Assembly (NCBI GenBank): GCA_002238415.1
Contig: MPMI01000006.1
Coordinates: 1 to 64,000, forward strand
From: Desulfurellaceae bacterium bin18
GTDB lineage: Bacteria > Desulfobacterota > Binatia > Bin18
DNA length: 64,000 bases
Direction of reading: 5' to 3'
Shown: positions 1 to 64,000 of the stretch, one piece after another
How the letters are laid out: each line of letters opens with the position of its first letter
How positions within the stretch are numbered: the stretch's first letter is position 1
The notes under the pieces: model-generated
Databases searched by the model: none
What the model was told of the DNA's origin: nothing
Seen by the model: the letters and a program-made list of their open reading frames with translations, nothing else
Program-made: the position numbers and the translations under genes

Positions 1-402
1 CCCCCTGCTGGTCCGAATCTGCCAGCGGCCGTCAATGAATTCGCAGGCCGTAATCTCTTCCTCAAAGCGGACACGGTCTACGACTGCGTACTTCTGAGCA
101 ACAGTCTCGAAATAAGTCCGAATCTCAGGGCCCGGAGCAAACACCTGACTCCAGTCCGGATTGGGCTCAAAAGAATAGGTATACGAATGCGCCGGCACGT
201 CGCAGGCCAGGCCCGGATAGGTGTTCGCCCGCCAGGTACCGCCCAGGGCGTCTGACTTCTCATAGATGACAAAGTTGTCATAGCCGGCTTCACGGAACTT
301 GATAGCGGACAGGATGCCGGCCATGCCCGCGCCGATGATGACGATGCGCGGGTCTTGCGCGGTGTGTTTGAGGTCTTGGGGGTTCAGATTGGGTTCGGCC
401 AT
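1..402 (-). CDS. Flavin-containing / Baeyer-Villiger-type monooxygenase (N-terminal part, cut by window edge)
   Basis: The first 134 residues of an FAD-dependent monooxygenase lie in the window; the rest is off the left edge. A Rossmann FAD motif GAGMAG is at residues 24-29, and GGTW at 54-57 is followed by YPGLACDVP and a YTYSFEP stretch, an arrangement typical of class B flavoprotein monooxygenases that oxidise ketones or heteroatoms with NADPH and O2. The ATG at 402 follows an AAGGAAGGA ribosome site. It starts 15 bases after the stop of the acyl-CoA-dehydrogenase-like gene on the same strand, so the two are probably cotranscribed. Substrate unknown; the NADPH domain cannot be checked here. 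Confidence 0.85.
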   Translation of the reverse strand, partial: MAEPNLNPQDLKHTAQDPRIVIIGAGMAGILSAIKFREAGYDNFVIYEKSDALGGTWRANTYPGLACDVPAHSYTYSFEPNPDWSQVFAPGPEIRTYFETVAQKYAVVDRVRFEEEITACEFIDGRWQIRTSRG

Positions 403-417
403 ATATCCGTTCCTTCC

Positions 418-1647
418 TTATACAAAACGCGGGCTGGTATACACCGGCAGGCCGAAGGTCCGCCGCCCGAGCAGGGCTTTGCCTTCCATGCCGGCAAAGG
501 GCTGATGGATGACCGCGGCCCGCACGTCGCGGTACATCTGTTCCATGGGATTTTTCTTGAACAGGGCTGCGCCGCCGACCATGCGCATGGCTTTATCAAC
601 CACCTGAACGCAGGATTCCATCACAAACTGAAAACACGAGATCAGATTGACGAGGTCTTCCTGGGTGCGCACTGTGACGTCATCGTGAGCGGCAACGGCC
701 TGATGCAGCATGGCCCGCGCCGAACGCAGGCCGATTTCCATTTCCGCGGCCAGGAGTTGATTGCTCGGATAGTGGGTCATGGGCTGATCGAACGGCTCTT
801 GTTTCCGTCCGGCAACCCAGTCCATGGCGTAATCGCGCGCCGCCTGGGCCAGGCCGATATAACACGCCGGACCGGAGGCCACCCACCACGAGGCGGTGAT
901 GTCGGAGATGGCGTCCCAGCTTTGGGCCGGTCGTAACACCGCGGCATCGTCGGGGACAAACACATTGTTCCAGACCACATCATTGCTCTGCGAAGAACGG
1001 ATGCTCATCGTATCCCAGTTGGTCTGAATTTCGACGCCCTCAGCCGTGGTCGGAAAGAAGCACAGCAGGCATTGCGGGCCATTCTCCGGGTCTTCATAGC
1101 GCGCGGTCGTCAGCAGATAGTCGGCCCCCGCGGACATGGTGCCGAAGCCGCTTTTGCCGTTCAGCCGGTAGCCGCCGTCCACCTTGGTCGCCTGACGGGT
1201 GGTGTCGTTAATACCGGCAAAGCCGACCGAGCTGTTCATTTTTGGATCGCTGACCGGTCCTCCGAAAATCAGACCGTCGGTCACTGTCGCCTTGAGCATG
1301 GGTTCGATCGCGTCCAGGTGCGGCCCCTGCCCGCGTTGGTTGAGCCGCCACAGGTCGGCCAGAATGGAGACCACGATGTGGTGCATATTGACGGCAATGG
1401 CCATGGGCAGGTCGCCGTAGGCCAGACGTTCCTGGGCCATGGCAATATCCAGCGGTGTAGCGCCGCCGCCGCCCAGCTCTTCCGGTACGATGAGCGCGGT
1501 ATAGCCCGACGCCTTCATGGCCGCCACATTTTCATGCGGAAAGCTGCTGTCCGCATCGTGCTCGGCCACCCGCGATTTGAAATCGTCAGCATGTGTAGTG
1601 GCCATATCAATAAGGCGTTGTCGACGTTCGATTGGATTCGTTGCCAT
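418..1647 (-). CDS. Acyl-CoA dehydrogenase-family flavoenzyme
   Basis: A 409-residue protein of the acyl-CoA dehydrogenase fold. The N-terminal helical domain carries a VPEELGG segment, the middle domain has the flavin-contact region (GKSGFGTMSAGADY) and a SNDVVWNNVFVP strand, and the C-terminal helical domain ends with GGAALFKKNP. The SxDVVxxxVFVP pattern and the absence of an obvious catalytic glutamate motif near the C-terminus resemble the monooxygenase-like branch (DszC-type) as much as true dehydrogenases, so the reaction is uncertain. It is the first gene of a minus-strand pair with the flavin monooxygenase that follows, and diverges from the DUF169 gene across a 230-base spacer that holds a candidate operator. 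Confidence 0.85.
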   Translation of the reverse strand: MATNPIERRQRLIDMATTHADDFKSRVAEHDADSSFPHENVAAMKASGYTALIVPEELGGGGATPLDIAMAQERLAYGDLPMAIAVNMHHIVVSILADLWRLNQRGQGPHLDAIEPMLKATVTDGLIFGGPVSDPKMNSSVGFAGINDTTRQATKVDGGYRLNGKSGFGTMSAGADYLLTTARYEDPENGPQCLLCFFPTTAEGVEIQTNWDTMSIRSSQSNDVVWNNVFVPDDAAVLRPAQSWDAISDITASWWVASGPACYIGLAQAARDYAMDWVAGRKQEPFDQPMTHYPSNQLLAAEMEIGLRSARAMLHQAVAAHDDVTVRTQEDLVNLISCFQFVMESCVQVVDKAMRMVGGAALFKKNPMEQMYRDVRAAVIHQPFAGMEGKALLGRRTFGLPVYTSPRFV

Positions 1648-1691
1648 GTCTGAGACCTCCTTGCTTTGCCCACGATCCTGTTATTCTTACT

Positions 1692-1733
1692 GGACAAGCG
1701 TCCGGTTCGTATCAGACAAACCGGACAAGCGTC
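1692..1733. promoter_or_regulatory. Candidate operator with paired repeats between divergent genes
   Basis: The spacer between the divergent acyl-CoA-dehydrogenase-like and DUF169 genes holds two exact copies of GGACAAGCGTC (1692-1702 and 1723-1733). Overlapping them is an inverted repeat TCCGGTT / AACCGGA (1701-1707 and 1719-1725). Such a layout suits a dimeric repressor of the TetR or MarR sort acting on both promoters. No regulator gene is next to it, and the role is inference. Confidence 0.4.
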
Positions 1734-1877
1734 AAACTTCAGCTCATCAGCCGTCCCGGCATGACTGCTCACTCGGCTCGTGGTACTTATCGCTGCGCCC
1801 CGGTTCAGCCACCTCAGGGCAAGCCCGAGTGGCCGGACCGCCAGGGCCATGCTACACACACGACAGGAGGGCAGACT

Positions 1878-2681
1878 ATGACACAGCCATCAACTTCTAC
1901 CGCCCATGAGCAGCCGAGCTACGACTGGCCCACGCTGATCGATGAAATCAACCGCCGTTTGCACCTGCGCGCTACACCAATCGGCATGAAATGGTTTACC
2001 TCGGTCGAGGAAATGGAAGCGATTCCCCGGCTCCGGCGCCCCAAGGATATCCACACCGCCGACCAACTCGTCGCTCAGGCCGCCCGGCTCAACTGGACTG
2101 TCGGCCTGACGGCAAAAGACCTAGTCGGCAGCCAGTGCTCGGCCGTGTTGGGTCTCGCCCCCCAGGACGAGGAGTGGCGGTGCGGCAAAACCATGGCCGG
2201 CGTGTGGTTTGAGACCGAGCAGGACTCAGCCGCCCACCAACAGGCCATGGATGTCGTGCCCTACGGTCGCTATCAGGCCCTGGCGGTCTCGCCGCTGGTG
2301 TCGGGTCGGCTCAACCCGCCGGATATCTGTCTGATTTACGCCACCCCGGCCCAGATGATCCTGCTGATCAACGGCCTGCAATGGACGGGCTATAGAAAAA
2401 TGCAGTGGGGCAGCGTGGGCGAGTCGGCCTGCGCCGACTCCTGGGGGCGGGCCAAGCTGACCGGGGAGCCGAGCGTCTCGATTCCGTGCTATGCCGAGCG
2501 GCGCTACGGGGGCGTACTTGAGGATGAGCTGCTGATGGCCATACCGCCTCACTACCTGCCGAAAGCCCTGGACGGCTTGGCCCGGCTGGCCAAGAACGGG
2601 CTGTCCTACCCTATTCCCCAGTACGGCATCCAGAGCGATGCACGGGCGGGTCTGGGCTTCAGCTACAAAGACTCGAAGTAG
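1878..2681 (+). CDS. DUF169 family protein
   Basis: A 267-residue protein resembling the DUF169 family, whose biochemical role is unsettled. Typical features are the early PIGMKWF segment, a central cysteine-containing stretch (GSQCSAVLGL), a PPDICLIYATPAQM strand and a late SIPCYAERRYGG segment. I chose ATG 1878 because AGGAGGG lies just before it; the frame stays open upstream to 1632, but that part reads as non-coding. It is divergent from the acyl-CoA-dehydrogenase-like gene and convergent with the enoyl-CoA hydratase-like gene. No signal peptide or membrane segment is visible. Confidence 0.8.
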   Translation: MTQPSTSTAHEQPSYDWPTLIDEINRRLHLRATPIGMKWFTSVEEMEAIPRLRRPKDIHTADQLVAQAARLNWTVGLTAKDLVGSQCSAVLGLAPQDEEWRCGKTMAGVWFETEQDSAAHQQAMDVVPYGRYQALAVSPLVSGRLNPPDICLIYATPAQMILLINGLQWTGYRKMQWGSVGESACADSWGRAKLTGEPSVSIPCYAERRYGGVLEDELLMAIPPHYLPKALDGLARLAKNGLSYPIPQYGIQSDARAGLGFSYKDSK

Positions 2682-2701
2682 GCCGTATGGTGTGAACCGC
2701 C

Positions 2702-2719
2702 TTCCGGCTTCCGCCGGAA
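2702..2719. repeat. Short palindromic (REP-like) element between convergent genes
   Basis: A perfect stem TTCCGGC / GCCGGAA with a four-base loop, followed by AATGACGG. Short GC-rich palindromes flanked this way are common dispersed repeats in proteobacterial genomes. It sits between two convergent stops, so it could also act as a bidirectional transcription barrier, although no T tract follows. Confidence 0.45.
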
Positions 2720-2757
2720 TGACGGCGGGGACGGGCTATACGGAAGCGTGCATTGCT

Positions 2758-3480
2758 CTAGTCTCGTCCGAGCAGCAGGTCTGGCCTAATCACGGCTCGA
2801 TGGAGGGGCACGGCATTCACCGTTGCCTTGGACACCATCAGTGCGTTGGCATTTTTTGCGGCCAGACTCCGGGCCAGCTCGGTGACCGTCGGCATCAGCT
2901 TGTCCGGCGTCACCACCTGATTCAACATCCCCAGGGATAAGAGCTCGTTTGCCGTGTAATGGCAGCAGGTCAGCATCATCTCTTTGGCCCGTGCCGGTCC
3001 CACCTGGGCAGCCAGCAGCGTCGTCATAGCCGGACTCAACGGGGCCCCAAGATCGACCTCGGGAAACCAGAACTCTGCCCCTTCGACGGCGACACACAGG
3101 TCGCAGCCGAGTACCAGCCCCCAGCCTCCCCCAACCGCATAGCCATTCACCGCCGCGATCGTGATTGGCTCAAGGTGGACCAAGCTTGCCAGGACGCGTT
3201 CCGTCAAACGTGTCCGGCGGGGAGCGAATTCCTGAAAAATCGCTTCGCGCTCGTGTGGATCATCTACTCCTTTGATAAGCGACAAATCCGCGCCTGCGCA
3301 GAAGGAGTTTCCCGCCCCAGTGAAAATAAGCACCCGAACCCCGGTATCGTCCCGGAGCCGGCATAAGAGGGCGTCCAGCTCCAGCAGGATGTCTTCGTTT
3401 AATGGGTTGCGTTTCTCTGGTCGATTAAAGGTGAGTGTTGCAATGCGGTCTTCTTTTTCGAGTAAAAAATGCCTTGGCAT
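2758..3480 (-). CDS. Enoyl-CoA hydratase/isomerase family protein
   Basis: A 240-residue crotonase-fold protein. The oxyanion-hole segment FCAGADL and the NGYAVGGGWGLVLGCD helix are present, followed by FPEVDLG. In classical hydratases the first catalytic glutamate lies in the GGGxE position; here that residue is glycine (GGGWG), while the second glutamate, in PEVDLG, is kept. Hydratase activity is therefore doubtful, and isomerase, hydrolase or decarboxylase chemistry is possible. It is divergent from the Rieske block over a 280-base spacer. Substrate unknown. Confidence 0.85.
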   Translation of the reverse strand: MPRHFLLEKEDRIATLTFNRPEKRNPLNEDILLELDALLCRLRDDTGVRVLIFTGAGNSFCAGADLSLIKGVDDPHEREAIFQEFAPRRTRLTERVLASLVHLEPITIAAVNGYAVGGGWGLVLGCDLCVAVEGAEFWFPEVDLGAPLSPAMTTLLAAQVGPARAKEMMLTCCHYTANELLSLGMLNQVVTPDKLMPTVTELARSLAAKNANALMVSKATVNAVPLHRAVIRPDLLLGRD

Positions 3481-3760
3481 TTTGTCCCCCTAGCCATACT
3501 ATACGGCCTCTTTATGGAGCTGTGTATATCGTTCCAGGTCTCTAACGACCACTGTAGAGAACCAGGCTCAGTCAACAGTCCCGTGGATGCTCATCAGCGG
3601 TCCACCCGCCCACACGAGTCTGTGCGGGCTGGCCAATAAAGGATTTATACCAAGTATGATTCGCAATCTGACGCCGTGGGTGAGTACGATTACCAGGGAG
3701 TGAGAGCTGACCGCGGGAAGAAGCGGTTTCCCCAAGTGAGAAAACGGAGAGGGGGCCATA

Positions 3761-4132
3761 ATGGAAAGCAAGAGCGAAGAAAAACTGTCAGGCCTAGCAG
3801 CAGCGCGACTCCTCCCCCAGCAATTCCGGGACCTTGCCCCATTCCTTGAATGGGCCTTGGCAACGGAGCCTGAGCGGAGTGCGAAGCGTCAGGCCAGCCC
3901 GATGGAAGAAATCAACGCGTTTTATCAAGCCATATTCTCGCGGATGAAAGACATTCTGCCGTTTTTGGACCAGTTTACAGCTGAGAATGCTCCGGATGAT
4001 GTGCGGCGCTTATTCCATCTCACCCTCTCCTTGGCCGAAGTCGCCCCGGCGGTTGAAAATTACGGGCAGCCAAGTGTTGTTGATGGGTATGATGTCACCC
4101 GCTTTGTCGAAAATCACGAACAATCAAAATAA
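3761..4132 (+). CDS. Small helical protein paired with Rieske oxygenase (copy 1)
   Basis: A 123-residue soluble protein that I cannot assign to a named family. It begins after GAGAGGGGGCC and lies 29 bases before a Rieske oxygenase gene. It is clearly paralogous to the protein at 5381: both share a central FLEW/YLEW and LAT motif, an AKRQASPM / IKRQTSPM segment, and an LTLSLAxxAPAVExYG block. The sequence predicts mostly amphipathic helices with no cysteines, no signal peptide and no membrane segment. Both copies precede a Rieske alpha subunit, so an accessory, small-subunit or electron-transfer-docking role is likely, but this is inference. The 280-base spacer upstream holds a TATGAT hexamer at 3655-3660 as a possible -10 box. 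Confidence 0.8.
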   Translation: MESKSEEKLSGLAAARLLPQQFRDLAPFLEWALATEPERSAKRQASPMEEINAFYQAIFSRMKDILPFLDQFTAENAPDDVRRLFHLTLSLAEVAPAVENYGQPSVVDGYDVTRFVENHEQSK

Positions 4133-4161
4133 GGAAGGGCATCGCCAGAGGAGGGAAACAC

Positions 4162-5388
4162 ATGGCGCTGGGGAAAAACAAATGGCACGACCGTTATCCG
4201 GAGCTCGGGACTGGCCCCATCCCGGTCGAGCCGTATGTCTCACCAGAATATTTTGAGCAAGAACGCGCCCGGGTCTTTCGCAAAACATGGCTCAATATCG
4301 GCCGGGTCGAGCAGATTCCTCAGCCTGGGGATTATTTTGTCAAAGACCTTACCATCTGTAACACCTCGATTCTGGTTGTTCGTGGCAAGGATGGTGAGGT
4401 CCACGCGTTCCATAACATGTGCTCGCACCGCGGCAATCAACTGGTGTGGGACACCAAGGGCAGGTGCCAGACTTTTTCATGCAAGTTCCACGGCTGGACA
4501 TACGCCCTGGATGGCTCGCTCCGCTACATCACGGATGAACATAATTTCTTTGGTCTCAAGAAAGAAACGCTCGGTATGACACCGGTTGCGGTTGGTACCT
4601 GGGAGGGTTTCATCTTTATCAATGTGGACCCTGACCCTCAACAGACCTTGCCGGAGTACTTGGGGGAAGGACTGCGCACAAGCATCAAAGGCTATCCCTT
4701 TGAGGACCTCTCGACCAACTGTTTTTCCTGGCACACGGACGTGCAGGCCAACTGGAAGGTCGCCAAAGACGCCTTCCAGGAAGTGTATCACATCTCCACC
4801 CTGCACCGCCGCATCATTGGGGATGTGTATGCGAGCAAAGCCAATCCGTATGCGAATGCGCTCAACTTTACCCTTTATCCTCCGCATGGCCGGGTGTCGC
4901 TGTCCGCAAACCCGGACCGGAAACTCACCGGTGTTGAGTCCATAGTACAGGGGTTTGGCTCGACGGTGCTGCAACAGAATAACAGCGCTTCGGAGAAGCT
5001 ACCCGCAGGTGTGAACCCTACGGGGTATCCGCACTGGTCCTTCGATGGCTTGGCGCTGTTTCCGAACTGCCTTATCTATGTGTCAAAGGGAACGTATCTG
5101 ACCCATATTTTTTGGCCTATAACGGAAAATCTGACACGCTGGGAAATTCGGACCTATTCACCCCAAGCGGAAACGCTCTCGGGCCGATTCAGCCAGGAAT
5201 ACGGGAAGGTTTCCTTCCGTGACACCTTGTTAGAAGATGCCAGTACGCTGGAGCGCACCCAAACAATGCTGAGGTCGGGCGCGAAGAAGGAAATCGTTCT
5301 GCAAGACGAAGAGCTCCTCATCCGCCAGCATCATAAAGTGACGGAAAGTTTTTTGAACGCATCGAAAGGGAGCCAGCCGAATGTCTGA
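4162..5388 (+). CDS. Rieske non-heme iron oxygenase, alpha subunit (copy 1)
   Basis: A 408-residue aromatic-ring-hydroxylating type oxygenase. The Rieske [2Fe-2S] ligands are C87, H89, C107 and H110 (CxH, 17 residues, CxxH). The catalytic domain has the mononuclear iron motif with D203, E207, H210 and H215 in NWKVAKDAFQEVYH and the following LH. Enzymes of this kind insert O2 into aromatic, alicyclic or amine substrates using electrons from a reductase, but no ferredoxin or reductase gene is adjacent. The stop overlaps the next gene by eight bases, so translation is probably coupled. About 60% of residues match the second oxygenase at 5749, which points to an old tandem duplication. Confidence 0.92.
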   Translation: MALGKNKWHDRYPELGTGPIPVEPYVSPEYFEQERARVFRKTWLNIGRVEQIPQPGDYFVKDLTICNTSILVVRGKDGEVHAFHNMCSHRGNQLVWDTKGRCQTFSCKFHGWTYALDGSLRYITDEHNFFGLKKETLGMTPVAVGTWEGFIFINVDPDPQQTLPEYLGEGLRTSIKGYPFEDLSTNCFSWHTDVQANWKVAKDAFQEVYHISTLHRRIIGDVYASKANPYANALNFTLYPPHGRVSLSANPDRKLTGVESIVQGFGSTVLQQNNSASEKLPAGVNPTGYPHWSFDGLALFPNCLIYVSKGTYLTHIFWPITENLTRWEIRTYSPQAETLSGRFSQEYGKVSFRDTLLEDASTLERTQTMLRSGAKKEIVLQDEELLIRQHHKVTESFLNASKGSQPNV

Positions 5389-5719
5389 GCGTCAACTGCC
5401 GGAGGGGTTTCAGGATCTTGAGCCATATCTTGAATGGTCTTTGGCCACGGACCGTGAGCGCAGTATCAAACGCCAGACGAGTCCGATGACCAAGATCACT
5501 GCCTTTTATCACGCCATTGTGCCGCGTATGGATGAAATCCTGGCCCATTTAGAGCAGTATCCGTTGGAGCAGGTCCCGGCCGATGCGCAAAGCCTGTTCT
5601 ATCTCACTCTGTCGTTAGCCAAGATTGCTCCGGCGGTTGAAATGTATGGCGAACCTGTGCCTGAGGGGCTGGATGCATTACGACTTGAGAACATTGATAT
5701 CTATCCGACCCGAGGCTGA
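5381..5719 (+). CDS. Small helical protein paired with Rieske oxygenase (copy 2)
   Basis: A 112-residue paralogue of the protein at 3761, starting inside the last codons of the first Rieske gene and ending 29 bases before the second. The shared blocks are DLEPYLEWSLATDRERS, RQTSPM and LTLSLAKIAPAVEMYGEPV. There are no cysteines and no export signal. Order and spacing match the first copy, so the duplicated unit is the gene pair rather than the oxygenase alone. The function is unknown; a partner or regulator of the adjacent oxygenase is the simplest reading. Confidence 0.8.
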   Translation: MSERQLPEGFQDLEPYLEWSLATDRERSIKRQTSPMTKITAFYHAIVPRMDEILAHLEQYPLEQVPADAQSLFYLTLSLAKIAPAVEMYGEPVPEGLDALRLENIDIYPTRG

Positions 5720-5748
5720 GCACGGGCAAAGAAAAGGAGGGCAAGGGT

Positions 5749-6966
5749 ATGCCCACACAGACCAACGGAGCCACTGACGGAAAATGGCACGCGCGGTATC
5801 CTGAGTTGGGAACTGGACCGGTCCCCATCGAACCCTACATCTCACCCGAGTATTTCGAGAAAGAGCGCGAGTACATTTTTCGGAAAGTCTGGCTCAATGT
5901 AGGCCGAGTGGAACAGATTCCCGAGCCCGGCGACTATTTTGTGAAAGACTTGGCCGTGTGTCGGACCTCGATCATCATTGTCCGTGGTCACGATGGCCGG
6001 GTGCACGCCTTTCACAATATGTGCTCGCACCGCGGCAATCCGGTCGTGTGGAATGCAAAGGGCGCGTGCAAGATGTTCACCTGCCGCTACCACAGTTGGA
6101 CGTATGGGCTGGATGGTGCTTTGCGACATATCCCGGACGAAAAAAATTTCTATGGCATCAAGAAGGACGCCTATGGACTGACGCCGGTTGCCGTTGATAC
6201 CTGGGAGGGATTTATTTTTATTAATGTCGATCCACGCCCAAAAGAGACCCTGCGCGAATATCTCGGAGCAGTGGGGGAAAGTTTTGAGGGCTATCCGTTT
6301 GCGGAGATGGCAACCGGCTGCTCGACCTGGGAGATCGACGTGAATGCCAATTGGAAGGTGTGTAAAGATGCCTTCCAAGAGGTCTACCATATCTTCAGTC
6401 TGCATCACAAAAGTACGGGAGCGGCGTTTGCCAGCACGTCCAATCCGTATTTGAATGTACATGAACTGGCGCTGTTTGGCCCGCACGCACGCATATCGGT
6501 CCCGGCCAATCTCGACTGGACACCCACCCCAGTTGAAGCCTTGGCAAGGCGATATGGCATGCTGGCCCTGCAAAAACAGGGCAGCTCCTCACAGGGCATG
6601 CCTGCTGGGGTGAATCCAACCGGTTCCCCGGACTGGTCGTTCTCGGGATTGATCTATTTCCCCAATATGTGTCTCTTTGTTGCGGACGGCGGGATTATCA
6701 TGCACACCATGTGGCCCTTGTCGGAAAACCGTACCCACTGGGAAGCCCGGACCTATTTCCCGAAAGCGAAAACGCTGGCGCACAAGTTCAGCCAGGAGTA
6801 CAGCCGGGCCACGTTCGTCGACGGAGTACTGGTCGAGGATGGAGGGACGTTTGAGAAAACGCAGTCCATGCTGGCTTCAGGAGCAAAGAAACACGTCATC
6901 CTGGGAGATGAAGAGCTGCTCATCCGTCACCATCACAAGGTGACAGAACAGTTCTTTAACGCGTAG
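5749..6966 (+). CDS. Rieske non-heme iron oxygenase, alpha subunit (copy 2)
   Basis: A 405-residue Rieske oxygenase with all recognisable metal ligands: C92, H94, C112 and H115 for the [2Fe-2S] cluster, and D207, E211, H214 and H219 around the catalytic iron. A GGAGG ribosome site precedes ATG 5749. Both tandem oxygenases look catalytically complete, so they may act on successive substrates, have different substrate ranges, or form a mixed oligomer. The amidohydrolase follows 31 bases later, consistent with an operon for an oxygenation and ring-cleavage or decarboxylation pathway. The substrate cannot be inferred. Confidence 0.92.
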   Translation: MPTQTNGATDGKWHARYPELGTGPVPIEPYISPEYFEKEREYIFRKVWLNVGRVEQIPEPGDYFVKDLAVCRTSIIIVRGHDGRVHAFHNMCSHRGNPVVWNAKGACKMFTCRYHSWTYGLDGALRHIPDEKNFYGIKKDAYGLTPVAVDTWEGFIFINVDPRPKETLREYLGAVGESFEGYPFAEMATGCSTWEIDVNANWKVCKDAFQEVYHIFSLHHKSTGAAFASTSNPYLNVHELALFGPHARISVPANLDWTPTPVEALARRYGMLALQKQGSSSQGMPAGVNPTGSPDWSFSGLIYFPNMCLFVADGGIIMHTMWPLSENRTHWEARTYFPKAKTLAHKFSQEYSRATFVDGVLVEDGGTFEKTQSMLASGAKKHVILGDEELLIRHHHKVTEQFFNA

Positions 6967-6997
6967 CTTCGCTATCGCAGCAAAAAGGAGGACTGCC

Positions 6998-8125
6998 ATG
7001 AGTCGTACATACAATATTATTGACGCGGATGGTCACGTGTTAGAACCACCCGACTTTTGGCAAGACTACATTGACCCAGCCTACCGTGACCGCGCACCGC
7101 AACTCTTCGTCGATACCGACGGACAAGAGCGGTTGCGCATAGAAGGCAAGGTGCTGGGTGGTCCCAAGGGGTTAGGATTTGCTGGTGCCATCGGTGCTCG
7201 ACAGGGAGCGGCTCCGACCGACATCCGCTACATCGAGGGAAGGAAGGGGGGCTTTGATCCCCACGCGCGTATCCCGGACATGGAAATCGACAGCATTGAT
7301 GCGGCAGTTCTCTATCCCACCATTGGTCTGTTCTGTGGAGCGGCGAGTGACCCGCTATTGTCTGCCGCGCTGTGTCGCGCCTACAACCGCTGGCTGGCGG
7401 ATTACTGCAAGCCGTATCCGGATCGCCTGTTTGGCGCGGCGATGGTGCCGTTGCAGTCGGCAGAGCTAGCAATCGCCGAGATGCGCTATGCCCGCAAGGA
7501 ACTCGGCATGCGGAGTGGCTTTGTCCGCCCCGATCCCTATCTTGGCCGTTCGCTTGACCATCCGGACTACGAACCGTTCTGGGCCGAGGCGCAAGAACTC
7601 GACTTTGCTATTGGTCTGCACGAAGGCACCGGTGTCCATGAAGGGCCTGGGGCGATGCCAGCGATGGGCGTTGATCGCGTAAAGAGTCATGGCGCGAAAC
7701 ATATTGTGTCGCACACCATGGAGATGATGATCGGCTGCTTGAGCGTGATCTGGGGTGGTGTCTGCGAGCGCTTCCCGAAAGTACGGATTGCCTTTCTCGA
7801 GTCGGGTGGAGGCTGGATTGCCGGGTGGTTGGACCGCATGGATCGCCACTTTCAAGACGGTGACGTGTTCGACGACTCCGGGCTGCGGATGAAACCGAGC
7901 GAGTATTTCCAGCGACAGTGCTGGATTTCTTTTGAGCCAGTTGAGAGAAGCCTTCCGTATCTTGCTGAATATCTGGGGCCAAACAAGATACTCTGGGCCA
8001 CTGATTATCCGCATCCTGATGGGTTCTTCCCCGGTGCTCCTGCCATGATTGCGGAGAGACTACCTGAGAAAATCAGGCGGCAGGTTCTGGCCGAAAGCGC
8101 CATCCAGTTTTATAAACTGATTTGA
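6998..8125 (+). CDS. Amidohydrolase family 2 (metal-dependent hydrolase/decarboxylase)
   Basis: A 375-residue TIM-barrel amidohydrolase of the ACMSD-like (amidohydrolase 2) family. It opens with IIDADGHVLEPPDFW, the usual first metal-binding strand, and has FVRPDPYLGR, GLHEGTG and WATDYPHPDG, the last being the conserved C-terminal aspartate/histidine motif. Family members hydrolyse or decarboxylate cyclic and aromatic acids. AAGGAGG stands upstream of ATG 6998, and the gene closes the Rieske operon. It probably acts on the product of one of the oxygenases; that link rests on gene order only. Confidence 0.88.
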   Translation: MSRTYNIIDADGHVLEPPDFWQDYIDPAYRDRAPQLFVDTDGQERLRIEGKVLGGPKGLGFAGAIGARQGAAPTDIRYIEGRKGGFDPHARIPDMEIDSIDAAVLYPTIGLFCGAASDPLLSAALCRAYNRWLADYCKPYPDRLFGAAMVPLQSAELAIAEMRYARKELGMRSGFVRPDPYLGRSLDHPDYEPFWAEAQELDFAIGLHEGTGVHEGPGAMPAMGVDRVKSHGAKHIVSHTMEMMIGCLSVIWGGVCERFPKVRIAFLESGGGWIAGWLDRMDRHFQDGDVFDDSGLRMKPSEYFQRQCWISFEPVERSLPYLAEYLGPNKILWATDYPHPDGFFPGAPAMIAERLPEKIRRQVLAESAIQFYKLI

Positions 8126-8286
8126 GACTGCCTTTGCCGAGAAGATCGGCGGTCCTGACCCCTTCTCCGGGGAAGCGGTCAAGCGGCATATTCGGACGGT
8201 CACGCGTATTATTCTGACTGGTGTGCTAGCGGAACCCATGCTCGGCTATCAACGCGAGACGCTTTTCAGGGCCGCTGAAGTATCTG

Positions 8287-9861
8287 TTACTTCAGCCGGT
8301 TCACATCGTCCGGGTTGATCAGGTCCGGGACGGTCCAGCCGTCGATATCGTATTCCTCCATACACTGCTCGACAAATGCCTTGAGCTGATCCGCGCGGCC
8401 CATGGCCACGGCCGCCGGCAGGTTTTCGAGTTTGATGTTTTCATAGTTGCCAGCATAGTTGCGCTCGTACAGTTCGTGCCGTCCGCCAAACTCGGTCCCG
8501 ACGGCATCCCACAGAATCTTGAGCAGCTTGACGCGCTCCAGCGCATCGTAATCGTTGGAGCCGCGTAAATATTTCTCAAGATAGGGCCGCAGCTCCGGCG
8601 TTTTGAAATCTTTCACATGTGAGTTGAGATAGATCAGGCCGCTTGAAATGGTTTGCTCGATAATCTCTTTGATACGGGGGTAGGCAACCGGGGCCAGGAC
8701 GCGGTAGGCCAGGCCGTATTCCGTGTTGGGCTGGAGGGCACCGTTGACCCATTGGTCGGGGGTCTTGGTCATGGCCTCGGTCAGACCCCAAAACATATGC
8801 CGCCAGGCCAGCACCTCACCGACCTGCACCTGGGCGCTGCGCTGGTCCTGTATGCCAACCGCCTCTATGGCTTTCAGCAAGACCCCGGCCAGAAAGTCCA
8901 GCTTGACCGCGAAACGGGTGCAGCCATGCAGGGTAAAGCGCGGGATAAAACCCGAGCCGGGGAAAAAGGTGTTGGCCTTATCCAGGTCGCGGTAGACAAA
9001 CAGATTCTCCCAGGGGATGAGGACTTTATCCAACACCAGAATGGCATCGTTCTCATCCAGGCGGGAAGACAGCGGATAGTCGAACGGACTGCCCAGGGTG
9101 GCAGCGTGCAATTCATACGACGGACGACAGATCAGCTTCACGCCGGCACTCTGCATGGGAATCATGGCAAACAGCGCCATCTCGGGTTTGCCCAGAGGCG
9201 TCGGCCCGTAAAAGCCGATGAAATTATGATGCGTCAGGGCGGAGCCGGTCGCGACCACCTTGGCGCCGCTGACTATGACCCCCGCGTCGGTTTCTTTTTC
9301 CACCCGCACATAGACATCGTTGACGTCATCCGGAGATTTGGTCTTATCAACCGGCGGGTTCACCAGGGCGTGGTTGAGAAACAGGCAGCGCTCCTGAGTG
9401 TCACGATACCAGCGTAAGGCATTGTCCTGATAGGGCGCATAGAACTCGGCGTTGGCGCCCAGGGTGCCGGTCAGGCTGGCCTTGTAGTCCGGCGAGCGTC
9501 CCATCCAGCCGTAGGAGATGCGAGCCCACTCGGCAATGGCGTCCCGGCTGCCGACCAGATCCTCCGTGCTCTTCGGTACCTTGTAAAACTTATGCGTGAA
9601 CCCGCCATTCCCGGTATCTGTCGGCGTGCTGAGCGTCGGTGCTTTCTGCGGGTCGTGCAGCGCGTCATACATGCGCGCCAGCATGCGGGCGGAATTCCGA
9701 AAGGCCGGGTGCTGAGTGACGTCTTTGACGCGCTCGCCATAGATCCAGACCTCTCGGTCGTCCCGCAGGCTGTCAAGGAATTCCTGGCCGGTCAGGGGTC
9801 GTTGTCCGGGCTCGCCGTCGGTGTGCGACCTCGGGTCGGTGGCCGGTGTCTGTTGACTCAT
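8287..9861 (-). CDS. 4-hydroxyphenylacetate 3-monooxygenase-type flavin-dependent hydroxylase (HpaB family)
   Basis: A 524-residue protein matching the HpaB family, which uses FADH2 from a separate reductase to ortho-hydroxylate phenols. It shows the N-terminal [20 protein letters not shown] signature, a DKTKSPDDV segment and the [20 protein letters not shown] region of the flavin site. ATG 9861 was chosen because GGAGGACAG precedes it; the frame is open to 9954 without good support. No HpaC-type reductase is nearby. It follows the acyl-CoA carboxylase gene on the same strand with a 93-base gap, so cotranscription is possible. Some family members instead act on CoA esters (4-hydroxybutyryl-CoA dehydratase), but no iron-sulfur cysteine set was recognised. 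Confidence 0.85.
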
Positions 9862-9954
9862 AGTCTGTCCTCCACGCTCACCTGCTGCGGTCTGCTTCTG
9901 TCTATAGGGCGGACCGGGCTTCGGCAAGTTCGAGCGGGGTGGCTGCCCAGCCAC

Positions 9955-12900
9955 CTATGGCCGAAACTGCAAGGCCCTGGGCACGAGTCGCGTCGGCTGA
10001 GCCACCACCTGATAGGCGGTTTCCACCCATTCACAGATATAGCGACGGGTATCCCTGGGGTCGATCATTTCTTCGATCTGGAATTTGTTCAACGGGCCGA
10101 GCGGTCCCCGGACGCTCTCGATACGGGCGTTGAGTTCCGCACGGAAGGCGACTGGATCGTCCGCTTCTGCCAACTGCCGTTTATAGGCCGCTTCGATGCC
10201 GCCTTCGGGTGGAATCCCGCCGACATCCGCAGCCGGCCAGGTGACACGCATCGAGGGTTCTGAGCGCGGGGTGGCATAATTATTCCCGGCAACGCCAAAG
10301 CTGCGGCGCATCAGAACGGTAAAGATGGGGACACGGACCTGGGCGAAGGCAATCATCCATTCTGCCCCTTTGCGAATCGTGCCCGTTTTCTCGTGCTCCA
10401 GGCCGACCGCGAAGCCAGGGTTATCGACCAGGTTCAAGAGCGGCAGATGAAACAGATCGCACAAATCCAGGTGGCGCGTCAGCTTGTCGCAGCCGTCGGC
10501 GGTGAGCGCGCCGCCGTTGGCATGCTGGCTGTCAGAAGCAATCACCCCCAGAGGATAACCGTTGAACCGCACGAACCCGGTCACCTGATCGGTCCCCCAC
10601 AAGGGACCGATCTCAAAAAAAGAATCCCGGTCGGCCATTAACCTGATGGCCTGCCGAATGTCAAAGGTCGTGGTGCGTTTTCTGGCAATGAGGGTCGCCA
10701 GTTCCTCTTCACGCCGGTCAATCGGATCATTCGCGCTGGCCGCGTGTACGGGCGGAACCTCGTATACGCTGGAGGGCAGATAGGACAGAAACGTCCGGGT
10801 CATCTCCATGGCTTCTTCTTCGGATTCTGCCAGATTGTCTACCGCACCATTCGTACAGTGAATATGCCAGCCGCCGAGTTCCTCCTTGGTGATATCGTAG
10901 CCCATGGCATGTGAGACAACCGGCGGTCCGGCGACAAAGAGTTGGGCGATATCACGCACCATGACCGAGAAGTGGCCCAGGACGGCCTTGGCCGCGCCAA
11001 TGCCGACCACGCTGCCGAGCAACAGATTGACCACCGGTGTGGTCGCGAGTTGCTCGGCGTACATGCTGCTGCCCAGGTGTCCGGGTAGATACGATCCGCC
11101 CCCACCTGCCACCCGCGGCCTGCCGGCTTTGATGGCGCCCGCGCTTTCCTTGGCGCTGCTCTCCCCCTCTTTTTTCTGGGCTGGCACCATAGCTGCAACA
11201 CTGCCCCCACCGGACGAGCCGTCCAGCAGCCGTATCGAGGGCAGACGCATTTCCGTTGCCAGACGGTCCAGATAGCCGCTCTTTGCAGCGATCGCCCCAT
11301 CGGCATGGCCTCCCCGAGACGTGAAATCATCGGCGCATACCACGACACCCCGCCGGTCTATTTTCCCCCAGCCACCAACACTGTTTGCCGGGGTAAACCC
11401 CACGATGGCCCCATCTTCATCATAGGACGCAAAACCCGCGACACTGCCGACCTCCCGAAAGGAGCCCTCGTCCAGCAACAGCTCAACCCGCTCCCGGCAG
11501 GTCAGCTTGCCGCGAGAGCGTTGGCGCACCACGCCGGGGTCGTCGGAGCCGGGCTCCAAGCGCTGTTTGGCAAATTTCCGGAGGAGCGCGACCTCTTCCA
11601 GTACGGCCTTCCAGGGCTGTGTACTCTCTTTCGCTTGAGGGGTAACGGCGTGCGACGGAGACACGACCGCCACCACCTGTCCTGCGGCGACGGTGTCCCC
11701 GGCCTGGAGCGGTTGCAGTGCCGCTATGACACCGGCACATCCTGCCGTGACCAGGGTTTCCATCTTCATGGCACTCACGACCAGCAGCGTGTCACCGGGC
11801 GACACGGTGTCGCCCACACCCACACTGACCTCCACCACAGAACTCTCCAGTGGGCAGTGCACGGATTCCTGGCCCTCGGCCACCTCCAGGGCTGGCAGGC
11901 GTGCAGTCGGCACGGCAACCGGTCCCGGAGCCGTCATGCCCAGCCTGGCAGCCTGCTGCTCCAGCAAGGCAAGAGCGCTGCCTTCCGCCGCGGAGAAAGA
12001 CGCGGAGCTCAACTCCGGGGTCTCTGCCAATAATGATGTTCTGGCATCGCCGGCCCGAACGGACGGATGGGCGAGGATGGCGCGCAGTTGGTGCAAATTG
12101 GTGCGCAGACCACCAAGATGGAACTCATCCAGCGTCTGCCGCGTGCGTGTCATTGCGGCGGCGTAAGAACCGGCCGTGCAGATGAGTTTCGCCAGCAAGG
12201 GGTCGAACTGCGGCGGTGGGGCATAGCCCAGATAGCCACACCCATCCACCCGGATGCCCGCGCCCGAGGGTTCCTTATAGGCCGTAATACTCCCCGTACT
12301 CGCGGCAACGACACGGGCCTGCACGGCAAAACTGCGCGGCCGGCCGACTGTCTGCTGGTCACTCAGACCGAGCGAGGCGAGCGTTTCACCCGCGGCGATA
12401 CGAAACTGGGCCTCGACAAGGTCAATACCGGTGACCTGTTCGGTGACCGTATGCTCAACCTGAATCCGCGGATTACATTCAATAAAAAAATACTCGCCGG
12501 TCTCGGGCGAGACCAGGAACTCGACTGTACCGGCATTCGCATACGAGGCGGCCTTCACCAGGGTGATCGCAGCGGTAAGCATCTGCTCTCGCAGGGCGGG
12601 GTCCAGCCCCGGAGCGGGGGCCACCTCGACGACCTTCTGGTGGCGCAATTGGACCGAACAGTCGCGTTCGTGCAGATGGACCACATTGCCGGATGAATCC
12701 GCCAGAATTTGGACTTCGATGTGCCTGGGCCGGGCGATCAGCCTTTCGAGAAAGACGGCTCCGTCACCGAATGCGGCCTGGGCTTCGCTGCAACAGCGCT
12801 CAAATGCCTCAGTCATCTGCTCGGCTCTCTCGACGACCCGCATACCGCGCCCCCCACCCCCGGCTGCGGCCTTGAGCATCACCGGATATCCAAGATCGTG

Positions 12901-13347
12901 GGCCAGCTTTTCTGCTTCCCGCGCTGACTCGATGGGTTTGGCGCTACCGGGGACAACGGGAATGTCCAGCGACTCGGCAAGCGTCCGCGCTCTGACTTTA
13001 TCGCCGAATAAGGCCAGCGTTTCCGGCGACGGACCGATAAACGCGACTCCCTCGGCGGCGCACAACGCAGCAAAAGGGGCGTTTTCGGACAAGAAACCAT
13101 AGCCGGGGTGCAGACAGTCACACCCGCGTGATTTGGCGGTCTGGACGAGCATGTCCGCGTTTAAATATGCCGCAACAGCGTCCGCCGCCGTACCGATCTC
13201 ATGACTTTCCGTCATACAGCGGGTATGTAGCGAAAGCGCATCAATAGCCGGATACACCCCGACCGATTCCAGGCCCAAGGCCGTTGCCGATTTAGCAATG
13301 CGAATGGCGATTTCGCCACGGTTAGCGATCAAGACACGTGTATGCAC
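9955..13347 (-). CDS. Single-chain biotin-dependent acyl-CoA carboxylase
   Basis: A 1130-residue fusion carrying all carboxylase activities. The N-terminal biotin carboxylase (about 1-445) has ANRGEIAIRI, the glycine-rich ATP loop GGGGRGMRV and ECNPRIQVEHTVTE. The biotin carrier domain has the lysine in AMKMET at residue 528. The C-terminal carboxyltransferase (about 590-1130) is of the PccB type, with KLTCRERVELLLDEGSF and FVRFNGYPLGVIASD. This order matches the single-chain long-chain acyl-CoA carboxylases known from mycobacteria and some proteobacteria, rather than the usual separate alpha and beta subunits. A Ser/Lys/Gly-rich insertion (KKEGESSAKESAGAIKAG) lies in the carboxyltransferase half. 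The product would be a malonyl-, methylmalonyl- or longer dicarboxylic-CoA. Confidence 0.9.
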   Translation of the reverse strand: MHTRVLIANRGEIAIRIAKSATALGLESVGVYPAIDALSLHTRCMTESHEIGTAADAVAAYLNADMLVQTAKSRGCDCLHPGYGFLSENAPFAALCAAEGVAFIGPSPETLALFGDKVRARTLAESLDIPVVPGSAKPIESAREAEKLAHDLGYPVMLKAAAGGGGRGMRVVERAEQMTEAFERCCSEAQAAFGDGAVFLERLIARPRHIEVQILADSSGNVVHLHERDCSVQLRHQKVVEVAPAPGLDPALREQMLTAAITLVKAASYANAGTVEFLVSPETGEYFFIECNPRIQVEHTVTEQVTGIDLVEAQFRIAAGETLASLGLSDQQTVGRPRSFAVQARVVAASTGSITAYKEPSGAGIRVDGCGYLGYAPPPQFDPLLAKLICTAGSYAAAMTRTRQTLDEFHLGGLRTNLHQLRAILAHPSVRAGDARTSLLAETPELSSASFSAAEGSALALLEQQAARLGMTAPGPVAVPTARLPALEVAEGQESVHCPLESSVVEVSVGVGDTVSPGDTLLVVSAMKMETLVTAGCAGVIAALQPLQAGDTVAAGQVVAVVSPSHAVTPQAKESTQPWKAVLEEVALLRKFAKQRLEPGSDDPGVVRQRSRGKLTCRERVELLLDEGSFREVGSVAGFASYDEDGAIVGFTPANSVGGWGKIDRRGVVVCADDFTSRGGHADGAIAAKSGYLDRLATEMRLPSIRLLDGSSGGGSVAAMVPAQKKEGESSAKESAGAIKAGRPRVAGGGGSYLPGHLGSSMYAEQLATTPVVNLLLGSVVGIGAAKAVLGHFSVMVRDIAQLFVAGPPVVSHAMGYDITKEELGGWHIHCTNGAVDNLAESEEEAMEMTRTFLSYLPSSVYEVPPVHAASANDPIDRREEELATLIARKRTTTFDIRQAIRLMADRDSFFEIGPLWGTDQVTGFVRFNGYPLGVIASDSQHANGGALTADGCDKLTRHLDLCDLFHLPLLNLVDNPGFAVGLEHEKTGTIRKGAEWMIAFAQVRVPIFTVLMRRSFGVAGNNYATPRSEPSMRVTWPAADVGGIPPEGGIEAAYKRQLAEADDPVAFRAELNARIESVRGPLGPLNKFQIEEMIDPRDTRRYICEWVETAYQVVAQPTRLVPRALQFRP

Positions 13348-13512
13348 TATCAGTCATCCCCCTCTCCGACTCCTTTTGTCTCCTATTCATTGCACGAGAA
13401 CATATCATAGGTGAAGGAGGGTAACGGCAACATATACATCCGCCGTCCGATTCTTACAGGAGGGTATCAGCCGAGAACCGGCTTGGTGTGCTGCGAGAGG
13501 AAAGGGGAAAAG

Positions 13513-13585
<73 letters not shown>

Positions 13586-13638
13586 ACAGTGGCAAACGAA
13601 TGGAGGTTGGGTCAGTGCGTTAGTGCGTTAGTGCAGAA

Positions 13639-13667
13639 ATATTGCCATGTTCTCCGGCAGGCGTCAA
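13639..13667 (-). promoter_or_regulatory. Candidate sigma-70 promoter for tRNA-Ala
   Basis: On the minus strand, TTGACG (13662-13667) is followed after 17 bases by CAATAT (13639-13644), about 54 bases before the tRNA 5' end. The -35 box is close to consensus and the -10 is weak. A short tandem repeat of AGTGCGTT lies between it and the tRNA. Confidence 0.4.
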
Positions 13668-13681
13668 CTCACAGACAGGCC

Positions 13682-16261
13682 CTATTGCGGACCAATGGCA
13701 ATGGCAAACGGCTTCTTCCCGACTTCAACTGTGTCGACGACTTGTTGAGCAAGCGTACTGAAGACCTGGACGACCTCACCCTCGTCTGTCCTGGAGCCGA
13801 ACATCGTCGTATAGCCTCGCAGGCCGTTTGGCGTAATCGCGATGGTGTACGGTTCGTTATTAACCGCATTGAAGCGTGGATTAAAAGCCACATTAAAAGA
13901 CGGGGTGCTGAGTTCCGGATCAATGTCTTCCTCCGTTATCACCGATACGGTTGCGTCAAGGAAGTTTGCGACAAAAGCATCCGTCCTCAGCTCCCGTTTC
14001 ACCAATTCCAGTGCCGTTTCAGGTATCACGGCTACCCCGGCAGGCTGCACCCCGACTTGCAGATGCTGCACCCCGTCCTCGTCAGGGTTGGTATCAACGA
14101 CGGTGTTCGTTGCGGTATCGATAAAGGAAACCGTGTCTCCCGTGTAATCGATCTCATCGCTCTCATCGGGATCTCCGAAATTCGTCACATAGACGCGCGT
14201 CCCATCTACACTGACCGCGACCCCGAGCGGCCTCTCTCCCACCACAAGCGGGTCAGGCAGGGGAGTATGCGTCGTCAGGTCAATCACGGTGACGGTGTTA
14301 TCGTCAAAGTTCGGCACATATGCGGTTGTCCCATCCGGGGTGACGGCAATGGACTGCGGACTCTTGCCCACTGCGATGGTTGTGGTCTGTGTCCGTGTGG
14401 CGGTATCAATAACGGAAACATTATTGTCCTCAATATTCGTTACATAGGCGGTAGCCCCGTCCGGGGCAAAGGCAACCCCCTGCGGCTCATCGCCAACCTC
14501 GATTATCGCAACCACGGTCTTTGGGTCAGCATTGATGTTGATAACGGAAACCGTATTGTCTCCAGCATTCGCGACATACGCCTCATTCCCGTCCGGGCTG
14601 ACCGCGATGCCGCGTGGGCGGTCACCAACCGGGATCGTCTGAGTCACCTCGTTCGTGTCCGTCCTGACGACAGCCACGGCGTCGTCATTCACCAGAGTTA
14701 CATAGGCCTTGGCTCCTGTCTCCTCTCCGCAGGCACTCGTATCGAGCAGGCAGAAGTCGTGGTCGGTCTCCTCGTCCCTGAAACAACTCAGGTCGCCCTC
14801 ACCAAACCCAAGCGTCTGACAGCTCAGTTCGCCAAGCGCCTCTCTATCACATTCCTCTCCAACATCTCGTCCACCGTTGCCACACAGAGGCCAGGGCAAA
14901 AAACACTGGCAGCTCTCGTTCCAGAGAAACCCGGCGTCCACCGTTATTGTTTCATCCTCGCCCCTGGCCTTGATATCCACATCCTGAAGGGTCAATAATG
15001 AGCCGGTCACTGTTATACTGCTCTCTTCGGTCAGCTTAAAATCGTCGAGCAACTCGGCATCGCCCAGGCGGACCACGGAGACTTCGTGATCGAAAATCCG
15101 GGTCTCAGCCGGGTCCGCAGTGTCCCGGATTTCGACGCCAATAGTCCGCGCGCCGCTGGGAATCAGATTAAAATTGATGAGGCCGCCAAAACCGGTATTC
15201 GGGGGCGCCACTGCGGGGAAAGCGGCCTTGACATCAGGCCGGTCCGAGCAACACGGAATTTCCTCCCCAACCTCGATCGGGGTATCGCCGTCTATCCGCA
15301 GCGAAACACGATCAATCTCGGCATCGGTGTTTCTGGTAAACGCCCAGCCGGACACCAGCCCGATCCCCCCTGCCGTGACCTGGGTCACAACCGTCGCTTC
15401 CAGTGGCGGTGGATTTTCAAAGACCGCGGTGATCTGACTAGCATTTTCGTCTGCGGTGTCATCCCCGCCGTCTGCGACCTCATCTTCACTGCCTGCCGTC
15501 TCCTCCTCCCCGTCTGAAGTCTCGTTCTCCTCGCTTGTGGTCTCCTCTTCCCCGTCTGCTGTCTCATCCTCTTCGACCGGGGTCACATCTTCCCCAGTCG
15601 CCACTATCCGTGAGCCGACCACGGCCAGTTGCTGGATATTGGGCTGCCATTTTAACCAGAGTTCGCCCGATGCCCGCTCGTTGCTGTGCTTATCACGGAA
15701 AGTGACGTTCTGGAGCATAAGCTCCTGCGTTTCAGGGTTGATCTCGTGACTGGTGGAGCCGATCAAACTCGGAAGCTCAAGGAATGTATAGCCGGCCGGG
15801 CGGACGACGGTCACGGTGTGTTCGATAATTTCACTCTCAACGCCCTCGGCGGATATCGTAATGCGAACCGTATATTGTCCCTTCGCCTGGTCCGCTCCCC
15901 TCTCCTCCGAGCCTTCTCCGATGCCACTGAGTTCCCCGAAGTTAAACACCTGCCCAAAGCCGCTCTTGAGCGCGTGCTCGCCATACTCTTCCTGGACATC
16001 TCTCCGATCGACACAGCAGGGAATCTCACCGGAGTCCTGGCCATCAATGGAAAGCTGAATGGTAACGGGCAGCGCAACCGGATTGTCGGGATCGTCGGAG
16101 ACCGCAAACGCCCAGCCGGAAATGAGCCGAACCCCACTCACAAACTGGTCCTCGCCCGGATTCTCTAATACTGCCTGAATCCCAGCCCAAGCCGTACGTG
16201 TTGCCCCTACGGTCAGGAGAAGGGAAACAATAACGGACAGCATGACACATCGTTTATTCAT
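13682..16261 (-). CDS. Secreted YVTN beta-propeller protein with duplicated Cys-rich module
   Basis: An 859-residue protein with a signal peptide (1-26, ending TAWA). Two related modules follow, at about 27-215 and 277-450; each has an LExP/FENP start, a SGWAF strand and an EIPCCxDRxDV segment (79-89 and 334-344). They are joined by a very acidic Glu/Asp/Thr linker (about 224-275). Residues 460-511 form a Cys-rich CGNG..GEECD segment with LSCQTLGF, like those on secreted proteins of myxobacteria and relatives. The C-terminal 340 residues are YVTN-type propeller repeats (VGDRPRGIAVSPDG, AYVTNI and so on), probably one blade set. It is likely surface-exposed or periplasmic; ligand unknown. It starts three bases before the lpxI stop region, so it may share the envelope operon transcript. 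Confidence 0.85.
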   Translation of the reverse strand: MNKRCVMLSVIVSLLLTVGATRTAWAGIQAVLENPGEDQFVSGVRLISGWAFAVSDDPDNPVALPVTIQLSIDGQDSGEIPCCVDRRDVQEEYGEHALKSGFGQVFNFGELSGIGEGSEERGADQAKGQYTVRITISAEGVESEIIEHTVTVVRPAGYTFLELPSLIGSTSHEINPETQELMLQNVTFRDKHSNERASGELWLKWQPNIQQLAVVGSRIVATGEDVTPVEEDETADGEEETTSEENETSDGEEETAGSEDEVADGGDDTADENASQITAVFENPPPLEATVVTQVTAGGIGLVSGWAFTRNTDAEIDRVSLRIDGDTPIEVGEEIPCCSDRPDVKAAFPAVAPPNTGFGGLINFNLIPSGARTIGVEIRDTADPAETRIFDHEVSVVRLGDAELLDDFKLTEESSITVTGSLLTLQDVDIKARGEDETITVDAGFLWNESCQCFLPWPLCGNGGRDVGEECDREALGELSCQTLGFGEGDLSCFRDEETDHDFCLLDTSACGEETGAKAYVTLVNDDAVAVVRTDTNEVTQTIPVGDRPRGIAVSPDGNEAYVANAGDNTVSVININADPKTVVAIIEVGDEPQGVAFAPDGATAYVTNIEDNNVSVIDTATRTQTTTIAVGKSPQSIAVTPDGTTAYVPNFDDNTVTVIDLTTHTPLPDPLVVGERPLGVAVSVDGTRVYVTNFGDPDESDEIDYTGDTVSFIDTATNTVVDTNPDEDGVQHLQVGVQPAGVAVIPETALELVKRELRTDAFVANFLDATVSVITEEDIDPELSTPSFNVAFNPRFNAVNNEPYTIAITPNGLRGYTTMFGSRTDEGEVVQVFSTLAQQVVDTVEVGKKPFAIAIGPQ

Positions 16262-16264
16262 GAT

Positions 16265-17095
16265 TTATTCAGTCGCCTCTTCCACAGTTTGCGCTCCCAC
16301 CGCAGCCACCCGAATTCCCATTTCCTGGGCACGCTCCAGCAGTGTCAAGCGCTCCAGCATGAGCGTCTTGCCAGCCTCGATGGCTAAAACGGCAGCCTTG
16401 ACCTCGTGCATGACCGCGATGGTATCGGGTCCAACGGCTGGAACGTCAAAGCGTAAATCCTGTTGCGGCTTACTGACTTTCACCACAATACTGCCTTCCC
16501 CGCCCAATGCGCCACCGCGCCGAATGGCGGCGTTTGTGCCCTCAACGCCTTCAACCGCCAGGATCGTGCCGCGCTTGACGACGACGCTCTGTCCGATATC
16601 CCAGCGACCAATCTCTTTTGCCACCGCGACCCCGAGCTGGATATCCTGCCACTGCTGCGCATCCGGCTCAGCGCGGGTCAATACCCCTTCCTGGGGCACA
16701 AGAGATGAGAGGAAGCGGGTGGATTCGACAATCGTAATCCCCTCGTCTTCAAGTTCCTGTGCCACTCCACGCAGGATCACGTCATCCTTCAGATTGGGCA
16801 GTTTGCTAATGAAAGCCAGCCCGCGTGCATCGGGCTGTATCTGGGTCATGGCACCCGTTTTATAGATGCCCCCAGCCATAACGGCCTGGGTCACCTCTGC
16901 CTCGTGGAAGGTGGTAATAATTTTTCCGAGTTCTCCGACCCGCACCCAGGTGACGTGGGACGTGTGCTCGTGAATAGCCTGAGGCGTTTCCCCCTGGTGA
17001 GCGACGGCAATGACCTCAACCCCCTCTGCACGGGCCGCCGCGCAGAAGAGAAGCGGGAATTGTCCATTGCCTGCAATGAGACCAAGACGCGCCAT
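16265..17095 (-). CDS. lpxI: UDP-2,3-diacylglucosamine pyrophosphatase LpxI
   Basis: A 276-residue protein of the LpxI (DUF1009) family, which hydrolyses UDP-2,3-diacylglucosamine to lipid X and UMP at the inner membrane face, replacing LpxH in many alpha- and deltaproteobacteria. The sequence opens with GLIAGNGQFPLLF and has MAGGIYK near residue 80, the DVGQSVVVKRG-like middle segment (GQSVVVKRGTILAVEG) and the conserved C-terminal FDVPAVGPDTI. It lies 34 bases downstream of lpxA and just upstream of the YVTN gene. lpxB, its usual neighbour, is absent. Confidence 0.92.
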   Translation of the reverse strand: MARLGLIAGNGQFPLLFCAAARAEGVEVIAVAHQGETPQAIHEHTSHVTWVRVGELGKIITTFHEAEVTQAVMAGGIYKTGAMTQIQPDARGLAFISKLPNLKDDVILRGVAQELEDEGITIVESTRFLSSLVPQEGVLTRAEPDAQQWQDIQLGVAVAKEIGRWDIGQSVVVKRGTILAVEGVEGTNAAIRRGGALGGEGSIVVKVSKPQQDLRFDVPAVGPDTIAVMHEVKAAVLAIEAGKTLMLERLTLLERAQEMGIRVAAVGAQTVEEATE

Positions 17096-17129
17096 GGGCT
17101 CGGACGCTCGCTAGAGGGGCACAACGCGG

Positions 17130-17957
17130 TTAGCCAAGATCATCTTCGCTCTCTTGGCCGGCATTCCGTCGCGGACGACAAATACCTCGTTGTGAGCTGG
17201 CAATGAAATCAGTCAAATGGACGACCTCGGGGGATGACGCCTGTTCCTGACGTGTGCGGTCGGCCGCCTCTTTCAGCGTCAATCCCTCGGCGAAAAGCGT
17301 CCGATAGGCTTTTTTGAGCGCGTTCAGTTGTTCCTCGCCGAACCCACGCCGTTTGAGTCCGATGAGATTCAGCCCAAACAAACGGGCTCGGTCTCCCTGG
17401 GCAACGCAGTACGGCGGCACATCGAGAGAGACCATCGCCCCCCCACCGAGGTAGGCCGACTCCCCAACCCGCGTAAACTGATGGATGGCGGCCAGCCCAC
17501 CCACGCCAACATAATCTTCGAGTAGCACGTGGCCGGCCAGGGTCGCGCAGTTCGCCAGAATCACATTGTTTCCGATCTGACAGTCGTGGCCCACATGGGA
17601 GTACACCATGAAGAGATTATCATTCCCAATCCGCGTGACCAGCCCGCCACCGGTGGTCCCGGTATTTAATGTGGCGAATTCACGGATGGTATTGCGATCA
17701 CCAATGGTGAGACGACTGTCCTCCCCCTGATATTTCTTATCCTGCGGAATCGCACCAACGCTCGCGAATTGAAAAATCTGATTCTCGCAGCCAATCGTCG
17801 TGTGCCCCTCAACCACGCTATGCGGCCCGATGCTGGAATCCCGGCCAATATGGACCTGCTGGCCAATCACGGCATAGGGTCCGACCCGCACCCCATGATC
17901 CAACTCCGCGCCAGGGGCGATCACCGCCGACGGATGGATCGCGGTCTCGGTACTCAC
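17130..17957 (-). CDS. lpxA: Acyl-ACP--UDP-N-acetylglucosamine O-acyltransferase LpxA
   Basis: A 275-residue left-handed beta-helix acyltransferase catalysing the first step of lipid A synthesis. Hexapeptide repeats fill roughly residues 8-195 (HPSAVIAPGAELDHGVRVGP and on). The catalytic histidine lies in YSHVGHDCQIGNN, and the C-terminal helical part (LNLIGLKRRGF, ALKKAYRTLF) is typical of LpxA. The length is slightly above the usual 260. The start overlaps the fabZ stop by four bases (ATGA), indicating translational coupling. Confidence 0.94.
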   Translation of the reverse strand: MSTETAIHPSAVIAPGAELDHGVRVGPYAVIGQQVHIGRDSSIGPHSVVEGHTTIGCENQIFQFASVGAIPQDKKYQGEDSRLTIGDRNTIREFATLNTGTTGGGLVTRIGNDNLFMVYSHVGHDCQIGNNVILANCATLAGHVLLEDYVGVGGLAAIHQFTRVGESAYLGGGAMVSLDVPPYCVAQGDRARLFGLNLIGLKRRGFGEEQLNALKKAYRTLFAEGLTLKEAADRTRQEQASSPEVVHLTDFIASSQRGICRPRRNAGQESEDDLG

Positions 17958-18439
17958 GCTGGCGTCTCGCTTTCCGGGTCCACATCAACAACCGTGAATT
18001 CGAGTTCCGCCGCGACCTGCCCGTCAACCCGAGCGGTACCCTGCATTTTCCAGAACGTGCTGCGGCGGCGCAGGATTTCCACTTCCATCAACAACTGATC
18101 ACCAGGGACGACCTGGCGTCGAAAGCGAACACGGTCGAGCCCGGTCAACATCGCGAGCCGGTGCGGCGACTGGACGGACAACCGGGGAGGAACAGCCGTC
18201 TCCGCGGACGAATCGACGGACGACCGCGCCAGAATGCCGCCGGCCTGCACGACGGCTTCGCAGATGAGCACGCCGGGCATAAGCGGGTGGTCGGGGAAGT
18301 GGCCAACAAAGAACGGCTCGTTGATCGTCACGTTTTTGAGCGCGACGATACGTTGACCGGCGGAGAGTTCCACCACCCGGTCAACGAGGAGGAACGGGTA
18401 GCGATGGGGGAGAACAGAGGCGACAGTGGGATGGTCCAT
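17954..18439 (-). CDS. fabZ: 3-hydroxyacyl-ACP dehydratase FabZ
   Basis: A 161-residue hot-dog fold dehydratase supplying acyl chains for fatty acid and lipid A synthesis. LPHRYPFLLVDRV lies near the N-terminus and the active-site helix GHFPDHPLMPGVLICEA carries the catalytic His and Glu. FRRQVVPGDQL follows after an unusually long Ser/Pro-rich loop (about residues 80-100). I chose ATG 18439 because homologues begin with a short lead before LPHRYP; an upstream start at 18511 would overlap the ompH gene. The ribosome site is weak, so coupling to the gene upstream is likely. Confidence 0.92.
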   Translation of the reverse strand: MDHPTVASVLPHRYPFLLVDRVVELSAGQRIVALKNVTINEPFFVGHFPDHPLMPGVLICEAVVQAGGILARSSVDSSAETAVPPRLSVQSPHRLAMLTGLDRVRFRRQVVPGDQLLMEVEILRRRSTFWKMQGTARVDGQVAAELEFTVVDVDPESETPA

Positions 18440-18464
18440 GTGGCGGTGAGCGCACAACGGTCTC

Positions 18465-19022
18465 TTAGTTTTTAAAAGAGATCTTGGTGCCTTTTTTATT
18501 ATAGGCTTCAATGACCGACTCGGTCAGATCAATACTTTTTGAGCCGTACAGCACAACCGTATTATTGCCTTCGAGAATAACCGAATAGCTGCCCTGTTCG
18601 CCAAGATCGTTGACGACTTGGCGGAGTTCGACCAGGATGCGCGCGGTCAGTTCGCGGTCTCTGATCTTGAGTTCCTCTTGGGAGTCTTTGTATAGACGTT
18701 CAAAGTCACGCAGTTCCTGGCGGTAGTCTCGCTGCAACGCAATCCGTTCGTCGTCCCGCAGCAAGAGGGCCTTTTTCTCGAGCTCTTCCTTGAGCTTTTC
18801 GACTTTTTCCCGGCGCTTTTCGAGCTTTCGTTCCATCCGGCCTACTTCAGCCTTAAAACTGTCTTTGGCCTTTTGTCCGGCGCTCGACGTATTCAGCGCG
18901 ACCTGGAGGTCCACATAGCCGACCCTGATGTCGTCAGCCCCTTCACCACTATGGGGGAAGAGGAGAAAGCCAAGACTCACAGCGACACAAACCATGCTTT
19001 TCCAATACATATTGCTCTCCAT
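18465..19022 (-). CDS. OmpH/Skp family periplasmic chaperone
   Basis: A 185-residue protein with a signal peptide (about 1-28, ending GEGA) and the Skp/OmpH opening IRVGYVDLQVALNTS. A long charged coiled coil (about 60-135, rich in Lys/Glu/Arg) forms the tentacles in this family. The C-terminal strand region YSVILEGNNTVVLYGSKSIDLTE is typical. Skp holds unfolded outer-membrane proteins for BamA, and the gene sits directly after bamA in the same operon, as usual. lpxD, often next, is missing. Confidence 0.9.
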   Translation of the reverse strand: MESNMYWKSMVCVAVSLGFLLFPHSGEGADDIRVGYVDLQVALNTSSAGQKAKDSFKAEVGRMERKLEKRREKVEKLKEELEKKALLLRDDERIALQRDYRQELRDFERLYKDSQEELKIRDRELTARILVELRQVVNDLGEQGSYSVILEGNNTVVLYGSKSIDLTESVIEAYNKKGTKISFKN

Positions 19023-19095
19023 TGTTAGCGGGCTTGTCTAAACGTCTCCCTGGGTCTGGAGGCGGACAGACGGACCTGCGATTCATTCATCCAGA

Positions 19096-21732
19096 CTAGA
19101 ACCCGCCATACCGGCCTCGTCCGCCACCAATACCACCAGTCGCACCTCCGAATGAAAAGTGGATATTGCTGGTGCGCTCATTTTTTTTCGCATTGAGCGC
19201 TTTGGCAAGATCAATCCGGATGGGTCCGAACGGCGACTTCCATCGGATCCCGGCCCCAACCGAGTAGCGCAGATCCCCAAGGTCAACGCCTTGTTCAGCC
19301 GTAAAGGCATTGCCGATATCGCTAAAGACCGCGCCCCTCAGATTCAGTTGTTTGACGATCGGAAAACGCAACTCATTCTGGAACGTCAACTGTTGGCTGC
19401 CGCCAATCGGTCGATGATACGTTTCCGCGCGTATCCCGTTAGGCGCATCTCTATCATTAATCAAAACCGTAACGGGTTGGCGCGGCCCCAAACTCCGTTC
19501 GCCAAACCCCCGGATAGAGTGCAGTCCACCGGGGAAGTAGCGGTCGAACAGCGGGAGGTCGTCCTCCAGGATTTTTTTCGCCTCTCCGCCGATAACGGGT
19601 TCGTCCGTAAAATCAATATCGCCCACCCCATACCCAAAGAAATTGTTCGACATCCAGGTCAGCTGCCCGAAACGCGGGTTGCGATAGACCGGGGAAAAAA
19701 ACTGAGCCTGAATTTCCGCCTTGCTATACGTTGAGTCCCCCCCAAGGCCGGCCTGACCAAAAAGGATTTGTTGATAGGAACCGGCGGTCGGATCCATGGG
19801 GTTATTGAGGGTATTGCGCCGAATGGTTGGGGTAATTTTGCTCGTAGTTTGGGTGCCCTTTTCGGCCCGGACTGCATCAGGAGCAATCGGTTCAAAATTG
19901 CTGATCTTGGATTTTTCCCACTGGTATTGCATACCAATAGAGACATCTTCCAGGGGAAATCCCCACAGGGTTTTGAGCCCCAGCTCGTCAAGGGGGTAGA
20001 AGAGCCGGGCCCCGCCGCCCGTCCCGGCCCGGTCAAAATCCTCAAACGCAAAGCGCCAGTCGAAGACCTCCCCCCCCAGGGTCAGATGGGTGTCCAGGAA
20101 ATAGGGGTCCGTCCAACTGACGGTAGAGTTCCGATACCGACTGCCCATATTGCCGCTGATCACAAACTGGTGGCCATAGCCAAAGAGATTCGTTTCCTGA
20201 ATACGGGCAGAACCGATCAGGCTGGTCGCCGTGTTAAATCCGGCCCCAACACTGAAGGCTCCGGTTTGGGCCTCTTTGACATCAACCAACACATTGAGCA
20301 GATCGCTCCGCGCCCCCCGGCGCGTGGCGATGTTCACATCCTGGAAAAACCCGAGTCGCTGCACCCGCGCGCGGCTATGCTCTATGCTGGTGGCGTTGAA
20401 CTTGCTCTGCTCGGCAATGCGCAATTCTCGCCGGATCACCTTGTCGCGCGTCTTGGTATTACCCGCAATATCAATCCGGTCGACATAGACTTCCGGTCCC
20501 TGGTCAACCCGGTAGGAGATATTGACGACGCTGTCGTCCTGCTCGACTTGGGTTTCCGGCTCGACGTTCACAAAGGCAAAGCCGTGGTTGCTGAAATAGC
20601 CGGTCAAACGAAAGACATCTTCTCGCAGGTGGCTGGCCTTAAACACCTCGCCTTCCGCCAAGGCGACCGCCCGCAGGGCCTGGTCTTCACTCCCAGGGAA
20701 TTCGCCGACAATATGCACCTCACCAATGGTATATTGCTCGCCCTCATCAATCCGAATGGTCACATGCATACCGTCATCATGCCGTTCGATTTTCGGCTCA
20801 TCGACTTTGACGTTGATATAGCCGTTATCGTAGTAATAGGCGGTAATCCGCTCGGTGTCCGTCTTGAGCGCTTCTCGGTTGAGCGTCCCGACGCTCATGA
20901 AGCGAGACAAGAAATTCTTCTTGCGGGTCGCCATAATGGATTGCAGCCGGGCATCCTCAAACGTCTCATTGCCCTCAAAATTTACTTGGGCAATGCCGGT
21001 CGGCTTCTGCTCCTCGATCGTAAAGGTCACCGTGGCTTCTCCCGGGCCGAACTGTTCGGCACGATACGAGATATCGGTATCTAAATAGCCTTTTTCTTCA
21101 TAGGCTTTTTTGGCGTCTTCGATCCCCCGCCTGATGCGGACGGGGTTGAGAATGGTGCGGGGATGGATTTTGAGCGCCACCTCAAGCGCTTCTTTGTCGA
21201 GCTTCTTATTCCCCTCGAAGTGGACCTCGCGAATGAGCGGCCGCTCACTGACCCAATAGGTCAAGACGTTACGCCCGCCTTCTCTCTCAAACCGCGCCTC
21301 TGCATTATGGAAGAAGCCCATATCGTAGATGGACCGAATATCGGCATCGACCGTATCCCGATTCAACGTCGTGCCGGGCAAAGCGGAGGTCCGAATGCGG
21401 ATCGCCTCTTCCTCAACCCGGTCGTTGCCGCCAATCACAATCGTATCGACCATGTCGGCTGGCGCGTCGGGCTGAGCCGATTCGAATGTGTCACCTTCCG
21501 GTTCATCCGCTTCGACCACTGCGGCGTCAGATTCGTCTTCGATTTCCTCTTCTTCAAGAAGCAGCGCCTCGGCTTCGGATTCATCCATGTCAAAAACATC
21601 GTCAGGAAGAGTGTCGGGAATATGCTCTTCCGAGAGCTCTGCATCGTCAGCCTGGGCAGGGGACGTAATCCCCAGGAGCCCAGAGCAAACTAATAGACAT
21701 ATGCCAGTAATGACGAGAAATGTGCGAGCCAT
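19096..21732 (-). CDS. bamA: Outer membrane protein assembly factor BamA
   Basis: An 878-residue Omp85-family protein, the core of the outer-membrane protein insertion machine. A signal peptide (about 1-28, ending SPAQA) is followed by an unusual acidic stretch of some 60 residues (Glu/Asp-rich) before the POTRA domains, roughly residues 95-480. The C-terminal beta-barrel has the conserved RGF motif in HSIRGFGERSLGP and ends in phenylalanine, as expected of barrel proteins. I chose ATG 21732 because it gives a clean signal peptide; the frame is open further upstream to 21843. Gene order lolD-bamA-ompH-fabZ-lpxA is a classic envelope operon. Confidence 0.94.
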   Translation of the reverse strand: MARTFLVITGICLLVCSGLLGITSPAQADDAELSEEHIPDTLPDDVFDMDESEAEALLLEEEEIEDESDAAVVEADEPEGDTFESAQPDAPADMVDTIVIGGNDRVEEEAIRIRTSALPGTTLNRDTVDADIRSIYDMGFFHNAEARFEREGGRNVLTYWVSERPLIREVHFEGNKKLDKEALEVALKIHPRTILNPVRIRRGIEDAKKAYEEKGYLDTDISYRAEQFGPGEATVTFTIEEQKPTGIAQVNFEGNETFEDARLQSIMATRKKNFLSRFMSVGTLNREALKTDTERITAYYYDNGYINVKVDEPKIERHDDGMHVTIRIDEGEQYTIGEVHIVGEFPGSEDQALRAVALAEGEVFKASHLREDVFRLTGYFSNHGFAFVNVEPETQVEQDDSVVNISYRVDQGPEVYVDRIDIAGNTKTRDKVIRRELRIAEQSKFNATSIEHSRARVQRLGFFQDVNIATRRGARSDLLNVLVDVKEAQTGAFSVGAGFNTATSLIGSARIQETNLFGYGHQFVISGNMGSRYRNSTVSWTDPYFLDTHLTLGGEVFDWRFAFEDFDRAGTGGGARLFYPLDELGLKTLWGFPLEDVSIGMQYQWEKSKISNFEPIAPDAVRAEKGTQTTSKITPTIRRNTLNNPMDPTAGSYQQILFGQAGLGGDSTYSKAEIQAQFFSPVYRNPRFGQLTWMSNNFFGYGVGDIDFTDEPVIGGEAKKILEDDLPLFDRYFPGGLHSIRGFGERSLGPRQPVTVLINDRDAPNGIRAETYHRPIGGSQQLTFQNELRFPIVKQLNLRGAVFSDIGNAFTAEQGVDLGDLRYSVGAGIRWKSPFGPIRIDLAKALNAKKNERTSNIHFSFGGATGGIGGGRGRYGGF

Positions 21733-21926
21733 GCGTGTTACGTCTGCCTTTGAAACCGCTCTCCCCCCTACCAAAATCACCTCACATTGTAAAGGCAGCA
21801 GTCCCTTTCGTGTCCCCCCTGAAAGAAGTCGTGAAAGTGACAAACATTATAGTTTTCGCACAAGAAACACCCTGACCACAGCCCCTGCACCTCCCCCTCA
21901 TACACACCTCCCTCCCAGAGCTCGGG

Positions 21927-22628
21927 TCAGGATGTCCCGTCTCCTCGGCCCACCTCGGTGAGGGTGCCATGTTTGAGCCGCAGGGTCCGGTCCATCGCCG
22001 CGGCAAGTTTCTCGCTATGCGTGACAACGACCATAGCCACCCCCATGGCCTGGTTCAGCGCGAGCAGCAAGCGCAGCACGCCCTCACCGGTCTCGGGGTC
22101 AAGATTGCCGGTCGGCTCATCTGCCAGCACCAGACGGGGCTCCAGGACCAAGGCCCGCGCAACCGCTACCCGTTGCTGTTCTCCCCCGGACAATTCTCCC
22201 GGCCGGTGGCTCAGACGGGCAGACAGGCCAACCCGCTCCAATATCTCAGCGGCACGGGTCCGGGCTTCCTCCTGACTGTGCCCGGCAACCAGTCCCGGCA
22301 TCATCACATTCTCCAGGGCGCTAAAATCCGGCAGGAGATGATGGAGTTGAAAGATAAATCCAATCTCTCGGTTGCGGAGGGCGGCCAGCTCTCCTTCGGG
22401 CAGGCCAAACAGGTCCTGGCCGTCAAGCGTGATGTGTCCTGAGGTAGGGCGGTCGAGCGTGCCCAGAATATGCAGCAGCGTACTCTTCCCCACCCCGGAT
22501 TCTCCAATGATGGCCGTCCGCTCAGCCGGCTGAAGGGCGAGGTCCAGGTTTTCAAGCACGCGAACCGCGTGCTCACCCTCTCCGTACTGTTTGCTGAGCT
22601 GCTTTGCCTGGAGGAGGAAATGTGACAT
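21927..22628 (-). CDS. lolD: Lipoprotein-releasing ABC transporter ATP-binding protein LolD
   Basis: A 233-residue ABC ATPase. Walker A GESGVGKST is at 42-50, the Q-loop region reads FQLHHLLPDFSALENV (diagnostic of LolD), the signature is LSGGEQQRVAVARAL and Walker B is LVLADEPTGNLD. LolCDE extracts lipoproteins from the inner membrane for LolA delivery. It starts 18 bases after the LolC/E gene ends and precedes bamA by about 190 bases, a gap in which I see no gene. Confidence 0.94.
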   Translation of the reverse strand: MSHFLLQAKQLSKQYGEGEHAVRVLENLDLALQPAERTAIIGESGVGKSTLLHILGTLDRPTSGHITLDGQDLFGLPEGELAALRNREIGFIFQLHHLLPDFSALENVMMPGLVAGHSQEEARTRAAEILERVGLSARLSHRPGELSGGEQQRVAVARALVLEPRLVLADEPTGNLDPETGEGVLRLLLALNQAMGVAMVVVTHSEKLAAAMDRTLRLKHGTLTEVGRGDGTS

Positions 22629-22646
22629 CTCTCAGCGGTCCGTTTC

Positions 22647-23912
22647 TTACTCGTAGCGAATGACCTCGACCGGCGCCAATCGCGCCGCCTGACGCGCAGG
22701 GTAAATGGTAGCGAGCAGACAGATAATCACAGATGCGACCCCAACAATGAAAAAGTTCTCCGCATATATTTTCACCGGCAGGGTCGAAACATAGAAGACG
22801 TCTTTCGGGAGTTCGATGAACTCATACCGGTCTAGCAGCCAACAGCCGACCCAACCCAGCAACGTGCCCATAAGCGTCCCGACAACGCCGATAATGAGTC
22901 CTTTATAAATAAAGATTCGACTAATGGCGCTGCCCGTTGCCCCCATGGACTTCAACACAGCAATATCCTTACGCTTTTCCATGACCACCATGATCAGCGT
23001 GGCAATAATATTGAACGCGGCAACCAGGACAATGAGCAGGAGCACGATAAAATACACCACTTTTTCGAGTTTCAGCGCAGCAAAAATGTTACTATTCACC
23101 TCGGTCCAGTCCCGGGTCGTATAGGGGAATCCCAGTATGCTTTCCAACTCGCGGGCGACCGTTTGGGCTTGGTAGACATCGCGAATCTTCACCTCAACAC
23201 CAGTCACCTGTTCACCGAGGGTAAAAAACTGTTGGGCATCGGCGAGCGACATATAGATCAGGGCGCTATCGTATTCAAACATACCCGAGTCAAACACACC
23301 GACAATCACAAAGCGCTTGACCCTGGGAACAACGCCAAGGGGACCGGGGGTCGTGCTCAGCGGAGAAATGATATTAATCGGGTCACCCACAAAGACGCCA
23401 AGTTGACGCGCCAGCTCATGCCCGACGAGCACGCCGGAGAGTTGCACCGTCTGGACGGTTTCCTCGGTCTGAAACGTCAGCTCCTGTTTTTGGCCGAGTT
23501 GGCCGACTTCACCAAAAGACAGATGCGCACCAATATCGACCACCGCACTGGCTAACGAGGGGTCCACTCCACGCACGAGCGAACCAGACACGCCCTGACC
23601 CGCACTGACCATCACCTGACCGTAGACAAACGGAGCCACGGCCACCACATCAGGCATCTGTCCCACCGTGTCAACGACATCCGCATATCCGTCCACAAAG
23701 CCCTGTAAACTGGAAATCACGACGTGCGGATTAAAGCCCAGAATGCGGTTACGTAAATCTTCTTCAAAGCCGGTCATCACCGCCAAGACGATATTCAGCG
23801 TCATCACGCCAATCATGACTCCAACCATGGAAATCATGGTGATTAACGAGATAAATACCTCACGCCGTCTGGCTCGCAGATAACGCAGACTCAGAAAAAG
23901 TTCGTATCGCAC
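22647..23912 (-). CDS. Lipoprotein-releasing ABC transporter permease, LolC/LolE family
   Basis: A 421-residue permease with the LolC/E layout: a first membrane helix (about 24-46), a large periplasmic domain (about 50-270), and three C-terminal membrane helices (about 277-300, 325-350, 385-405). The opening YELFLSLRYLRARRREVFISLITMIS and the closing ATIYPARQAARLAPVEVIRYE are typical. The start codon is GTG at 23912. Only one LolC/E gene is present, as in organisms where a single protein (sometimes called LolF) forms a homodimer. Confidence 0.92.
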   Translation of the reverse strand: MRYELFLSLRYLRARRREVFISLITMISMVGVMIGVMTLNIVLAVMTGFEEDLRNRILGFNPHVVISSLQGFVDGYADVVDTVGQMPDVVAVAPFVYGQVMVSAGQGVSGSLVRGVDPSLASAVVDIGAHLSFGEVGQLGQKQELTFQTEETVQTVQLSGVLVGHELARQLGVFVGDPINIISPLSTTPGPLGVVPRVKRFVIVGVFDSGMFEYDSALIYMSLADAQQFFTLGEQVTGVEVKIRDVYQAQTVARELESILGFPYTTRDWTEVNSNIFAALKLEKVVYFIVLLLIVLVAAFNIIATLIMVVMEKRKDIAVLKSMGATGSAISRIFIYKGLIIGVVGTLMGTLLGWVGCWLLDRYEFIELPKDVFYVSTLPVKIYAENFFIVGVASVIICLLATIYPARQAARLAPVEVIRYE

Positions 23913-24261
23913 AAATTACCGGAATAGAGTTAAGCAGACACTGCTCGGACCTTTTACACCCAGCCCCGTAGTCTTTCTATCATAAAACAATATCTATTTT
24001 TCTTTTTTTGCAGCTGGTTAGAATAAAAATTTAATCCAGAGCTTGAAATATATTTCTAATTCGTTTACCCTGTGAACATGTGGTGGTTGTGGATGTGGTT
24101 GTGGATAGGCCCCGATTGGGGCATGGGCTCTTGAGTGAGCCTTCTTGCTTACTGGAATGCCATGACGGTAAAGGAATTTGCGGTCATGGCATTCCCCCTC
24201 CCGCCCTTTGCACTCTCCTTCGAGCACATCTCCGCTCCATAGGACAAAGATCATCTCCCCC
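23913..24261. other. Intergenic region between selB end and lolC/E start
   Basis: A 349-base stretch without a gene. It holds an AT-rich part (about 23990-24060) with poly-T runs that likely contains the envelope operon promoter, a G/T-rich imperfect repeat (24080-24107), a small GCCCC/GGGGC hairpin (24109-24122) and a larger perfect inverted repeat (24154-24195). No tRNA-Sec or other selenium gene was found in it. Confidence 0.6.
24154..24195. repeat. Perfect 13-bp inverted repeat downstream of selB
   Basis: GGAATGCCATGAC (24154-24166) and its exact reverse complement (24183-24195) flank a 16-base loop. It could terminate selB transcription, but no T tract follows on the minus strand; a dispersed palindromic repeat is equally likely. 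Confidence 0.6.
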
Positions 24262-26169
24262 CTAGGTTTTCCGTAGCCGACGCACATCACCGACCCGGAC
24301 CGTGAGCCCGCTACGGTCGAAGTATTCCAGCAGGGGAATGGCGGTTTTTCGACTGATACCGAGCAGGTCGCGGAATATGGCCGCGGTAATGTCTCCGTGG
24401 GACGCCACATAGTCAGTCAATGTCGCCTGCGCCTGCCCCAACACTTTTTCGCTGATGTAGAAATCCGGTGTAATTTTGATAATCGCTCCCCGCGACTCGA
24501 GCACCGCTAGGAAATCGCTCAGCCGCTTGCGAGGAAGTTGCAGTACTTCCTCCAGTCCCTTGGTGTCCGGCGGGGTGAATTGTCCGTCTTGCACGACACG
24601 TTCGAGTCGAGCGGCAATGGCCTGCTCTTCCTGGCTCAGCGAGACCGCGTGGGACGGCAAACGCAGCAGGCTCTCGTGGCGCGCGACAACCCCTTCCGCA
24701 ATAAGCCGCTCGGCCACAACCCGAAAAGTCTTGGGGGTCAGGTTAAACGGCAATTGGCTGCGCACCGACTCCATTTCCATCCCCTGAGCCAGCGGGGTCC
24801 GAGTGTGAAAGACGGCCAGCATCTTTTCGACGGCAGCGACCAGCCGCCGCCATTTTGTTGTAATGGAATAGGCTTCTGGATGCTGCGCATCGGGAAAAGG
24901 CAAGATCGCCTCATCGTTTGCAAGCAGAGCAATAATTTCCTCTTCTTGTGCGTTCACCCCGTGGTAAATTTCGTCCAGCCGGACGGCAAACTGCGGGCAG
25001 ACTTCCAGATAGGCGTGGCAGGCCGCACGGAGGTCTGGTGTTTGCAGGGCCTGTAGGCGTTCCGTAACCAGGGTTTCCGCTTTGCGGTGGCGTTGTGCAA
25101 AAGGATGCACCACCACCCCACCGCCCAAGGTTCCTTGCGCGGTTTGATTGCGTAGCACGAAATGGTCCCCGCGCAGGGCAACCAAGGGCTCCTGGGTGAC
25201 AATCTGACACAGGGCCGTCGATTTGGGCGACACGGCCTCTTGTCCGCCAAGGAAGATGATTTTCCCAATGACTTCTGCCGTCCCCAGGTGAATGCGCACC
25301 CGATCGTGGTTCACAACCTCGCGTCCCGCACTCGGCCGAATTTCGACACTGGCATCAAAACGGGTGGTCGTCATGCGGACTTGGGGATGGCACACGACAT
25401 GGCCACGAGCCATATCCGCCTTATCCAGTCCGACCAAATTCAGCGCGACCCGCTGCCCCCAATGCGCTTCGGACCTGGCCTCCCCGTGGACTTGGAGCGA
25501 ACGCACCCGCGCTTCTTTCTGGGTGGGGAGTACGCGGACGGTCTCACCTGCACGGACGGTTCCGGCCAGCGCGGTCCCTGTCACAACAACCCCGTGCCCT
25601 TTAAGCGTAAAGACCCGATCAACCGGCAACCGGAAGTATCCGGGCCGAGAGGGCCGGGTATAGGCTTCGAGCTGCTGCGCAATTTCTTGGTGCAATCCAT
25701 CCAAGCCTTGGCCGGTAATAGAGGAGACCGGCAGGATGGGCGCGCCTTCAAAAACGGTATCAATCGTCAGAATCTCTATTTCTTCCCGGACCTCTTCAAT
25801 CCGCTCGGGGCCGACCATATCGGCTTTGGTAATAACGAAGAGGCCCTTCTGCACACCCAGCAGATGGAGAAAATCAAAATGCTCCTCGGTTTGGGGCATC
25901 ACACCATCGTCCGCGGCAACGGTAAACAACACCAGGTCTATCCCTTGGGCACCGGCCAGCATATTGCGGATAAAACGCTCGTGACCGGGCACATCAACGA
26001 TCCCGGCCCGCTCACCGTTGGGCAAATCCAGATAGGCAAAGCCGAGATCGATGGAGATGCCCCGTTCCTTTTCCTCTTTGAGCCGGTCAGTGTCGTGACC
26101 GGTCAGGGCCTTGAGTAATGACGTCTTGCCGTGGTCAATATGCCCGGCAGTGCCAATAATATGTGGCAT
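24262..26169 (-). CDS. selB: Selenocysteine-specific translation elongation factor SelB
   Basis: A 635-residue translational GTPase that carries selenocysteyl-tRNA to the ribosome at UGA codons. G1 is GHIDHGKT (9-16), G2 is in KERGISIDLGFAYL, G3 is DVPGHERF (59-66) and G4 is TKAD (114-117). The C-terminal half is the winged-helix region that binds the SECIS hairpin (for example FRVVAERLIAEGVV and FLAVLESRGAIIKI). I chose ATG 26169 because homologues begin at this point; the longer open frame to 26277 has no support. selA, selD, selC and recognisable selenoprotein genes are not in the window. Confidence 0.94.
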   Translation of the reverse strand: MPHIIGTAGHIDHGKTSLLKALTGHDTDRLKEEKERGISIDLGFAYLDLPNGERAGIVDVPGHERFIRNMLAGAQGIDLVLFTVAADDGVMPQTEEHFDFLHLLGVQKGLFVITKADMVGPERIEEVREEIEILTIDTVFEGAPILPVSSITGQGLDGLHQEIAQQLEAYTRPSRPGYFRLPVDRVFTLKGHGVVVTGTALAGTVRAGETVRVLPTQKEARVRSLQVHGEARSEAHWGQRVALNLVGLDKADMARGHVVCHPQVRMTTTRFDASVEIRPSAGREVVNHDRVRIHLGTAEVIGKIIFLGGQEAVSPKSTALCQIVTQEPLVALRGDHFVLRNQTAQGTLGGGVVVHPFAQRHRKAETLVTERLQALQTPDLRAACHAYLEVCPQFAVRLDEIYHGVNAQEEEIIALLANDEAILPFPDAQHPEAYSITTKWRRLVAAVEKMLAVFHTRTPLAQGMEMESVRSQLPFNLTPKTFRVVAERLIAEGVVARHESLLRLPSHAVSLSQEEQAIAARLERVVQDGQFTPPDTKGLEEVLQLPRKRLSDFLAVLESRGAIIKITPDFYISEKVLGQAQATLTDYVASHGDITAAIFRDLLGISRKTAIPLLEYFDRSGLTVRVGDVRRLRKT

Positions 26170-26309
26170 AGCGTGTCCCTGAGTCGGAGCGCATTGTGTC
26201 AAAAAGGCGGGAGGAAAGAAATCCCTGAACGGCATCGCTGTGCAAGCAGGGGTCCAGACTGCCAAGACAAGACGCACAGACCTGTGCCATCGGGAATGCT
26301 TGACCCACT

Positions 26310-26963
26310 ATGAAACAATCCAAACCCTTGACCCAGCTCAGTCCGGAAGAAGTCAGGCAGACCGCTCGCACGACCCTGGATTTTTATGAACGGTTTGCGG
26401 AAGCGTTCTGGCGCGGGACGCAAGGCCACGATGTCAGCCAGAACCGAACCGCCCTGCTCGACTATATCGCGGGAGGCGGTCCGTATTCCATCCTCGACTT
26501 TGGCTGCGGCCCAGGCCGTGACCTTGCCGCCTTTCGTGACCTGGGCCACGAGGCCGTTGGACTGGACGGCGCGGAACGCTTTGTTGAAATGGCCAGACAA
26601 CAGACGGGCTGCGAGGTCTGGCACCAGGATTTTCTCGATCTGAGATTACCGTCCGAGCGCTTTGACGGCATTTTCGCCAATGCCTCCCTCTTTCATATTC
26701 CGAGCCAGGAGTTACCCCGCATCCTCGGTCAGCTTTGGGATACGCTCAAACCGAACGGTATCCTGTTCAGCTCCAATCCGCGCGGCAATGACCAAGAATT
26801 CTGGCAAGACCATCGCTACGGCAGCTTCTACACGTTTGAGACGTGGCAACGGTTGCTCGCGGATGCAAATTTTCAAGAAGTCACGCATTACTACCGTCCG
26901 CCCGGAAAACCGCGCCAGCAACAGCCCTGGCTGGCAACCGTGTGGCGCAAGGCCGTCGCCTAG
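26310..26963 (+). CDS. SAM-dependent class I methyltransferase
   Basis: A 217-residue methyltransferase. Motif I is ILDFGCGPGRDLAAF with the acidic end of strand 2 in AVGLDGAERFVEMAR, then FDGIFANASLFHIP as motif IV and a late GILFSSNPRGNDQEFW. It resembles small Tellurite-resistance/UbiE-like methyltransferases, but the substrate is unknown. It is divergent from selB and 80 bases upstream of the PPOX-fold gene. Confidence 0.85.
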   Translation: MKQSKPLTQLSPEEVRQTARTTLDFYERFAEAFWRGTQGHDVSQNRTALLDYIAGGGPYSILDFGCGPGRDLAAFRDLGHEAVGLDGAERFVEMARQQTGCEVWHQDFLDLRLPSERFDGIFANASLFHIPSQELPRILGQLWDTLKPNGILFSSNPRGNDQEFWQDHRYGSFYTFETWQRLLADANFQEVTHYYRPPGKPRQQQPWLATVWRKAVA

Positions 26964-27043
26964 GCGTCTGTTCTGCCGCACGGCGTGGAACTACTCCTGC
27001 CGCCTGTTCTCTGCTATGTCTCGCACACGAAAGGAGCGCGACG

Positions 27044-27523
27044 ATGCGGAACACTACGTACAGGACTATCGTATGGGGGGCCATCCTTACCCTCGGCCTG
27101 ACCGGCGCGGTGTGGGCTCAGGAGGACAAGCGGACCGTTGAGAGCTTTCTGGCCGAAAGTCGGAATGCCACCATGGCCACGATTCGCGCCAATGGCACGC
27201 CCCAGCTTACTCCAGTCTGGTTTGTGTGGGACGGCGAGCAATTTATCGTCTCCATTACCACCGAGCGCGCCAAATATAAAAATCTGGTCCGCGACACTCG
27301 CATGAGCCTGTGTATCGATGATGTCACCGGATTCGGCTATGTCACGGCTGAGGGTAAAGTCGAAATCCGAGAGCAGGATATTTGGGAGGATACCCGGAAA
27401 ATCCTGGTGAAATATCAGGGCGAGGAAGGCGGCGCGAAATATCTTGAACGCATGAAAACGGAGCCCCGAGTGCTGGTTGTCATGAAGCCCACCCGGATGG
27501 AGACCGTGGGACTGGCAAAATAA
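27044..27523 (+). CDS. PPOX-fold (pyridoxamine 5'-phosphate oxidase-like) protein with apparent signal peptide
   Basis: A 159-residue protein. After a hydrophobic N-terminus ending AVWAQ (about 1-27) comes a split-barrel flavin-binding domain: FLAESRNATMATIRANGTPQ, PVWFVWDGEQFIV, TTERAKYKNLVRDTRMSL and a VEIREQDIWED segment. Such proteins bind FMN or F420 and are normally cytoplasmic, so an export signal is unusual. AAGGAG at 27031 precedes ATG 27044. It is convergent with the DUF2007 gene 14 bases away. Confidence 0.8.
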   Translation: MRNTTYRTIVWGAILTLGLTGAVWAQEDKRTVESFLAESRNATMATIRANGTPQLTPVWFVWDGEQFIVSITTERAKYKNLVRDTRMSLCIDDVTGFGYVTAEGKVEIREQDIWEDTRKILVKYQGEEGGAKYLERMKTEPRVLVVMKPTRMETVGLAK

Positions 27524-27537
27524 CGTTGGCCCCTGCT

Positions 27538-27867
27538 CTACACCGGGGGCCGGGTTGCTCCACATTTCCAGCAGGCGGTAAACTGGCCTTCCAGATTTTC
27601 TCCGCAGCGTGGACAGGACCAGGGTGGAGCACCTTTCTGGCCAGCCCGAGCACCGTGGTCGTAGGCTTGGGCAATCGTCCGACCCTGGTCAAAGTCCATA
27701 TCGTTTGCCACCCACACGGAAGGATTGGTATCAGCGGTGACCGGCAGGCTGCCACGGAGAGGAAATAAGTGCTCGCCCTGGACAATGGCTTCAATGCCCT
27801 CGGCTTCGAGTAGACCTTTGACCAGATGCGCTTCAGTCGGGTCGTGAGCAGTGTAGACACGCCTCAT
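27538..27867 (-). CDS. DUF2007 domain protein with C-terminal zinc ribbon
   Basis: A 109-residue protein. The N-terminal part (MRRVYTAHDPTEAHLVKGLL then EAEGIEAIVQGEHL) matches the DUF2007 family of putative signal-transducing proteins with a ferredoxin-like fold. The C-terminus has a zinc ribbon with cysteine pairs CPRC and CWKC. Its partner is unknown. It begins 20 bases after the stop of the glutamate dehydrogenase gene on the same strand, so it probably shares that transcript. Confidence 0.85.
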   Translation of the reverse strand: MRRVYTAHDPTEAHLVKGLLEAEGIEAIVQGEHLFPLRGSLPVTADTNPSVWVANDMDFDQGRTIAQAYDHGARAGQKGAPPWSCPRCGENLEGQFTACWKCGATRPPV

Positions 27868-27887
27868 GGTGGTTGACCGGCTCTCCG

Positions 27888-29309
27888 TTAGGGAAAAATG
27901 CCGAGTTCCATATACGATACGGCAACTTTTTTCACCGCACTGATAAAGGCTGCCGTGCGTAAGTCGGGCACCCGCGGATCCCCTTTCCACTCTTCGTAGA
28001 TCTGATGATAGGCGGTAATCATGGTTTCCTCCAGCCCTGAATTCACCAGATCGATTTCATCTGCGCCATGCACAATCGCCCGGCGCTCCGCCTCCGGCAG
28101 CCAGGTGTCCGTCAGGCGTTCAACCGTGTGGAGAATCTTGTCAAAGGCCGACTGCTCAAAGCGCTTGCCCATCCGACCCAGTTGGACATGAGATAGATTC
28201 TTCAGCCATTCAAAATACGAGACCGTCACCCCACCGGCATTCAGATACACATCGGGAATGATTAACACGCCCCTGGCGGATAATATGTCCTCAGCTTGGG
28301 CAGTCACCGGACCGTTAGCGGCCTCGGCAACGATCCTGGCCTGAATACGGGAAGCATTGGCCTCGGTAATCTGGTTTTCGAGTGCGGCCGGGATCAGGAT
28401 GTCACACTCCTGTTCCAATGTGTCGGAAGAGTGGGAGATGTTCTCCGCCCCAGGGAAATCAAGGATGGAGTGCGTCTCTCGCCGGTGGGCGAGGACCGCA
28501 TCAACATCGAGCCCCCGAGGGTTATAAATCCCGCCCTCATATTCGGCGATGCCGACAATACGACAGCCTCCCTCCTGGCAGAATTTCGCCGCATGGGAAC
28601 CCACATTGCCGAGTCCCTGCACGATGACCGTCTTGTCCGCTAGCCCGGGCTTCAAGCCGATCCGTTTCATGTCTTCAGCCTGCTCGCACACTTCGCGCAG
28701 CCCGAAATACACCCCGCGTCCGGTTGCCTCGACCCGGCCCTGGACCCCGCCCTGGGTGATGGGTTTTCCAGTCACACAGGCCGCAGCATCAATCTGGCTG
28801 GGATAAAACGAGGCATAGGTATCAAATATCCAGGCCATCTCACGGGCGCTGGTGCCATAGTCGGGAGCCGGGACATCAATCCCGGGGCCAATGAAATTCT
28901 TTTTGATCAGTTCGGCCGTATAGCGTCGCGTGATCCGCTCCAGTTCGTCAGGCGTATAGCGGTTCGGGTCGATTTGGACTCCACCCTTTGCGCCCCCGAA
29001 CGGGACGTCAACCAGGGCGCATTTATACGTCATCAACGCAGCCAGCGCCTTGACCTCGTGTTCGCTCACCTCTGGCGCATACCGAATGCCGCCCTTACAC
29101 GGCGCTTTGTGGTGGCTGTGCTGCACCCGCCAGCCGGATATCACTTCGTATCCGTGCTGCGTTTTTATGGGAAATTGCACGGTATACACGCTATTACAGG
29201 TGCGTACCTGCTTGAGCAGGCCCTCCGGGTAGGTCAGGAATCGGGCCGCCCGGTCGAAACTCCGGTTCACGTTCTCAAAAAAACCGAATGTCCCGTTTGT
29301 TTTTGGCAT
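27888..29309 (-). CDS. Glutamate dehydrogenase
   Basis: A 473-residue Glu/Leu/Phe/Val dehydrogenase interconverting glutamate and 2-oxoglutarate plus ammonia. The substrate domain has [18 protein letters not shown] and the catalytic lysine in [10 protein letters not shown]. The coenzyme domain has [16 protein letters not shown] with a following acid-region ([12 protein letters not shown]). ATG 29309 follows a GGGGAG site. It diverges from a second, shorter dehydrogenase of the same superfamily across 114 bases. Confidence 0.9.
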
Positions 29310-29423
29310 GTGACTCCCCTCTCCCATCTGTGCGTTAGCTCGTTATATTATATCAGAACAGGAAAGCGGTTTCGGGCACCCTAGCATCACTTTTATTCGC
29401 CCCATTGATCTCTACTGGGAGGC

Positions 29424-30593
29424 ATGAAACCTCGGGCCATTATGCACGCACACCCATCTTTTCCCTTCTCCCAGTATCAGGACGCGACGGGCCCGGAACG
29501 GATTCTCTCCTTTTATGATCCGGCCAGTCAGATGCGAGCGGTGATTGTCATTGACACGACCGCCTTTGGCATGAGTGCGGGTGGCGTGCGGATGTTGCCC
29601 GACCTGTCAGTCGAAGAGATGGTCCGCCTGGCTCGGGCCATGACGTATAAATATCTGATGCTCGAAGTACCGACCGGCGGCGCAAAAGCCGGCATCTGGT
29701 ACGACCCGGCAACCCAGGACCCCCAGGCGGTAATGGACGCGTTTCTGCAGGTCCTTCAGCCCCTGTACGAAAGGCGCAGCTATTATCCCGGCGCGGACAT
29801 GGGGACATCGGACGATGACTTTCTGCCGTTGCGGAATGCAGCGGGCAAGCGTCGCTATAGTGGATTGCGGACCAAACACTTTGAGGGACTGCCGCTTGAA
29901 GACCAATTAACGGGCTTTGGCGTGGTTGAGTCGGCCCTGGTGGCGGCCAGGGCTTTTCAACTACCCATACGCAACGCGACGGTTGCCATCGAGGGTTTCG
30001 GCAAGGTTGGAGGCGGGGCGGCCCGTTTCATTGTCCGCACGGGGGCTCGTGTCGTGGCCGTCTCAACCTTGACTGGTACTCGTTACGACCCGAAAGGTCT
30101 GGATGTCGAGCGGCTTTTGGAGCTACGTCAAGAGTACGGAGATGAGACAGTTCGTCACTATCGCGGAGGGAGACTGCTCTCCCGGCGCGCGCTCTTCACG
30201 CTGCCGGTTGATATTCTCATTCCCGGCGCCCGCCCGGATGTCATTCATATTAAGAATGTTGACCGGATTCAGGCCAAACTGATTGTTCCCGCGGCAAACA
30301 TTCCGTTTCGGCCTTCGATTGCGAATCGCCTGTCCCGGCGCGGGATTGGCGTCGTGCCTGATTTTGTCTCAAACGGCGGCGGAGTCCTGGCCGCACTGGC
30401 CGATATCCAGGGTCTCGGGACCAAGGAATCCTTTGCCTTTGTCAGCGAGCGGATTCGGAAGAATACCAGGCTGGTGCTCTCCCGGAGCAAACGCTCGCGC
30501 TGTACGCCGTTTGAGGCGGCATTCAGGATTGTTCGAGAGCGCTGGAAAAAGACCGCACAGACACAGCAGCCGCTTAGTGCAGAGGGCGCGTAG
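29424..30593 (+). CDS. Glu/Leu/Phe/Val dehydrogenase family protein (leucine dehydrogenase-like)
   Basis: A 389-residue paralogue of the glutamate dehydrogenase superfamily, closer in size to leucine or valine dehydrogenases. It has AFGMSAGGVRMLPD, the catalytic lysine in VPTGGAKAGIWYDP, the GADMGTSDDDF motif and the Rossmann segment VAIEGFGKVGGGAARF. The substrate is not determinable. The start at 29424 is only three bases after GGGAGG, so ATG 29442 is an alternative. Confidence 0.85.
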   Translation: MKPRAIMHAHPSFPFSQYQDATGPERILSFYDPASQMRAVIVIDTTAFGMSAGGVRMLPDLSVEEMVRLARAMTYKYLMLEVPTGGAKAGIWYDPATQDPQAVMDAFLQVLQPLYERRSYYPGADMGTSDDDFLPLRNAAGKRRYSGLRTKHFEGLPLEDQLTGFGVVESALVAARAFQLPIRNATVAIEGFGKVGGGAARFIVRTGARVVAVSTLTGTRYDPKGLDVERLLELRQEYGDETVRHYRGGRLLSRRALFTLPVDILIPGARPDVIHIKNVDRIQAKLIVPAANIPFRPSIANRLSRRGIGVVPDFVSNGGGVLAALADIQGLGTKESFAFVSERIRKNTRLVLSRSKRSRCTPFEAAFRIVRERWKKTAQTQQPLSAEGA

Positions 30594-30650
30594 TGGTGCG
30601 TCTCTTTGACCTCAAGCAGGCGTCCAGGATCGTAGAACGGGGAGAAAAAT

Positions 30651-31523
30651 ATGGAGTTTCACACACGCACAGTCACGGCAAACGGCATACACTTTCACTG
30701 CCTCGAAGCCGGCCACGGGCCGCTCGTCCTGTGTTTGCACGGCTTTCCGGATAATGCCTATACCTATCGTACCCTCTTACCGGCCCTGGCTGAGGCGGGT
30801 TTTCATGCGGTCGCACCATTCATGCGCGGCTATGCCCCAACGTCTGCTCCAGCGGACGGGCGCTATGAATCTGTCCTACTCGCGCAGGATGCCGTCTCGT
30901 TGATTCCGGCTTTGGGAGCCGAGCAGGCGTGTATCGTTGGACATGACTGGGGCGCGTTTGCGACCTTCGGAGCGGCCGCCCTCGCGCCGGAGCAGATACA
31001 GAAAATTGTCGTCCTTGCGGTCGCGCATCCGGGGGCCATGCTGGGCGCATTAGCCTCAGACTACGACATGATCAAGGGCGGCTGGCACGCCTACTTTTTT
31101 CAGATGCCGTTCGCCGAACAGGCGGTCTCAGCCCATGATTTTGCCTTTATCGAGCGCTGGTGGCAGGACGCCTCACCCGAGTACGACGTTCCGGCGGAGA
31201 TCATGGCCAGTGTGAAGGAAACCTTTCGGCAGCCGGGGGTGGTGACCGCCGCGCTCAACTACTACCGGCATACGTTTCATCCCGATAATCGAGATCCGGC
31301 CTTACAGCCCCTCCGGGAAAAGATGGCCGCCCCCACCACGGTTCCGACGCTTGCCCTGCATGGCACCAGAGATCGGCCTGGCCGTCTTACAGCGTTCAAC
31401 GCCATGGACCACTTGTTCACCAAGGGCTTGGAAAAAGAAATCTATCCGGGGCTTGGGCATTTCCTGCATCTGGAAAAGCCAGCGAAAGTCAACCCACGGA
31501 TTGTTGCATTCCTCGCGTCGTGA
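30651..31523 (+). CDS. Alpha/beta hydrolase (epoxide hydrolase or haloalkane dehalogenase-like)
   Basis: A 290-residue alpha/beta hydrolase. The oxyanion segment HGFPD is at 30-34, the nucleophile elbow GHDWG places an aspartate at residue 99, and the catalytic histidine is probably H270 in GLGHFLHLE. An aspartate nucleophile points to epoxide hydrolases or dehalogenases rather than esterases. AGAAAAATATG precedes the coding region; it may be cotranscribed with the dehydrogenase upstream. Confidence 0.85.
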   Translation: MEFHTRTVTANGIHFHCLEAGHGPLVLCLHGFPDNAYTYRTLLPALAEAGFHAVAPFMRGYAPTSAPADGRYESVLLAQDAVSLIPALGAEQACIVGHDWGAFATFGAAALAPEQIQKIVVLAVAHPGAMLGALASDYDMIKGGWHAYFFQMPFAEQAVSAHDFAFIERWWQDASPEYDVPAEIMASVKETFRQPGVVTAALNYYRHTFHPDNRDPALQPLREKMAAPTTVPTLALHGTRDRPGRLTAFNAMDHLFTKGLEKEIYPGLGHFLHLEKPAKVNPRIVAFLAS

Positions 31524-31534
31524 ACATACGAGAG

Positions 31535-31571
31535 AAGCAGCCGGGTGACCTCGTTAAGAGAACGGCTGCTT
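31535..31571. terminator. Possible bidirectional hairpin between convergent genes
   Basis: AAGCAGCCG (31535-31543) and CGGCTGCTT (31563-31571) form a perfect nine-base stem with a 19-base loop between two convergent genes. No T tract follows on either strand, so the terminator role is a guess. Confidence 0.35.
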
Positions 31572-31581
31572 ACTCCACCCC

Positions 31582-32490
31582 CTACCGAAACGCCGCCATC
31601 ACCTCCTGCAAGGCGACCATTTGGTTGCCGTTGGCCGACGAGGGCACCAGAATGGGCGTTTTGAGGCCGGTGTCATACCAGGCTTCGACACCGGCTCTGA
31701 CCTCGGACACACTGCCGTACAACGTGACCTGACTCAGCCAGCGGTCGGACATGAGGGATGGAATCTTCTCGTCTTCCTTATTGGCCATGGCCTGCTGGAT
31801 AGCCCGCATTTCCTCTTCATAGCCGGCTTCGATCCAATACTGCTGGTAATTGGGTAAGCGGACATAGGTGCTGAGGGTCCGGCGATGGACCTTCGCGGCC
31901 GCCTCTTTATCGTCCGAAATAATGGTCGGGATCATATTACCGACAAAAAACCCGTCATCCTGCATTTTTTCCTGCGGCAGGAAGCTCAGAGACGTGGCCA
32001 TATGCGACCGGGCAGCATTGGCCCAGACCGCACCCTGAGAAATCTCGGCCGACAACTTAACCATCGCCTTGCGTAAGGTGGCCAGGATGACAGGCGGCAG
32101 CGCATCCTTTCGGCCAACGCTGGCATGCAGGTCGGAGACAAATTGACGCATATCGGCCAGTGGTTTGCCCGCCTTTACCTTCAGGCGGTTCAGCATCGGG
32201 CCGTGACTCACACCCACGCCAAAACGGAAGCGTCCGCCCGAGACCTCGTGAATAAGAGCCACAGTTTGGGCAAAATCATACGGATGGCGGGTATACATAT
32301 TGGCAATGCTGGTCCCGAACGGAATCTCGTTGGTGGTAAAGGCCAGGGCCTCGCACAAGCCAATACAGTCGCCGACACTCTGACAGTAAATACCGCTGAA
32401 GCCTTCTTTTTCAATTTGGGTTGCCACGTCCAGGGTTTGTTTTCTTCGCCCGGCAACGGCGACCAAGGCGATGGCCGGTTTCTGCGTCAT
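31582..32490 (-). CDS. LLM-class flavin-dependent oxidoreductase
   Basis: A 302-residue bacterial luciferase-like protein using FMN or F420. It has VATQIEKEGFSGIYC, FGTSIANMYTRHPYDFAQ and GGRFRFGVGVSHGPML, the typical barrel segments. AGGAGG lies upstream of ATG 32490. The substrate is unknown. It is one of three LLM genes in the window and is convergent with the alpha/beta hydrolase. Confidence 0.85.
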   Translation of the reverse strand: MTQKPAIALVAVAGRRKQTLDVATQIEKEGFSGIYCQSVGDCIGLCEALAFTTNEIPFGTSIANMYTRHPYDFAQTVALIHEVSGGRFRFGVGVSHGPMLNRLKVKAGKPLADMRQFVSDLHASVGRKDALPPVILATLRKAMVKLSAEISQGAVWANAARSHMATSLSFLPQEKMQDDGFFVGNMIPTIISDDKEAAAKVHRRTLSTYVRLPNYQQYWIEAGYEEEMRAIQQAMANKEDEKIPSLMSDRWLSQVTLYGSVSEVRAGVEAWYDTGLKTPILVPSSANGNQMVALQEVMAAFR

Positions 32491-32589
32491 AGAGCCTCCT
32501 TCTCAGGTTTCAAAGCCGCCAGATTGTAGCTGGTGTGAGCGGAAGTTGCTATCTGTTGGATGCGCGGACAGGCCCGTCCCTGACTGCAC

Positions 32590-32613
32590 AAAAAAGGCCG
32601 GCAAAGCCGGCCT
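32590..32613 (-). terminator. Intrinsic terminator of the ABM gene
   Basis: On the minus strand, AGGCCGGC, a TTT loop and GCCGGCCT are followed by a run of T residues. This is a textbook intrinsic terminator placed about 30 bases after the stop of the ABM-domain gene. Confidence 0.8.
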
Positions 32614-32643
32614 GTCTCAAAATCCAAATCAGAGCGGAGCACG

Positions 32644-32940
32644 CTACACATCAATACGGTCGTAATACCGAATACTCGCCGGACCAGCCAACTTCGAGCT
32701 GAGGTTCTCAAAATCGCCTCTCTCGGTCCGCCAATTCAGATATCTCTGATAGTGCTCGCGGGAATCCCAGCGTTCGTAGAACACGAGGTTGTTCGACTCG
32801 TCGAGATTGCCGTAGATATCAATACTCTGGCAGCCGTCGTAGGCGCGCGTATCCGGTAATGCCTCTTTCAGATAGTCTTTCACCTCTTGCACGCATTCAG
32901 GTTTGACCTGTACTTCCAGCAGAACGACCGTTGTACCCAT
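32644..32940 (-). CDS. Antibiotic biosynthesis monooxygenase (ABM) domain protein
   Basis: A 98-residue single-domain dimeric alpha/beta barrel protein. The pattern LLEVQVKPECVQEVKDYL, TRAYDGCQSIDIYG, NNLVFYERWDSREHYQRYL is that of ABM/YgiN-like quinol or heme-degrading monooxygenases, though many members have no known reaction. AGGAGG stands before ATG 32940. An intrinsic terminator follows, so it is a single-gene unit. Confidence 0.88.
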   Translation of the reverse strand: MGTTVVLLEVQVKPECVQEVKDYLKEALPDTRAYDGCQSIDIYGNLDESNNLVFYERWDSREHYQRYLNWRTERGDFENLSSKLAGPASIRYYDRIDV

Positions 32941-33062
32941 TCTGGCATCCTCCTTTGTGGATATGTCTCTGCGTATTGAGTTGCACGGCCTTGCCTGGAT
33001 ATCAACCCCTGGACCTTATAATAGGTCTTGCGCTATAAGAAGAGAAAAAACAGGAGGTGATT

Positions 33063-33269
33063 ATGCCACAAGTGATTGGTGGAGAAATCAGTGACATTAA
33101 AGAGGATCTCTGGTCCTGTGGTCCCTGTCAGGACACCACTGGCGTCGAGCATAAAGACACCCTGGCCAGGGTGCTGATGTGCTGTGCTACCAAGCACGAT
33201 GCCTGGGAAACCGCTCAGGACGCCGAGAAAAAGATCGTCACAATTAAGTCCCGAAAGGCAGACCGCTAA
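33063..33269 (+). CDS. Small CGPC-containing protein of unknown function
   Basis: A 68-residue protein preceded by AGGAGGTGATT, a perfect match to the 16S anti-Shine-Dalgarno, five bases before ATG, and followed by a strong terminator. It is therefore a real monocistronic gene likely to be well translated. It contains WSCGPCQD (a CxxC pair) and a later MCCATKHDAWE, giving four cysteines, with a helical, Lys-rich C-terminus. Metal binding or redox activity is possible. I do not recognise the family. Confidence 0.8.
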   Translation: MPQVIGGEISDIKEDLWSCGPCQDTTGVEHKDTLARVLMCCATKHDAWETAQDAEKKIVTIKSRKADR

Positions 33270-33311
33270 GCGCCGGCGCTGACCAGCGATACTCGCGTTG
33301 ATACAGCATAC

Positions 33312-33343
33312 GAGCCCATCGCACCCCGGTGGGCTCTTTTTTT
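33312..33343 (+). terminator. Intrinsic terminator
   Basis: GAGCCCA and TGGGCTC pair across an 11-base loop and are followed by seven T residues. It ends the small CGPC gene. A second GC-rich palindromic stretch (33356-33391) follows immediately. Confidence 0.88.
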
Positions 33344-33355
33344 CCCTTCCCCCAT

Positions 33356-33391
33356 CCCCTCCTCGGAGGGGTGGCGCGTAAGCGCCGGGGT
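33356..33391. repeat. GC-rich double hairpin (REP-like)
   Basis: CCCCTCC/GGAGGGG with a two-base loop is followed by GGCGC/GCGCC with a GTAA loop. The pair lies just upstream of the enoyl-CoA hydratase gene. It may be a dispersed repeat or part of that gene's leader. Confidence 0.4.
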
Positions 33392-33434
33392 GGGTTTCCA
33401 AGTGGCTAGTTTAGACAGAGAAGAGGACACGCAT

Positions 33435-34256
33435 ATGAGCTATTGGCAGACTGAACAGAGCGATGGGGTTGTAATCGCAAAATACCATAACCCGCCGATG
33501 AATTATTTCTGCGCGGAAGGCACCCAGGAGTTGTGGAAATTGATTGAGGATTGGCGCGACCCTGCTATCCGGGCCGTCGTGTTGACCGGCGCGATGGAAG
33601 GCAAATTCATTACCCATTACAGCGTGGAAGAACTGGTTGATTTGGCCAAGGACCGGGAAGCCATGCGTCAGGCCGGCACCTCACTTACCGCCGCCTATCA
33701 TGCCATGCTGAAGAATTTGAGCGAGCTGCCCAAGGCGATTATCGTTGCCATGAACGGAGACACCATGGGCGGGGGGTTTGAACTCAGCCTGTCGTGCGAC
33801 CTGCGTATCGGCCAGAGGGGTGACTATCGATATGGGTTTCCGGAAGTCAAACTCGGCATTCTTCCCGGCGGCAGCGGCACCCAGCGCCTGTCGCGGCTGA
33901 TCGGGATCGGACGCGCGCTTGAGTTTGTGATTCGCTCTCGCGTGGTCCCACCCGACGAAGCGCTCCATTTCGGTCTGGTCCACGAAGTGGCCGATGACGC
34001 GCTCGCCCGCGCCACGGAAATCGCCCGTGAGATTGCGAATTTCCCGCCGATTGCCGTCGCCCGCGCCAAGCACTCGGTCTACGCCGGCAACGATACCCAC
34101 CTCGCCGCCGGACTCGACATTGAAGGCTCGGCCTTTCTGGAGACCATGCTGTCCGACGACGGCCTGCTGGCCATGCAGACCTATATTGATCTACCGTACG
34201 AGAAACGGCGCGACTGGCTCGATAACCCCACCAACCCCGGCTATACGGGCAAGTAA
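33435..34256 (+). CDS. Enoyl-CoA hydratase/isomerase family protein
   Basis: A 273-residue crotonase-fold enzyme with both classical glutamates kept, in GGGFELSLSCD and FPEVKLGILPGGSGTQRL. The oxyanion-hole segment is unusual (FITHYSVEEL instead of the AGADL pattern), seen in a subset of the family. ATG 33435 was preferred because the upstream extension to 33390 falls in the palindromic repeat. It probably catalyses a hydration or related step on an acyl-CoA. A VOC protein follows 104 bases later. Confidence 0.88.
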   Translation: MSYWQTEQSDGVVIAKYHNPPMNYFCAEGTQELWKLIEDWRDPAIRAVVLTGAMEGKFITHYSVEELVDLAKDREAMRQAGTSLTAAYHAMLKNLSELPKAIIVAMNGDTMGGGFELSLSCDLRIGQRGDYRYGFPEVKLGILPGGSGTQRLSRLIGIGRALEFVIRSRVVPPDEALHFGLVHEVADDALARATEIAREIANFPPIAVARAKHSVYAGNDTHLAAGLDIEGSAFLETMLSDDGLLAMQTYIDLPYEKRRDWLDNPTNPGYTGK

Positions 34257-34266
34257 GTTCTCTCTA

Positions 34267-34309
34267 CTCTCGGAAGCCCGACTTGGTTTCCGAGAGCTAT
34301 CCCCTTTTT
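34267..34309 (+). terminator. Probable terminator after enoyl-CoA hydratase gene
   Basis: CTCTCGGAA (34267-34275) and TTCCGAGAG (34288-34296) form a nine-base stem with a 12-base loop; a short T run follows after CTATCCCC. The position just after the stop fits a terminator, though the T tract is distant. Confidence 0.5.
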
Positions 34310-34359
34310 CATACAGACCAACGTCCTCGAAAGACGCCCCATGGAGCGAGGAGACTGTT

Positions 34360-34818
34360 ATGCACATCTCGGGAATGATGCACGTCAATGTCAACTGTCG
34401 TGATTATGAGCGTTCGCGTCAGTTTTACGAATTGCTCGGGTTCAAGGTCATGTGGGAAGTGCCGGAGCGGAACACCCCGGAAGTGGCGGCCGCGGTCGGC
34501 ATGCCACCGTATCTGGTACGGGGAGCCCTGCTCCAGTTAGAGGGCTCTCCCACCACACCGCTTATCGATCTCCTGGAATGGAAAGAGCCCCGAGACAACG
34601 ACCCGCCGTACCCGCATCTCTACCACCTCGGTATCGCTCGGATTGCGCTGCTCAGCGCGAATCTTGATGCCGATGTCCAAACCCTGAAGGAGCACGGAGT
34701 CGAATTTATCTCCGAGCCCGTCCTGCTCGATCCTCCCGACGCGCCGAGTGCGCGCTTTGTGTGTTTCAAAGACCCGGACGGGACCGTGCTGGAGTTGGTT
34801 GAGATGGAACAATCCTAG
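34360..34818 (+). CDS. VOC family protein (glyoxalase/extradiol dioxygenase fold)
   Basis: A 152-residue vicinal-oxygen-chelate protein. It shows the paired beta-alpha-beta motifs: MHVNVNCRDYERSRQFYELL at the start, HLGIARIALLSANLDADVQ in the middle and FVCFKDPDGTVLELVE at the end. Metal-ligand positions (H9 region, E near the end) look kept. GAGGAG precedes ATG 34360; the longer open frame is non-coding overlap with the hydratase gene. Reaction unknown. Confidence 0.87.
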   Translation: MHISGMMHVNVNCRDYERSRQFYELLGFKVMWEVPERNTPEVAAAVGMPPYLVRGALLQLEGSPTTPLIDLLEWKEPRDNDPPYPHLYHLGIARIALLSANLDADVQTLKEHGVEFISEPVLLDPPDAPSARFVCFKDPDGTVLELVEMEQS

Positions 34819-34839
34819 GTCGGTTGGACGAAAACGCAG

Positions 34840-34865
34840 GTCGGATTAGCGTAACGTAATCCGAC
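34840..34865. repeat. Dispersed palindromic repeat (GTCGGATTA type)
   Basis: GTCGGATTA and TAATCCGAC form a perfect nine-base palindrome around GCGTAACG. The same core recurs at 51091-51173 in a larger element. This palindrome type is a known, very common intergenic repeat in proteobacteria. Confidence 0.75.
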
Positions 34866-34879
34866 AAAGAGCCTCCCCT

Positions 34880-35386
34880 TTACCACGGCCGGCGAAACTC
34901 GCACTTGGGCAGCTTTGCCTGAAGCGTGTCGATGCCACCACGACTGGCCAGCGTGCTGCGCAGATTGAGCACCCGCAACCCGCTCAGGCTTTGCAGATGG
35001 ACCAGGCCGGCGTCACTGATGCGTGTATCGTATAGCCACAGCACGCGCAGCCCGGTCAGGTGGGCCAGATGGGCCAGGCTGTCATTATTTATCCGCGAGG
35101 CCGAGAGTTGCAGGTATTGAATGGCGTGCGCGGGAATGGCGCGAAATGGCGAAAGATCGGTAGACGCCTGCGGGTTGACGTTAAGCCGGAGTTCTTTGCC
35201 GGCAGGAATGGAAAAACTCCCCTGCGCCCGACCAATCGGCTCCCAGAAGGCATAGTCATCCGCGCGATGCACTCCATCCCGGATGAATAGCTCTCCCATG
35301 GAGCGGTTGGTGGGGAAGTGGAGGTCGCGGGCTGGCAGGCTGAGATGTTCTTCGGTGCCGCCGTTGTTCGTACCAGTCACGGCCAA
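34880..35386 (-). CDS. Leucine-rich-repeat-like hypothetical protein
   Basis: A 168-residue protein whose second half has two or three leucine-rich repeats (IQYLQLSASRINNDSLAHLA, LRVLWLYDTRISDAGLVHL, LRVLNLRSTLASRGG), each about 24 residues. The first half is not recognised, and there is no signal peptide. It lies between the GTCGGATTA repeat and the reductase gene. A role in protein binding is the usual guess; nothing more specific is visible. The start is uncertain, as later methionines exist. Confidence 0.6.
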   Translation of the reverse strand: MAVTGTNNGGTEEHLSLPARDLHFPTNRSMGELFIRDGVHRADDYAFWEPIGRAQGSFSIPAGKELRLNVNPQASTDLSPFRAIPAHAIQYLQLSASRINNDSLAHLAHLTGLRVLWLYDTRISDAGLVHLQSLSGLRVLNLRSTLASRGGIDTLQAKLPKCEFRRPW

Positions 35387-35409
35387 GTTACTACCTTTTC
35401 CCGTCGAAC

Positions 35410-36405
35410 TCAGGCATTCACATCAATGACCACGCGGCCACGGACCTGTCCGCGTAAAATCTGCGGAGCCAGCTCCAACACTTTTGACATGGGCTCCACC
35501 ACAGTCATGGCGTCCAGCCTTTCCAGCGGCAGGTCCTGGGCGAGACGGTCCCAGGCCGTTTGCCGTTTGGGGTTGGGACACATTACGGAGTCTACCCCGA
35601 TCAAACTGACGTTCCGCAGAATGAATGGCAGAACCGAGGTCGGCAGATCAGCCCCCCCGGCCAGACCACAGGCCGCCACCGCCCCGCCGTAACAGGTCCC
35701 CCGCAGGACCGAGGCCAAGGTCTGTCCGCCCACGGAATCGACACCACCCGCCCAGCGTTCGGCGTCCAGCGGGCGGCCTGAGGGCTCGGCGAGTTCTGCC
35801 CGTTCAACAATAGTCGAGGCACCCAGACCGGTGAGATAGTCGCTCAGTTCCGGTCGTCCGGTTGATGCCGCCACTTTGTAACCAAGCTGGGATAGCACGG
35901 CGACCGCTACGCTACCGACGCCGCCCGCGGCCCCGGTCACAATCACCTCTTTCTCTCCGGGTGTTACGCCCATGCGCTCCAGGTCCAGGATACAGAGCAT
36001 GGCAGTATAGCCGGCCGTGCCCACGGCCATGGCTTGTTTGAGGCTGAAGGCGTCAGGCACGCGCGTCAGCCATTCAGACTTGACCCGCTGTTTCTGGGCA
36101 TAGCCACCGCCGTGGCTCATACTGAGTTCCCAGCCGGTGATCAGGACCTTATCGCCAGGCTGATAGGCTGGCGAACTCGACGCCTCGACCGTCCCGGCCA
36201 AGTCGATCCCGCCAATCATGGGGTAGGTACGCGCAATGGGCGCGGTCCCGGTGACGGCCAAGCCGTCTTTGTAGTTCAGCGTGGAATAGGCGACGTTGAC
36301 GGTTACGTCCCCCACCGGCAGGTCGTCCAGCGTGATTTCTTTCAGTTCGGACGAAATTTTTTTCTCAACCCTGTTGATGACAATCGCGTGTATGGCTTCC
36401 CCCAT
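35410..36405 (-). CDS. MDR-family oxidoreductase, acrylyl-CoA reductase-like (AcuI/YhdH)
   Basis: A 331-residue zinc-independent medium-chain reductase. It matches the AcuI/YhdH type: STLNYKDGLAVTG near the start, PMIGGIDLAGTVE, the NADPH motif VTGAAGGVGSVAVAVL, and a late VSLIGVDSVMCP. AcuI reduces acrylyl-CoA to propionyl-CoA. GAGGAG precedes ATG 36405; the longer reading frame overlaps the DUF924 gene and was rejected. Substrate assignment rests on family resemblance. Confidence 0.87.
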   Translation of the reverse strand: MGEAIHAIVINRVEKKISSELKEITLDDLPVGDVTVNVAYSTLNYKDGLAVTGTAPIARTYPMIGGIDLAGTVEASSSPAYQPGDKVLITGWELSMSHGGGYAQKQRVKSEWLTRVPDAFSLKQAMAVGTAGYTAMLCILDLERMGVTPGEKEVIVTGAAGGVGSVAVAVLSQLGYKVAASTGRPELSDYLTGLGASTIVERAELAEPSGRPLDAERWAGGVDSVGGQTLASVLRGTCYGGAVAACGLAGGADLPTSVLPFILRNVSLIGVDSVMCPNPKRQTAWDRLAQDLPLERLDAMTVVEPMSKVLELAPQILRGQVRGRVVIDVNA

Positions 36406-36517
36406 GCGCTTCAACTCCTCACGGTGACTATTTATGAATACGGAGGGGCAGGATATCCAGCCTGCGGAGAAAAGGCTACACCCCGTATCCGGCAGAGACG
36501 CCAAGGAAGGCAACAGC

Positions 36518-37096
36518 CTAGAATGAGGAGCCGAACTGCTTAAGAAACTCCAACTCCTCCAGTGTCGAAACCCGACCCAGGACGGTGTTGCGGTGGGGAA
36601 ACCGACCGAAGCGCTCAATCACCTCCTGATGTCTGACCGCATAGGAGGTACCAAAATAGGCGCGCTCTTCGGCGAGCTGCTGAAAGAGCATGACCGAGCG
36701 CTGCTGATGTGTACGATCCTCGCTATGCATAAACGGGACGTACACGAAATAGCGTTCGATCAGACGCAACTGCCGGTCAAACCCCGCGTCGATCATTTGC
36801 TCCGCTATCTGCCGTGCCAGCGGGTCGGTCGCAAAGGCGCGCGGGTCGTTGCGGAACATATTGCGGGGAAACTGATCCAGGACCAGGATAAGTGCCACAC
36901 CGCCCCGCGCCGTCTGGGTCCAGTGGGTGAGTTGACCTTGAGCGGCCAGCTCATAATCGGCCTGGAAGCGCCGGACGATCTCCCGGTCGAAGTCGGCATT
37001 CTGAACAAACCAGCGCGGTGCGTATTCTTCAAAATAGGACGGCTCGTCTCGGATTGTACTAAACCAGAAGGTCAAGATTTCTTCGATGTCGGACAT
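36518..37096 (-). CDS. DUF924 family protein
   Basis: A 192-residue all-helical protein of the DUF924 family, which has no established reaction. Typical features are ILTFWFS at the start, GGVALILVLDQFPRNMFR, the HSED motif and a C-terminal FGRFPHRNTVLGR. There is no export signal. It follows the ThDP enzyme gene on the same strand by 81 bases, which contain a stable hairpin. Confidence 0.88.
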   Translation of the reverse strand: MSDIEEILTFWFSTIRDEPSYFEEYAPRWFVQNADFDREIVRRFQADYELAAQGQLTHWTQTARGGVALILVLDQFPRNMFRNDPRAFATDPLARQIAEQMIDAGFDRQLRLIERYFVYVPFMHSEDRTHQQRSVMLFQQLAEERAYFGTSYAVRHQEVIERFGRFPHRNTVLGRVSTLEELEFLKQFGSSF

Positions 37097-37127
37097 GTGC
37101 GGACCGTCCCGGCAGGGAGTGCAGATC

Positions 37128-37152
37128 AGGGCGGGCCTGAGCGGCCCGCCCT
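37128..37152 (-). terminator. Stable hairpin after ThDP enzyme gene
   Basis: AGGGCGGGCC and GGCCCGCCCT form a perfect ten-base stem with a five-base loop downstream of the ThDP gene. No T tract follows, so it may be a rho-aided terminator or a processing barrier. Confidence 0.4.
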
Positions 37153-37177
37153 CTGACCCCGAGAGTGAACCCGAGAG

Positions 37178-38812
37178 TTAAATTGCCCGGTAGGCGGCAA
37201 ACGACTGGGTTGACGACCGCGCGCTGGGGTCGGTCACCACGTTGACCACTGCCGGCTTGCCCGAGGCGACCGCGCGTTCGAGTGCCGGCCGAATATCTTC
37301 CGGCCGTTCGACAAACTCGCCGTGCGCCCCGAATACCTTGGCCATCTCGTCATAGCGGCTGAAACCCAAGTCGCGTCCGGCGGTCATCACCCCCGCGCCG
37401 GCCCAGCCGCCGTTATTACTGATCACGATAATGGCCGGGATGTTCTTGCGGACCATGGTGTCGATTTCCATCCCGTTCATACCAAACGAACCGTCCCCGC
37501 TGAGGACGATGACCTGGGTGTCCGGTTTGGCCACTTTTGCCCCGAGTCCAAACGGCACGGCCACGCCCATGCAGCCGTTCGGGCCGGCGTTGACCCGGTG
37601 GCCGGGAGCATTGGTCGGCACCGATTGGCGCGCAAAATTGAGAATCTCATGACCGTCAACGACAATAATGGCATCGCGGTCCATAAAGTCACGGACCTCT
37701 TTGCACAAGCGGAGGGGGTGCATGGGCGAGGTGTCCGCCTGCATGATGGCGCTCATCTTTTCCTGAGAGCGTTGGTCATAGCCGCGTAGCGTATCGATCC
37801 AGGCCAGTTCGTCCCGGCCCTGGAAAGAGTCGCTGGCCTCGTCGATCAGCTGGCGTAAGACCACCTTGGCGTCACCCACGATCCCGACATCAACCGCGCG
37901 GTTGCGGCCAATCTCTTCGTCGGCGATATCGACCTGAATCATCTTGACATCTTCCGCAAAACGCGGCGCCTGTCCAAAACCCAGAATGAAATTGAAGCGC
38001 GTACCGACAACCAGCACCACATCGGCCTCTTTCCAGGCCCGGTTGCGCGCGCCCAGAAAGCTCAGGGCATGATCCTCAGGAATGACGCCACGCCCCTGTG
38101 GGGTGGTGTAAAAGGGAATGCCGGTCGTTTCAACAAACTCCTGGAGTTCCTGCATCGCGCCCGACCAGATGATGCCGGTGCCGGTAATCACCAGAGGCCG
38201 CTCAGCGCCCTTCAGCAGGGCCACCGCCTCCTTGATGAAGGCCGGATCGCCAGCCACCCGCGGGATCTGATGGGGGCGCTTGGGAAACGCCGCCTCTTCT
38301 TCTTCAATCACCCGGTAGAGCACATCGCCCGGCAGATCGACATAGACCGGACCCGGCTGGCCGCTGGTGGCCACGCGAAAGGCTTTATTGATAATTTCCG
38401 GAATGCGCCGCGCGTCTTTGACCCGCTCGGACATTTTGGTGATCGGCTTGAACATGCCGACCTGATCCATCTCCTGGAACGCGCCCATGCCGTCCTGGGA
38501 TATGGCACTCGCTCCGCCCAGAGCAACGACTGGAACGGCGTCCAGATAGGCATTGCCCACACCGGTGATCAGATTCGTAACGCCAGGGCCGGAGGCGGCA
38601 AAGCACACCCCCGGCTTGCCCAGCACCCGACTATAGGCATGGGCCGCCATGGAAGCCCCCTGCTCGTGACGCACATCGACCGAGTTAAACCCAATCTCAA
38701 TACATTTGGAGGCCACATCGACCATCGGTCCGCCAGTGATGTAGAAAACAGTATCCACGCCCTCGTCTTTGAGCGATTTGACAACTAATGAATTACCATC
38801 AACCTTTGCCAT
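37178..38812 (-). CDS. Thiamine-diphosphate-dependent enzyme (acetolactate synthase/oxalyl-CoA decarboxylase-like)
   Basis: A 544-residue ThDP enzyme. The catalytic glutamate is E50 in VRHEQGA, the ThDP-binding GDG...NN motif is in SGDGSFGMNGMEIDTM with ISNNGG, and the central domain is of the nucleotide-binding type. The sequence is like acetolactate synthase, oxalyl-CoA decarboxylase and 2-hydroxyacyl-CoA lyase; no adjacent formyl-CoA transferase or ilvN-type regulatory subunit is seen, so the catabolic role is favoured over branched-chain synthesis. It precedes the DUF924 gene on the minus strand. Confidence 0.85.
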   Translation of the reverse strand: MAKVDGNSLVVKSLKDEGVDTVFYITGGPMVDVASKCIEIGFNSVDVRHEQGASMAAHAYSRVLGKPGVCFAASGPGVTNLITGVGNAYLDAVPVVALGGASAISQDGMGAFQEMDQVGMFKPITKMSERVKDARRIPEIINKAFRVATSGQPGPVYVDLPGDVLYRVIEEEEAAFPKRPHQIPRVAGDPAFIKEAVALLKGAERPLVITGTGIIWSGAMQELQEFVETTGIPFYTTPQGRGVIPEDHALSFLGARNRAWKEADVVLVVGTRFNFILGFGQAPRFAEDVKMIQVDIADEEIGRNRAVDVGIVGDAKVVLRQLIDEASDSFQGRDELAWIDTLRGYDQRSQEKMSAIMQADTSPMHPLRLCKEVRDFMDRDAIIVVDGHEILNFARQSVPTNAPGHRVNAGPNGCMGVAVPFGLGAKVAKPDTQVIVLSGDGSFGMNGMEIDTMVRKNIPAIIVISNNGGWAGAGVMTAGRDLGFSRYDEMAKVFGAHGEFVERPEDIRPALERAVASGKPAVVNVVTDPSARSSTQSFAAYRAI

Positions 38813-38919
38813 AGACTCTACTCCCCTTTCTTCCGAATTCTTCTTGGTTCATGCCGTGTGACGGAGCATCTTATCCTTAGTGCGCCCAAAAATGCCAGAG
38901 GCGGTCAGGAGGACCTCCG

Positions 38920-39810
38920 TTACACCCGCACTACAAGACATCCCTCAGCCCGAAATGCCACACTCATCGACTCCGTAGTATACGCCACACCCCTCCGGCC
39001 AAAGGGATCAAGCAGAATCAGACCGGCTTCGCCTCGTGTCCGGCGGGTGAGGTGAGCGAGAGCAGTACGAGCGGCCTGTGCGGGGTCTTTGCCGCCGCGC
39101 AGCAATTCCACCGCCGTGCGGGCCAGGGTCGCCCGAATAATCTGCTCGCCATCGCCCGTTGCCGAGCACGCGCCCATTGCGCTGTCCGCATACGTCCCGG
39201 CCCCAATGACAGCGGAGTCACCCACGCGACCGGAGCGCTTGTCGAACACGCCGCCGGTTGAGGTTGCCGCCGCCAGCCTGCCCGACGAATCTAAGGCAAC
39301 CGCCCCCACCGTACCGGGTTCGCCATTGGTCCGTTGCGCCTGTCCTGAGCCTAGGCGAAGGGCCTGCCAACGCTGGTGTTGACGGGGGGCAATCAGTTCG
39401 TCTGCCGCAGCTTGCGGCAGTCCGTGCTCGCGTGCGAATCGTTCCGCACCCTGGCCGACGAGAAACACGTGTCGCCCGTCTGCCATGACCTCCCAAGCAA
39501 GGCGGATGGCGTTCTTGATGTTCCTGGCCGCTCCCACGGCACCAGTCTGAAATGTCGAACCATCCATGAGGGAGGCGTCAACTTCGACGGTCCCGTCTTC
39601 TGTCAGACACGAGCCAAAGCCGGCGTTGAAGAGAGGATGATCTTCGAGGGTCACGGTGGCTTGCACAACCGCATCGAGTGCGGTTCCACCCCGAACAAGA
39701 ATACCCCAGCCTGCCTCAAAAGCGGCCGTCAATCCTGATCGACGCTCGGCTTGCAGTGCTGATGGCGTCACAGCTCCGGCGCCGCCATGGAGGATCAGAG
39801 CCGGAGTCAT
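38920..39810 (-). CDS. Isoaspartyl peptidase/L-asparaginase (Ntn hydrolase)
   Basis: A 296-residue N-terminal-nucleophile hydrolase cut by self-cleavage into two subunits. The nucleophile is probably T167 in GEPGTVGAVALD; LILHGGAGAV opens the chain and ATSTGGVFDKRSGRVGD follows the nucleophile. The variable linker before T167 holds a repeat-encoded segment (ALRLGSGQAQ, about residues 150-159) that looks like an in-frame palindromic insertion. Members hydrolyse beta-aspartyl peptides or asparagine. The gene stands between the ThDP enzyme and acyl-CoA dehydrogenase genes with no clear functional link. Confidence 0.9.
   Translation of the reverse strand: MTPALILHGGAGAVTPSALQAERRSGLTAAFEAGWGILVRGGTALDAVVQATVTLEDHPLFNAGFGSCLTEDGTVEVDASLMDGSTFQTGAVGAARNIKNAIRLAWEVMADGRHVFLVGQGAERFAREHGLPQAAADELIAPRQHQRWQALRLGSGQAQRTNGEPGTVGAVALDSSGRLAAATSTGGVFDKRSGRVGDSAVIGAGTYADSAMGACSATGDGEQIIRATLARTAVELLRGGKDPAQAARTALAHLTRRTRGEAGLILLDPFGRRGVAYTTESMSVAFRAEGCLVVRV
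39337..39363. repeat. Palindromic mini-repeat inside the asparaginase gene
   Basis: CGCCT (39337-39341) and AGGCG (39353-39357) flank a GTCCTGAGC core that continues into GAAGGGC. It resembles the GTCCTGAGC..CGAAGG dispersed repeats of many proteobacteria. It is in frame and encodes about ten residues of the pre-nucleophile linker. Confidence 0.55.
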
Positions 39811-39842
39811 GACGAAAAAGGACGGGCGCCGCTGGTGGCTAT

Positions 39843-40982
39843 CTACAGGTCCAGCGTCTGCGCCACCACTTCACGGTGCGTCGGGGCACTGCCGAAGGCG
39901 GCTTCGGACGCCAGGCCGCGCCGATAAAAGAGGTGCATATCGTGCTCCCAGGTAAACCCGATACCACCGTGAACCTGAATGGCCTCGCTGGTCACCGTCT
40001 TGCACATATCGCTGCAATACGCCTTGGCCATAGGCACGGCCTGGGATGCTTCGTCCACATTCTCATCGACCGTCCAGGCCGCGTAATAGGTCAATGAGCG
40101 CGCGTTTTCGACCTGGACCATCATATCCACACATTTGTGTTTGACGGCTTGAAAGCTACCAATCGGCTTCCCGAACTGCACTCGCTCCTTGGCGTATTCA
40201 ACCGCCATATCAAGCGCCTGCTGTCCGGTCCCGACCATCTCGGTACACAGTCCGGCGATGGCTTGCTCGAGGACGCGCTTGAGAATCGGCCAGCCCTGGC
40301 CCACCTCGCCAAGGACCTGCGAGCCGGCCACCGCAACATCCTGGAAAGCGACGTGGCACTGGCGACGGGTCATGTCAACGGTTTTCAGTTGGGTGATCTC
40401 GACCCCCGGCGACTTGGCATCGACGAGAAAGAGCGTAATGCCGTCTTCCGGAGCAGCGTGTGAGCCGGTGCGAGCGGCGACCACCATCTGATCGGCCACG
40501 TGCGCGTCCGGCACAAAAAGTTTTTCCCCGGACAGCACAAAGTCGCTGCCCCGAGCCGTTGCCGGCATCCCGATGCCGCCGGCGTCATAGCGGCCGCTCT
40601 TTTCGGCTTGGGCCAGGGTCATGACCCATTCGCCCGCCGCGACCTTGGGAAGAACGGCGTCCTTTTGCTCGTCCGAGCCGCCGACCAGCACGGCCGCACT
40701 GCCCAGGAGCACGGTCGCCAGGAACGGTCCGGGCATCAGAGACCTGCCCATCTCTTCCATCACGACAACCAGATCGAGAAAACTCCCGCCAATCCCACCG
40801 TGCTCCTCAGGAATCAGAATACCCATCCAGCCCAACTCCGCGGCCTTTTTCCAGAGCTCTGTCGCGTGGGCGCTGTCATCTTCCATCATCTTGCGTACGA
40901 ACGTGGTCGGGCATTCCGCGTCCAGGAATTTTCGAGCCGAGTCACGCAGCAGTTCTTGATCTTCACTAAAACCGAAATCCAT
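39843..40982 (-). CDS. Acyl-CoA dehydrogenase family protein (subunit lacking C-terminal GGTSEI motif)
   Basis: A 379-residue acyl-CoA dehydrogenase-fold protein. It has the N-terminal EDQELLRDSARKFLDAECP, a WVMTLAQAEKSGRYD flavin strand and IQVHGGIGFTWEHDMHLFYR near the C-terminus. The C-terminal segment reads FGSAPTHREVVAQ in place of the GGTSEIMR motif of standard enzymes. This is typical of one half of heteromeric dehydrogenases, and the other half is the next gene. AAGGGGGAAGC precedes ATG 40982. Confidence 0.88.
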   Translation of the reverse strand: MDFGFSEDQELLRDSARKFLDAECPTTFVRKMMEDDSAHATELWKKAAELGWMGILIPEEHGGIGGSFLDLVVVMEEMGRSLMPGPFLATVLLGSAAVLVGGSDEQKDAVLPKVAAGEWVMTLAQAEKSGRYDAGGIGMPATARGSDFVLSGEKLFVPDAHVADQMVVAARTGSHAAPEDGITLFLVDAKSPGVEITQLKTVDMTRRQCHVAFQDVAVAGSQVLGEVGQGWPILKRVLEQAIAGLCTEMVGTGQQALDMAVEYAKERVQFGKPIGSFQAVKHKCVDMMVQVENARSLTYYAAWTVDENVDEASQAVPMAKAYCSDMCKTVTSEAIQVHGGIGFTWEHDMHLFYRRGLASEAAFGSAPTHREVVAQTLDL

Positions 40983-40992
40983 GCTTCCCCCT

Positions 40993-42177
40993 TTAACCCT
41001 TTGGCAACCGCAGGACGCGCTCGCCAACGATATTACGCATGATCTCCGACGTCCCGCCTGCAATCGTGTACAGGCGGGAGCCTAAGGCGCGCCGCGCCCA
41101 AAAACCGTTATCGATGCCTTGATCTTCACCCAAGGCGCACTGACTGTACGGACCCAGCAGTTCCATCGCAAAATGTACCATGCGGATATAGAGTTCACTC
41201 CCGGCCAGCTTGCTGATCGAGCCTTCCGGCCCCGGCGGGTTACCGCGTAACTGTTGGGTCAGTTGTCGATAGCCGTTGAACTTCAGCGCCTGGGTTTCAA
41301 CATGAAAGGCGGCCATCTGCTGTCGCACATCCGGGTCGTCGGCTGCCGGTTGACCATTGACTTCCAGGTCTTTGATGCACGCCTTCAATCTGTCCAGCAT
41401 GGGCTCCAGGTTGTAGACCATGCCGAAGTTCGCTCGCTCGAACATGAGCGTCGTAATCGCCACCTGCCAGCCGTTATTCCGTTCGCCAACCAGATTGGCT
41501 TTGGGCACCCGGACATCCTCGAAGAAGACCTCGTTGAATTCCGCATCACCCGAGATTTGGACCAGGGGCCGGACCGTGACCCCAGGCGAGTGCATATCCA
41601 CCAGGAGATAGGACAGTCCTTTGTGCTTGGGTGCGTCGGGGTCGGTCCGCGCCACAAGAATGCAGTAGTCAGCTTTGTGGGCAAAGCTTGTCCAGACTTT
41701 CTGGCCGTTCACAACAAAGTCGTCGCCAGCGTCAACCGCCCGCGTCTGGAGGGAGGCCAGGTCCGAGCCGGAGCCCGGTTCGGAATAGCCCTGGCACCAC
41801 AGTTCATCGGCGCTGAGAATCTTGGGCACAAAACGCTCTTTCTGCTCCTCCGTTCCCCAGTGCATTAAGGTGGGGCCGACCAGCGAAATCCCCAGCGGAT
41901 TGGCTAGTCCGGGCGCGTGCACCCGGGCCATCTCCTGCTGGTAGATGGTCTGCTCCATAATCGTCGCGCCCCGACCGCCGTACTCCTGAGGCCAATGAAT
42001 GCCGACCCAGCCCGCGCCGTGCAGCTTCTTCTGCCATTCGAACTTGATCTGAAAGCGCTCTTCCTGGTCGATAATCTCGAAGGTGTCCGGATCGTAGTTG
42101 TCCGCTGGATTGGCTTCGAGCCACGAGCGCAGCTCCTGCCGAAACGTTTCTTCCTGTGGAGAATAGTCAAAGTCCAC
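40993..42177 (-). CDS. Acyl-CoA dehydrogenase
   Basis: A 394-residue acyl-CoA dehydrogenase. It has QEYGGRGATIMEQ, the flavin strand WCQGYSEPGSGSDLAS, VNGQKVWTSFAHKADYC and the C-terminal IAGGTSEIMRNIVGERVL. It ends ten bases before the start of the partner acyl-CoA dehydrogenase gene, so the two are surely cotranscribed. Pairs of this kind in steroid side-chain or branched acyl-CoA breakdown form alpha2beta2 tetramers. The substrate is unknown. Confidence 0.9.
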   Translation of the reverse strand: MDFDYSPQEETFRQELRSWLEANPADNYDPDTFEIIDQEERFQIKFEWQKKLHGAGWVGIHWPQEYGGRGATIMEQTIYQQEMARVHAPGLANPLGISLVGPTLMHWGTEEQKERFVPKILSADELWCQGYSEPGSGSDLASLQTRAVDAGDDFVVNGQKVWTSFAHKADYCILVARTDPDAPKHKGLSYLLVDMHSPGVTVRPLVQISGDAEFNEVFFEDVRVPKANLVGERNNGWQVAITTLMFERANFGMVYNLEPMLDRLKACIKDLEVNGQPAADDPDVRQQMAAFHVETQALKFNGYRQLTQQLRGNPPGPEGSISKLAGSELYIRMVHFAMELLGPYSQCALGEDQGIDNGFWARRALGSRLYTIAGGTSEIMRNIVGERVLRLPKG

Positions 42178-42212
42178 GCTGTACTCCTGTCGCGGGAAAG
42201 TATCGCGCGCGA

Positions 42213-42218
42213 ATTATA
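42213..42218 (-). promoter_or_regulatory. Consensus -10 box for the acyl-CoA dehydrogenase pair
   Basis: A perfect TATAAT reads toward the acyl-CoA dehydrogenase genes, 36 bases before the start codon. The -35 region at the right spacing is poor, so the promoter may be weak or activator-dependent. Confidence 0.4.
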
Positions 42219-42269
42219 GTTTTTGGCCGGGAGAAAGGAAAGGGGCCGGGGAGAAAGACTGCGCCCGGC

Positions 42270-42297
42270 TTGACACTTGGCCCGCGCGCTGACTAAT
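42270..42297 (+). promoter_or_regulatory. Candidate sigma-70 promoter for proS
   Basis: A consensus TTGACA (42270-42275) is followed after 16 bases by ACTAAT (42292-42297), 38 bases before the GTG start of proS. It faces away from the acyl-CoA dehydrogenase genes. Confidence 0.5.
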
Positions 42298-42335
42298 TGA
42301 GCCCGACATCTTTCTCTAGCTGATCGGGGGTCCGG

Positions 42336-44054
42336 GTGCGCTATCGCCAAACATTCATCCCAACATTACGTGAAGATCCGACTGAGGCCGAAGTCATCAG
42401 CCATAAACTCTTACTGCGCGCCGGTATGATGCGCCAGGTGGCGCGCGGCGTGTATGACTTTCTGCCGCTCGGGCTACGTGTCGTGCGGAAAGTCGAAAAC
42501 ATTGTGCGCGAAGAAATGAATCGCGCGGGGGCCCAGGAAATTCTCATGCCGGCGGTCTGTCCGGCAGAACTCTGGCAGGAGAGTGGTCGCTGGGATGTAT
42601 ACGGCAGAGAGCTACTGCGCATTAAAGATCGGCACGACCGGGATTTTTGCTTTGGGCCGACCCATGAGGAGGTTGTGACCGATATCGTCCGAAGGGAGGT
42701 CCGGTCGTACCGAGACCTGCCGCTCAATCTGTACCAGATCCAGACTAAGTTCCGGGATGAAGTCCGGCCCCGTTTTGGCTTGATGCGCGGCCGCGAGTTT
42801 ATCATGAAAGACGCCTATTCCTTTCATACCGACCTGGAAGACTGCCAGCGCGAGTATCGCAATATGTACGACGCCTATCGGCGTGTCTTTGATCGGTGTG
42901 GCTTAACCTACCGTCCGGTTGAGGCGGATACTGGGGCAATTGGAGGCAGTCTGTCGCATGAGTTCCAGGTGCTGGCGGATTCCGGTGAAGATGCCATTGT
43001 CAGCTGTGACTCGTGCGATTATGCCGCCAATGTGGAAAAAGCTGAACTTGCCCCGCCTGCGGCTCCTCCGGCTATGAACGGAGCCGCACTTACCCCAGTC
43101 GAGACCCCAGACCAACGGACTATCGAGGAAGTCTCGACCTTCCTGGGTGAGCCCCCGGAGCGCTTCGTCAAAACTCTGCTCTACGAGACCGATACGGGCG
43201 CGGTGGTCGCCGCCCTGGTGCGGGGTGACCACGAGCTCAGCGAGCCCAAGCTGAAAAACCTGCTCGGCTGCCAGTGGGTCGTACTCGCGGATGAAGAAAC
43301 CGTCCACAAGGTGACCGGCGCTCCAACCGGTTTTGCCGGCCCAGTACGGATCGAGGCCAAGCTTATCAGCGACCAGACCCTGCGGGGTGCAACAGGTCTG
43401 GTGTGTGGCGCAAACGAGCAGGACATGCATATGACCGGGCTTGATATCGCACGCGACCTGCCCGCCCTCCAGTTTGCCGACCTGCGTCGGGCGACCGTGG
43501 GCGACACCTGTCCGCGTTGCGAGCAAGGGACGTTTACCGCTCATCGCGGTATTGAAGTCGGTCAGACGTTTTATCTTGGCACGAAGTATAGCCAGGCGAT
43601 GAATGCAACCTATCTGGATGCCTCAGGCGCACAGCATCCGATGGAAATGGGCTGCTATGGCATCGGCATTACCCGGACCGTTGCGGCCGCCATTGAACAG
43701 CATCATGATGATGCCGGTATTGTCTGGCCCAAGCCGCTCGCTCCCGCGGACCTCCATATCGTGCCGGTCAATTGGAATGACGACACCACCCGGAAGGCGG
43801 CGGAAGACATCTATGCAAAACTCCAGCAAACGGGGACAGACGTATTATTTGACGATCGGGAGGAGCGTCCGGGGGTGAAATTCAAGGATGCCGACCTCTT
43901 GGGCGTTCCGCTCCGGGCCACTATTGGTGGCAAGTCTCTAGCCCGCGGGGTGATTGAATTAAAGGTCCGCGCGGATGGAGCCATGACGGAAGTACCGGCA
44001 GACCGGGCGGTCGAGGCCATCCAAAATGCACTCAGTAATCCGGAGGCCGCCTGA
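42336..44054 (+). CDS. proS: Prolyl-tRNA synthetase
   Basis: A 572-residue class II synthetase of the bacterial (E. coli-like) type. Motif 1 lies around LPLGLRVVRKVENIVREEM, motif 2 in FRDEVRPRFGLMRGREFIMK and motif 3 in GCYGIGITRTVAAA. Between motifs 2 and 3 is the editing insertion that clears Ala-tRNAPro (FVKTLLYETDTGAVVAALV region). The start is GTG at 42336 after GGGGG; no ATG suits. pyrF follows 21 bases later. Confidence 0.95.
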   Translation: MRYRQTFIPTLREDPTEAEVISHKLLLRAGMMRQVARGVYDFLPLGLRVVRKVENIVREEMNRAGAQEILMPAVCPAELWQESGRWDVYGRELLRIKDRHDRDFCFGPTHEEVVTDIVRREVRSYRDLPLNLYQIQTKFRDEVRPRFGLMRGREFIMKDAYSFHTDLEDCQREYRNMYDAYRRVFDRCGLTYRPVEADTGAIGGSLSHEFQVLADSGEDAIVSCDSCDYAANVEKAELAPPAAPPAMNGAALTPVETPDQRTIEEVSTFLGEPPERFVKTLLYETDTGAVVAALVRGDHELSEPKLKNLLGCQWVVLADEETVHKVTGAPTGFAGPVRIEAKLISDQTLRGATGLVCGANEQDMHMTGLDIARDLPALQFADLRRATVGDTCPRCEQGTFTAHRGIEVGQTFYLGTKYSQAMNATYLDASGAQHPMEMGCYGIGITRTVAAAIEQHHDDAGIVWPKPLAPADLHIVPVNWNDDTTRKAAEDIYAKLQQTGTDVLFDDREERPGVKFKDADLLGVPLRATIGGKSLARGVIELKVRADGAMTEVPADRAVEAIQNALSNPEAA

Positions 44055-44075
44055 GTCCGGGAGGCACGCACCACG

Positions 44076-44906
44076 ATGGCTCCTCGTTCCGTTAATCAGG
44101 CAAGCAACGCTCCGGCACGACTTCGGAGTTCCAGAGCAGTGAGTCGGCCTCGCGCACGCCGCCGACTTATCTTCGCGCTCGATGTTGCTTCGCTGAAAGA
44201 GGTGGATCGCTACGTTGCCCTGCTGGCAGACGAGGTCGGCCTGTTCAAGGTCGGCAAGCAACTGTTCGTGCACGCCGGTCCCGAGATTGTCCGTCGCATT
44301 CAAGCCAAGGGCGGGACGGTTTTTCTCGACCTCAAATTCCACGACATTCCCCAGACCGTGGCTTCCGCTTCAGTCGAAGCCGCCCGTCTCGGAGTACAGA
44401 TGTTGACCCTGCACGCCTCCGGCGGCACCGAGATGTTGCGGCAGGCACACAGGGCGGTTCGCGGCGTGTGTCGCGCAGAACGGCTCGCCCGCCCTGCCCT
44501 CCTGGCAGTCACTGTGCTGACGAGTCTGGGCCGAGACGACCTCAAGCAGATCGGGGTCAGTGCAGGTCCGGCGGCGCAGGTCGTTCGGCTCGCCCGGCTG
44601 GCCCAGCAGGCGGGTATTGACGGTCTGGTGGCCTCTCCTCAAGAAATTACCGCGATCCGTCGCGCCTGTGGAGACAAACTGACCCTCGTCATTCCAGGCG
44701 TTCGTCCGCAGGGCGGCACGCCCGACGATCAGAAACGGGTTCTGACGCCGCACCAAGCCATACAGGCCGGGGCGAATTATCTGGTTGTTGGCAGACCCAT
44801 TCGAGATGCCGCCGACCCGCGCCAGGCCGCACGCGATATTGTCGCGGACATGGCCCGGGGGCTGAGAGCGCGCCGTTCGACGGAGCAGACACAAGACGGC
44901 TCTTGA
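44076..44906 (+). CDS. pyrF: Orotidine 5'-phosphate decarboxylase
   Basis: A 276-residue OMP decarboxylase, the last step of UMP synthesis. The chain has LIFALDVASLKE, the catalytic FLDLKFHDIPQTV with the Lys-Asp pair, VLTSLGRDDL, and the phosphate-binding GVRPQGG and VVGRPI. An Arg/Ser-rich N-terminal extension of about 25 residues precedes the barrel, so a later start cannot be excluded. It is operonic with proS and convergent with ftsB ten bases away. Confidence 0.93.
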   Translation: MAPRSVNQASNAPARLRSSRAVSRPRARRRLIFALDVASLKEVDRYVALLADEVGLFKVGKQLFVHAGPEIVRRIQAKGGTVFLDLKFHDIPQTVASASVEAARLGVQMLTLHASGGTEMLRQAHRAVRGVCRAERLARPALLAVTVLTSLGRDDLKQIGVSAGPAAQVVRLARLAQQAGIDGLVASPQEITAIRRACGDKLTLVIPGVRPQGGTPDDQKRVLTPHQAIQAGANYLVVGRPIRDAADPRQAARDIVADMARGLRARRSTEQTQDGS

Positions 44907-44916
44907 GGTCATTCGT

Positions 44917-45243
44917 CTACTGGGACAATGAAGGCTTTGCCGGATGGAATCGATAGACAATGTCGTGTTCGCGTACGAGGATGAGCCTGTCGCGCGCGAG
45001 TTGCTCCAAAAAGACATCGTCCGTATGCAGACGCCGAATGCGCTCCTTGAGATCGGTATTCTCGCGCAACAGCGTCCGTACTTGTGTTTCCAATGCGCGT
45101 TGCTCTTCGGTCAGTTGGAAGAGGTGCAGAAGCCCACGCTCGCTCCACACGGTTGAATACATGAACAGGGCGTACACCGCCAGAACCAAGGGGAACCACA
45201 TCCAGCCGCACCGCCGCACCACCATCCATCCCATACGGAACAT
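44917..45243 (-). CDS. ftsB: Septum formation initiator family protein (FtsB/DivIC-like)
   Basis: A 108-residue bitopic protein. A membrane segment (about 14-32, WMWFPLVLAVYALFMYSTV) is followed by a coiled coil (FQLTEEQRALETQVRTLLRE) and a conserved tail with FLEQLARDRLILVREHDIVY. FtsB bridges FtsL and FtsQ in the divisome. I chose ATG 45243 to give a short cytoplasmic lead. It is divergent from eno over 83 bases; in many proteobacteria the two genes are codirectional. Confidence 0.82.
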   Translation of the reverse strand: MFRMGWMVVRRCGWMWFPLVLAVYALFMYSTVWSERGLLHLFQLTEEQRALETQVRTLLRENTDLKERIRRLHTDDVFLEQLARDRLILVREHDIVYRFHPAKPSLSQ

Positions 45244-45251
45244 TCTACTGA

Positions 45252-46610
<1,359 letters not shown>

Positions 46611-46733
46611 CACCCTGTTCTTGTGTATTTTTGTTGCAGCAAAGGCGTCGATCTGATAGAAGAAAACACAAATGCCCTTCCGCCTTTTTCCATAGACTAA
46701 GGGGTTCCCACACTCATAGCGAAGGAGGTCACT

Positions 46734-46970
46734 ATGCCTGCGAAGAAGAAAGCGGCCAAGAAAACCGTAAAGAAGGCGGCCAAGAAGGCCCCGGCCAAGC
46801 AAGCAGCTAAGAAAGCTCCGGCTAAGAAAGCAGCTAAGAAACCCCCGGCTAAGAAGAGAGCGGCCAAGAAGGCCCCGGCTAAGAAGGCCCCGGCCAGGAA
46901 GAGAGCGGCCAAGAAGGCCCCGGCCAAGAAGGCCCCGGCCAGGAAGAGAGCAGCCAAGAAGAGAGCGTAG
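46734..46970 (+). CDS. Histone H1-like Lys/Ala/Pro-rich protein
   Basis: A 78-residue protein made almost wholly of Lys, Ala, Pro and Arg, in AKKAPAK-type repeats, like eukaryotic histone H1 tails and bacterial Hc1/AlgP-type proteins. It should bind DNA and may condense the nucleoid. A GAAGGAGG ribosome site precedes ATG 46734 and a strong terminator follows. DNA-level tandem copies of a 45-base unit lie at 46854-46943. It has no globular domain. Confidence 0.85.
46854..46967 (+). repeat. Tandem 45-base repeat in the histone-like gene
   Basis: Two near-identical 45-base units (46854-46898 and 46899-46943), differing at one site, are followed by a partial third copy. Each encodes [15 protein letters not shown]. 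Copy number may vary between strains. Confidence 0.85.
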
Positions 46971-47014
46971 CGTCGCTCAGCGCGGCGGCGAGACACGAGG
47001 CGGAGGATTTCCAA

Positions 47015-47044
47015 GAAAAGGCCCCAAAGCGGGCCTTTTCTTTT
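47015..47044 (+). terminator. Intrinsic terminator of the histone-like gene
   Basis: GAAAAGGCCC and GGGCCTTTTC form a perfect ten-base stem with a six-base loop, followed by TTTT. It ends only six bases before the next start codon. Confidence 0.85.
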
Positions 47045-47050
47045 GTGCCC

Positions 47051-47872
47051 ATGAAACAGCGACTTGCTGCGTACACTGCTGAGGTATTCTTCCCGGAACG
47101 CGAGAAATTTACCGCTCCGCTGCTCTTGCTGCCGGGTTTATGGACGGGAAGCTGGATATGGCAGGAAGTCGCGTGGGGATTTTCTCAACGTGGTTGGGCA
47201 TGCTGGGCGCTTGACCTGTACGAGCCGCACGCAGCCCGCCGGCGAGGCGACATCTCTCTTGACGATCATCTCACGACCATTACCACCGCCGCTGCTGCGT
47301 TCGACTGCCCGCCCATTGTGATCGGTTTTGATCTAGGTAGTCTCCTCTCGCTCCTCGTCGCCACCCGCGTACAACCGCGCGCCCTCATCTGCATCTCTCC
47401 CATGCTGCCCTGCCACTGGCAACCCGACCTGCGCCCGGCTCTCCCTCTGGTGCGACTCGCCACCCTGCCCGCGCTCCTGTGGGATCGCGCCCATCCCCCT
47501 CCGTCTCGTCGTCTGGCCCGCAATTTTCTTTTTCACACGCTTCCGGCAGGGCTGCACGACCAGTTATACGACCAGCTTGAGCCGGACTCCGGCAGAGTCG
47601 TCCGCACCCTCACCCGAGGCCAGACCGATTTCCCGGCAATCCCCCTGCCCTGTCCCAGTTTGATTGTCTGGGGGCAGGAAGACCGCATGGTGCCTGCCCC
47701 GGCCGTAAGTTGGCTCGCGGATACTCTACACGCGACCAGCCTGTCCTATCCGGACCAAGGTCACTGGCTCCTGGCTGGTCCACAGGCGGCGAGCCTGGTC
47801 GCAGGTGTCCACCGCTGGCTGATCCGCTCGCTGGGAGAGGCGCTGCTATTATCCCTAGAGGAAGACGAATAG
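47051..47872 (+). CDS. Alpha/beta hydrolase with aspartate nucleophile
   Basis: A 273-residue alpha/beta hydrolase. [14 protein letters not shown] marks the oxyanion strand, the nucleophile elbow is IGFDLGS with aspartate at residue 94, [11 protein letters not shown] holds the acid and DQGHWLLAG the histidine. Aspartate in place of serine points to a dehalogenase-like or epoxide-hydrolase-like reaction, or loss of esterase activity. The start codon lies six bases after the terminator of the upstream gene and has no Shine-Dalgarno, so expression may be low or leaderless. Confidence 0.8.
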
Positions 47873-47999
47873 GCATAGCCACCCAACGCACGAACTGACC
47901 CGGCCTGGATCGTTCCCTATCGCCCCTGATATATGAGGATCGGGTTCTGTTCCGCAACGCCCGCAAATTATACGACACCCCCAAGGTCTATCCGTCTCC

Positions 48000-50006
48000 A
48001 TGCTCCAACTTATCAATTTGTCCCTCGCCTTTGGCGGACAGGAACTGTTTCGCAATCTCAACTGGCATATTCGGAAAGGCGATCGGGTGGGTCTGGTTGG
48101 CCCTAACGGTGCCGGCAAGACAACCCTTTTCCGCCTCTTGACCGGACAGCTTGAGCCCGATACGGGCCGAGTCCAGCACGGTCGGGACCTCAGCATTGGC
48201 TATCTGCCCCAGGAGGGAATCGACATTTCCGGACGTGACCTCTTCGCTGAGACGCGTTCTGCTTTACCGGAGCTGACCGCGCTACAACAGGAACTGGAGA
48301 CGATTCAGGCCGCGCTCGACAGCGCCGATGGAACGGCCTCCGAGACGCTGGCGCAAGAGGGACTGATCGTACGTTACGGAGACATCCACCACCGAATCGA
48401 AGAACTCGACGGGTTTCAGGCCGACGCCCAGGTCGCTAAAGTCCTGACCGGTCTGGGCTTTCACGAGGCGCAGTTTACGGCGCGTACTGAGACGTTCAGT
48501 GGGGGCTGGCAGATGCGGATTGCGCTGGCCAAGCTCCTGCTCCAGCAGCCCGATGTCTTGCTGCTCGATGAGCCGACCAATCACCTCGATCTCGACTCGC
48601 TACTGTGGCTTGAGTCGTATCTGCACAATTACCGCGGCAGCATTGTCATCGTTTCGCACGACCGGGCCTTTCTGGATCGGATGGTTAATCGGGTGGTCGC
48701 CCTGCATCGCTCTGCCCTGACCGAATATACGGGCAACTACTCGACCTTTGAACGCGTTTTTGAGGAACACCTGGAGTCGTATCGAAAAACCTATGACACG
48801 CAGCAGGAAGAGATTGAGCGCCTCACCCGCTTTATCAATACGTTTCGCTATAACGCCCGGAAAGCTCCACAGGTCCAGAGTCGTGTCAAGCAGCTTGAGA
48901 AGATGGAAAAGCTCGACCCGCCCCAAACCGTGCCCAAGGGTGTCCGCTTTCATTTTCCTCAGGCTCCTCGGAGCGGGCGACGAGTGATCGAATTACAGAG
49001 GGTTAGCAAATGCTACGACAGCGTGCAGGTGTTTGAGAATCTAGACTTGGTGATTGAGCGTGGAGACCGGGTGGCGGTGGTCGGCGTCAACGGGGCGGGC
49101 AAGTCTACCCTCAGCCGCATCCTGTCCGGGGTTGAAGGGCCCACCTCAGGCAGCCGTCAGCTTGGTCATCAGGTCGTCCTCGATTACTATGCCCAGCAGC
49201 AGGCCGAACGCTTACAGACCAACAACACGGTGTATGAAGAGATCGTCCGGGAAGCGGCCACCGATGTCGTCCCCCAACTCCGGACTCTGTTGGGGGCCTT
49301 CCTCTTTTCCGGGGATGCGATTGAAAAGCGCGTCGCCGTGCTCAGCGGCGGTGAAAAAAGTCGACTGGCGTTAGCAAAAATGCTGTTACAGGCCTCGAAT
49401 CTGCTCATTCTGGATGAGCCCACCAACCATCTCGATATCCACACCAAAGACATCGTGAAAGAAGCCCTGTTGCAGTATGAGGGAACTTTTGTCGTGGTGT
49501 CGCACGACCGCTATTTTCTCAGCGGTCTGGTGACAAAAGTGCTTGAACTCCAAGACGGGTACTGCACCACCTATCCCGGAACGTTTGAAGAGTTTCTGGA
49601 GCGGAAAGAGCGCCAGACAGACTCGTCTCCACCCCAGGAACAGGTTCGCCTTCAGAGCGTAGTCCAGCGGGTAGCCGTTGCTTCGCCTACGGCAAGCGCG
49701 GCGGGTATTGAAGGGACGCTGGCCGCCATCCGCGAGGCAAAGCACGGCAAGCTCTCCTATCAACAGCAAAAGGCCGCCCGGGCCGAACGGCAAAAACGGG
49801 CCAAACGGTTGGCCGCGCTGGAGCAGCATATCGCCACGCTAGAGGACCACAAAGAAAAACTCGAACGCCGCCTTGCGGACGAAAAGACATTTCAAGACCG
49901 AGAAAAAGCGCGCGAGGTGACCGGCCGGTATGAGCAGGTCAAACAGCAACTCGACGAGCAGTACGCGGAGTGGACGGCATTAGCCGAAGAACACGAAAGC
50001 GATTAG
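48000..50006 (+). CDS. ABC-F family ATPase
   Basis: A 668-residue soluble protein with two ABC domains and no membrane segment. Walker A motifs are GPNGAGKTT (34-42) and GVNGAGKST; signatures are TFSGGWQMRIALAKLLL and LSGGEKSRLALAKML, each followed by LDEPTNHLD. A charged linker between domains and a C-terminal coiled coil (rich in Arg/Lys/Glu) suggest the Uup/YheS group, which acts on the ribosome. An antibiotic-resistance role is possible but not indicated. Confidence 0.92.
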   Translation: MLQLINLSLAFGGQELFRNLNWHIRKGDRVGLVGPNGAGKTTLFRLLTGQLEPDTGRVQHGRDLSIGYLPQEGIDISGRDLFAETRSALPELTALQQELETIQAALDSADGTASETLAQEGLIVRYGDIHHRIEELDGFQADAQVAKVLTGLGFHEAQFTARTETFSGGWQMRIALAKLLLQQPDVLLLDEPTNHLDLDSLLWLESYLHNYRGSIVIVSHDRAFLDRMVNRVVALHRSALTEYTGNYSTFERVFEEHLESYRKTYDTQQEEIERLTRFINTFRYNARKAPQVQSRVKQLEKMEKLDPPQTVPKGVRFHFPQAPRSGRRVIELQRVSKCYDSVQVFENLDLVIERGDRVAVVGVNGAGKSTLSRILSGVEGPTSGSRQLGHQVVLDYYAQQQAERLQTNNTVYEEIVREAATDVVPQLRTLLGAFLFSGDAIEKRVAVLSGGEKSRLALAKMLLQASNLLILDEPTNHLDIHTKDIVKEALLQYEGTFVVVSHDRYFLSGLVTKVLELQDGYCTTYPGTFEEFLERKERQTDSSPPQEQVRLQSVVQRVAVASPTASAAGIEGTLAAIREAKHGKLSYQQQKAARAERQKRAKRLAALEQHIATLEDHKEKLERRLADEKTFQDREKAREVTGRYEQVKQQLDEQYAEWTALAEEHESD

Positions 50007-50041
50007 ACCCGGAACGTAATTCTGGAAAAGGGAGAGACACT

Positions 50042-51025
50042 ATGCGCATAGGATTGGGCCTGCCGCCGACCGGACATCATTTCGAGGTGTATCAGCAGAT
50101 CGCGCGCCAGGCCGAAGAACGCGGCTTCGAGAGCCTGTGGTTCGGCGAGGCCTGGGGTACGGAGACGAGTACGCTGGTCACCGCCTTTCTGGCCTCCACA
50201 CGGCGCATTCATGTCGGTACGGGCATCATCTCGCTCTACCTCCGCCCGCCAACGCTCACCGCCATGCAGGCCGCTAGCATGGACTTGGTCGCACCCGGCC
50301 GGGCGCGGTTGGGCATCGGGGTGAGCACACGCAATATCAACACCTTTCACGGTATTGCCTGGGACCGGCCCGTAGCCCGCACGCGCGAGTATGTGGATAT
50401 TGTCCGCCGCGTATTGGCCGGCGAGCGGGTCACGCGTACCGACGGGTTTTACCGGCCACAGGGCTTTCGTCTCAGCCTGCGCCTGTCGGGGGCCATGCCT
50501 ATCTATCTGGCGGCCGTGAACCCGCGCATGCTCCAGCTAGCCGGAGAGATCGCGGACGGGGTACTGCTGGCCTGGTTGCCGGCGCGACAGATTCCCCATT
50601 CGCTGGCCGAGATTGCGAAAGGGGCGGAACGTGCCGGGCGCAGTCTGAGCGATATCGATATCGGCTGCTATGTGCATACGCTGGTCAAACAGGATCGGGA
50701 ACAGGCCCTACGGCAACTGCGCCACGTGTTGGTGGGCTACTGTCAGGCCAACACGTATATCCAGGGTTTCCGTCGCTTTGGCTATAGCGATATTCTGGAT
50801 GAAGTGCATGCCCGTTGGCAGGCTGGCGACCGGAAGGGGGCGGAAGAAGCCATTCCGGATTCCATGGTCGAAGAGCTGTTCGTCTTTGGTCCGCCCGAAG
50901 ACTGCCGCACCCAACTTGGTCATTTTATCAACGCCGGCGTGCAGCACCCCATAGTCGCATCTCCACCGACGAGCCAAATCACCGGGGAAGACATGCATAT
51001 GCTGGTTGAGACGTTCGGGCAGTAA
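50042..51025 (+). CDS. LLM-class flavin-dependent oxidoreductase
   Basis: A 327-residue luciferase-like protein resembling F420-dependent methylenetetrahydromethanopterin reductase-type enzymes. It has EERGFESLWFGEAWGTE, VGTGIISLYLRPPTLTAMQA, RARLGIGVSTRN and a late VFGPPEDCRTQL. GGGAGAG precedes ATG 50042. The F420 or FMN preference is unclear. It follows the ABC-F gene by 35 bases, so cotranscription is possible. Confidence 0.87.
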   Translation: MRIGLGLPPTGHHFEVYQQIARQAEERGFESLWFGEAWGTETSTLVTAFLASTRRIHVGTGIISLYLRPPTLTAMQAASMDLVAPGRARLGIGVSTRNINTFHGIAWDRPVARTREYVDIVRRVLAGERVTRTDGFYRPQGFRLSLRLSGAMPIYLAAVNPRMLQLAGEIADGVLLAWLPARQIPHSLAEIAKGAERAGRSLSDIDIGCYVHTLVKQDREQALRQLRHVLVGYCQANTYIQGFRRFGYSDILDEVHARWQAGDRKGAEEAIPDSMVEELFVFGPPEDCRTQLGHFINAGVQHPIVASPPTSQITGEDMHMLVETFGQ

Positions 51026-51385
51026 ATTCCCCGTGTCCAGGCTCAAGGTCCGAGCGGTGCAATCACAAGATTCGACTCCTCCAAAGATCAGTAGGTCGGA
51101 TTAGCGGAGCGTAATCCGGCAAGTACGGAAGGCCGGCTTACGCCTGTGGCTAGCCCGACCTACAAAACTCTTTCCTGAGAAGAATACGCTATGGCGTTCG
51201 TAGTATTGGTTGTGTTGGTCGTATTGGCAGCGGCACGGGTCGAGCCGGCAGAGGGACAGACGTGGTTCAAGCAGGCGCAGGTCATGACGAAGGCATGATT
51301 GGAGCCATCTTCGTAACACTTATCACATCACAACCTATTTATATTATCTAACACGAAATCTGTGTCTTCCCGCCCAGATATCATG
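51026..51385. other. Intergenic region with a large palindromic repeat
   Basis: A 360-base stretch holding the repeat at 51091-51173. After it, ATG 51191 opens a 35-codon frame (hydrophobic start, MAFVVLVVLVVL) with no ribosome site; I do not consider it a gene. The last part is AT-rich and contains no recognisable feature. Confidence 0.5.
51091..51173. repeat. Dispersed two-hairpin palindromic repeat (GTAGGTCGG type)
   Basis: The outer arms GTAGGTCGG (51091-51099) and CCGACCTAC (51165-51173) enclose two inner hairpins, GGATTA..TAATCC and a second built on GCCGGCTTACGCC..GGCTAGCC. The first inner hairpin has the same core as the element at 34840. It is a member of a common proteobacterial intergenic repeat family. 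Confidence 0.8.
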
Positions 51386-51860
51386 TCATGACATGCTAAA
51401 ACATGATAAACCAGCAAGTAAATCAAGCTCGACGAGTACATCCTGCAGTTCGTCCGGCTGGTCTTGTAACCCATTGAGAACATCATACCATTTACCCATG
51501 GAGAAGTGTTCTCTGAACTTTCATAGGATCCGATATTGCCTCCACGCAGGTGTCATGGTCCTCAGAGACTAAGAGAAGTGTCCGAATCACATTTTTTCGA
51601 AAGTTGAGATAACATGTCCGCAGCCTTTTTCGCAGAAGCTTACGACGATTGAGGTCAGGCAGGACAACGACAAGAAACCAAGTAAATATGCTGACTAAGA
51701 ATCCCGTAGATATGCTGAAGAGGATTTGATTCCCGTGGAGTTTGTACAATACTCTGGCGAAGCCCGTTTCGCGACACAGGGGTGGTATGGGTAATCCGCC
51801 CCCTACAAGTACACCAACGAAAGCAATTGCAGAAAAGAACAGAATAAGGATTCGAGTCAT
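51386..51860 (-). pseudogene. Small membrane protein gene, apparently frameshifted
   Basis: From ATG 51860 a 122-residue frame runs to a stop at 51492, with two membrane segments (about residues 4-21 and 44-67) and a basic tail. Its last residues (after DPMK) read poorly, but a one-base shift near 51515-51520 opens a good-looking continuation (KFREHFSMGKWYDVLNGLQD and on) to a stop at 51386, giving about 158 residues. A frameshift or a read error is therefore likely. AAGGAT stands before the start, 17 bases after the higA stop. No family was recognised. Confidence 0.45.
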
Positions 51861-51876
51861 TAATCCTTCGGAAAGG

Positions 51877-52287
51877 CTAAAGAAATACTCCAGGATCAAT
51901 CTTAAAGAAGTCCCCCAGCTTCTTCGCCTGCTCCCTGCTGATAGCTCGCCTCCCATTAAGCACCTCTGAGGCTACATCCTGAGAGCCGAAGAGTTGCCAG
52001 ATGTCCTTATGGTCGAGGTCGTTATCATCCATGAGGGAGCGTAGCATCTGATGCGGCGGCAGGTCTTTGATCGGATAGTGTTCCTCGTCATACTGCTGAA
52101 TCAGGTCACTGAGGAGGTCTACAAGCCGCTCTTCTTCAGGCGAAAGGCCCTCTTCGTCCCGGTCAACAAGTTCACGGATAATGGCGTTCAGCCGGTCGTA
52201 CTCGGCCTCGGTCCGAATCTTCACCGGCAGCGCCTTGGAAAGGAGACGGGCATACTTCTGTTCATCAAAGATTGAGAGCGTGCTCAT
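51877..52287 (-). CDS. higA: HigA-type antitoxin with HTH domain
   Basis: A 136-residue protein. The N-terminal part is acidic and helical (RLNAIIRELVDRDEEGLSPE), the C-terminal part is a Cro/C1-type helix-turn-helix (DIWQLFGSQDVASEVLNGRR) ending AKKLGDFFKIDPGVFL. This matches HigA antitoxins, which neutralise the adjacent toxin and repress the operon. The start overlaps the toxin stop by four bases. The operator should lie upstream of the toxin gene. Confidence 0.88.
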   Translation of the reverse strand: MSTLSIFDEQKYARLLSKALPVKIRTEAEYDRLNAIIRELVDRDEEGLSPEEERLVDLLSDLIQQYDEEHYPIKDLPPHQMLRSLMDDNDLDHKDIWQLFGSQDVASEVLNGRRAISREQAKKLGDFFKIDPGVFL

Positions 52288-52568
52288 TTCCAGTCCCCCT
52301 TATCATAGTCCTGGTGTGTCAGGATATGCAGGATATAGACTCGTTGCGTTCGGTAGTTAATCCGCGCGATCAGCCGATAGGTATTCCCTGCGATATTAAA
52401 AACTGTCCGGCGGCCCACGAGGTCTGCGTGTCGAAAGGTGCGTCGTGTGTCGGCTAAAGTCGTCCAAGTGGCGTGGCGCGTCTTCCGATACCAGTCTTCA
52501 AGGGCGGCTGTCGCGTCTGGATGTAAGCGGACGAAGTCTCGAAGCGCCTTGCGGCTGATGACTTTCAC
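52284..52568 (-). CDS. higB: HigB-type toxin (mRNA interferase)
   Basis: A 94-residue protein of the HigB_toxin (RelE-superfamily) type: RKALRDFVRLHPDATAALED, WYRKTRHATWTTLADTRRTF, GNTYRLIARINYRTQRVYIL and a C-terminal HQDYDKGDW, the last carrying the residues used for ribosome-dependent mRNA cleavage. The start codon is GTG at 52568. The toxin precedes the antitoxin, the order characteristic of higBA. Confidence 0.9.
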   Translation of the reverse strand: MKVISRKALRDFVRLHPDATAALEDWYRKTRHATWTTLADTRRTFRHADLVGRRTVFNIAGNTYRLIARINYRTQRVYILHILTHQDYDKGDWK

Positions 52569-52649
52569 TGCTCGTCATCTTTTCAATTTGATGAGAAAAG
52601 GGCAATCCTTTTGGTAGTCAAGGGCGATGACACAGACCGCCCTACCACA

Positions 52650-53645
52650 TCACCCAACCAACTTCGCCAGAATCCGCTCATACTCCCTATTATTCTCTGC
52701 CTGCACATTGACGTGATGCAGGTCCACTCCGCACTCTGCCTGGGCTTGCAGGCGGTCGATACCGGCTTCCACTGATCCCACGCAGCCGGTTGCGTCAACC
52801 AACTGAGCGGGCACGGCTTCACCGGCGGCGCGTGAGCCACCGGCCCAGGCTTTTTTGACGGTTTCAACCGCTTCCCCATAGTCCAGCCGGGTGAGTTGGG
52901 CGGCGTAGAACGTGCCCATGCGGCCAATGTAAAAGGCCAGCATACCGGCTGAGGCGGCGTGGGCTCTATCAACCTGCGAAGTCACCGTGATCGTGCCTGG
53001 CGAACGGACAGCGACCGCGTCGGCCGGACGTCCGACGGCCAGGCTGGCTTGGCGCAGATTGTCAATCTCGCTCTTGAGGTGCTCAATGGGAATCAGAATC
53101 GGCAACCAGCCGTCGGCCAGCTCGGCGGTCATTTTCACACTCTTGGCATTCATCGTGGCCAGATAAATCGGAATATGGGTGCGAACGGGCTGAAAGCGCA
53201 ACGTAAAGCCGCGTTGCAGGTCGAACAGCCTGCCCGAGTATTTGAGCGGCTCGCCCTTCATAATAGTGTTGATGATCTCCACATACTCGCGCATCCGCTG
53301 GAGTGGAGGATTGAACGCGACCCCGTGAAAGTGCTCGATCACCTGTGGGCCACTCGTCCCCAGACCGAGCAGCATCCGCCCTTCAGAGACCTCGTCCAGG
53401 GTGGCAAAGTGTTGGGCCAGTGCTGCGGGGGTGCGTGAGTAGGTATTCACAATCGCCGTGCCGAGATTGATAGTCTTTGTCTTGTCGGCTAACAGGGTCA
53501 AAATGGTGAACGCATCCCGCCCCCAGGCTTCCGGCACCCAGGCCGAATGCACCCCGGCCGCCTCCGCGATTTGTACCTTTTCACACAGCGCTTGGTAGTC
53601 GAGCTTGCCCTGCCAATCGATACCAATGGAAATTTTATGGGCCAT
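52650..53645 (-). CDS. LLM-class flavin-dependent oxidoreductase
   Basis: A 331-residue luciferase-like enzyme, third of its class in the window. It opens with ISIGIDWQGKLDYQALC, then AAGVHSAWVPEAWGRDAFT, LGTAIVNTYSRTPAALAQ and EGRMLLGLGTSGPQVIE, and ends with HHVNVQAENNREYERIL. ATG 53645 follows AAGGATAAG; the upstream extension to 53789 was rejected. It is divergent from an MFS transporter gene, which may carry the same compound. Confidence 0.88.
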   Translation of the reverse strand: MAHKISIGIDWQGKLDYQALCEKVQIAEAAGVHSAWVPEAWGRDAFTILTLLADKTKTINLGTAIVNTYSRTPAALAQHFATLDEVSEGRMLLGLGTSGPQVIEHFHGVAFNPPLQRMREYVEIINTIMKGEPLKYSGRLFDLQRGFTLRFQPVRTHIPIYLATMNAKSVKMTAELADGWLPILIPIEHLKSEIDNLRQASLAVGRPADAVAVRSPGTITVTSQVDRAHAASAGMLAFYIGRMGTFYAAQLTRLDYGEAVETVKKAWAGGSRAAGEAVPAQLVDATGCVGSVEAGIDRLQAQAECGVDLHHVNVQAENNREYERILAKLVG

Positions 53646-53801
53646 TTTTCTCTTATCCTTTCTTGGGCTCAGTTCAGTCGCGCGACTGTAGCACGTCCCC
53701 TTTTGAGCGTCAGCTATTCGCCGTGTCTGTTCTGCCGAGACGGTGCTTGACAACCGCGCGCGCTTCAGGCGAGAAGGGGAGCCTGTCAAAAAAGGAAACG
53801 C

Positions 53802-55133
53802 ATGCCACCCTCCTCACAAGAAGAGACTCCCGACCAGAACAGCCCTGTTTCTCAACCCCACGACGCACCCATTGAGGTCGGCGGACCGTATGCCTATTAC
53901 GTCCTGGCCGTCCTCTTTGTGGTGTACGTGTTCAATTTCATTGACCGTCAAATCCTGGCCATCTTGCTCCAGCCGATTAAGGAGGACCTGCAAGTCTCGG
54001 ACACGGCCATGGGGTTTCTGACCGGTTTTGCCTTTGCCGTTTTTTACGCGATTGCCGGCCTACCCCTCGCCCGTGTCGCCGACCGCTGGGTCCGGCGGAG
54101 CCTCATTGCCCTGAGTCTCGCGACCTGGAGCCTGATGACTGCGGCCTCAGGCCTGTCACGGAATTTTACCGATCTGGCATTGGCCCGGGTGGGCGTCGGC
54201 ATAGGTGAGGCGGGCTGCACTCCGCCGGCGCACTCCCTGCTGTCCGACTATTTCCCCCCGGAAAAACGTGCGACCGTGCTCGCCGTGTATGCGTGTGGCA
54301 TTTACGTGGGCGTGGGTCTGGGCTTCTGGTTGGGCGGCTGGCTAAATGATGCCTTTGGCTGGCGGGTGGCGTTTATGGTTATCGGCCTTCCCGGTGTCGC
54401 CATGGCCGTCGTGGTCCGTTTCACGGTCCGCGAGCCCCCACGAGGTATGAGTGAACGGACAGCAGCGACGAGTCGTGCCTATGGCCTGGGTGAAACCTGG
54501 CGGTTTCTGACCCGCCTGCCCAGCGGCCGCCGCATCAGTTTGGCGGCGGCCTTTCAGGCCTTTGTGGGTTATGGGCTCGCAGCCTGGATTCCGGCCTTTT
54601 TCATTCGGCTGCACGGCATGACACCCGGAGAGCTGGGCTTGTGGTTGTCCTGGATTACCGGCATAGGCGGCGCGATTGGCGCCTTTTCCGGCGGCTGGCT
54701 TGCGGACCGCTGGGTCAGGGACCAGCCCAAGGCGCGAGCCTATATCAGTCTGGTTGGCGCACTCTGTTCGACGCCCTTTATCGTCGCAGCCCTGGTACTC
54801 GATAATACCACCCTGGCGCTATTAAGCTTCTTCCCGGCGAACGTCTTTGGCACGATGTGGATAGGACCGGCCAGCTCTATCGTACAAGATCTGGCTCCGC
54901 CGGCCATGCGGGCAACGGCTTCGGCAGTCTTTATTTTTATCCTGACGATGATCGGCCTGGGGGCCGGCCCCCAAACGGTCGGTATTCTCAACGATCTGAT
55001 AGGGACGCCGGACGCGATTCGCTACTCCCTGCTCGGCGTCGGCGTCAGCACCAGTCTGCTGTCCGCCGTCTTTTTCTGGCTGACCGGCAAGACTCTGGAG
55101 CAGGATCTCACCGCCAAGCAACGGCTCGGCTGA
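53802..55133 (+). CDS. MFS transporter, spinster-like
   Basis: A 443-residue, twelve-helix major facilitator. After a polar N-terminus come VLAVLFVVYVFNFIDRQILA and the spinster-like DTAMGFLTGFAFAVFYAIAG, then GIGEAGCTPPAHSLLSDYFP, a hallmark of this subgroup. AAGGA precedes ATG 53802. Substrates of this group range from sugars to organic acids. It is convergent with the ABM-like gene. Confidence 0.88.
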   Translation: MPPSSQEETPDQNSPVSQPHDAPIEVGGPYAYYVLAVLFVVYVFNFIDRQILAILLQPIKEDLQVSDTAMGFLTGFAFAVFYAIAGLPLARVADRWVRRSLIALSLATWSLMTAASGLSRNFTDLALARVGVGIGEAGCTPPAHSLLSDYFPPEKRATVLAVYACGIYVGVGLGFWLGGWLNDAFGWRVAFMVIGLPGVAMAVVVRFTVREPPRGMSERTAATSRAYGLGETWRFLTRLPSGRRISLAAAFQAFVGYGLAAWIPAFFIRLHGMTPGELGLWLSWITGIGGAIGAFSGGWLADRWVRDQPKARAYISLVGALCSTPFIVAALVLDNTTLALLSFFPANVFGTMWIGPASSIVQDLAPPAMRATASAVFIFILTMIGLGAGPQTVGILNDLIGTPDAIRYSLLGVGVSTSLLSAVFFWLTGKTLEQDLTAKQRLG

Positions 55134-55146
55134 TTTTCGATATGAG

Positions 55147-55749
55147 CTATATTTGCACGGAAACGGCGTAATAGCCCCGCTCGGTCGGAGCGGAAAAATA
55201 TTCCGCCAGCCGGGACAAGACCCGAGGAAAAATTTCATTCTCCCGGTCGGCGGCCTGCATCTGGTCCCGGCTGGTCCAAAAACTCAGCCCGCGTCCGCTG
55301 CCGTGCGCGCGATTGGCCAGCCACAGCACGCCCTGAAAGCCAGGCTGCTGCCTGAGGACGGGCAGATATTCTTGCTCATACACGGTCCGGGCCGACTCAA
55401 GCTGCGCCTCGGGAACAGGCAAAGTAATCATCCGGGCGAACAGCCCGCCAACATGCTGGCCGGCCCGGACCAGGACTTCGTATCGTTCAGGCTGCGGGTG
55501 TGCGGTCAGGAACGGTAACAGCATGGCGGCAACGGCCTTGCGGCTCTTCATCTCGGATTGGGCCAGCGCAGCCTCGGAATTCCACAAGGTAACGATGAAG
55601 CCCGTATGCACCTCCGGGTCAGACAGCACCAAGGCTCCATGGAACCCAGGCTCTCGGACCAGCGGCGGCAGCACCGCACTCCGATAAACGGACAGGAAGT
55701 CAGTCAGGAGGTCGGGGCGGCATTGGATGGGAATAACACGCGCGTACAT
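55147..55749 (-). CDS. Two-domain ABM-like (dimeric alpha/beta barrel) protein
   Basis: A 200-residue protein built of two similar halves: VIPIQCRPDLLTDFLSVYRS with EPGFHGALVLSD, and MITLPVPEAQLESARTVYEQ with QPGFQGVLWLAN. Each half resembles a single antibiotic biosynthesis monooxygenase domain, so the chain mimics a dimer. Activity is unknown and the active-site residues are not obvious. AAGGAA precedes ATG 55749, and it starts 15 bases after the oligopeptidase stop, suggesting cotranscription. Confidence 0.7.
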   Translation of the reverse strand: MYARVIPIQCRPDLLTDFLSVYRSAVLPPLVREPGFHGALVLSDPEVHTGFIVTLWNSEAALAQSEMKSRKAVAAMLLPFLTAHPQPERYEVLVRAGQHVGGLFARMITLPVPEAQLESARTVYEQEYLPVLRQQPGFQGVLWLANRAHGSGRGLSFWTSRDQMQAADRENEIFPRVLSRLAEYFSAPTERGYYAVSVQI

Positions 55750-55764
55750 AGGATGGTGTTCCTT

Positions 55765-57555
55765 TTAAAGTGTTGCCCGGAGGTCGGTCAGAAACCCTTG
55801 GATGACCTGGAAGCCCCGGTCCCAGAATTCGGGCTGATTGATGTCTATACACATCTGCGCCAGGGCGTACTCCGGCCGTTGTGAGCCGCCGCTTTCCAAT
55901 AGGCGGAAATAACCAGGCACAAAGTCCTCCCCCTGGTCGAGATAGCGTTGATACAGGGCCAGGGTAAGCAGTTCGCCGAACGGGTAGGAATAACAGTAGA
56001 ACCGGCTGTGAATAAAATGCGGAATATACGACCAGCCCCAGCGATAGACGGGCAACAGTTCAACACTCTCGCCAAAGAGCTTGCCCTGTTCGGTCATCCA
56101 GAGCTCGCACAGGTCGTCGGCGCTGAGTTGCCCGTCCCGGCGCTGGGCATGCGCCGCCATCTCAAAACGGGTCAGGGCGGTTTGTCGAAAGACGGTGCCG
56201 TACATTTCCTCCAAGACCTCGCACAGCAGGGCACGGCGTGTATCCGGCTGCTCAGCCTTATCCAGCAGGTGTTGGGTCAGGACGATTTCCGCAAAAACCG
56301 AGGCCGTCTCCGCGAGCACCAGGGGAGCGTCGTAATGCAGGGATTTCTGACGTCGCGCCAACATGTAATGAATGCCGTGACCCAGCTCGTGAGCCACGGT
56401 TGAGACCGCGCGTCCGGTGCCGGTATAGCTGCACAATACATACGGATGATGGGCGGGCGACAGAGCTGCGCAAAAGGCACCGCCGCGTTTTCCCGCCCGG
56501 ACCTCGGCATCAATCCACCGGTTCTGGAAAAACTCCTCGGCCAGGGCCGCAAACTGTTCATTAAAATTCCCAAAGGCCGTCAGGATCAAATCCTGCGCGT
56601 CTGCAAAGGGGATTTCCTCGGCCTCAGTTTCAATCGGCGCGTACAGGTCCGTATTCTTGAGCCGTTCAACCCCGAGCAATTCCGCCTTCAGCCGAAAATA
56701 TTCCTGCGCCAGGGGATAATGGCGTTCCACGGCCTGCATCATCGACTCGACCGTTGGCGGGGCAATCTCGTTCGACAGGTGGGTGGGCAGCGTGACATCG
56801 TCATACTGACGCTGCTCGCACTCAATTTTATGATCGAGCAGCAGGTTGTTAAAAATCGAAGTCAGGACGAGCGTGTGCTGGGCATAGGTTTCCAGAAATA
56901 TGGTCAGAGCCCGCTCGCGCAGCTCGCTGTCCGGCTGGCGCAGCAGCGCCAGGATCTCACCATCGGTGAGTAGTTGTTCTTTGCCTTCCCTGGTAAGTGG
57001 AAACCGGAGCGAGCCGCTGAGTTCGTCATACAGCTGCCGGAAGGCATGCTTGCCCGACAGGTTTTTATGGTTCAGGAGCCGTTCCTCTTTTTCACTCAAG
57101 GTATGCGGCTTAAAGCGTCGGATCGCTTCCAGATAGTGTTGATAGGCTTGCAGCTCCGGGACGGTGAGGAGCTGGGCGAGTTGCTCGTCCGGTAACGCAA
57201 TCAGCTCCAGAGAGAAGAAGACCAACAGGTTCTCGATGCCGGTGGCGGCTTCGCGCGTGTGCTGAACAAGCTGCTGGGCCGGCTGGTTCTGGGTATCAGC
57301 CGCAAACAGGAGCGAGGCGTAAAAGGCGGGGCGGTGCTGAAGTTCAGTAATCGCTTCATACTCGACCAACGCCTGGGCGAGTGCCGTCCCATCGACCTGC
57401 CCGTTTTCAATCTTGCCGTGGTAGGTCTGCGCAAAGACTTCCGCCCGACGGCGCGCTTCCGCCAGGTCAGCCTCAAGCCGAGGATCGTCCGGGCTGGTAT
57501 ACAGCCCTTCCAGGTCCCAGCGTACACCTTCCGCTTTGAGTTCGGATTGCTGCAT
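55765..57555 (-). CDS. pepF: Oligoendopeptidase F (M3 family metallopeptidase)
   Basis: A 596-residue cytoplasmic zinc endopeptidase. The HExxH motif is HELGH at 389-393 in STVAHELGHGIHY, and the third ligand is the glutamate near residue 416 in LAETASVFAE. An LSNEIAPPTVESMMQAVE segment and a GGAFCAALSP loop are typical of PepF. The family cuts peptides of 7-17 residues. AAGGAT precedes ATG 57555. It is divergent from a VOC gene. Confidence 0.93.
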   Translation of the reverse strand: MQQSELKAEGVRWDLEGLYTSPDDPRLEADLAEARRRAEVFAQTYHGKIENGQVDGTALAQALVEYEAITELQHRPAFYASLLFAADTQNQPAQQLVQHTREAATGIENLLVFFSLELIALPDEQLAQLLTVPELQAYQHYLEAIRRFKPHTLSEKEERLLNHKNLSGKHAFRQLYDELSGSLRFPLTREGKEQLLTDGEILALLRQPDSELRERALTIFLETYAQHTLVLTSIFNNLLLDHKIECEQRQYDDVTLPTHLSNEIAPPTVESMMQAVERHYPLAQEYFRLKAELLGVERLKNTDLYAPIETEAEEIPFADAQDLILTAFGNFNEQFAALAEEFFQNRWIDAEVRAGKRGGAFCAALSPAHHPYVLCSYTGTGRAVSTVAHELGHGIHYMLARRQKSLHYDAPLVLAETASVFAEIVLTQHLLDKAEQPDTRRALLCEVLEEMYGTVFRQTALTRFEMAAHAQRRDGQLSADDLCELWMTEQGKLFGESVELLPVYRWGWSYIPHFIHSRFYCYSYPFGELLTLALYQRYLDQGEDFVPGYFRLLESGGSQRPEYALAQMCIDINQPEFWDRGFQVIQGFLTDLRATL

Positions 57556-57670
57556 ATCTCATCCTTTTTTTTCGTTTTACGCCCTTGAAACGTGTCGGCG
57601 CCTTACTTGTCTTCTTGTATGTCTGCCCCGGACCTGTCAAGAATAGGGCAGACACAAGGAGGGATAATTC

Positions 57671-58129
57671 ATGGTGACAAACGGTGTATCCCATATTGCA
57701 GTGGGCGTGCGTGACATGGACGCCTCGCTGCGGTTTTATCGCGATCTGCTCGGCTTTGAGGTAGTCCGGGACGAAGTGCAATCAACCCAGGGAACGGTCC
57801 TGCCGGCCTTGTATCAAGAGCCGCACGACCAGCGGCGGGTGGCGACACTATATTGGAAAAAAGGCCCGCATGAGGCATTTTTGGTCTTATCCGAACACTC
57901 GGATAAGCCGGTCAGCGGCGAGCCGATCAAACTTGACCAGATCGGCATCCATCACTACGCCTTTTGGGTGGAAAATCTCCCCCAGGTCTACGAGGAATTG
58001 AAGGCCAAGGGCGCCGATTTTGTCGTGCCGCCGACCGTCACCAAAACAAAAGACGGCAACTTTAACAGTACGTTCCTGCGTGACCCGGATGGTATTCTGG
58101 TTCAGCTTGACGAGTTGGTGGAAGACTAA
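57671..58129 (+). CDS. VOC family protein
   Basis: A 152-residue vicinal-oxygen-chelate protein with VSHIAVGVRDMDASLRFYRD, HHYAFWVENLPQVYEELK and FLRDPDGILVQLDEL, matching two-domain glyoxalase-like or dioxygenase-like proteins. Candidate metal ligands are the first His, a middle His and the last Glu/Gln. AAGGAGGG precedes ATG 57671. The amidase starts 22 bases after its stop, so the two are probably one operon. Confidence 0.87.
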   Translation: MVTNGVSHIAVGVRDMDASLRFYRDLLGFEVVRDEVQSTQGTVLPALYQEPHDQRRVATLYWKKGPHEAFLVLSEHSDKPVSGEPIKLDQIGIHHYAFWVENLPQVYEELKAKGADFVVPPTVTKTKDGNFNSTFLRDPDGILVQLDELVED

Positions 58130-58151
58130 TCGACAGCCGTCAGAGGTCCAC

Positions 58152-59504
58152 ATGACACAACCGTACGCGCTCACTATCGCTACAGCCGCTGAACGTATTC
58201 GTACCCAGCAGCTCTCTCCCGTGACCCTGGTCCAGTCCTGTCTGGACCGCCTGGACCAGCTTGAACCGCAGCTCCGCGCCTGGGTGACGGTTGATAGTGA
58301 GGGTGCCTTAGCCACCGCTCAGCAGTACGAAACGGAAATCAACAGCGGACAATACCGAGGTCCGCTGCACGGCGTCCCACTCGGCCTCAAAGACATTTTC
58401 TTTACCGCCGGGATGAAGACAACGATGGGGTCGCCCATTTACGCCGCCTATGTCCCGGACTATGACGCCACCTCCGTACGCCTCCTCAAGGAAGCCGGAG
58501 CGATCATACTCGGTAAAGCGCAAACCACGGAATTTGCCGCCCTGGCTCCATCACCAACCCGGAACCCCTGGAATATTGAACACACGCCGGGCGGCTCCAG
58601 CAGCGGGTCTGCGGCTGCGGTGGCTGCGCAGATGTGCTTTGGTGCCCTGGGCTCTCAGACCTATGGCTCGACCATACGTCCGGCCTCCTACTGCGGCTGC
58701 GTTGGCCTCAAGCCGACCTTTGGCCGAATCAGCGCCTACGGCGTCTATCCTCTGGCAGGCAGTCTGGACCATGTGGGAATTTTTTCCCGTACTGTGGCAG
58801 ATACCGCCTTGCTGCTTCAGGTCCTGGCTGGCGAGGACACGAACGACCCGATGAGCGCGGTGCAACCGATCCCGAACTATACTGCCGCTCTGGCCGACCC
58901 GCAGCCGCCCCGTATCGGCCTGGTCCGGGAATTCTTTCTTGAAAAAGCCGATGCGGAAACCCAGCAGCATATTGAAGCAGTGGTGGAGCAACTGACCCAG
59001 GCCGGTGCTCATGTCACCGAGGTAGCACTCCCGGAGAGTTTCAAGGGCGAGCCCGAAGCGCACTTTACGATGATGTTCGTTGAGTCGGCCTATTCACATA
59101 GTGAGGTCTACGACCGGTACAAAGAGCAGTACAGCCCGCAGATGAAGGACTTGATCGAGAAGGGTCGCCAAATCTCCGGTGTGGAGTATATGGAAACCCA
59201 ACGCCACCAACACACGTTTCGGAATGAAATGGACACACTCTGCCGAACGGTCGACGCCCTGCTGACTCCGGCAACCCCAGCCCCCGCTCCCAAAGGCTTC
59301 ACCACCACCGGTGATCCGACCTTTAACGGTCCGGCAACCTTTTCCGGCCTGCCCAGCCTGGCCTTGCCCTCAGGGCTGAGTCAAACCGGCCTGCCCTTGG
59401 GTCTGCAACTCATGGGAGCTGCCTTTGCCGAAGAGAAGCTGTTGGCGGTTGGCGAGTGGTGTGCGGACGTGTTGGCTTTCTCGGAGACGCCATCGATCGC
59501 ATAA
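58152..59504 (+). CDS. Amidase signature family hydrolase
   Basis: A 450-residue amidase. The Ser-cisSer-Lys triad is visible: lysine K80 in GLKDIFF, the cis-serine in TPGGSSSGSAAA and the nucleophile S173 in GSQTYGSTIRPASYCG. Homologues of this length include GatA-like and aryl acylamidases; no gatB or gatC is near, so a transamidosome role is unlikely. The aromatic amide and acyl-amide substrates of this family suit the catabolic surroundings, but nothing specifies one. Confidence 0.9.
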   Translation: MTQPYALTIATAAERIRTQQLSPVTLVQSCLDRLDQLEPQLRAWVTVDSEGALATAQQYETEINSGQYRGPLHGVPLGLKDIFFTAGMKTTMGSPIYAAYVPDYDATSVRLLKEAGAIILGKAQTTEFAALAPSPTRNPWNIEHTPGGSSSGSAAAVAAQMCFGALGSQTYGSTIRPASYCGCVGLKPTFGRISAYGVYPLAGSLDHVGIFSRTVADTALLLQVLAGEDTNDPMSAVQPIPNYTAALADPQPPRIGLVREFFLEKADAETQQHIEAVVEQLTQAGAHVTEVALPESFKGEPEAHFTMMFVESAYSHSEVYDRYKEQYSPQMKDLIEKGRQISGVEYMETQRHQHTFRNEMDTLCRTVDALLTPATPAPAPKGFTTTGDPTFNGPATFSGLPSLALPSGLSQTGLPLGLQLMGAAFAEEKLLAVGEWCADVLAFSETPSIA

Positions 59505-59528
59505 TCGTCGGGACGGCTGATCGGTCTC

Positions 59529-59960
59529 TCAACTGACCAATAACACTATCCCGCCGACGATGAAAATCGTCCCAGCCACGTCGGCTTTGGTGATGCGTTC
59601 ACTATCGTGCAGCACCAGATGGCTCAGGACGAGCGTGACGAGCGGTACGGCTGAGGTAAAGGGAGCAACAACAACGGCGGGCAGATATTCCAGCGCAAAA
59701 AACAGCGAAAAAATAGCCAGAGTTGAGGTCAGACCGGCCAGACCAAAATACACGCCCGCCCAACGCGGTAGGGAAAGCAACTGGCCTGCCTGTCCACTCG
59801 CAAAAAAATAGGCCGCATACATCACCACGCCGGCAAGAATGCCGATGCACGCACCAAACACCGGCTCATTACTCGACTGCAAACCGAGTTTGGCAAGAAT
59901 GGGATTCATCCCGTAACAAAAGGCAGCAAGAAACGGATAGAGGAGAGTGCTCGTCCTCAT
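59529..59960 (-). CDS. EamA-type transporter half (C-terminal partner)
   Basis: A 143-residue protein with about five membrane helices (LLYPFLAAFCYGMNPILAKL, GILAGVVMYAAYFF, YFGLAGLTSTLAIFSLFFAL, VVVAPFTSAVPLVTLVLSHL, GTIFIVGGIVLLVS), one EamA repeat. Its start overlaps the stop of the preceding half-transporter by four bases with GGAG upstream, which implies coupled synthesis. The two halves could form a heterodimer or the halves of a formerly single EamA protein. The substrate is unknown. Confidence 0.8.
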   Translation of the reverse strand: MRTSTLLYPFLAAFCYGMNPILAKLGLQSSNEPVFGACIGILAGVVMYAAYFFASGQAGQLLSLPRWAGVYFGLAGLTSTLAIFSLFFALEYLPAVVVAPFTSAVPLVTLVLSHLVLHDSERITKADVAGTIFIVGGIVLLVS

Positions 59961-60418
59961 CTCCGGCCTTCCCAACGGTTTTGTCCGGTCAGAATCACCA
60001 CCCCGGCCACAACGCTCAGGATGCCGCTCAGAATCTTGAGGCTGATATCCTCCTGCAAAAAGAGCAATGCAAAAACCGTCGTAAAAAGCGGCGCAGTATT
60101 CACCAAGGGCGTGCTCTTGGCCGCCCCAATATGAGCAACCCCCAAGTAATTACACATCCGGCCCAAACATGGACCAACGATGCCTGCGGCGATAAACCAC
60201 AGCGCAGCCTGGGGCGTAATCACCTGCGTCACCGAACGCGGATGAAGTGCAAAGACCAGGGCCATCAACGGCAGGCTGGCACCCAACCCGCACAGCAGCC
60301 CGACCGAGACGCTCGCGTACGGCAGCCCCTTGCGGATAAAGATGGGCGACATCCCCCACAGGCAGGCCGCGGTGAGGGCAAAGAGTTCGCCGTAGAACAC
60401 ACCACCTCCAAGTCTCAA
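59957..60418 (-). CDS. EamA-type transporter half (N-terminal partner)
   Basis: A 153-residue membrane protein with one EamA repeat: GELFALTAACLWGMSPIFIR, LLCGLGASLPLMALVF, LWFIAAGIVGPCLGRMCNYLG and LVNTAPLFTTVFALLFLQED. It precedes the second half with an ATGA overlap. Usual EamA transporters carry both repeats in one chain of about 300 residues, so this is either a true split pair or the product of an old gene fission. The start codon is uncertain. Confidence 0.8.
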   Translation of the reverse strand: MRLGGGVFYGELFALTAACLWGMSPIFIRKGLPYASVSVGLLCGLGASLPLMALVFALHPRSVTQVITPQAALWFIAAGIVGPCLGRMCNYLGVAHIGAAKSTPLVNTAPLFTTVFALLFLQEDISLKILSGILSVVAGVVILTGQNRWEGRR

Positions 60419-60570
60419 TCACCCTCACAAACACAACAAAGAAATGATTGCAGAAAATTTCACCTGAGGGTCTTCCCGCAGGGATAAGAACAGGAAATGG
60501 AGATGAGGACAACTCGGCCCAGTCTCTCTATATCGGTCAGACTGAGGGGGAGTGTTTCGCTGTGATTCAG

Positions 60571-60598
60571 TTGACACCACGGACCGGACAGGCATACA
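60571..60598 (+). promoter_or_regulatory. Candidate sigma-70 promoter for the cupin gene
   Basis: A consensus TTGACA (60571-60576) is followed after 16 bases by CATACA (60593-60598), 46 bases before ATG 60645. The -10 is weak. Confidence 0.45.
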
Positions 60599-60644
60599 CG
60601 CAAAGAACGAAGGTATAGACGAAGGAAGTACAGAGGAGAGACTC

Positions 60645-61175
60645 ATGTCAACAATCAGGCGCGTTGTTACAGGCCACCGAGCGGACGGAAAATCGATCAT
60701 TGCGAGTGATGGAGAAGTGGCAGGCATCGAGGTCCCCGGCCTGCCGGGTGCCACGTTAACCACGCTGTGGGGTGCAGACGAAACCCTCACCTATCCTGAC
60801 GACGGGAGCGAGCCGCGTCATCACGCCTGGTTTCCGCCAGTCGGCGGTTTTCGCTTTGCCTCGTTTGTTTTATCTCCGGACAGCACTCCGCCCGCGGACG
60901 GCGACCCGGCAGAAGCTGCTGCCGAAGCCGAGCGCCTGTTTCCGGGCTTGCTGGCGACCATGGAACCGGATGATCCGGGTATGCATCGCTCGGAGACCGT
61001 CGATACGCTGTATATCGTGTCCGGACGTTGTGTGCTCGAACTCGACGACGGCTCAAAAACCGAGCTTGGCGCAGGGGATGTGATCGTTCAGAGCGGGACC
61101 ATGCACCGTTGGCACAACCCGTGGGACGAGCCGTGCCACGTCATCGCCTTTCTGGCTGGCGCGCATATGCAGTAG
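60645..61175 (+). CDS. Cupin domain protein
   Basis: A 176-residue protein with a single cupin barrel in the C-terminal half: MHRSETVDTLYIVSGRCVLE (first motif) and GDVIVQSGTMHRWHNPWD (second motif), with histidine and glutamate positions suited to a metal. The N-terminal half resembles that of cupins acting on oxygenated or sugar-like substrates. GAGGAGAG precedes ATG 60645. The following transporter remnants may belong to the same unit. Reaction unknown. Confidence 0.85.
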   Translation: MSTIRRVVTGHRADGKSIIASDGEVAGIEVPGLPGATLTTLWGADETLTYPDDGSEPRHHAWFPPVGGFRFASFVLSPDSTPPADGDPAEAAAEAERLFPGLLATMEPDDPGMHRSETVDTLYIVSGRCVLELDDGSKTELGAGDVIVQSGTMHRWHNPWDEPCHVIAFLAGAHMQ

Positions 61176-61195
61176 GAGCAGGGTATAGGCTGTTC

Positions 61196-61558
61196 ATGGC
61201 TGGCACGGCCTTTCCCGTCCGCTATCGGCTAGTCGGTTTGCTGACCACCGGGAGCATGATCAACTATCTTGATCGGGTCAATATCGCGGTTGCCGCGCCG
61301 GTCATGATGGAGTCCCTGGGCTGGGACGAGGGCCGCTTCGGGGTGATTTTCTCCGCTTTTCTGGTCGGCTTTGCTGGAATTTTTGGGCCAATGACCGCCG
61401 GCTTTCTGGTTGCGGCCACCGGCAACTGGGCGCTGCCCTTTCTGGTGGCTGCAGGTCTTGCCGCAGTGTCATTTATGATTTTCTTCTTTCTGGTCGTACC
61501 GGAACCGATTCGGATTGCAGAGTCAGACCCTGGCAGCAGCACCACGAGCGTGACATGA
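61196..61558 (+). pseudogene. MFS transporter remnant with internal deletion
   Basis: A 120-residue frame that joins the start of an ACS-type major facilitator (INYLDRVNIAVAAPVMME, FGVIFSAFLVGFA: helices 1-2) directly to its end (GIFGPMTAGFLVAATGNWA, LPFLVAAGLAAVSFMIFFFL: helices 11-12) and a polar tail. A complete protein would have about 400 residues, so roughly the central eight helices are gone, in frame. It is probably non-functional as a transporter, though a small membrane protein could still be made: GGAG stands near ATG 61196. Confidence 0.7.
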
Positions 61559-61567
61559 GAGGCCGGC

Positions 61568-62752
61568 ATGAATAAGAAAGCACTCGCTTTATTGGGATTA
61601 GGGCATCTGATGGTTGACCTCAATACCGGCGCTCTGCCCGCCCTGCTGCCCTTTCTCAAAACAAGCTTTGGTTTGTCCTATGCAATGACAGGCGTCCTGG
61701 TCCTGGTCGCGAATGTGACCTCTTCCGTTATTCAACCGCTCTTCGGTTATATGTCGGACCGCAGCGCCCAGGCCTGGCTGCTGCCGTTCGGAGTCGTGGC
61801 TGCGACCTGCGGGATGGCCAGCGTGGGGCTGGTGACGAGCTACCCCGCCCTGCTGGTGGTCGTCTTCGTCAGTGGGATCGGCATTGCCAGCTATCACCCC
61901 GAAGCCTATAAGACCGCCTACCTGTCTACCGGCGAGAAAAAAGCAACCGGGATCTCACTCTTTTCCGTGGGCGGCAACCTCGGTTTGGGTCTGGGCCCGC
62001 TGGCAGTTGCCTTTTGTCTGACCACTTTCGGTCAAGGCGGTCTCTTACTGTTCTGGATACCGGGGATACTGGTTGGCGTGCTCTTTATGCGCGCCCTGCC
62101 CTGGCTGTCGCAAACCAGGCCGGCACTCACCGACGCGGCTCCGGCCACAGCGCCCATTCCGCGCTCCGCCCTGGCCCTGGTGTTAAGTATCGTCACCCTC
62201 GGGGCGTGCGTCCACGCGGGGATGTCAACCTATGTCCCGCTCTATCTGGCCGACCAGGGCGGGGATACGCTCAAGGTCGGCTCGGTGCTGTCCCTATTCC
62301 TGATCGCCGGAGCGGTCGGCACGCTGCTGGGTGGGCCGCTGTCCGACCATATCGGCCACAAACGCTTTTTGGTCTATTGTACAGGTCTGCTGTGTCCGTT
62401 GATTTCTCTCTTTCTGCGGACAAACGGAACGACCAGCATCGTGATCTTGGGGTTGGCCGGTATGTGTCTGGCTCCGATGTTCTCTGTCACCCTGGTCATC
62501 GCTCAAGGCCTCATGCGCGGTCGGCTGGGTATCACCGCCGGTCTCATGACCGGTCTCGGGATTGGGGTGGGCGGTCTGGGTGTCGCCGTCCTCGGAGTTG
62601 CGGCCGATATGTGGGGACTTGCAACCACTATGCAGTGTATCGCGCTCTTGCCCCTCCTGCCCTGGATATTAGTCTGGTTTCTCCCTAACGACGCTCCCCA
62701 CGCAGTAGAACCAACTCCTGCGCTCCAGTCGGCGGCGGGCAAGAGCGCCTGA
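61568..62752 (+). CDS. MFS transporter, fosmidomycin-resistance (Fsr)-like
   Basis: A 394-residue, twelve-helix major facilitator close to Fsr. LLGLGHLMVDLNTGALPALL, SSVIQPLFGYMSDR, SGIGIASYHPEAYKTAYL and GNLGLGLGPLAVAF follow the pattern of that group, in which FHPEG is more common than YHPEA. Fsr exports fosmidomycin and other drugs; a different natural substrate is likely here. It begins nine bases after the MFS remnant, so it may share its transcript with the cupin. Confidence 0.85.
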   Translation: MNKKALALLGLGHLMVDLNTGALPALLPFLKTSFGLSYAMTGVLVLVANVTSSVIQPLFGYMSDRSAQAWLLPFGVVAATCGMASVGLVTSYPALLVVVFVSGIGIASYHPEAYKTAYLSTGEKKATGISLFSVGGNLGLGLGPLAVAFCLTTFGQGGLLLFWIPGILVGVLFMRALPWLSQTRPALTDAAPATAPIPRSALALVLSIVTLGACVHAGMSTYVPLYLADQGGDTLKVGSVLSLFLIAGAVGTLLGGPLSDHIGHKRFLVYCTGLLCPLISLFLRTNGTTSIVILGLAGMCLAPMFSVTLVIAQGLMRGRLGITAGLMTGLGIGVGGLGVAVLGVAADMWGLATTMQCIALLPLLPWILVWFLPNDAPHAVEPTPALQSAAGKSA

Positions 62753-62857
62753 CCCCCATCAACACAAAGAATATTCCGGTTGTTTTCGCTGAAGTGATCT
62801 GCTAGTTTTCGCCACTGTTACCGGGATTTTCTCGTCTGGGTCGATTGTGAACAACAC

Positions 62858-62898
62858 AACCCCGGAGGCCGTGCACGCGTCAGCCGGGGTTTCTTTTT
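62858..62898 (+). terminator. Terminator-like hairpin just before infA
   Basis: AACCCCGG (62858-62865) and CCGGGGTT (62884-62891) pair across an 18-base loop and are followed by a T-rich run (TCTTTTTATT). It may end the Fsr transcript or, as it lies only 21 bases before the infA start codon, act as a leader attenuator of infA. Confidence 0.65.
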
Positions 62899-62919
62899 AT
62901 TGTGTACAGAGGAGGTTTT

Positions 62920-63207
62920 ATGGCTGGACCACGTCGAAGAGGCGGCGGTGGTGGCAGGCGGAAGCGGAAGGAGCGGAATACCGAGCCCAAGGCTGAAAAA
63001 GATGTCATTGAAATGAATGGGACCGTCACCCAAGTGTTACCCAACGCCTTCTTCCGGGTTGAGCTTGAGAACGGCCACTCCATCCTCGCCCATGTTGCCG
63101 GCAAGATGCGCAAGTTTTTTATCAAAATCATTCAGGGTGACAGCGTCACGGTTCAGCTCTCCCCGTACGATCTCGAACGCGGCCGGATCACCTTCCGCCA
63201 TCGCTAG
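62920..63207 (+). CDS. infA: Translation initiation factor IF-1
   Basis: A 95-residue S1/OB-fold initiation factor. Residues from about 25 on ([55 protein letters not shown]) are a standard IF-1. The preceding segment is a basic Gly/Arg-rich extension of about 24 residues ([18 protein letters not shown]) not found in typical 72-residue IF-1. GAGGAGG stands before ATG 62920, and the extension is in frame with no better start inside. The gene is isolated from other ribosomal genes. Confidence 0.92.
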
Positions 63208-63230
63208 CGTGCGGTCGGGACTCATGGTGC

Positions 63231-63274
63231 GAGGAAGCGCTCTCCGTAGGTAAGCGGAGCGTTTACGCTTCCTC
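63231..63274. terminator. Long stem-loop between infA and the nucleotidyltransferase gene
   Basis: GAGGAAGCG (63231-63239) and CGCTTCCTC (63266-63274) form the outer stem and CTCCG/CGGAG (63242-63246, 63255-63259) an inner one. It overlaps the last codons of the convergent gene and probably serves both sides as a terminator, though no long T run is present. Confidence 0.5.
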
Positions 63275-64000
63275 TAGTCCTGCAATTATTGCCTGGACGA
63301 GTTCAAATGCCCGTCGTTTGAGTCGGTCCGCTTCGTCACCACTCACGCTAAAAAAGTCTGCCACAGATGAAGGCCCCAAAGCACGAGGAGAATCAAATTT
63401 CTCCCGAAGAACGTCTAAAGCTTCTTGTAGCAGTTTGTTCTCTCTGAGTGGCCGGAGTTGTTTTGTCATTTCTTGGACGCCAAAAGAGTCGCACAGGACA
63501 TATAGATCGTAAGCGTCTTTTTCCGACCGCCGTTCACCAAAGACGATTGCCTTCATGATCAGACAGGCCGCAGGGTCTGCAATCTTGATCTTTTCCTTAT
63601 TCTCCGCCCCACCCGGAAGTTGACCCTCGATTTCTTTTTCTATGAAGTGGACAAAAACCAGGTCGCTCCCCCGCGCTTTATGGGCCAATAAATCTTGAAT
63701 CCTCTGGTGACGATGGTTTTCCCCGGTTCCGCCGTATTCGGGAGCAAGAAAATCGACTAGGACTGAATACATCTTTCCATTGCTGAGTTCGACGTTTCTT
63801 ACGTAGCGGGCAGGAATTATTTCTCCTTGACTATTTTGCGCTTGGTGATAGCCGCGCGCTTCCAGTCTTTCCAGAAGAGTCTCATATTCTGTTTCCGGAA
63901 TTTCGTTTGTATTAAGAGCAAGGTCCACATCGAGAGAGCCAATATGTACCCTGTCAGATATTTCTTCCGTCAGGAAAAAAGGAACCCATCCCCCAATAAG
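63263..64000 (-). CDS. AbiEii-like nucleotidyltransferase (N-terminus off the window)
   Basis: At least 245 residues, open through the right edge, so the true start is not visible. Near the edge the frame reads GGWVPFFL and then HIGSLDVDLALN, the GG...DxD motif of the DNA-polymerase-beta-like nucleotidyltransferase fold, followed by SVLVDFLAPEYGGTGENH and KAIVFGERRSEKDAYDLYVL. This matches the AbiEii/AbiGii toxin superfamily, some of which are type IV toxins paired with AbiEi. Any antitoxin would lie beyond 64000. No frameshift seen. Confidence 0.65.
   Translation of the reverse strand, partial: LIGGWVPFFLTEEISDRVHIGSLDVDLALNTNEIPETEYETLLERLEARGYHQAQNSQGEIIPARYVRNVELSNGKMYSVLVDFLAPEYGGTGENHRHQRIQDLLAHKARGSDLVFVHFIEKEIEGQLPGGAENKEKIKIADPAACLIMKAIVFGERRSEKDAYDLYVLCDSFGVQEMTKQLRPLRENKLLQEALDVLREKFDSPRALGPSSVADFFSVSGDEADRLKRRAFELVQAIIAGLEEA

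Follow-up and report, generated by a model that had tools for sequence, protein, structure and literature searches.

Two neighboring genes for Rieske non-heme iron oxygenases in a bacterium of the class Candidatus Binatia are each preceded by a gene for a small helical protein. This arrangement raises the question of what such a protein could contribute to a well-known enzyme class. Rieske oxygenases are described as consisting of alpha subunits, or of alpha plus beta subunits, together with a ferredoxin and/or a reductase. The small protein, here called S, would be a new and additional component. The window, meaning the entire stretch of 64,000 nucleotides that was analyzed, belongs to a 5.2 Mb genome assembly.

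A five-gene operon with a repeated module

Reading of the open reading frames gives a five-gene operon at positions 3761-8125, with all genes on the + strand and in the order S1-R1-S2-R2-amidohydrolase. S1 (3761..4132, +; 123 aa) and S2 (5381..5719, +; 112 aa) are small helical members of an undescribed family, and they precede their respective partners R1 (4162..5388, +; 408 aa) and R2 (5749..6966, +; 405 aa), which are Rieske non-heme iron oxygenase alpha subunits. The last gene (6998..8125, +; 375 aa) encodes an Amidohydrolase_2 or COG2159-type enzyme (Pfam PF04909, 1.5e-28).

As the first-pass annotation had reported, the S-R order occurs twice and the small proteins are paralogous. S1 and S2 are 57% identical over 100 aa, and R1 and R2 are 61% identical over 395 aa. 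Measurement also confirmed the reported gap of 29 bases, which separates S1 from R1 and likewise S2 from R2, and the overlap between the two units, where the start of S2 lies within the last 8 bases of R1. The spacing from R2 to the amidohydrolase gene is 31 bases. AG-rich ribosome-binding sites lie upstream of the ATG start codons of R1, S2, R2, and the amidohydrolase gene, and scans for promoters and terminators returned about the number of matches expected by chance. The absence of an adjacent reductase was likewise borne out, because the operon and those immediate neighbors that were examined showed neither a ferredoxin nor a reductase.

Comparison with congeneric orthologs yields dN/dS values of 0.30 for S1, 0.12 for S2, 0.08 for R1, and 0.10 for R2 (range 0.07-0.30), and the values between paralogs are 0.16-0.18. 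These values indicate that S1, S2, R1, and R2 are real proteins under purifying selection and that the duplication is old.

Ordinary-looking oxygenase subunits

In their 2-His-1-carboxylate site, their acidic bridge, and their fold, R1 and R2 look like ordinary alpha subunits of Rieske oxygenases. Both had been annotated as complete enzymes that keep their iron ligands, and both are intact as judged by ligand motifs and by Pfam domains (Rieske, 3.8e-17, and Ring_hydroxyl_A, 3.5e-27, in R1; the same two domains in R2). Among 50 relatives, the Rieske ligands C92, H94, C112, and H115 (R2 numbering) of the C-x-H...C-x2-H motif (PF00355) are invariant, as are H214, H219, and the ED pair (D364) of the iron site in the catalytic domain (PF00848), where the metal-ligand roles were assigned from the known motif of these oxygenases. 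The residue that bridges the Rieske and iron sites is Asp in many enzymes and Glu in those of the CntA type. In the same 50 relatives, the usual Asp is replaced by an invariant Glu (E211) located three residues before H214. The structure model of R2 has a pLDDT of 92.3, and Foldseek matched it to 4quq with an E value of 1.3e-26 and a probability of 1.00. Stachydrine demethylase, TPADO, and CntA rank among the solved structures that fit its fold best, at about 20% identity.

A small protein of an undescribed family

S is a real and widespread protein of which the libraries and open-access papers that were searched give no description. None of the members of a 56-sequence alignment has a meaningful match in Pfam or NCBIfam, S1 and S2 match no PHROGs or PADLOC model, and no significant match to PDB chains was found by sequence. 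A Foldseek search of the PDB and viral libraries returned nothing below E = 1, and no account of an S-type protein was found in open-access papers. The designation of S as a protein of unknown family therefore stands.

The residues P7, F10, W19, R27, R31, and E87 are invariant in the 56-sequence alignment. The S2 model (pLDDT 87.6) predicts four confident helices at residues 11-19, 24-33, 36-57, and 67-89. The C-terminal tail is modeled with a pLDDT of only 62-68 yet is conserved in type, a pattern that is common for segments that become ordered on a partner, as this tail may do.

Several known kinds of small protein were considered and rejected. S1 and S2 have no cysteine, from which the first-pass annotation had concluded that S is not a ferredoxin, and there is no conserved Cys or His ligand in the 56 members. 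A SnoaL/NTF2 beta subunit was dismissed on the basis of the four helices in the model and the lack of any Pfam match above noise among the 56 members. IadE, the small subunit of auxin dioxygenase, is described as a beta subunit, and S matches no PDB chain, the IadD/E structure included. S also does not appear to be a copy of part of the alpha subunit (hhalign probability 0.35%).

These properties bear on the idea of S as an effector, or coupling, protein that would bind transiently to the assembled oxygenase and tune electron entry or oxygen activation. The MmoB and DmpM effectors of diiron multicomponent monooxygenases are proteins of about 100 aa without a cofactor, and there is one per terminal oxygenase. 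The size of S, its lack of cofactors, and its constant pairing with a terminal oxygenase all suit such a role. However, S is predicted to be all-helical and has no significant fold match in the PDB, so it is not homologous to any solved effector. Moreover, Rieske oxygenases are not known to need an effector, and we consider this role quite improbable. The available portion of a review treats only oxygenase subunits and redox partners (PMC12445004).

Linkage to one clade of alpha subunits

If S serves an oxygenase, its homologs should be found near Rieske genes. This is where most of them reside, and the opposite outcome, in which they lie mainly elsewhere, did not occur. Of the 39 S genes in five whole genomes, 38 adjoin an alpha gene of a single clade; conversely, 38 of the 48 clade alphas have an adjacent S, and other alphas have none (Fisher p 1.6e-6 for the window's own genome). 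The window's genome contains 35 genes with a Rieske domain and 10 S genes, and each of the 10 is located beside a Rieske alpha. For four other genomes (G001, G006, G205, and G793), S and alpha genes were searched independently and their coordinates were then compared. There, 28 of 29 S genes adjoin a clade alpha, and S accompanies 28 of 35 alphas in the high-scoring group and 0 of the remaining 39. The genomic association of S with alpha thus exceeds chance.

In 70 loci taken from contigs of genomes and from plasmids, 79 of 83 S matches have an alpha gene on the same strand within 400 bp; the order is R-S for 50 of them and S-R for 29. Further whole-genome loci agree with this linkage, and the exceptions are two plasmid copies, one copy beside SDR genes, one from Myxococcota, and one frameshifted remnant. 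The phenomenon is therefore family-wide rather than confined to one locus, with S usually located downstream from R.

All 15 genomes sampled from the window's family carry S, which is sporadic elsewhere in the class and absent from the 147 other genomes of a phylum sample. With the starting genomes counted in and the groups named from record titles, S also occurs in 2 of 250 Burkholderiales, 8 of 248 Sphingomonadales, and 4 of 91 members of one Myxococcota class. One metagenome contig titled Klebsiella pneumoniae (CAMBFS010000120.1; L075) carries S-R genes that group with those of the window's Binatia family, and its title is probably a mislabel.

Tight linkage on the same strand, with genes that often overlap, would suit a chaperone equally well. 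S could be an assembly factor that binds the nascent or apo alpha subunit, aids its folding, trimerization, or loading with iron or the cluster, and then departs. Its lack of cofactor ligands fits this role as well, and alphas that have no S of their own could use another copy in trans. The specificity suggested by the observations below would go beyond what a chaperone usually needs, and we judge an assembly factor to be rather unlikely.

In the five genomes, 10 of the 48 clade alphas lack an S directly beside them. Three alphas of this kind are conserved across the genus, although they might be served by S in trans. The earlier inference that duplication of the pair makes S necessary for each oxygenase is correct about the duplication and too strong about the necessity. 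One S-less clade alpha (L046, 5593-6942) and its orthologs (L074 and L076-L079) always lie directly upstream of an S-bearing alpha, in the order R-R-S, and the two alphas at these loci may share one S.

Shared history of the two genes

A tree of 123 alphas places all S-linked alphas in one clade and the other alphas of the same genomes outside it. This clade has 106 entries, 95 of them with an adjacent S, and its members come from Binatia, Pseudomonadota, Myxococcota, and Actinomycetota. Gene order, either S-R or R-S, requires at least 5-6 changes on well-supported branches. Because order switched several times among subclades while adjacency persisted, adjacency has been kept through repeated rearrangement.

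The unit in the window's subclade is S followed by R. In other genomes the tail type ‘GYDVxRF’, which is that of S1, goes with R1-type alphas, and the tail type ‘LDxLRLxxxDIYP’, which is that of S2, goes with R2-type alphas. Two loci (L086 and L089) have the module order S2R2-S1R1, the reverse of that in the window, and the S tail type and R type are still matched. Because these blocks are swapped with their types intact, the pair, rather than the oxygenase alone, was duplicated before these genomes diverged. The alpha tree and the swapped modules uphold the original view of the S-R pair as the duplicated unit.

Distances among S proteins and among R proteins are strongly correlated (Mantel r 0.83, with no permutation above 0.14), a result that shared descent alone could give; the correlation among own-genome paralogs only is r 0.56 (p 0.006). 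Inter-protein DCA on 133 pairs gave strong scores that were dominated by a few lineage-marker columns, at an effective number of 75, and they were set aside. Frameshifted or deleted remnants at L134 and L195/L198 retain pieces of both genes, and S and R have decayed together at L134 and L195. S-R is a two-gene module whose parts are inherited, duplicated, and rearranged together.

Two Sphingomonadales genomes carry two different tandem S genes before one Rieske alpha (S-S-R; L187/L196 in G673 and L188/L192 in G671), which suggests that S could act as a heterodimer there. It is these copies, along with the close matching of S types to R types, that point to more specificity than an assembly factor would be expected to show.

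No natural S-R fusion was found. Candidate fusion frames at L172, L179, and L182 were rejected as out-of-frame read-through in G+C-rich DNA, and a 959-aa frame with a Rieske domain at its end (L048), in which no domain is recognizable at the N terminus, is most likely overextended rather than a fusion.

S genes without an oxygenase

The few S genes that have no R nearby comprise IS6100-flanked copies beside EthD on lin plasmids of HCH degraders, one on a Cupriavidus plasmid, a Sphingomonadales copy beside SDR genes, and one Myxococcota copy. On plasmid pSRL1 of Sphingobium indicum B90A (NZ_CP013071.1, 5517-7339; L065), an S gene enclosed by IS6100 copies directly follows linC and an EthD gene, and no Rieske gene lies within 7 kb of it. 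Seven plasmid records from HCH degraders carry this lin-region S.

Such genes, whether accompanied by EthD on lin plasmids or located next to SDR genes, are what would be expected if S were an independent pathway protein, for example one that binds or processes a small molecule and merely shares operons with R. However, R stays while the remaining operon genes change between clades, and within the same genomes S tracks a single alpha clade to the exclusion of all other alphas. Furthermore, because EthD also follows R-S at a locus of the window's genome (L051), the lin-plasmid S may be the broken-off end of an R-S operon. We therefore regard an independent function as quite improbable.

Operon context and possible substrates

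Only R and S are constant, and the other operon genes vary across the clade. FmdA and SnoaL accompany R-S at L049, L067, and L069; cupins, DHOD-type reductases, and SnoaL are present at L066 and L105; and PhyH and a P450 are present at L113 and L126. Glyoxalase genes are present at L045, L046, and L050 and an EthD gene at L051, and HpaB is also among the variable partners. In several cases S occurs in one operon together with a SnoaL beta subunit and/or a ferredoxin. Because some operons carry S besides both, S is neither of them. On an Acinetobacter plasmid (L069) the gene order is alpha, S, NTF2, styrene/indole monooxygenase, flavin reductase, SDR, and ferredoxin.

The nearest solved relatives of the window's amidohydrolase are PtmU3 (1.1e-43) and DitZ (1.9e-30) by phmmer, and genes for HpaB-like, acyl-CoA dehydrogenase, and enoyl-CoA hydratase proteins neighbor the operon. 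These relationships suggest that the operon serves the catabolism of an aromatic or polycyclic acid. Of the two same-genus genomes G001 and G006, only G001 has the amidohydrolase gene beside S-R. Genes resembling HpaB-type 4-hydroxyphenylacetate 3-hydroxylase adjoin S-R twice in the same genome, in the window (8287-9954, -) and at L046 (12134-13576, +). Beside the HpaB-like gene of the window is a gene (9955-13347, -) for a putative 1130-aa acyl-CoA carboxylase with fused biotin carboxylase, carboxyl carrier, and carboxyltransferase-like parts.

A proposed accessory subunit

The findings are consistent with S acting on alpha itself. Of the roles considered, we hold that of a dedicated accessory subunit, one that would bind its cognate alpha in one clade of Rieske oxygenases, to be the most likely, at about even odds. 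The four-helix body of S and its tail, which would become ordered on contact, would bind the alpha subunit, probably with one S for each alpha of a C3 trimer. S would carry no cofactor, and it may stabilize the trimer or shape the place where the ferredoxin or reductase docks. Where a SnoaL/NTF2 beta subunit is present, S would be additional to it, and it may replace the beta subunit in operons without one, such as that of the window. The two modules of the window would then represent two oxygenases with different substrate ranges, each with its own S, and their operon, which also supplies the amidohydrolase, would serve the breakdown of an aromatic or polycyclic compound.

A stronger and more tentative form of this proposal is that S is an obligate, cofactor-free helical ‘gamma’ subunit of a widespread clade, which extends from Binatia to Pseudomonadota and Actinomycetota, and that the oxygenases of this clade neither assemble nor turn over in its absence. 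If so, heterologous expression of clade alphas with only their textbook partners would fail, and S could explain inactive heterologous clade members, including those from skatole/indole and other pollutant clusters. A further dedicated component that has so far been annotated as ‘hypothetical protein’ would change how Rieske oxygenases are annotated, expressed, and engineered.

Comparison with known systems

One described setting is the skatole/indole cluster of Acinetobacter piscicola p38, for which an alpha (gene1684), a monooxygenase (gene1687), and a ferredoxin (gene1690) are listed as induced by skatole (PMC11434297). This numbering fits the order alpha-S-NTF2-SMO-FR-SDR-Fd of L069, an order that would make gene1685 S, and S is probably co-transcribed in this cluster.

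R1 and R2 have their domains, metal-ligand motifs, and fold in common with solved enzymes of the alpha3 or alpha3-beta3 type, including stachydrine demethylase (4quq), TPADO (7q05), CntA (6zgp), and naphthalene dioxygenase, although the best-matching of these are only about 20% identical to them. The SnoaL/NTF2-like beta subunit (PF13577) is also cofactor-free and is encoded directly after alpha, and S could have a similar stabilizing role, but the beta subunit is an alpha/beta cone whereas S is modeled as four helices. Rieske-type and plant-type ferredoxins are small proteins of the same operons, encoded as separate genes, and S lacks their Cys and His ligands. MmoB and DmpM resemble S in size, in the absence of a cofactor, and in their number per oxygenase, but they belong to a different enzyme class and have a different fold.
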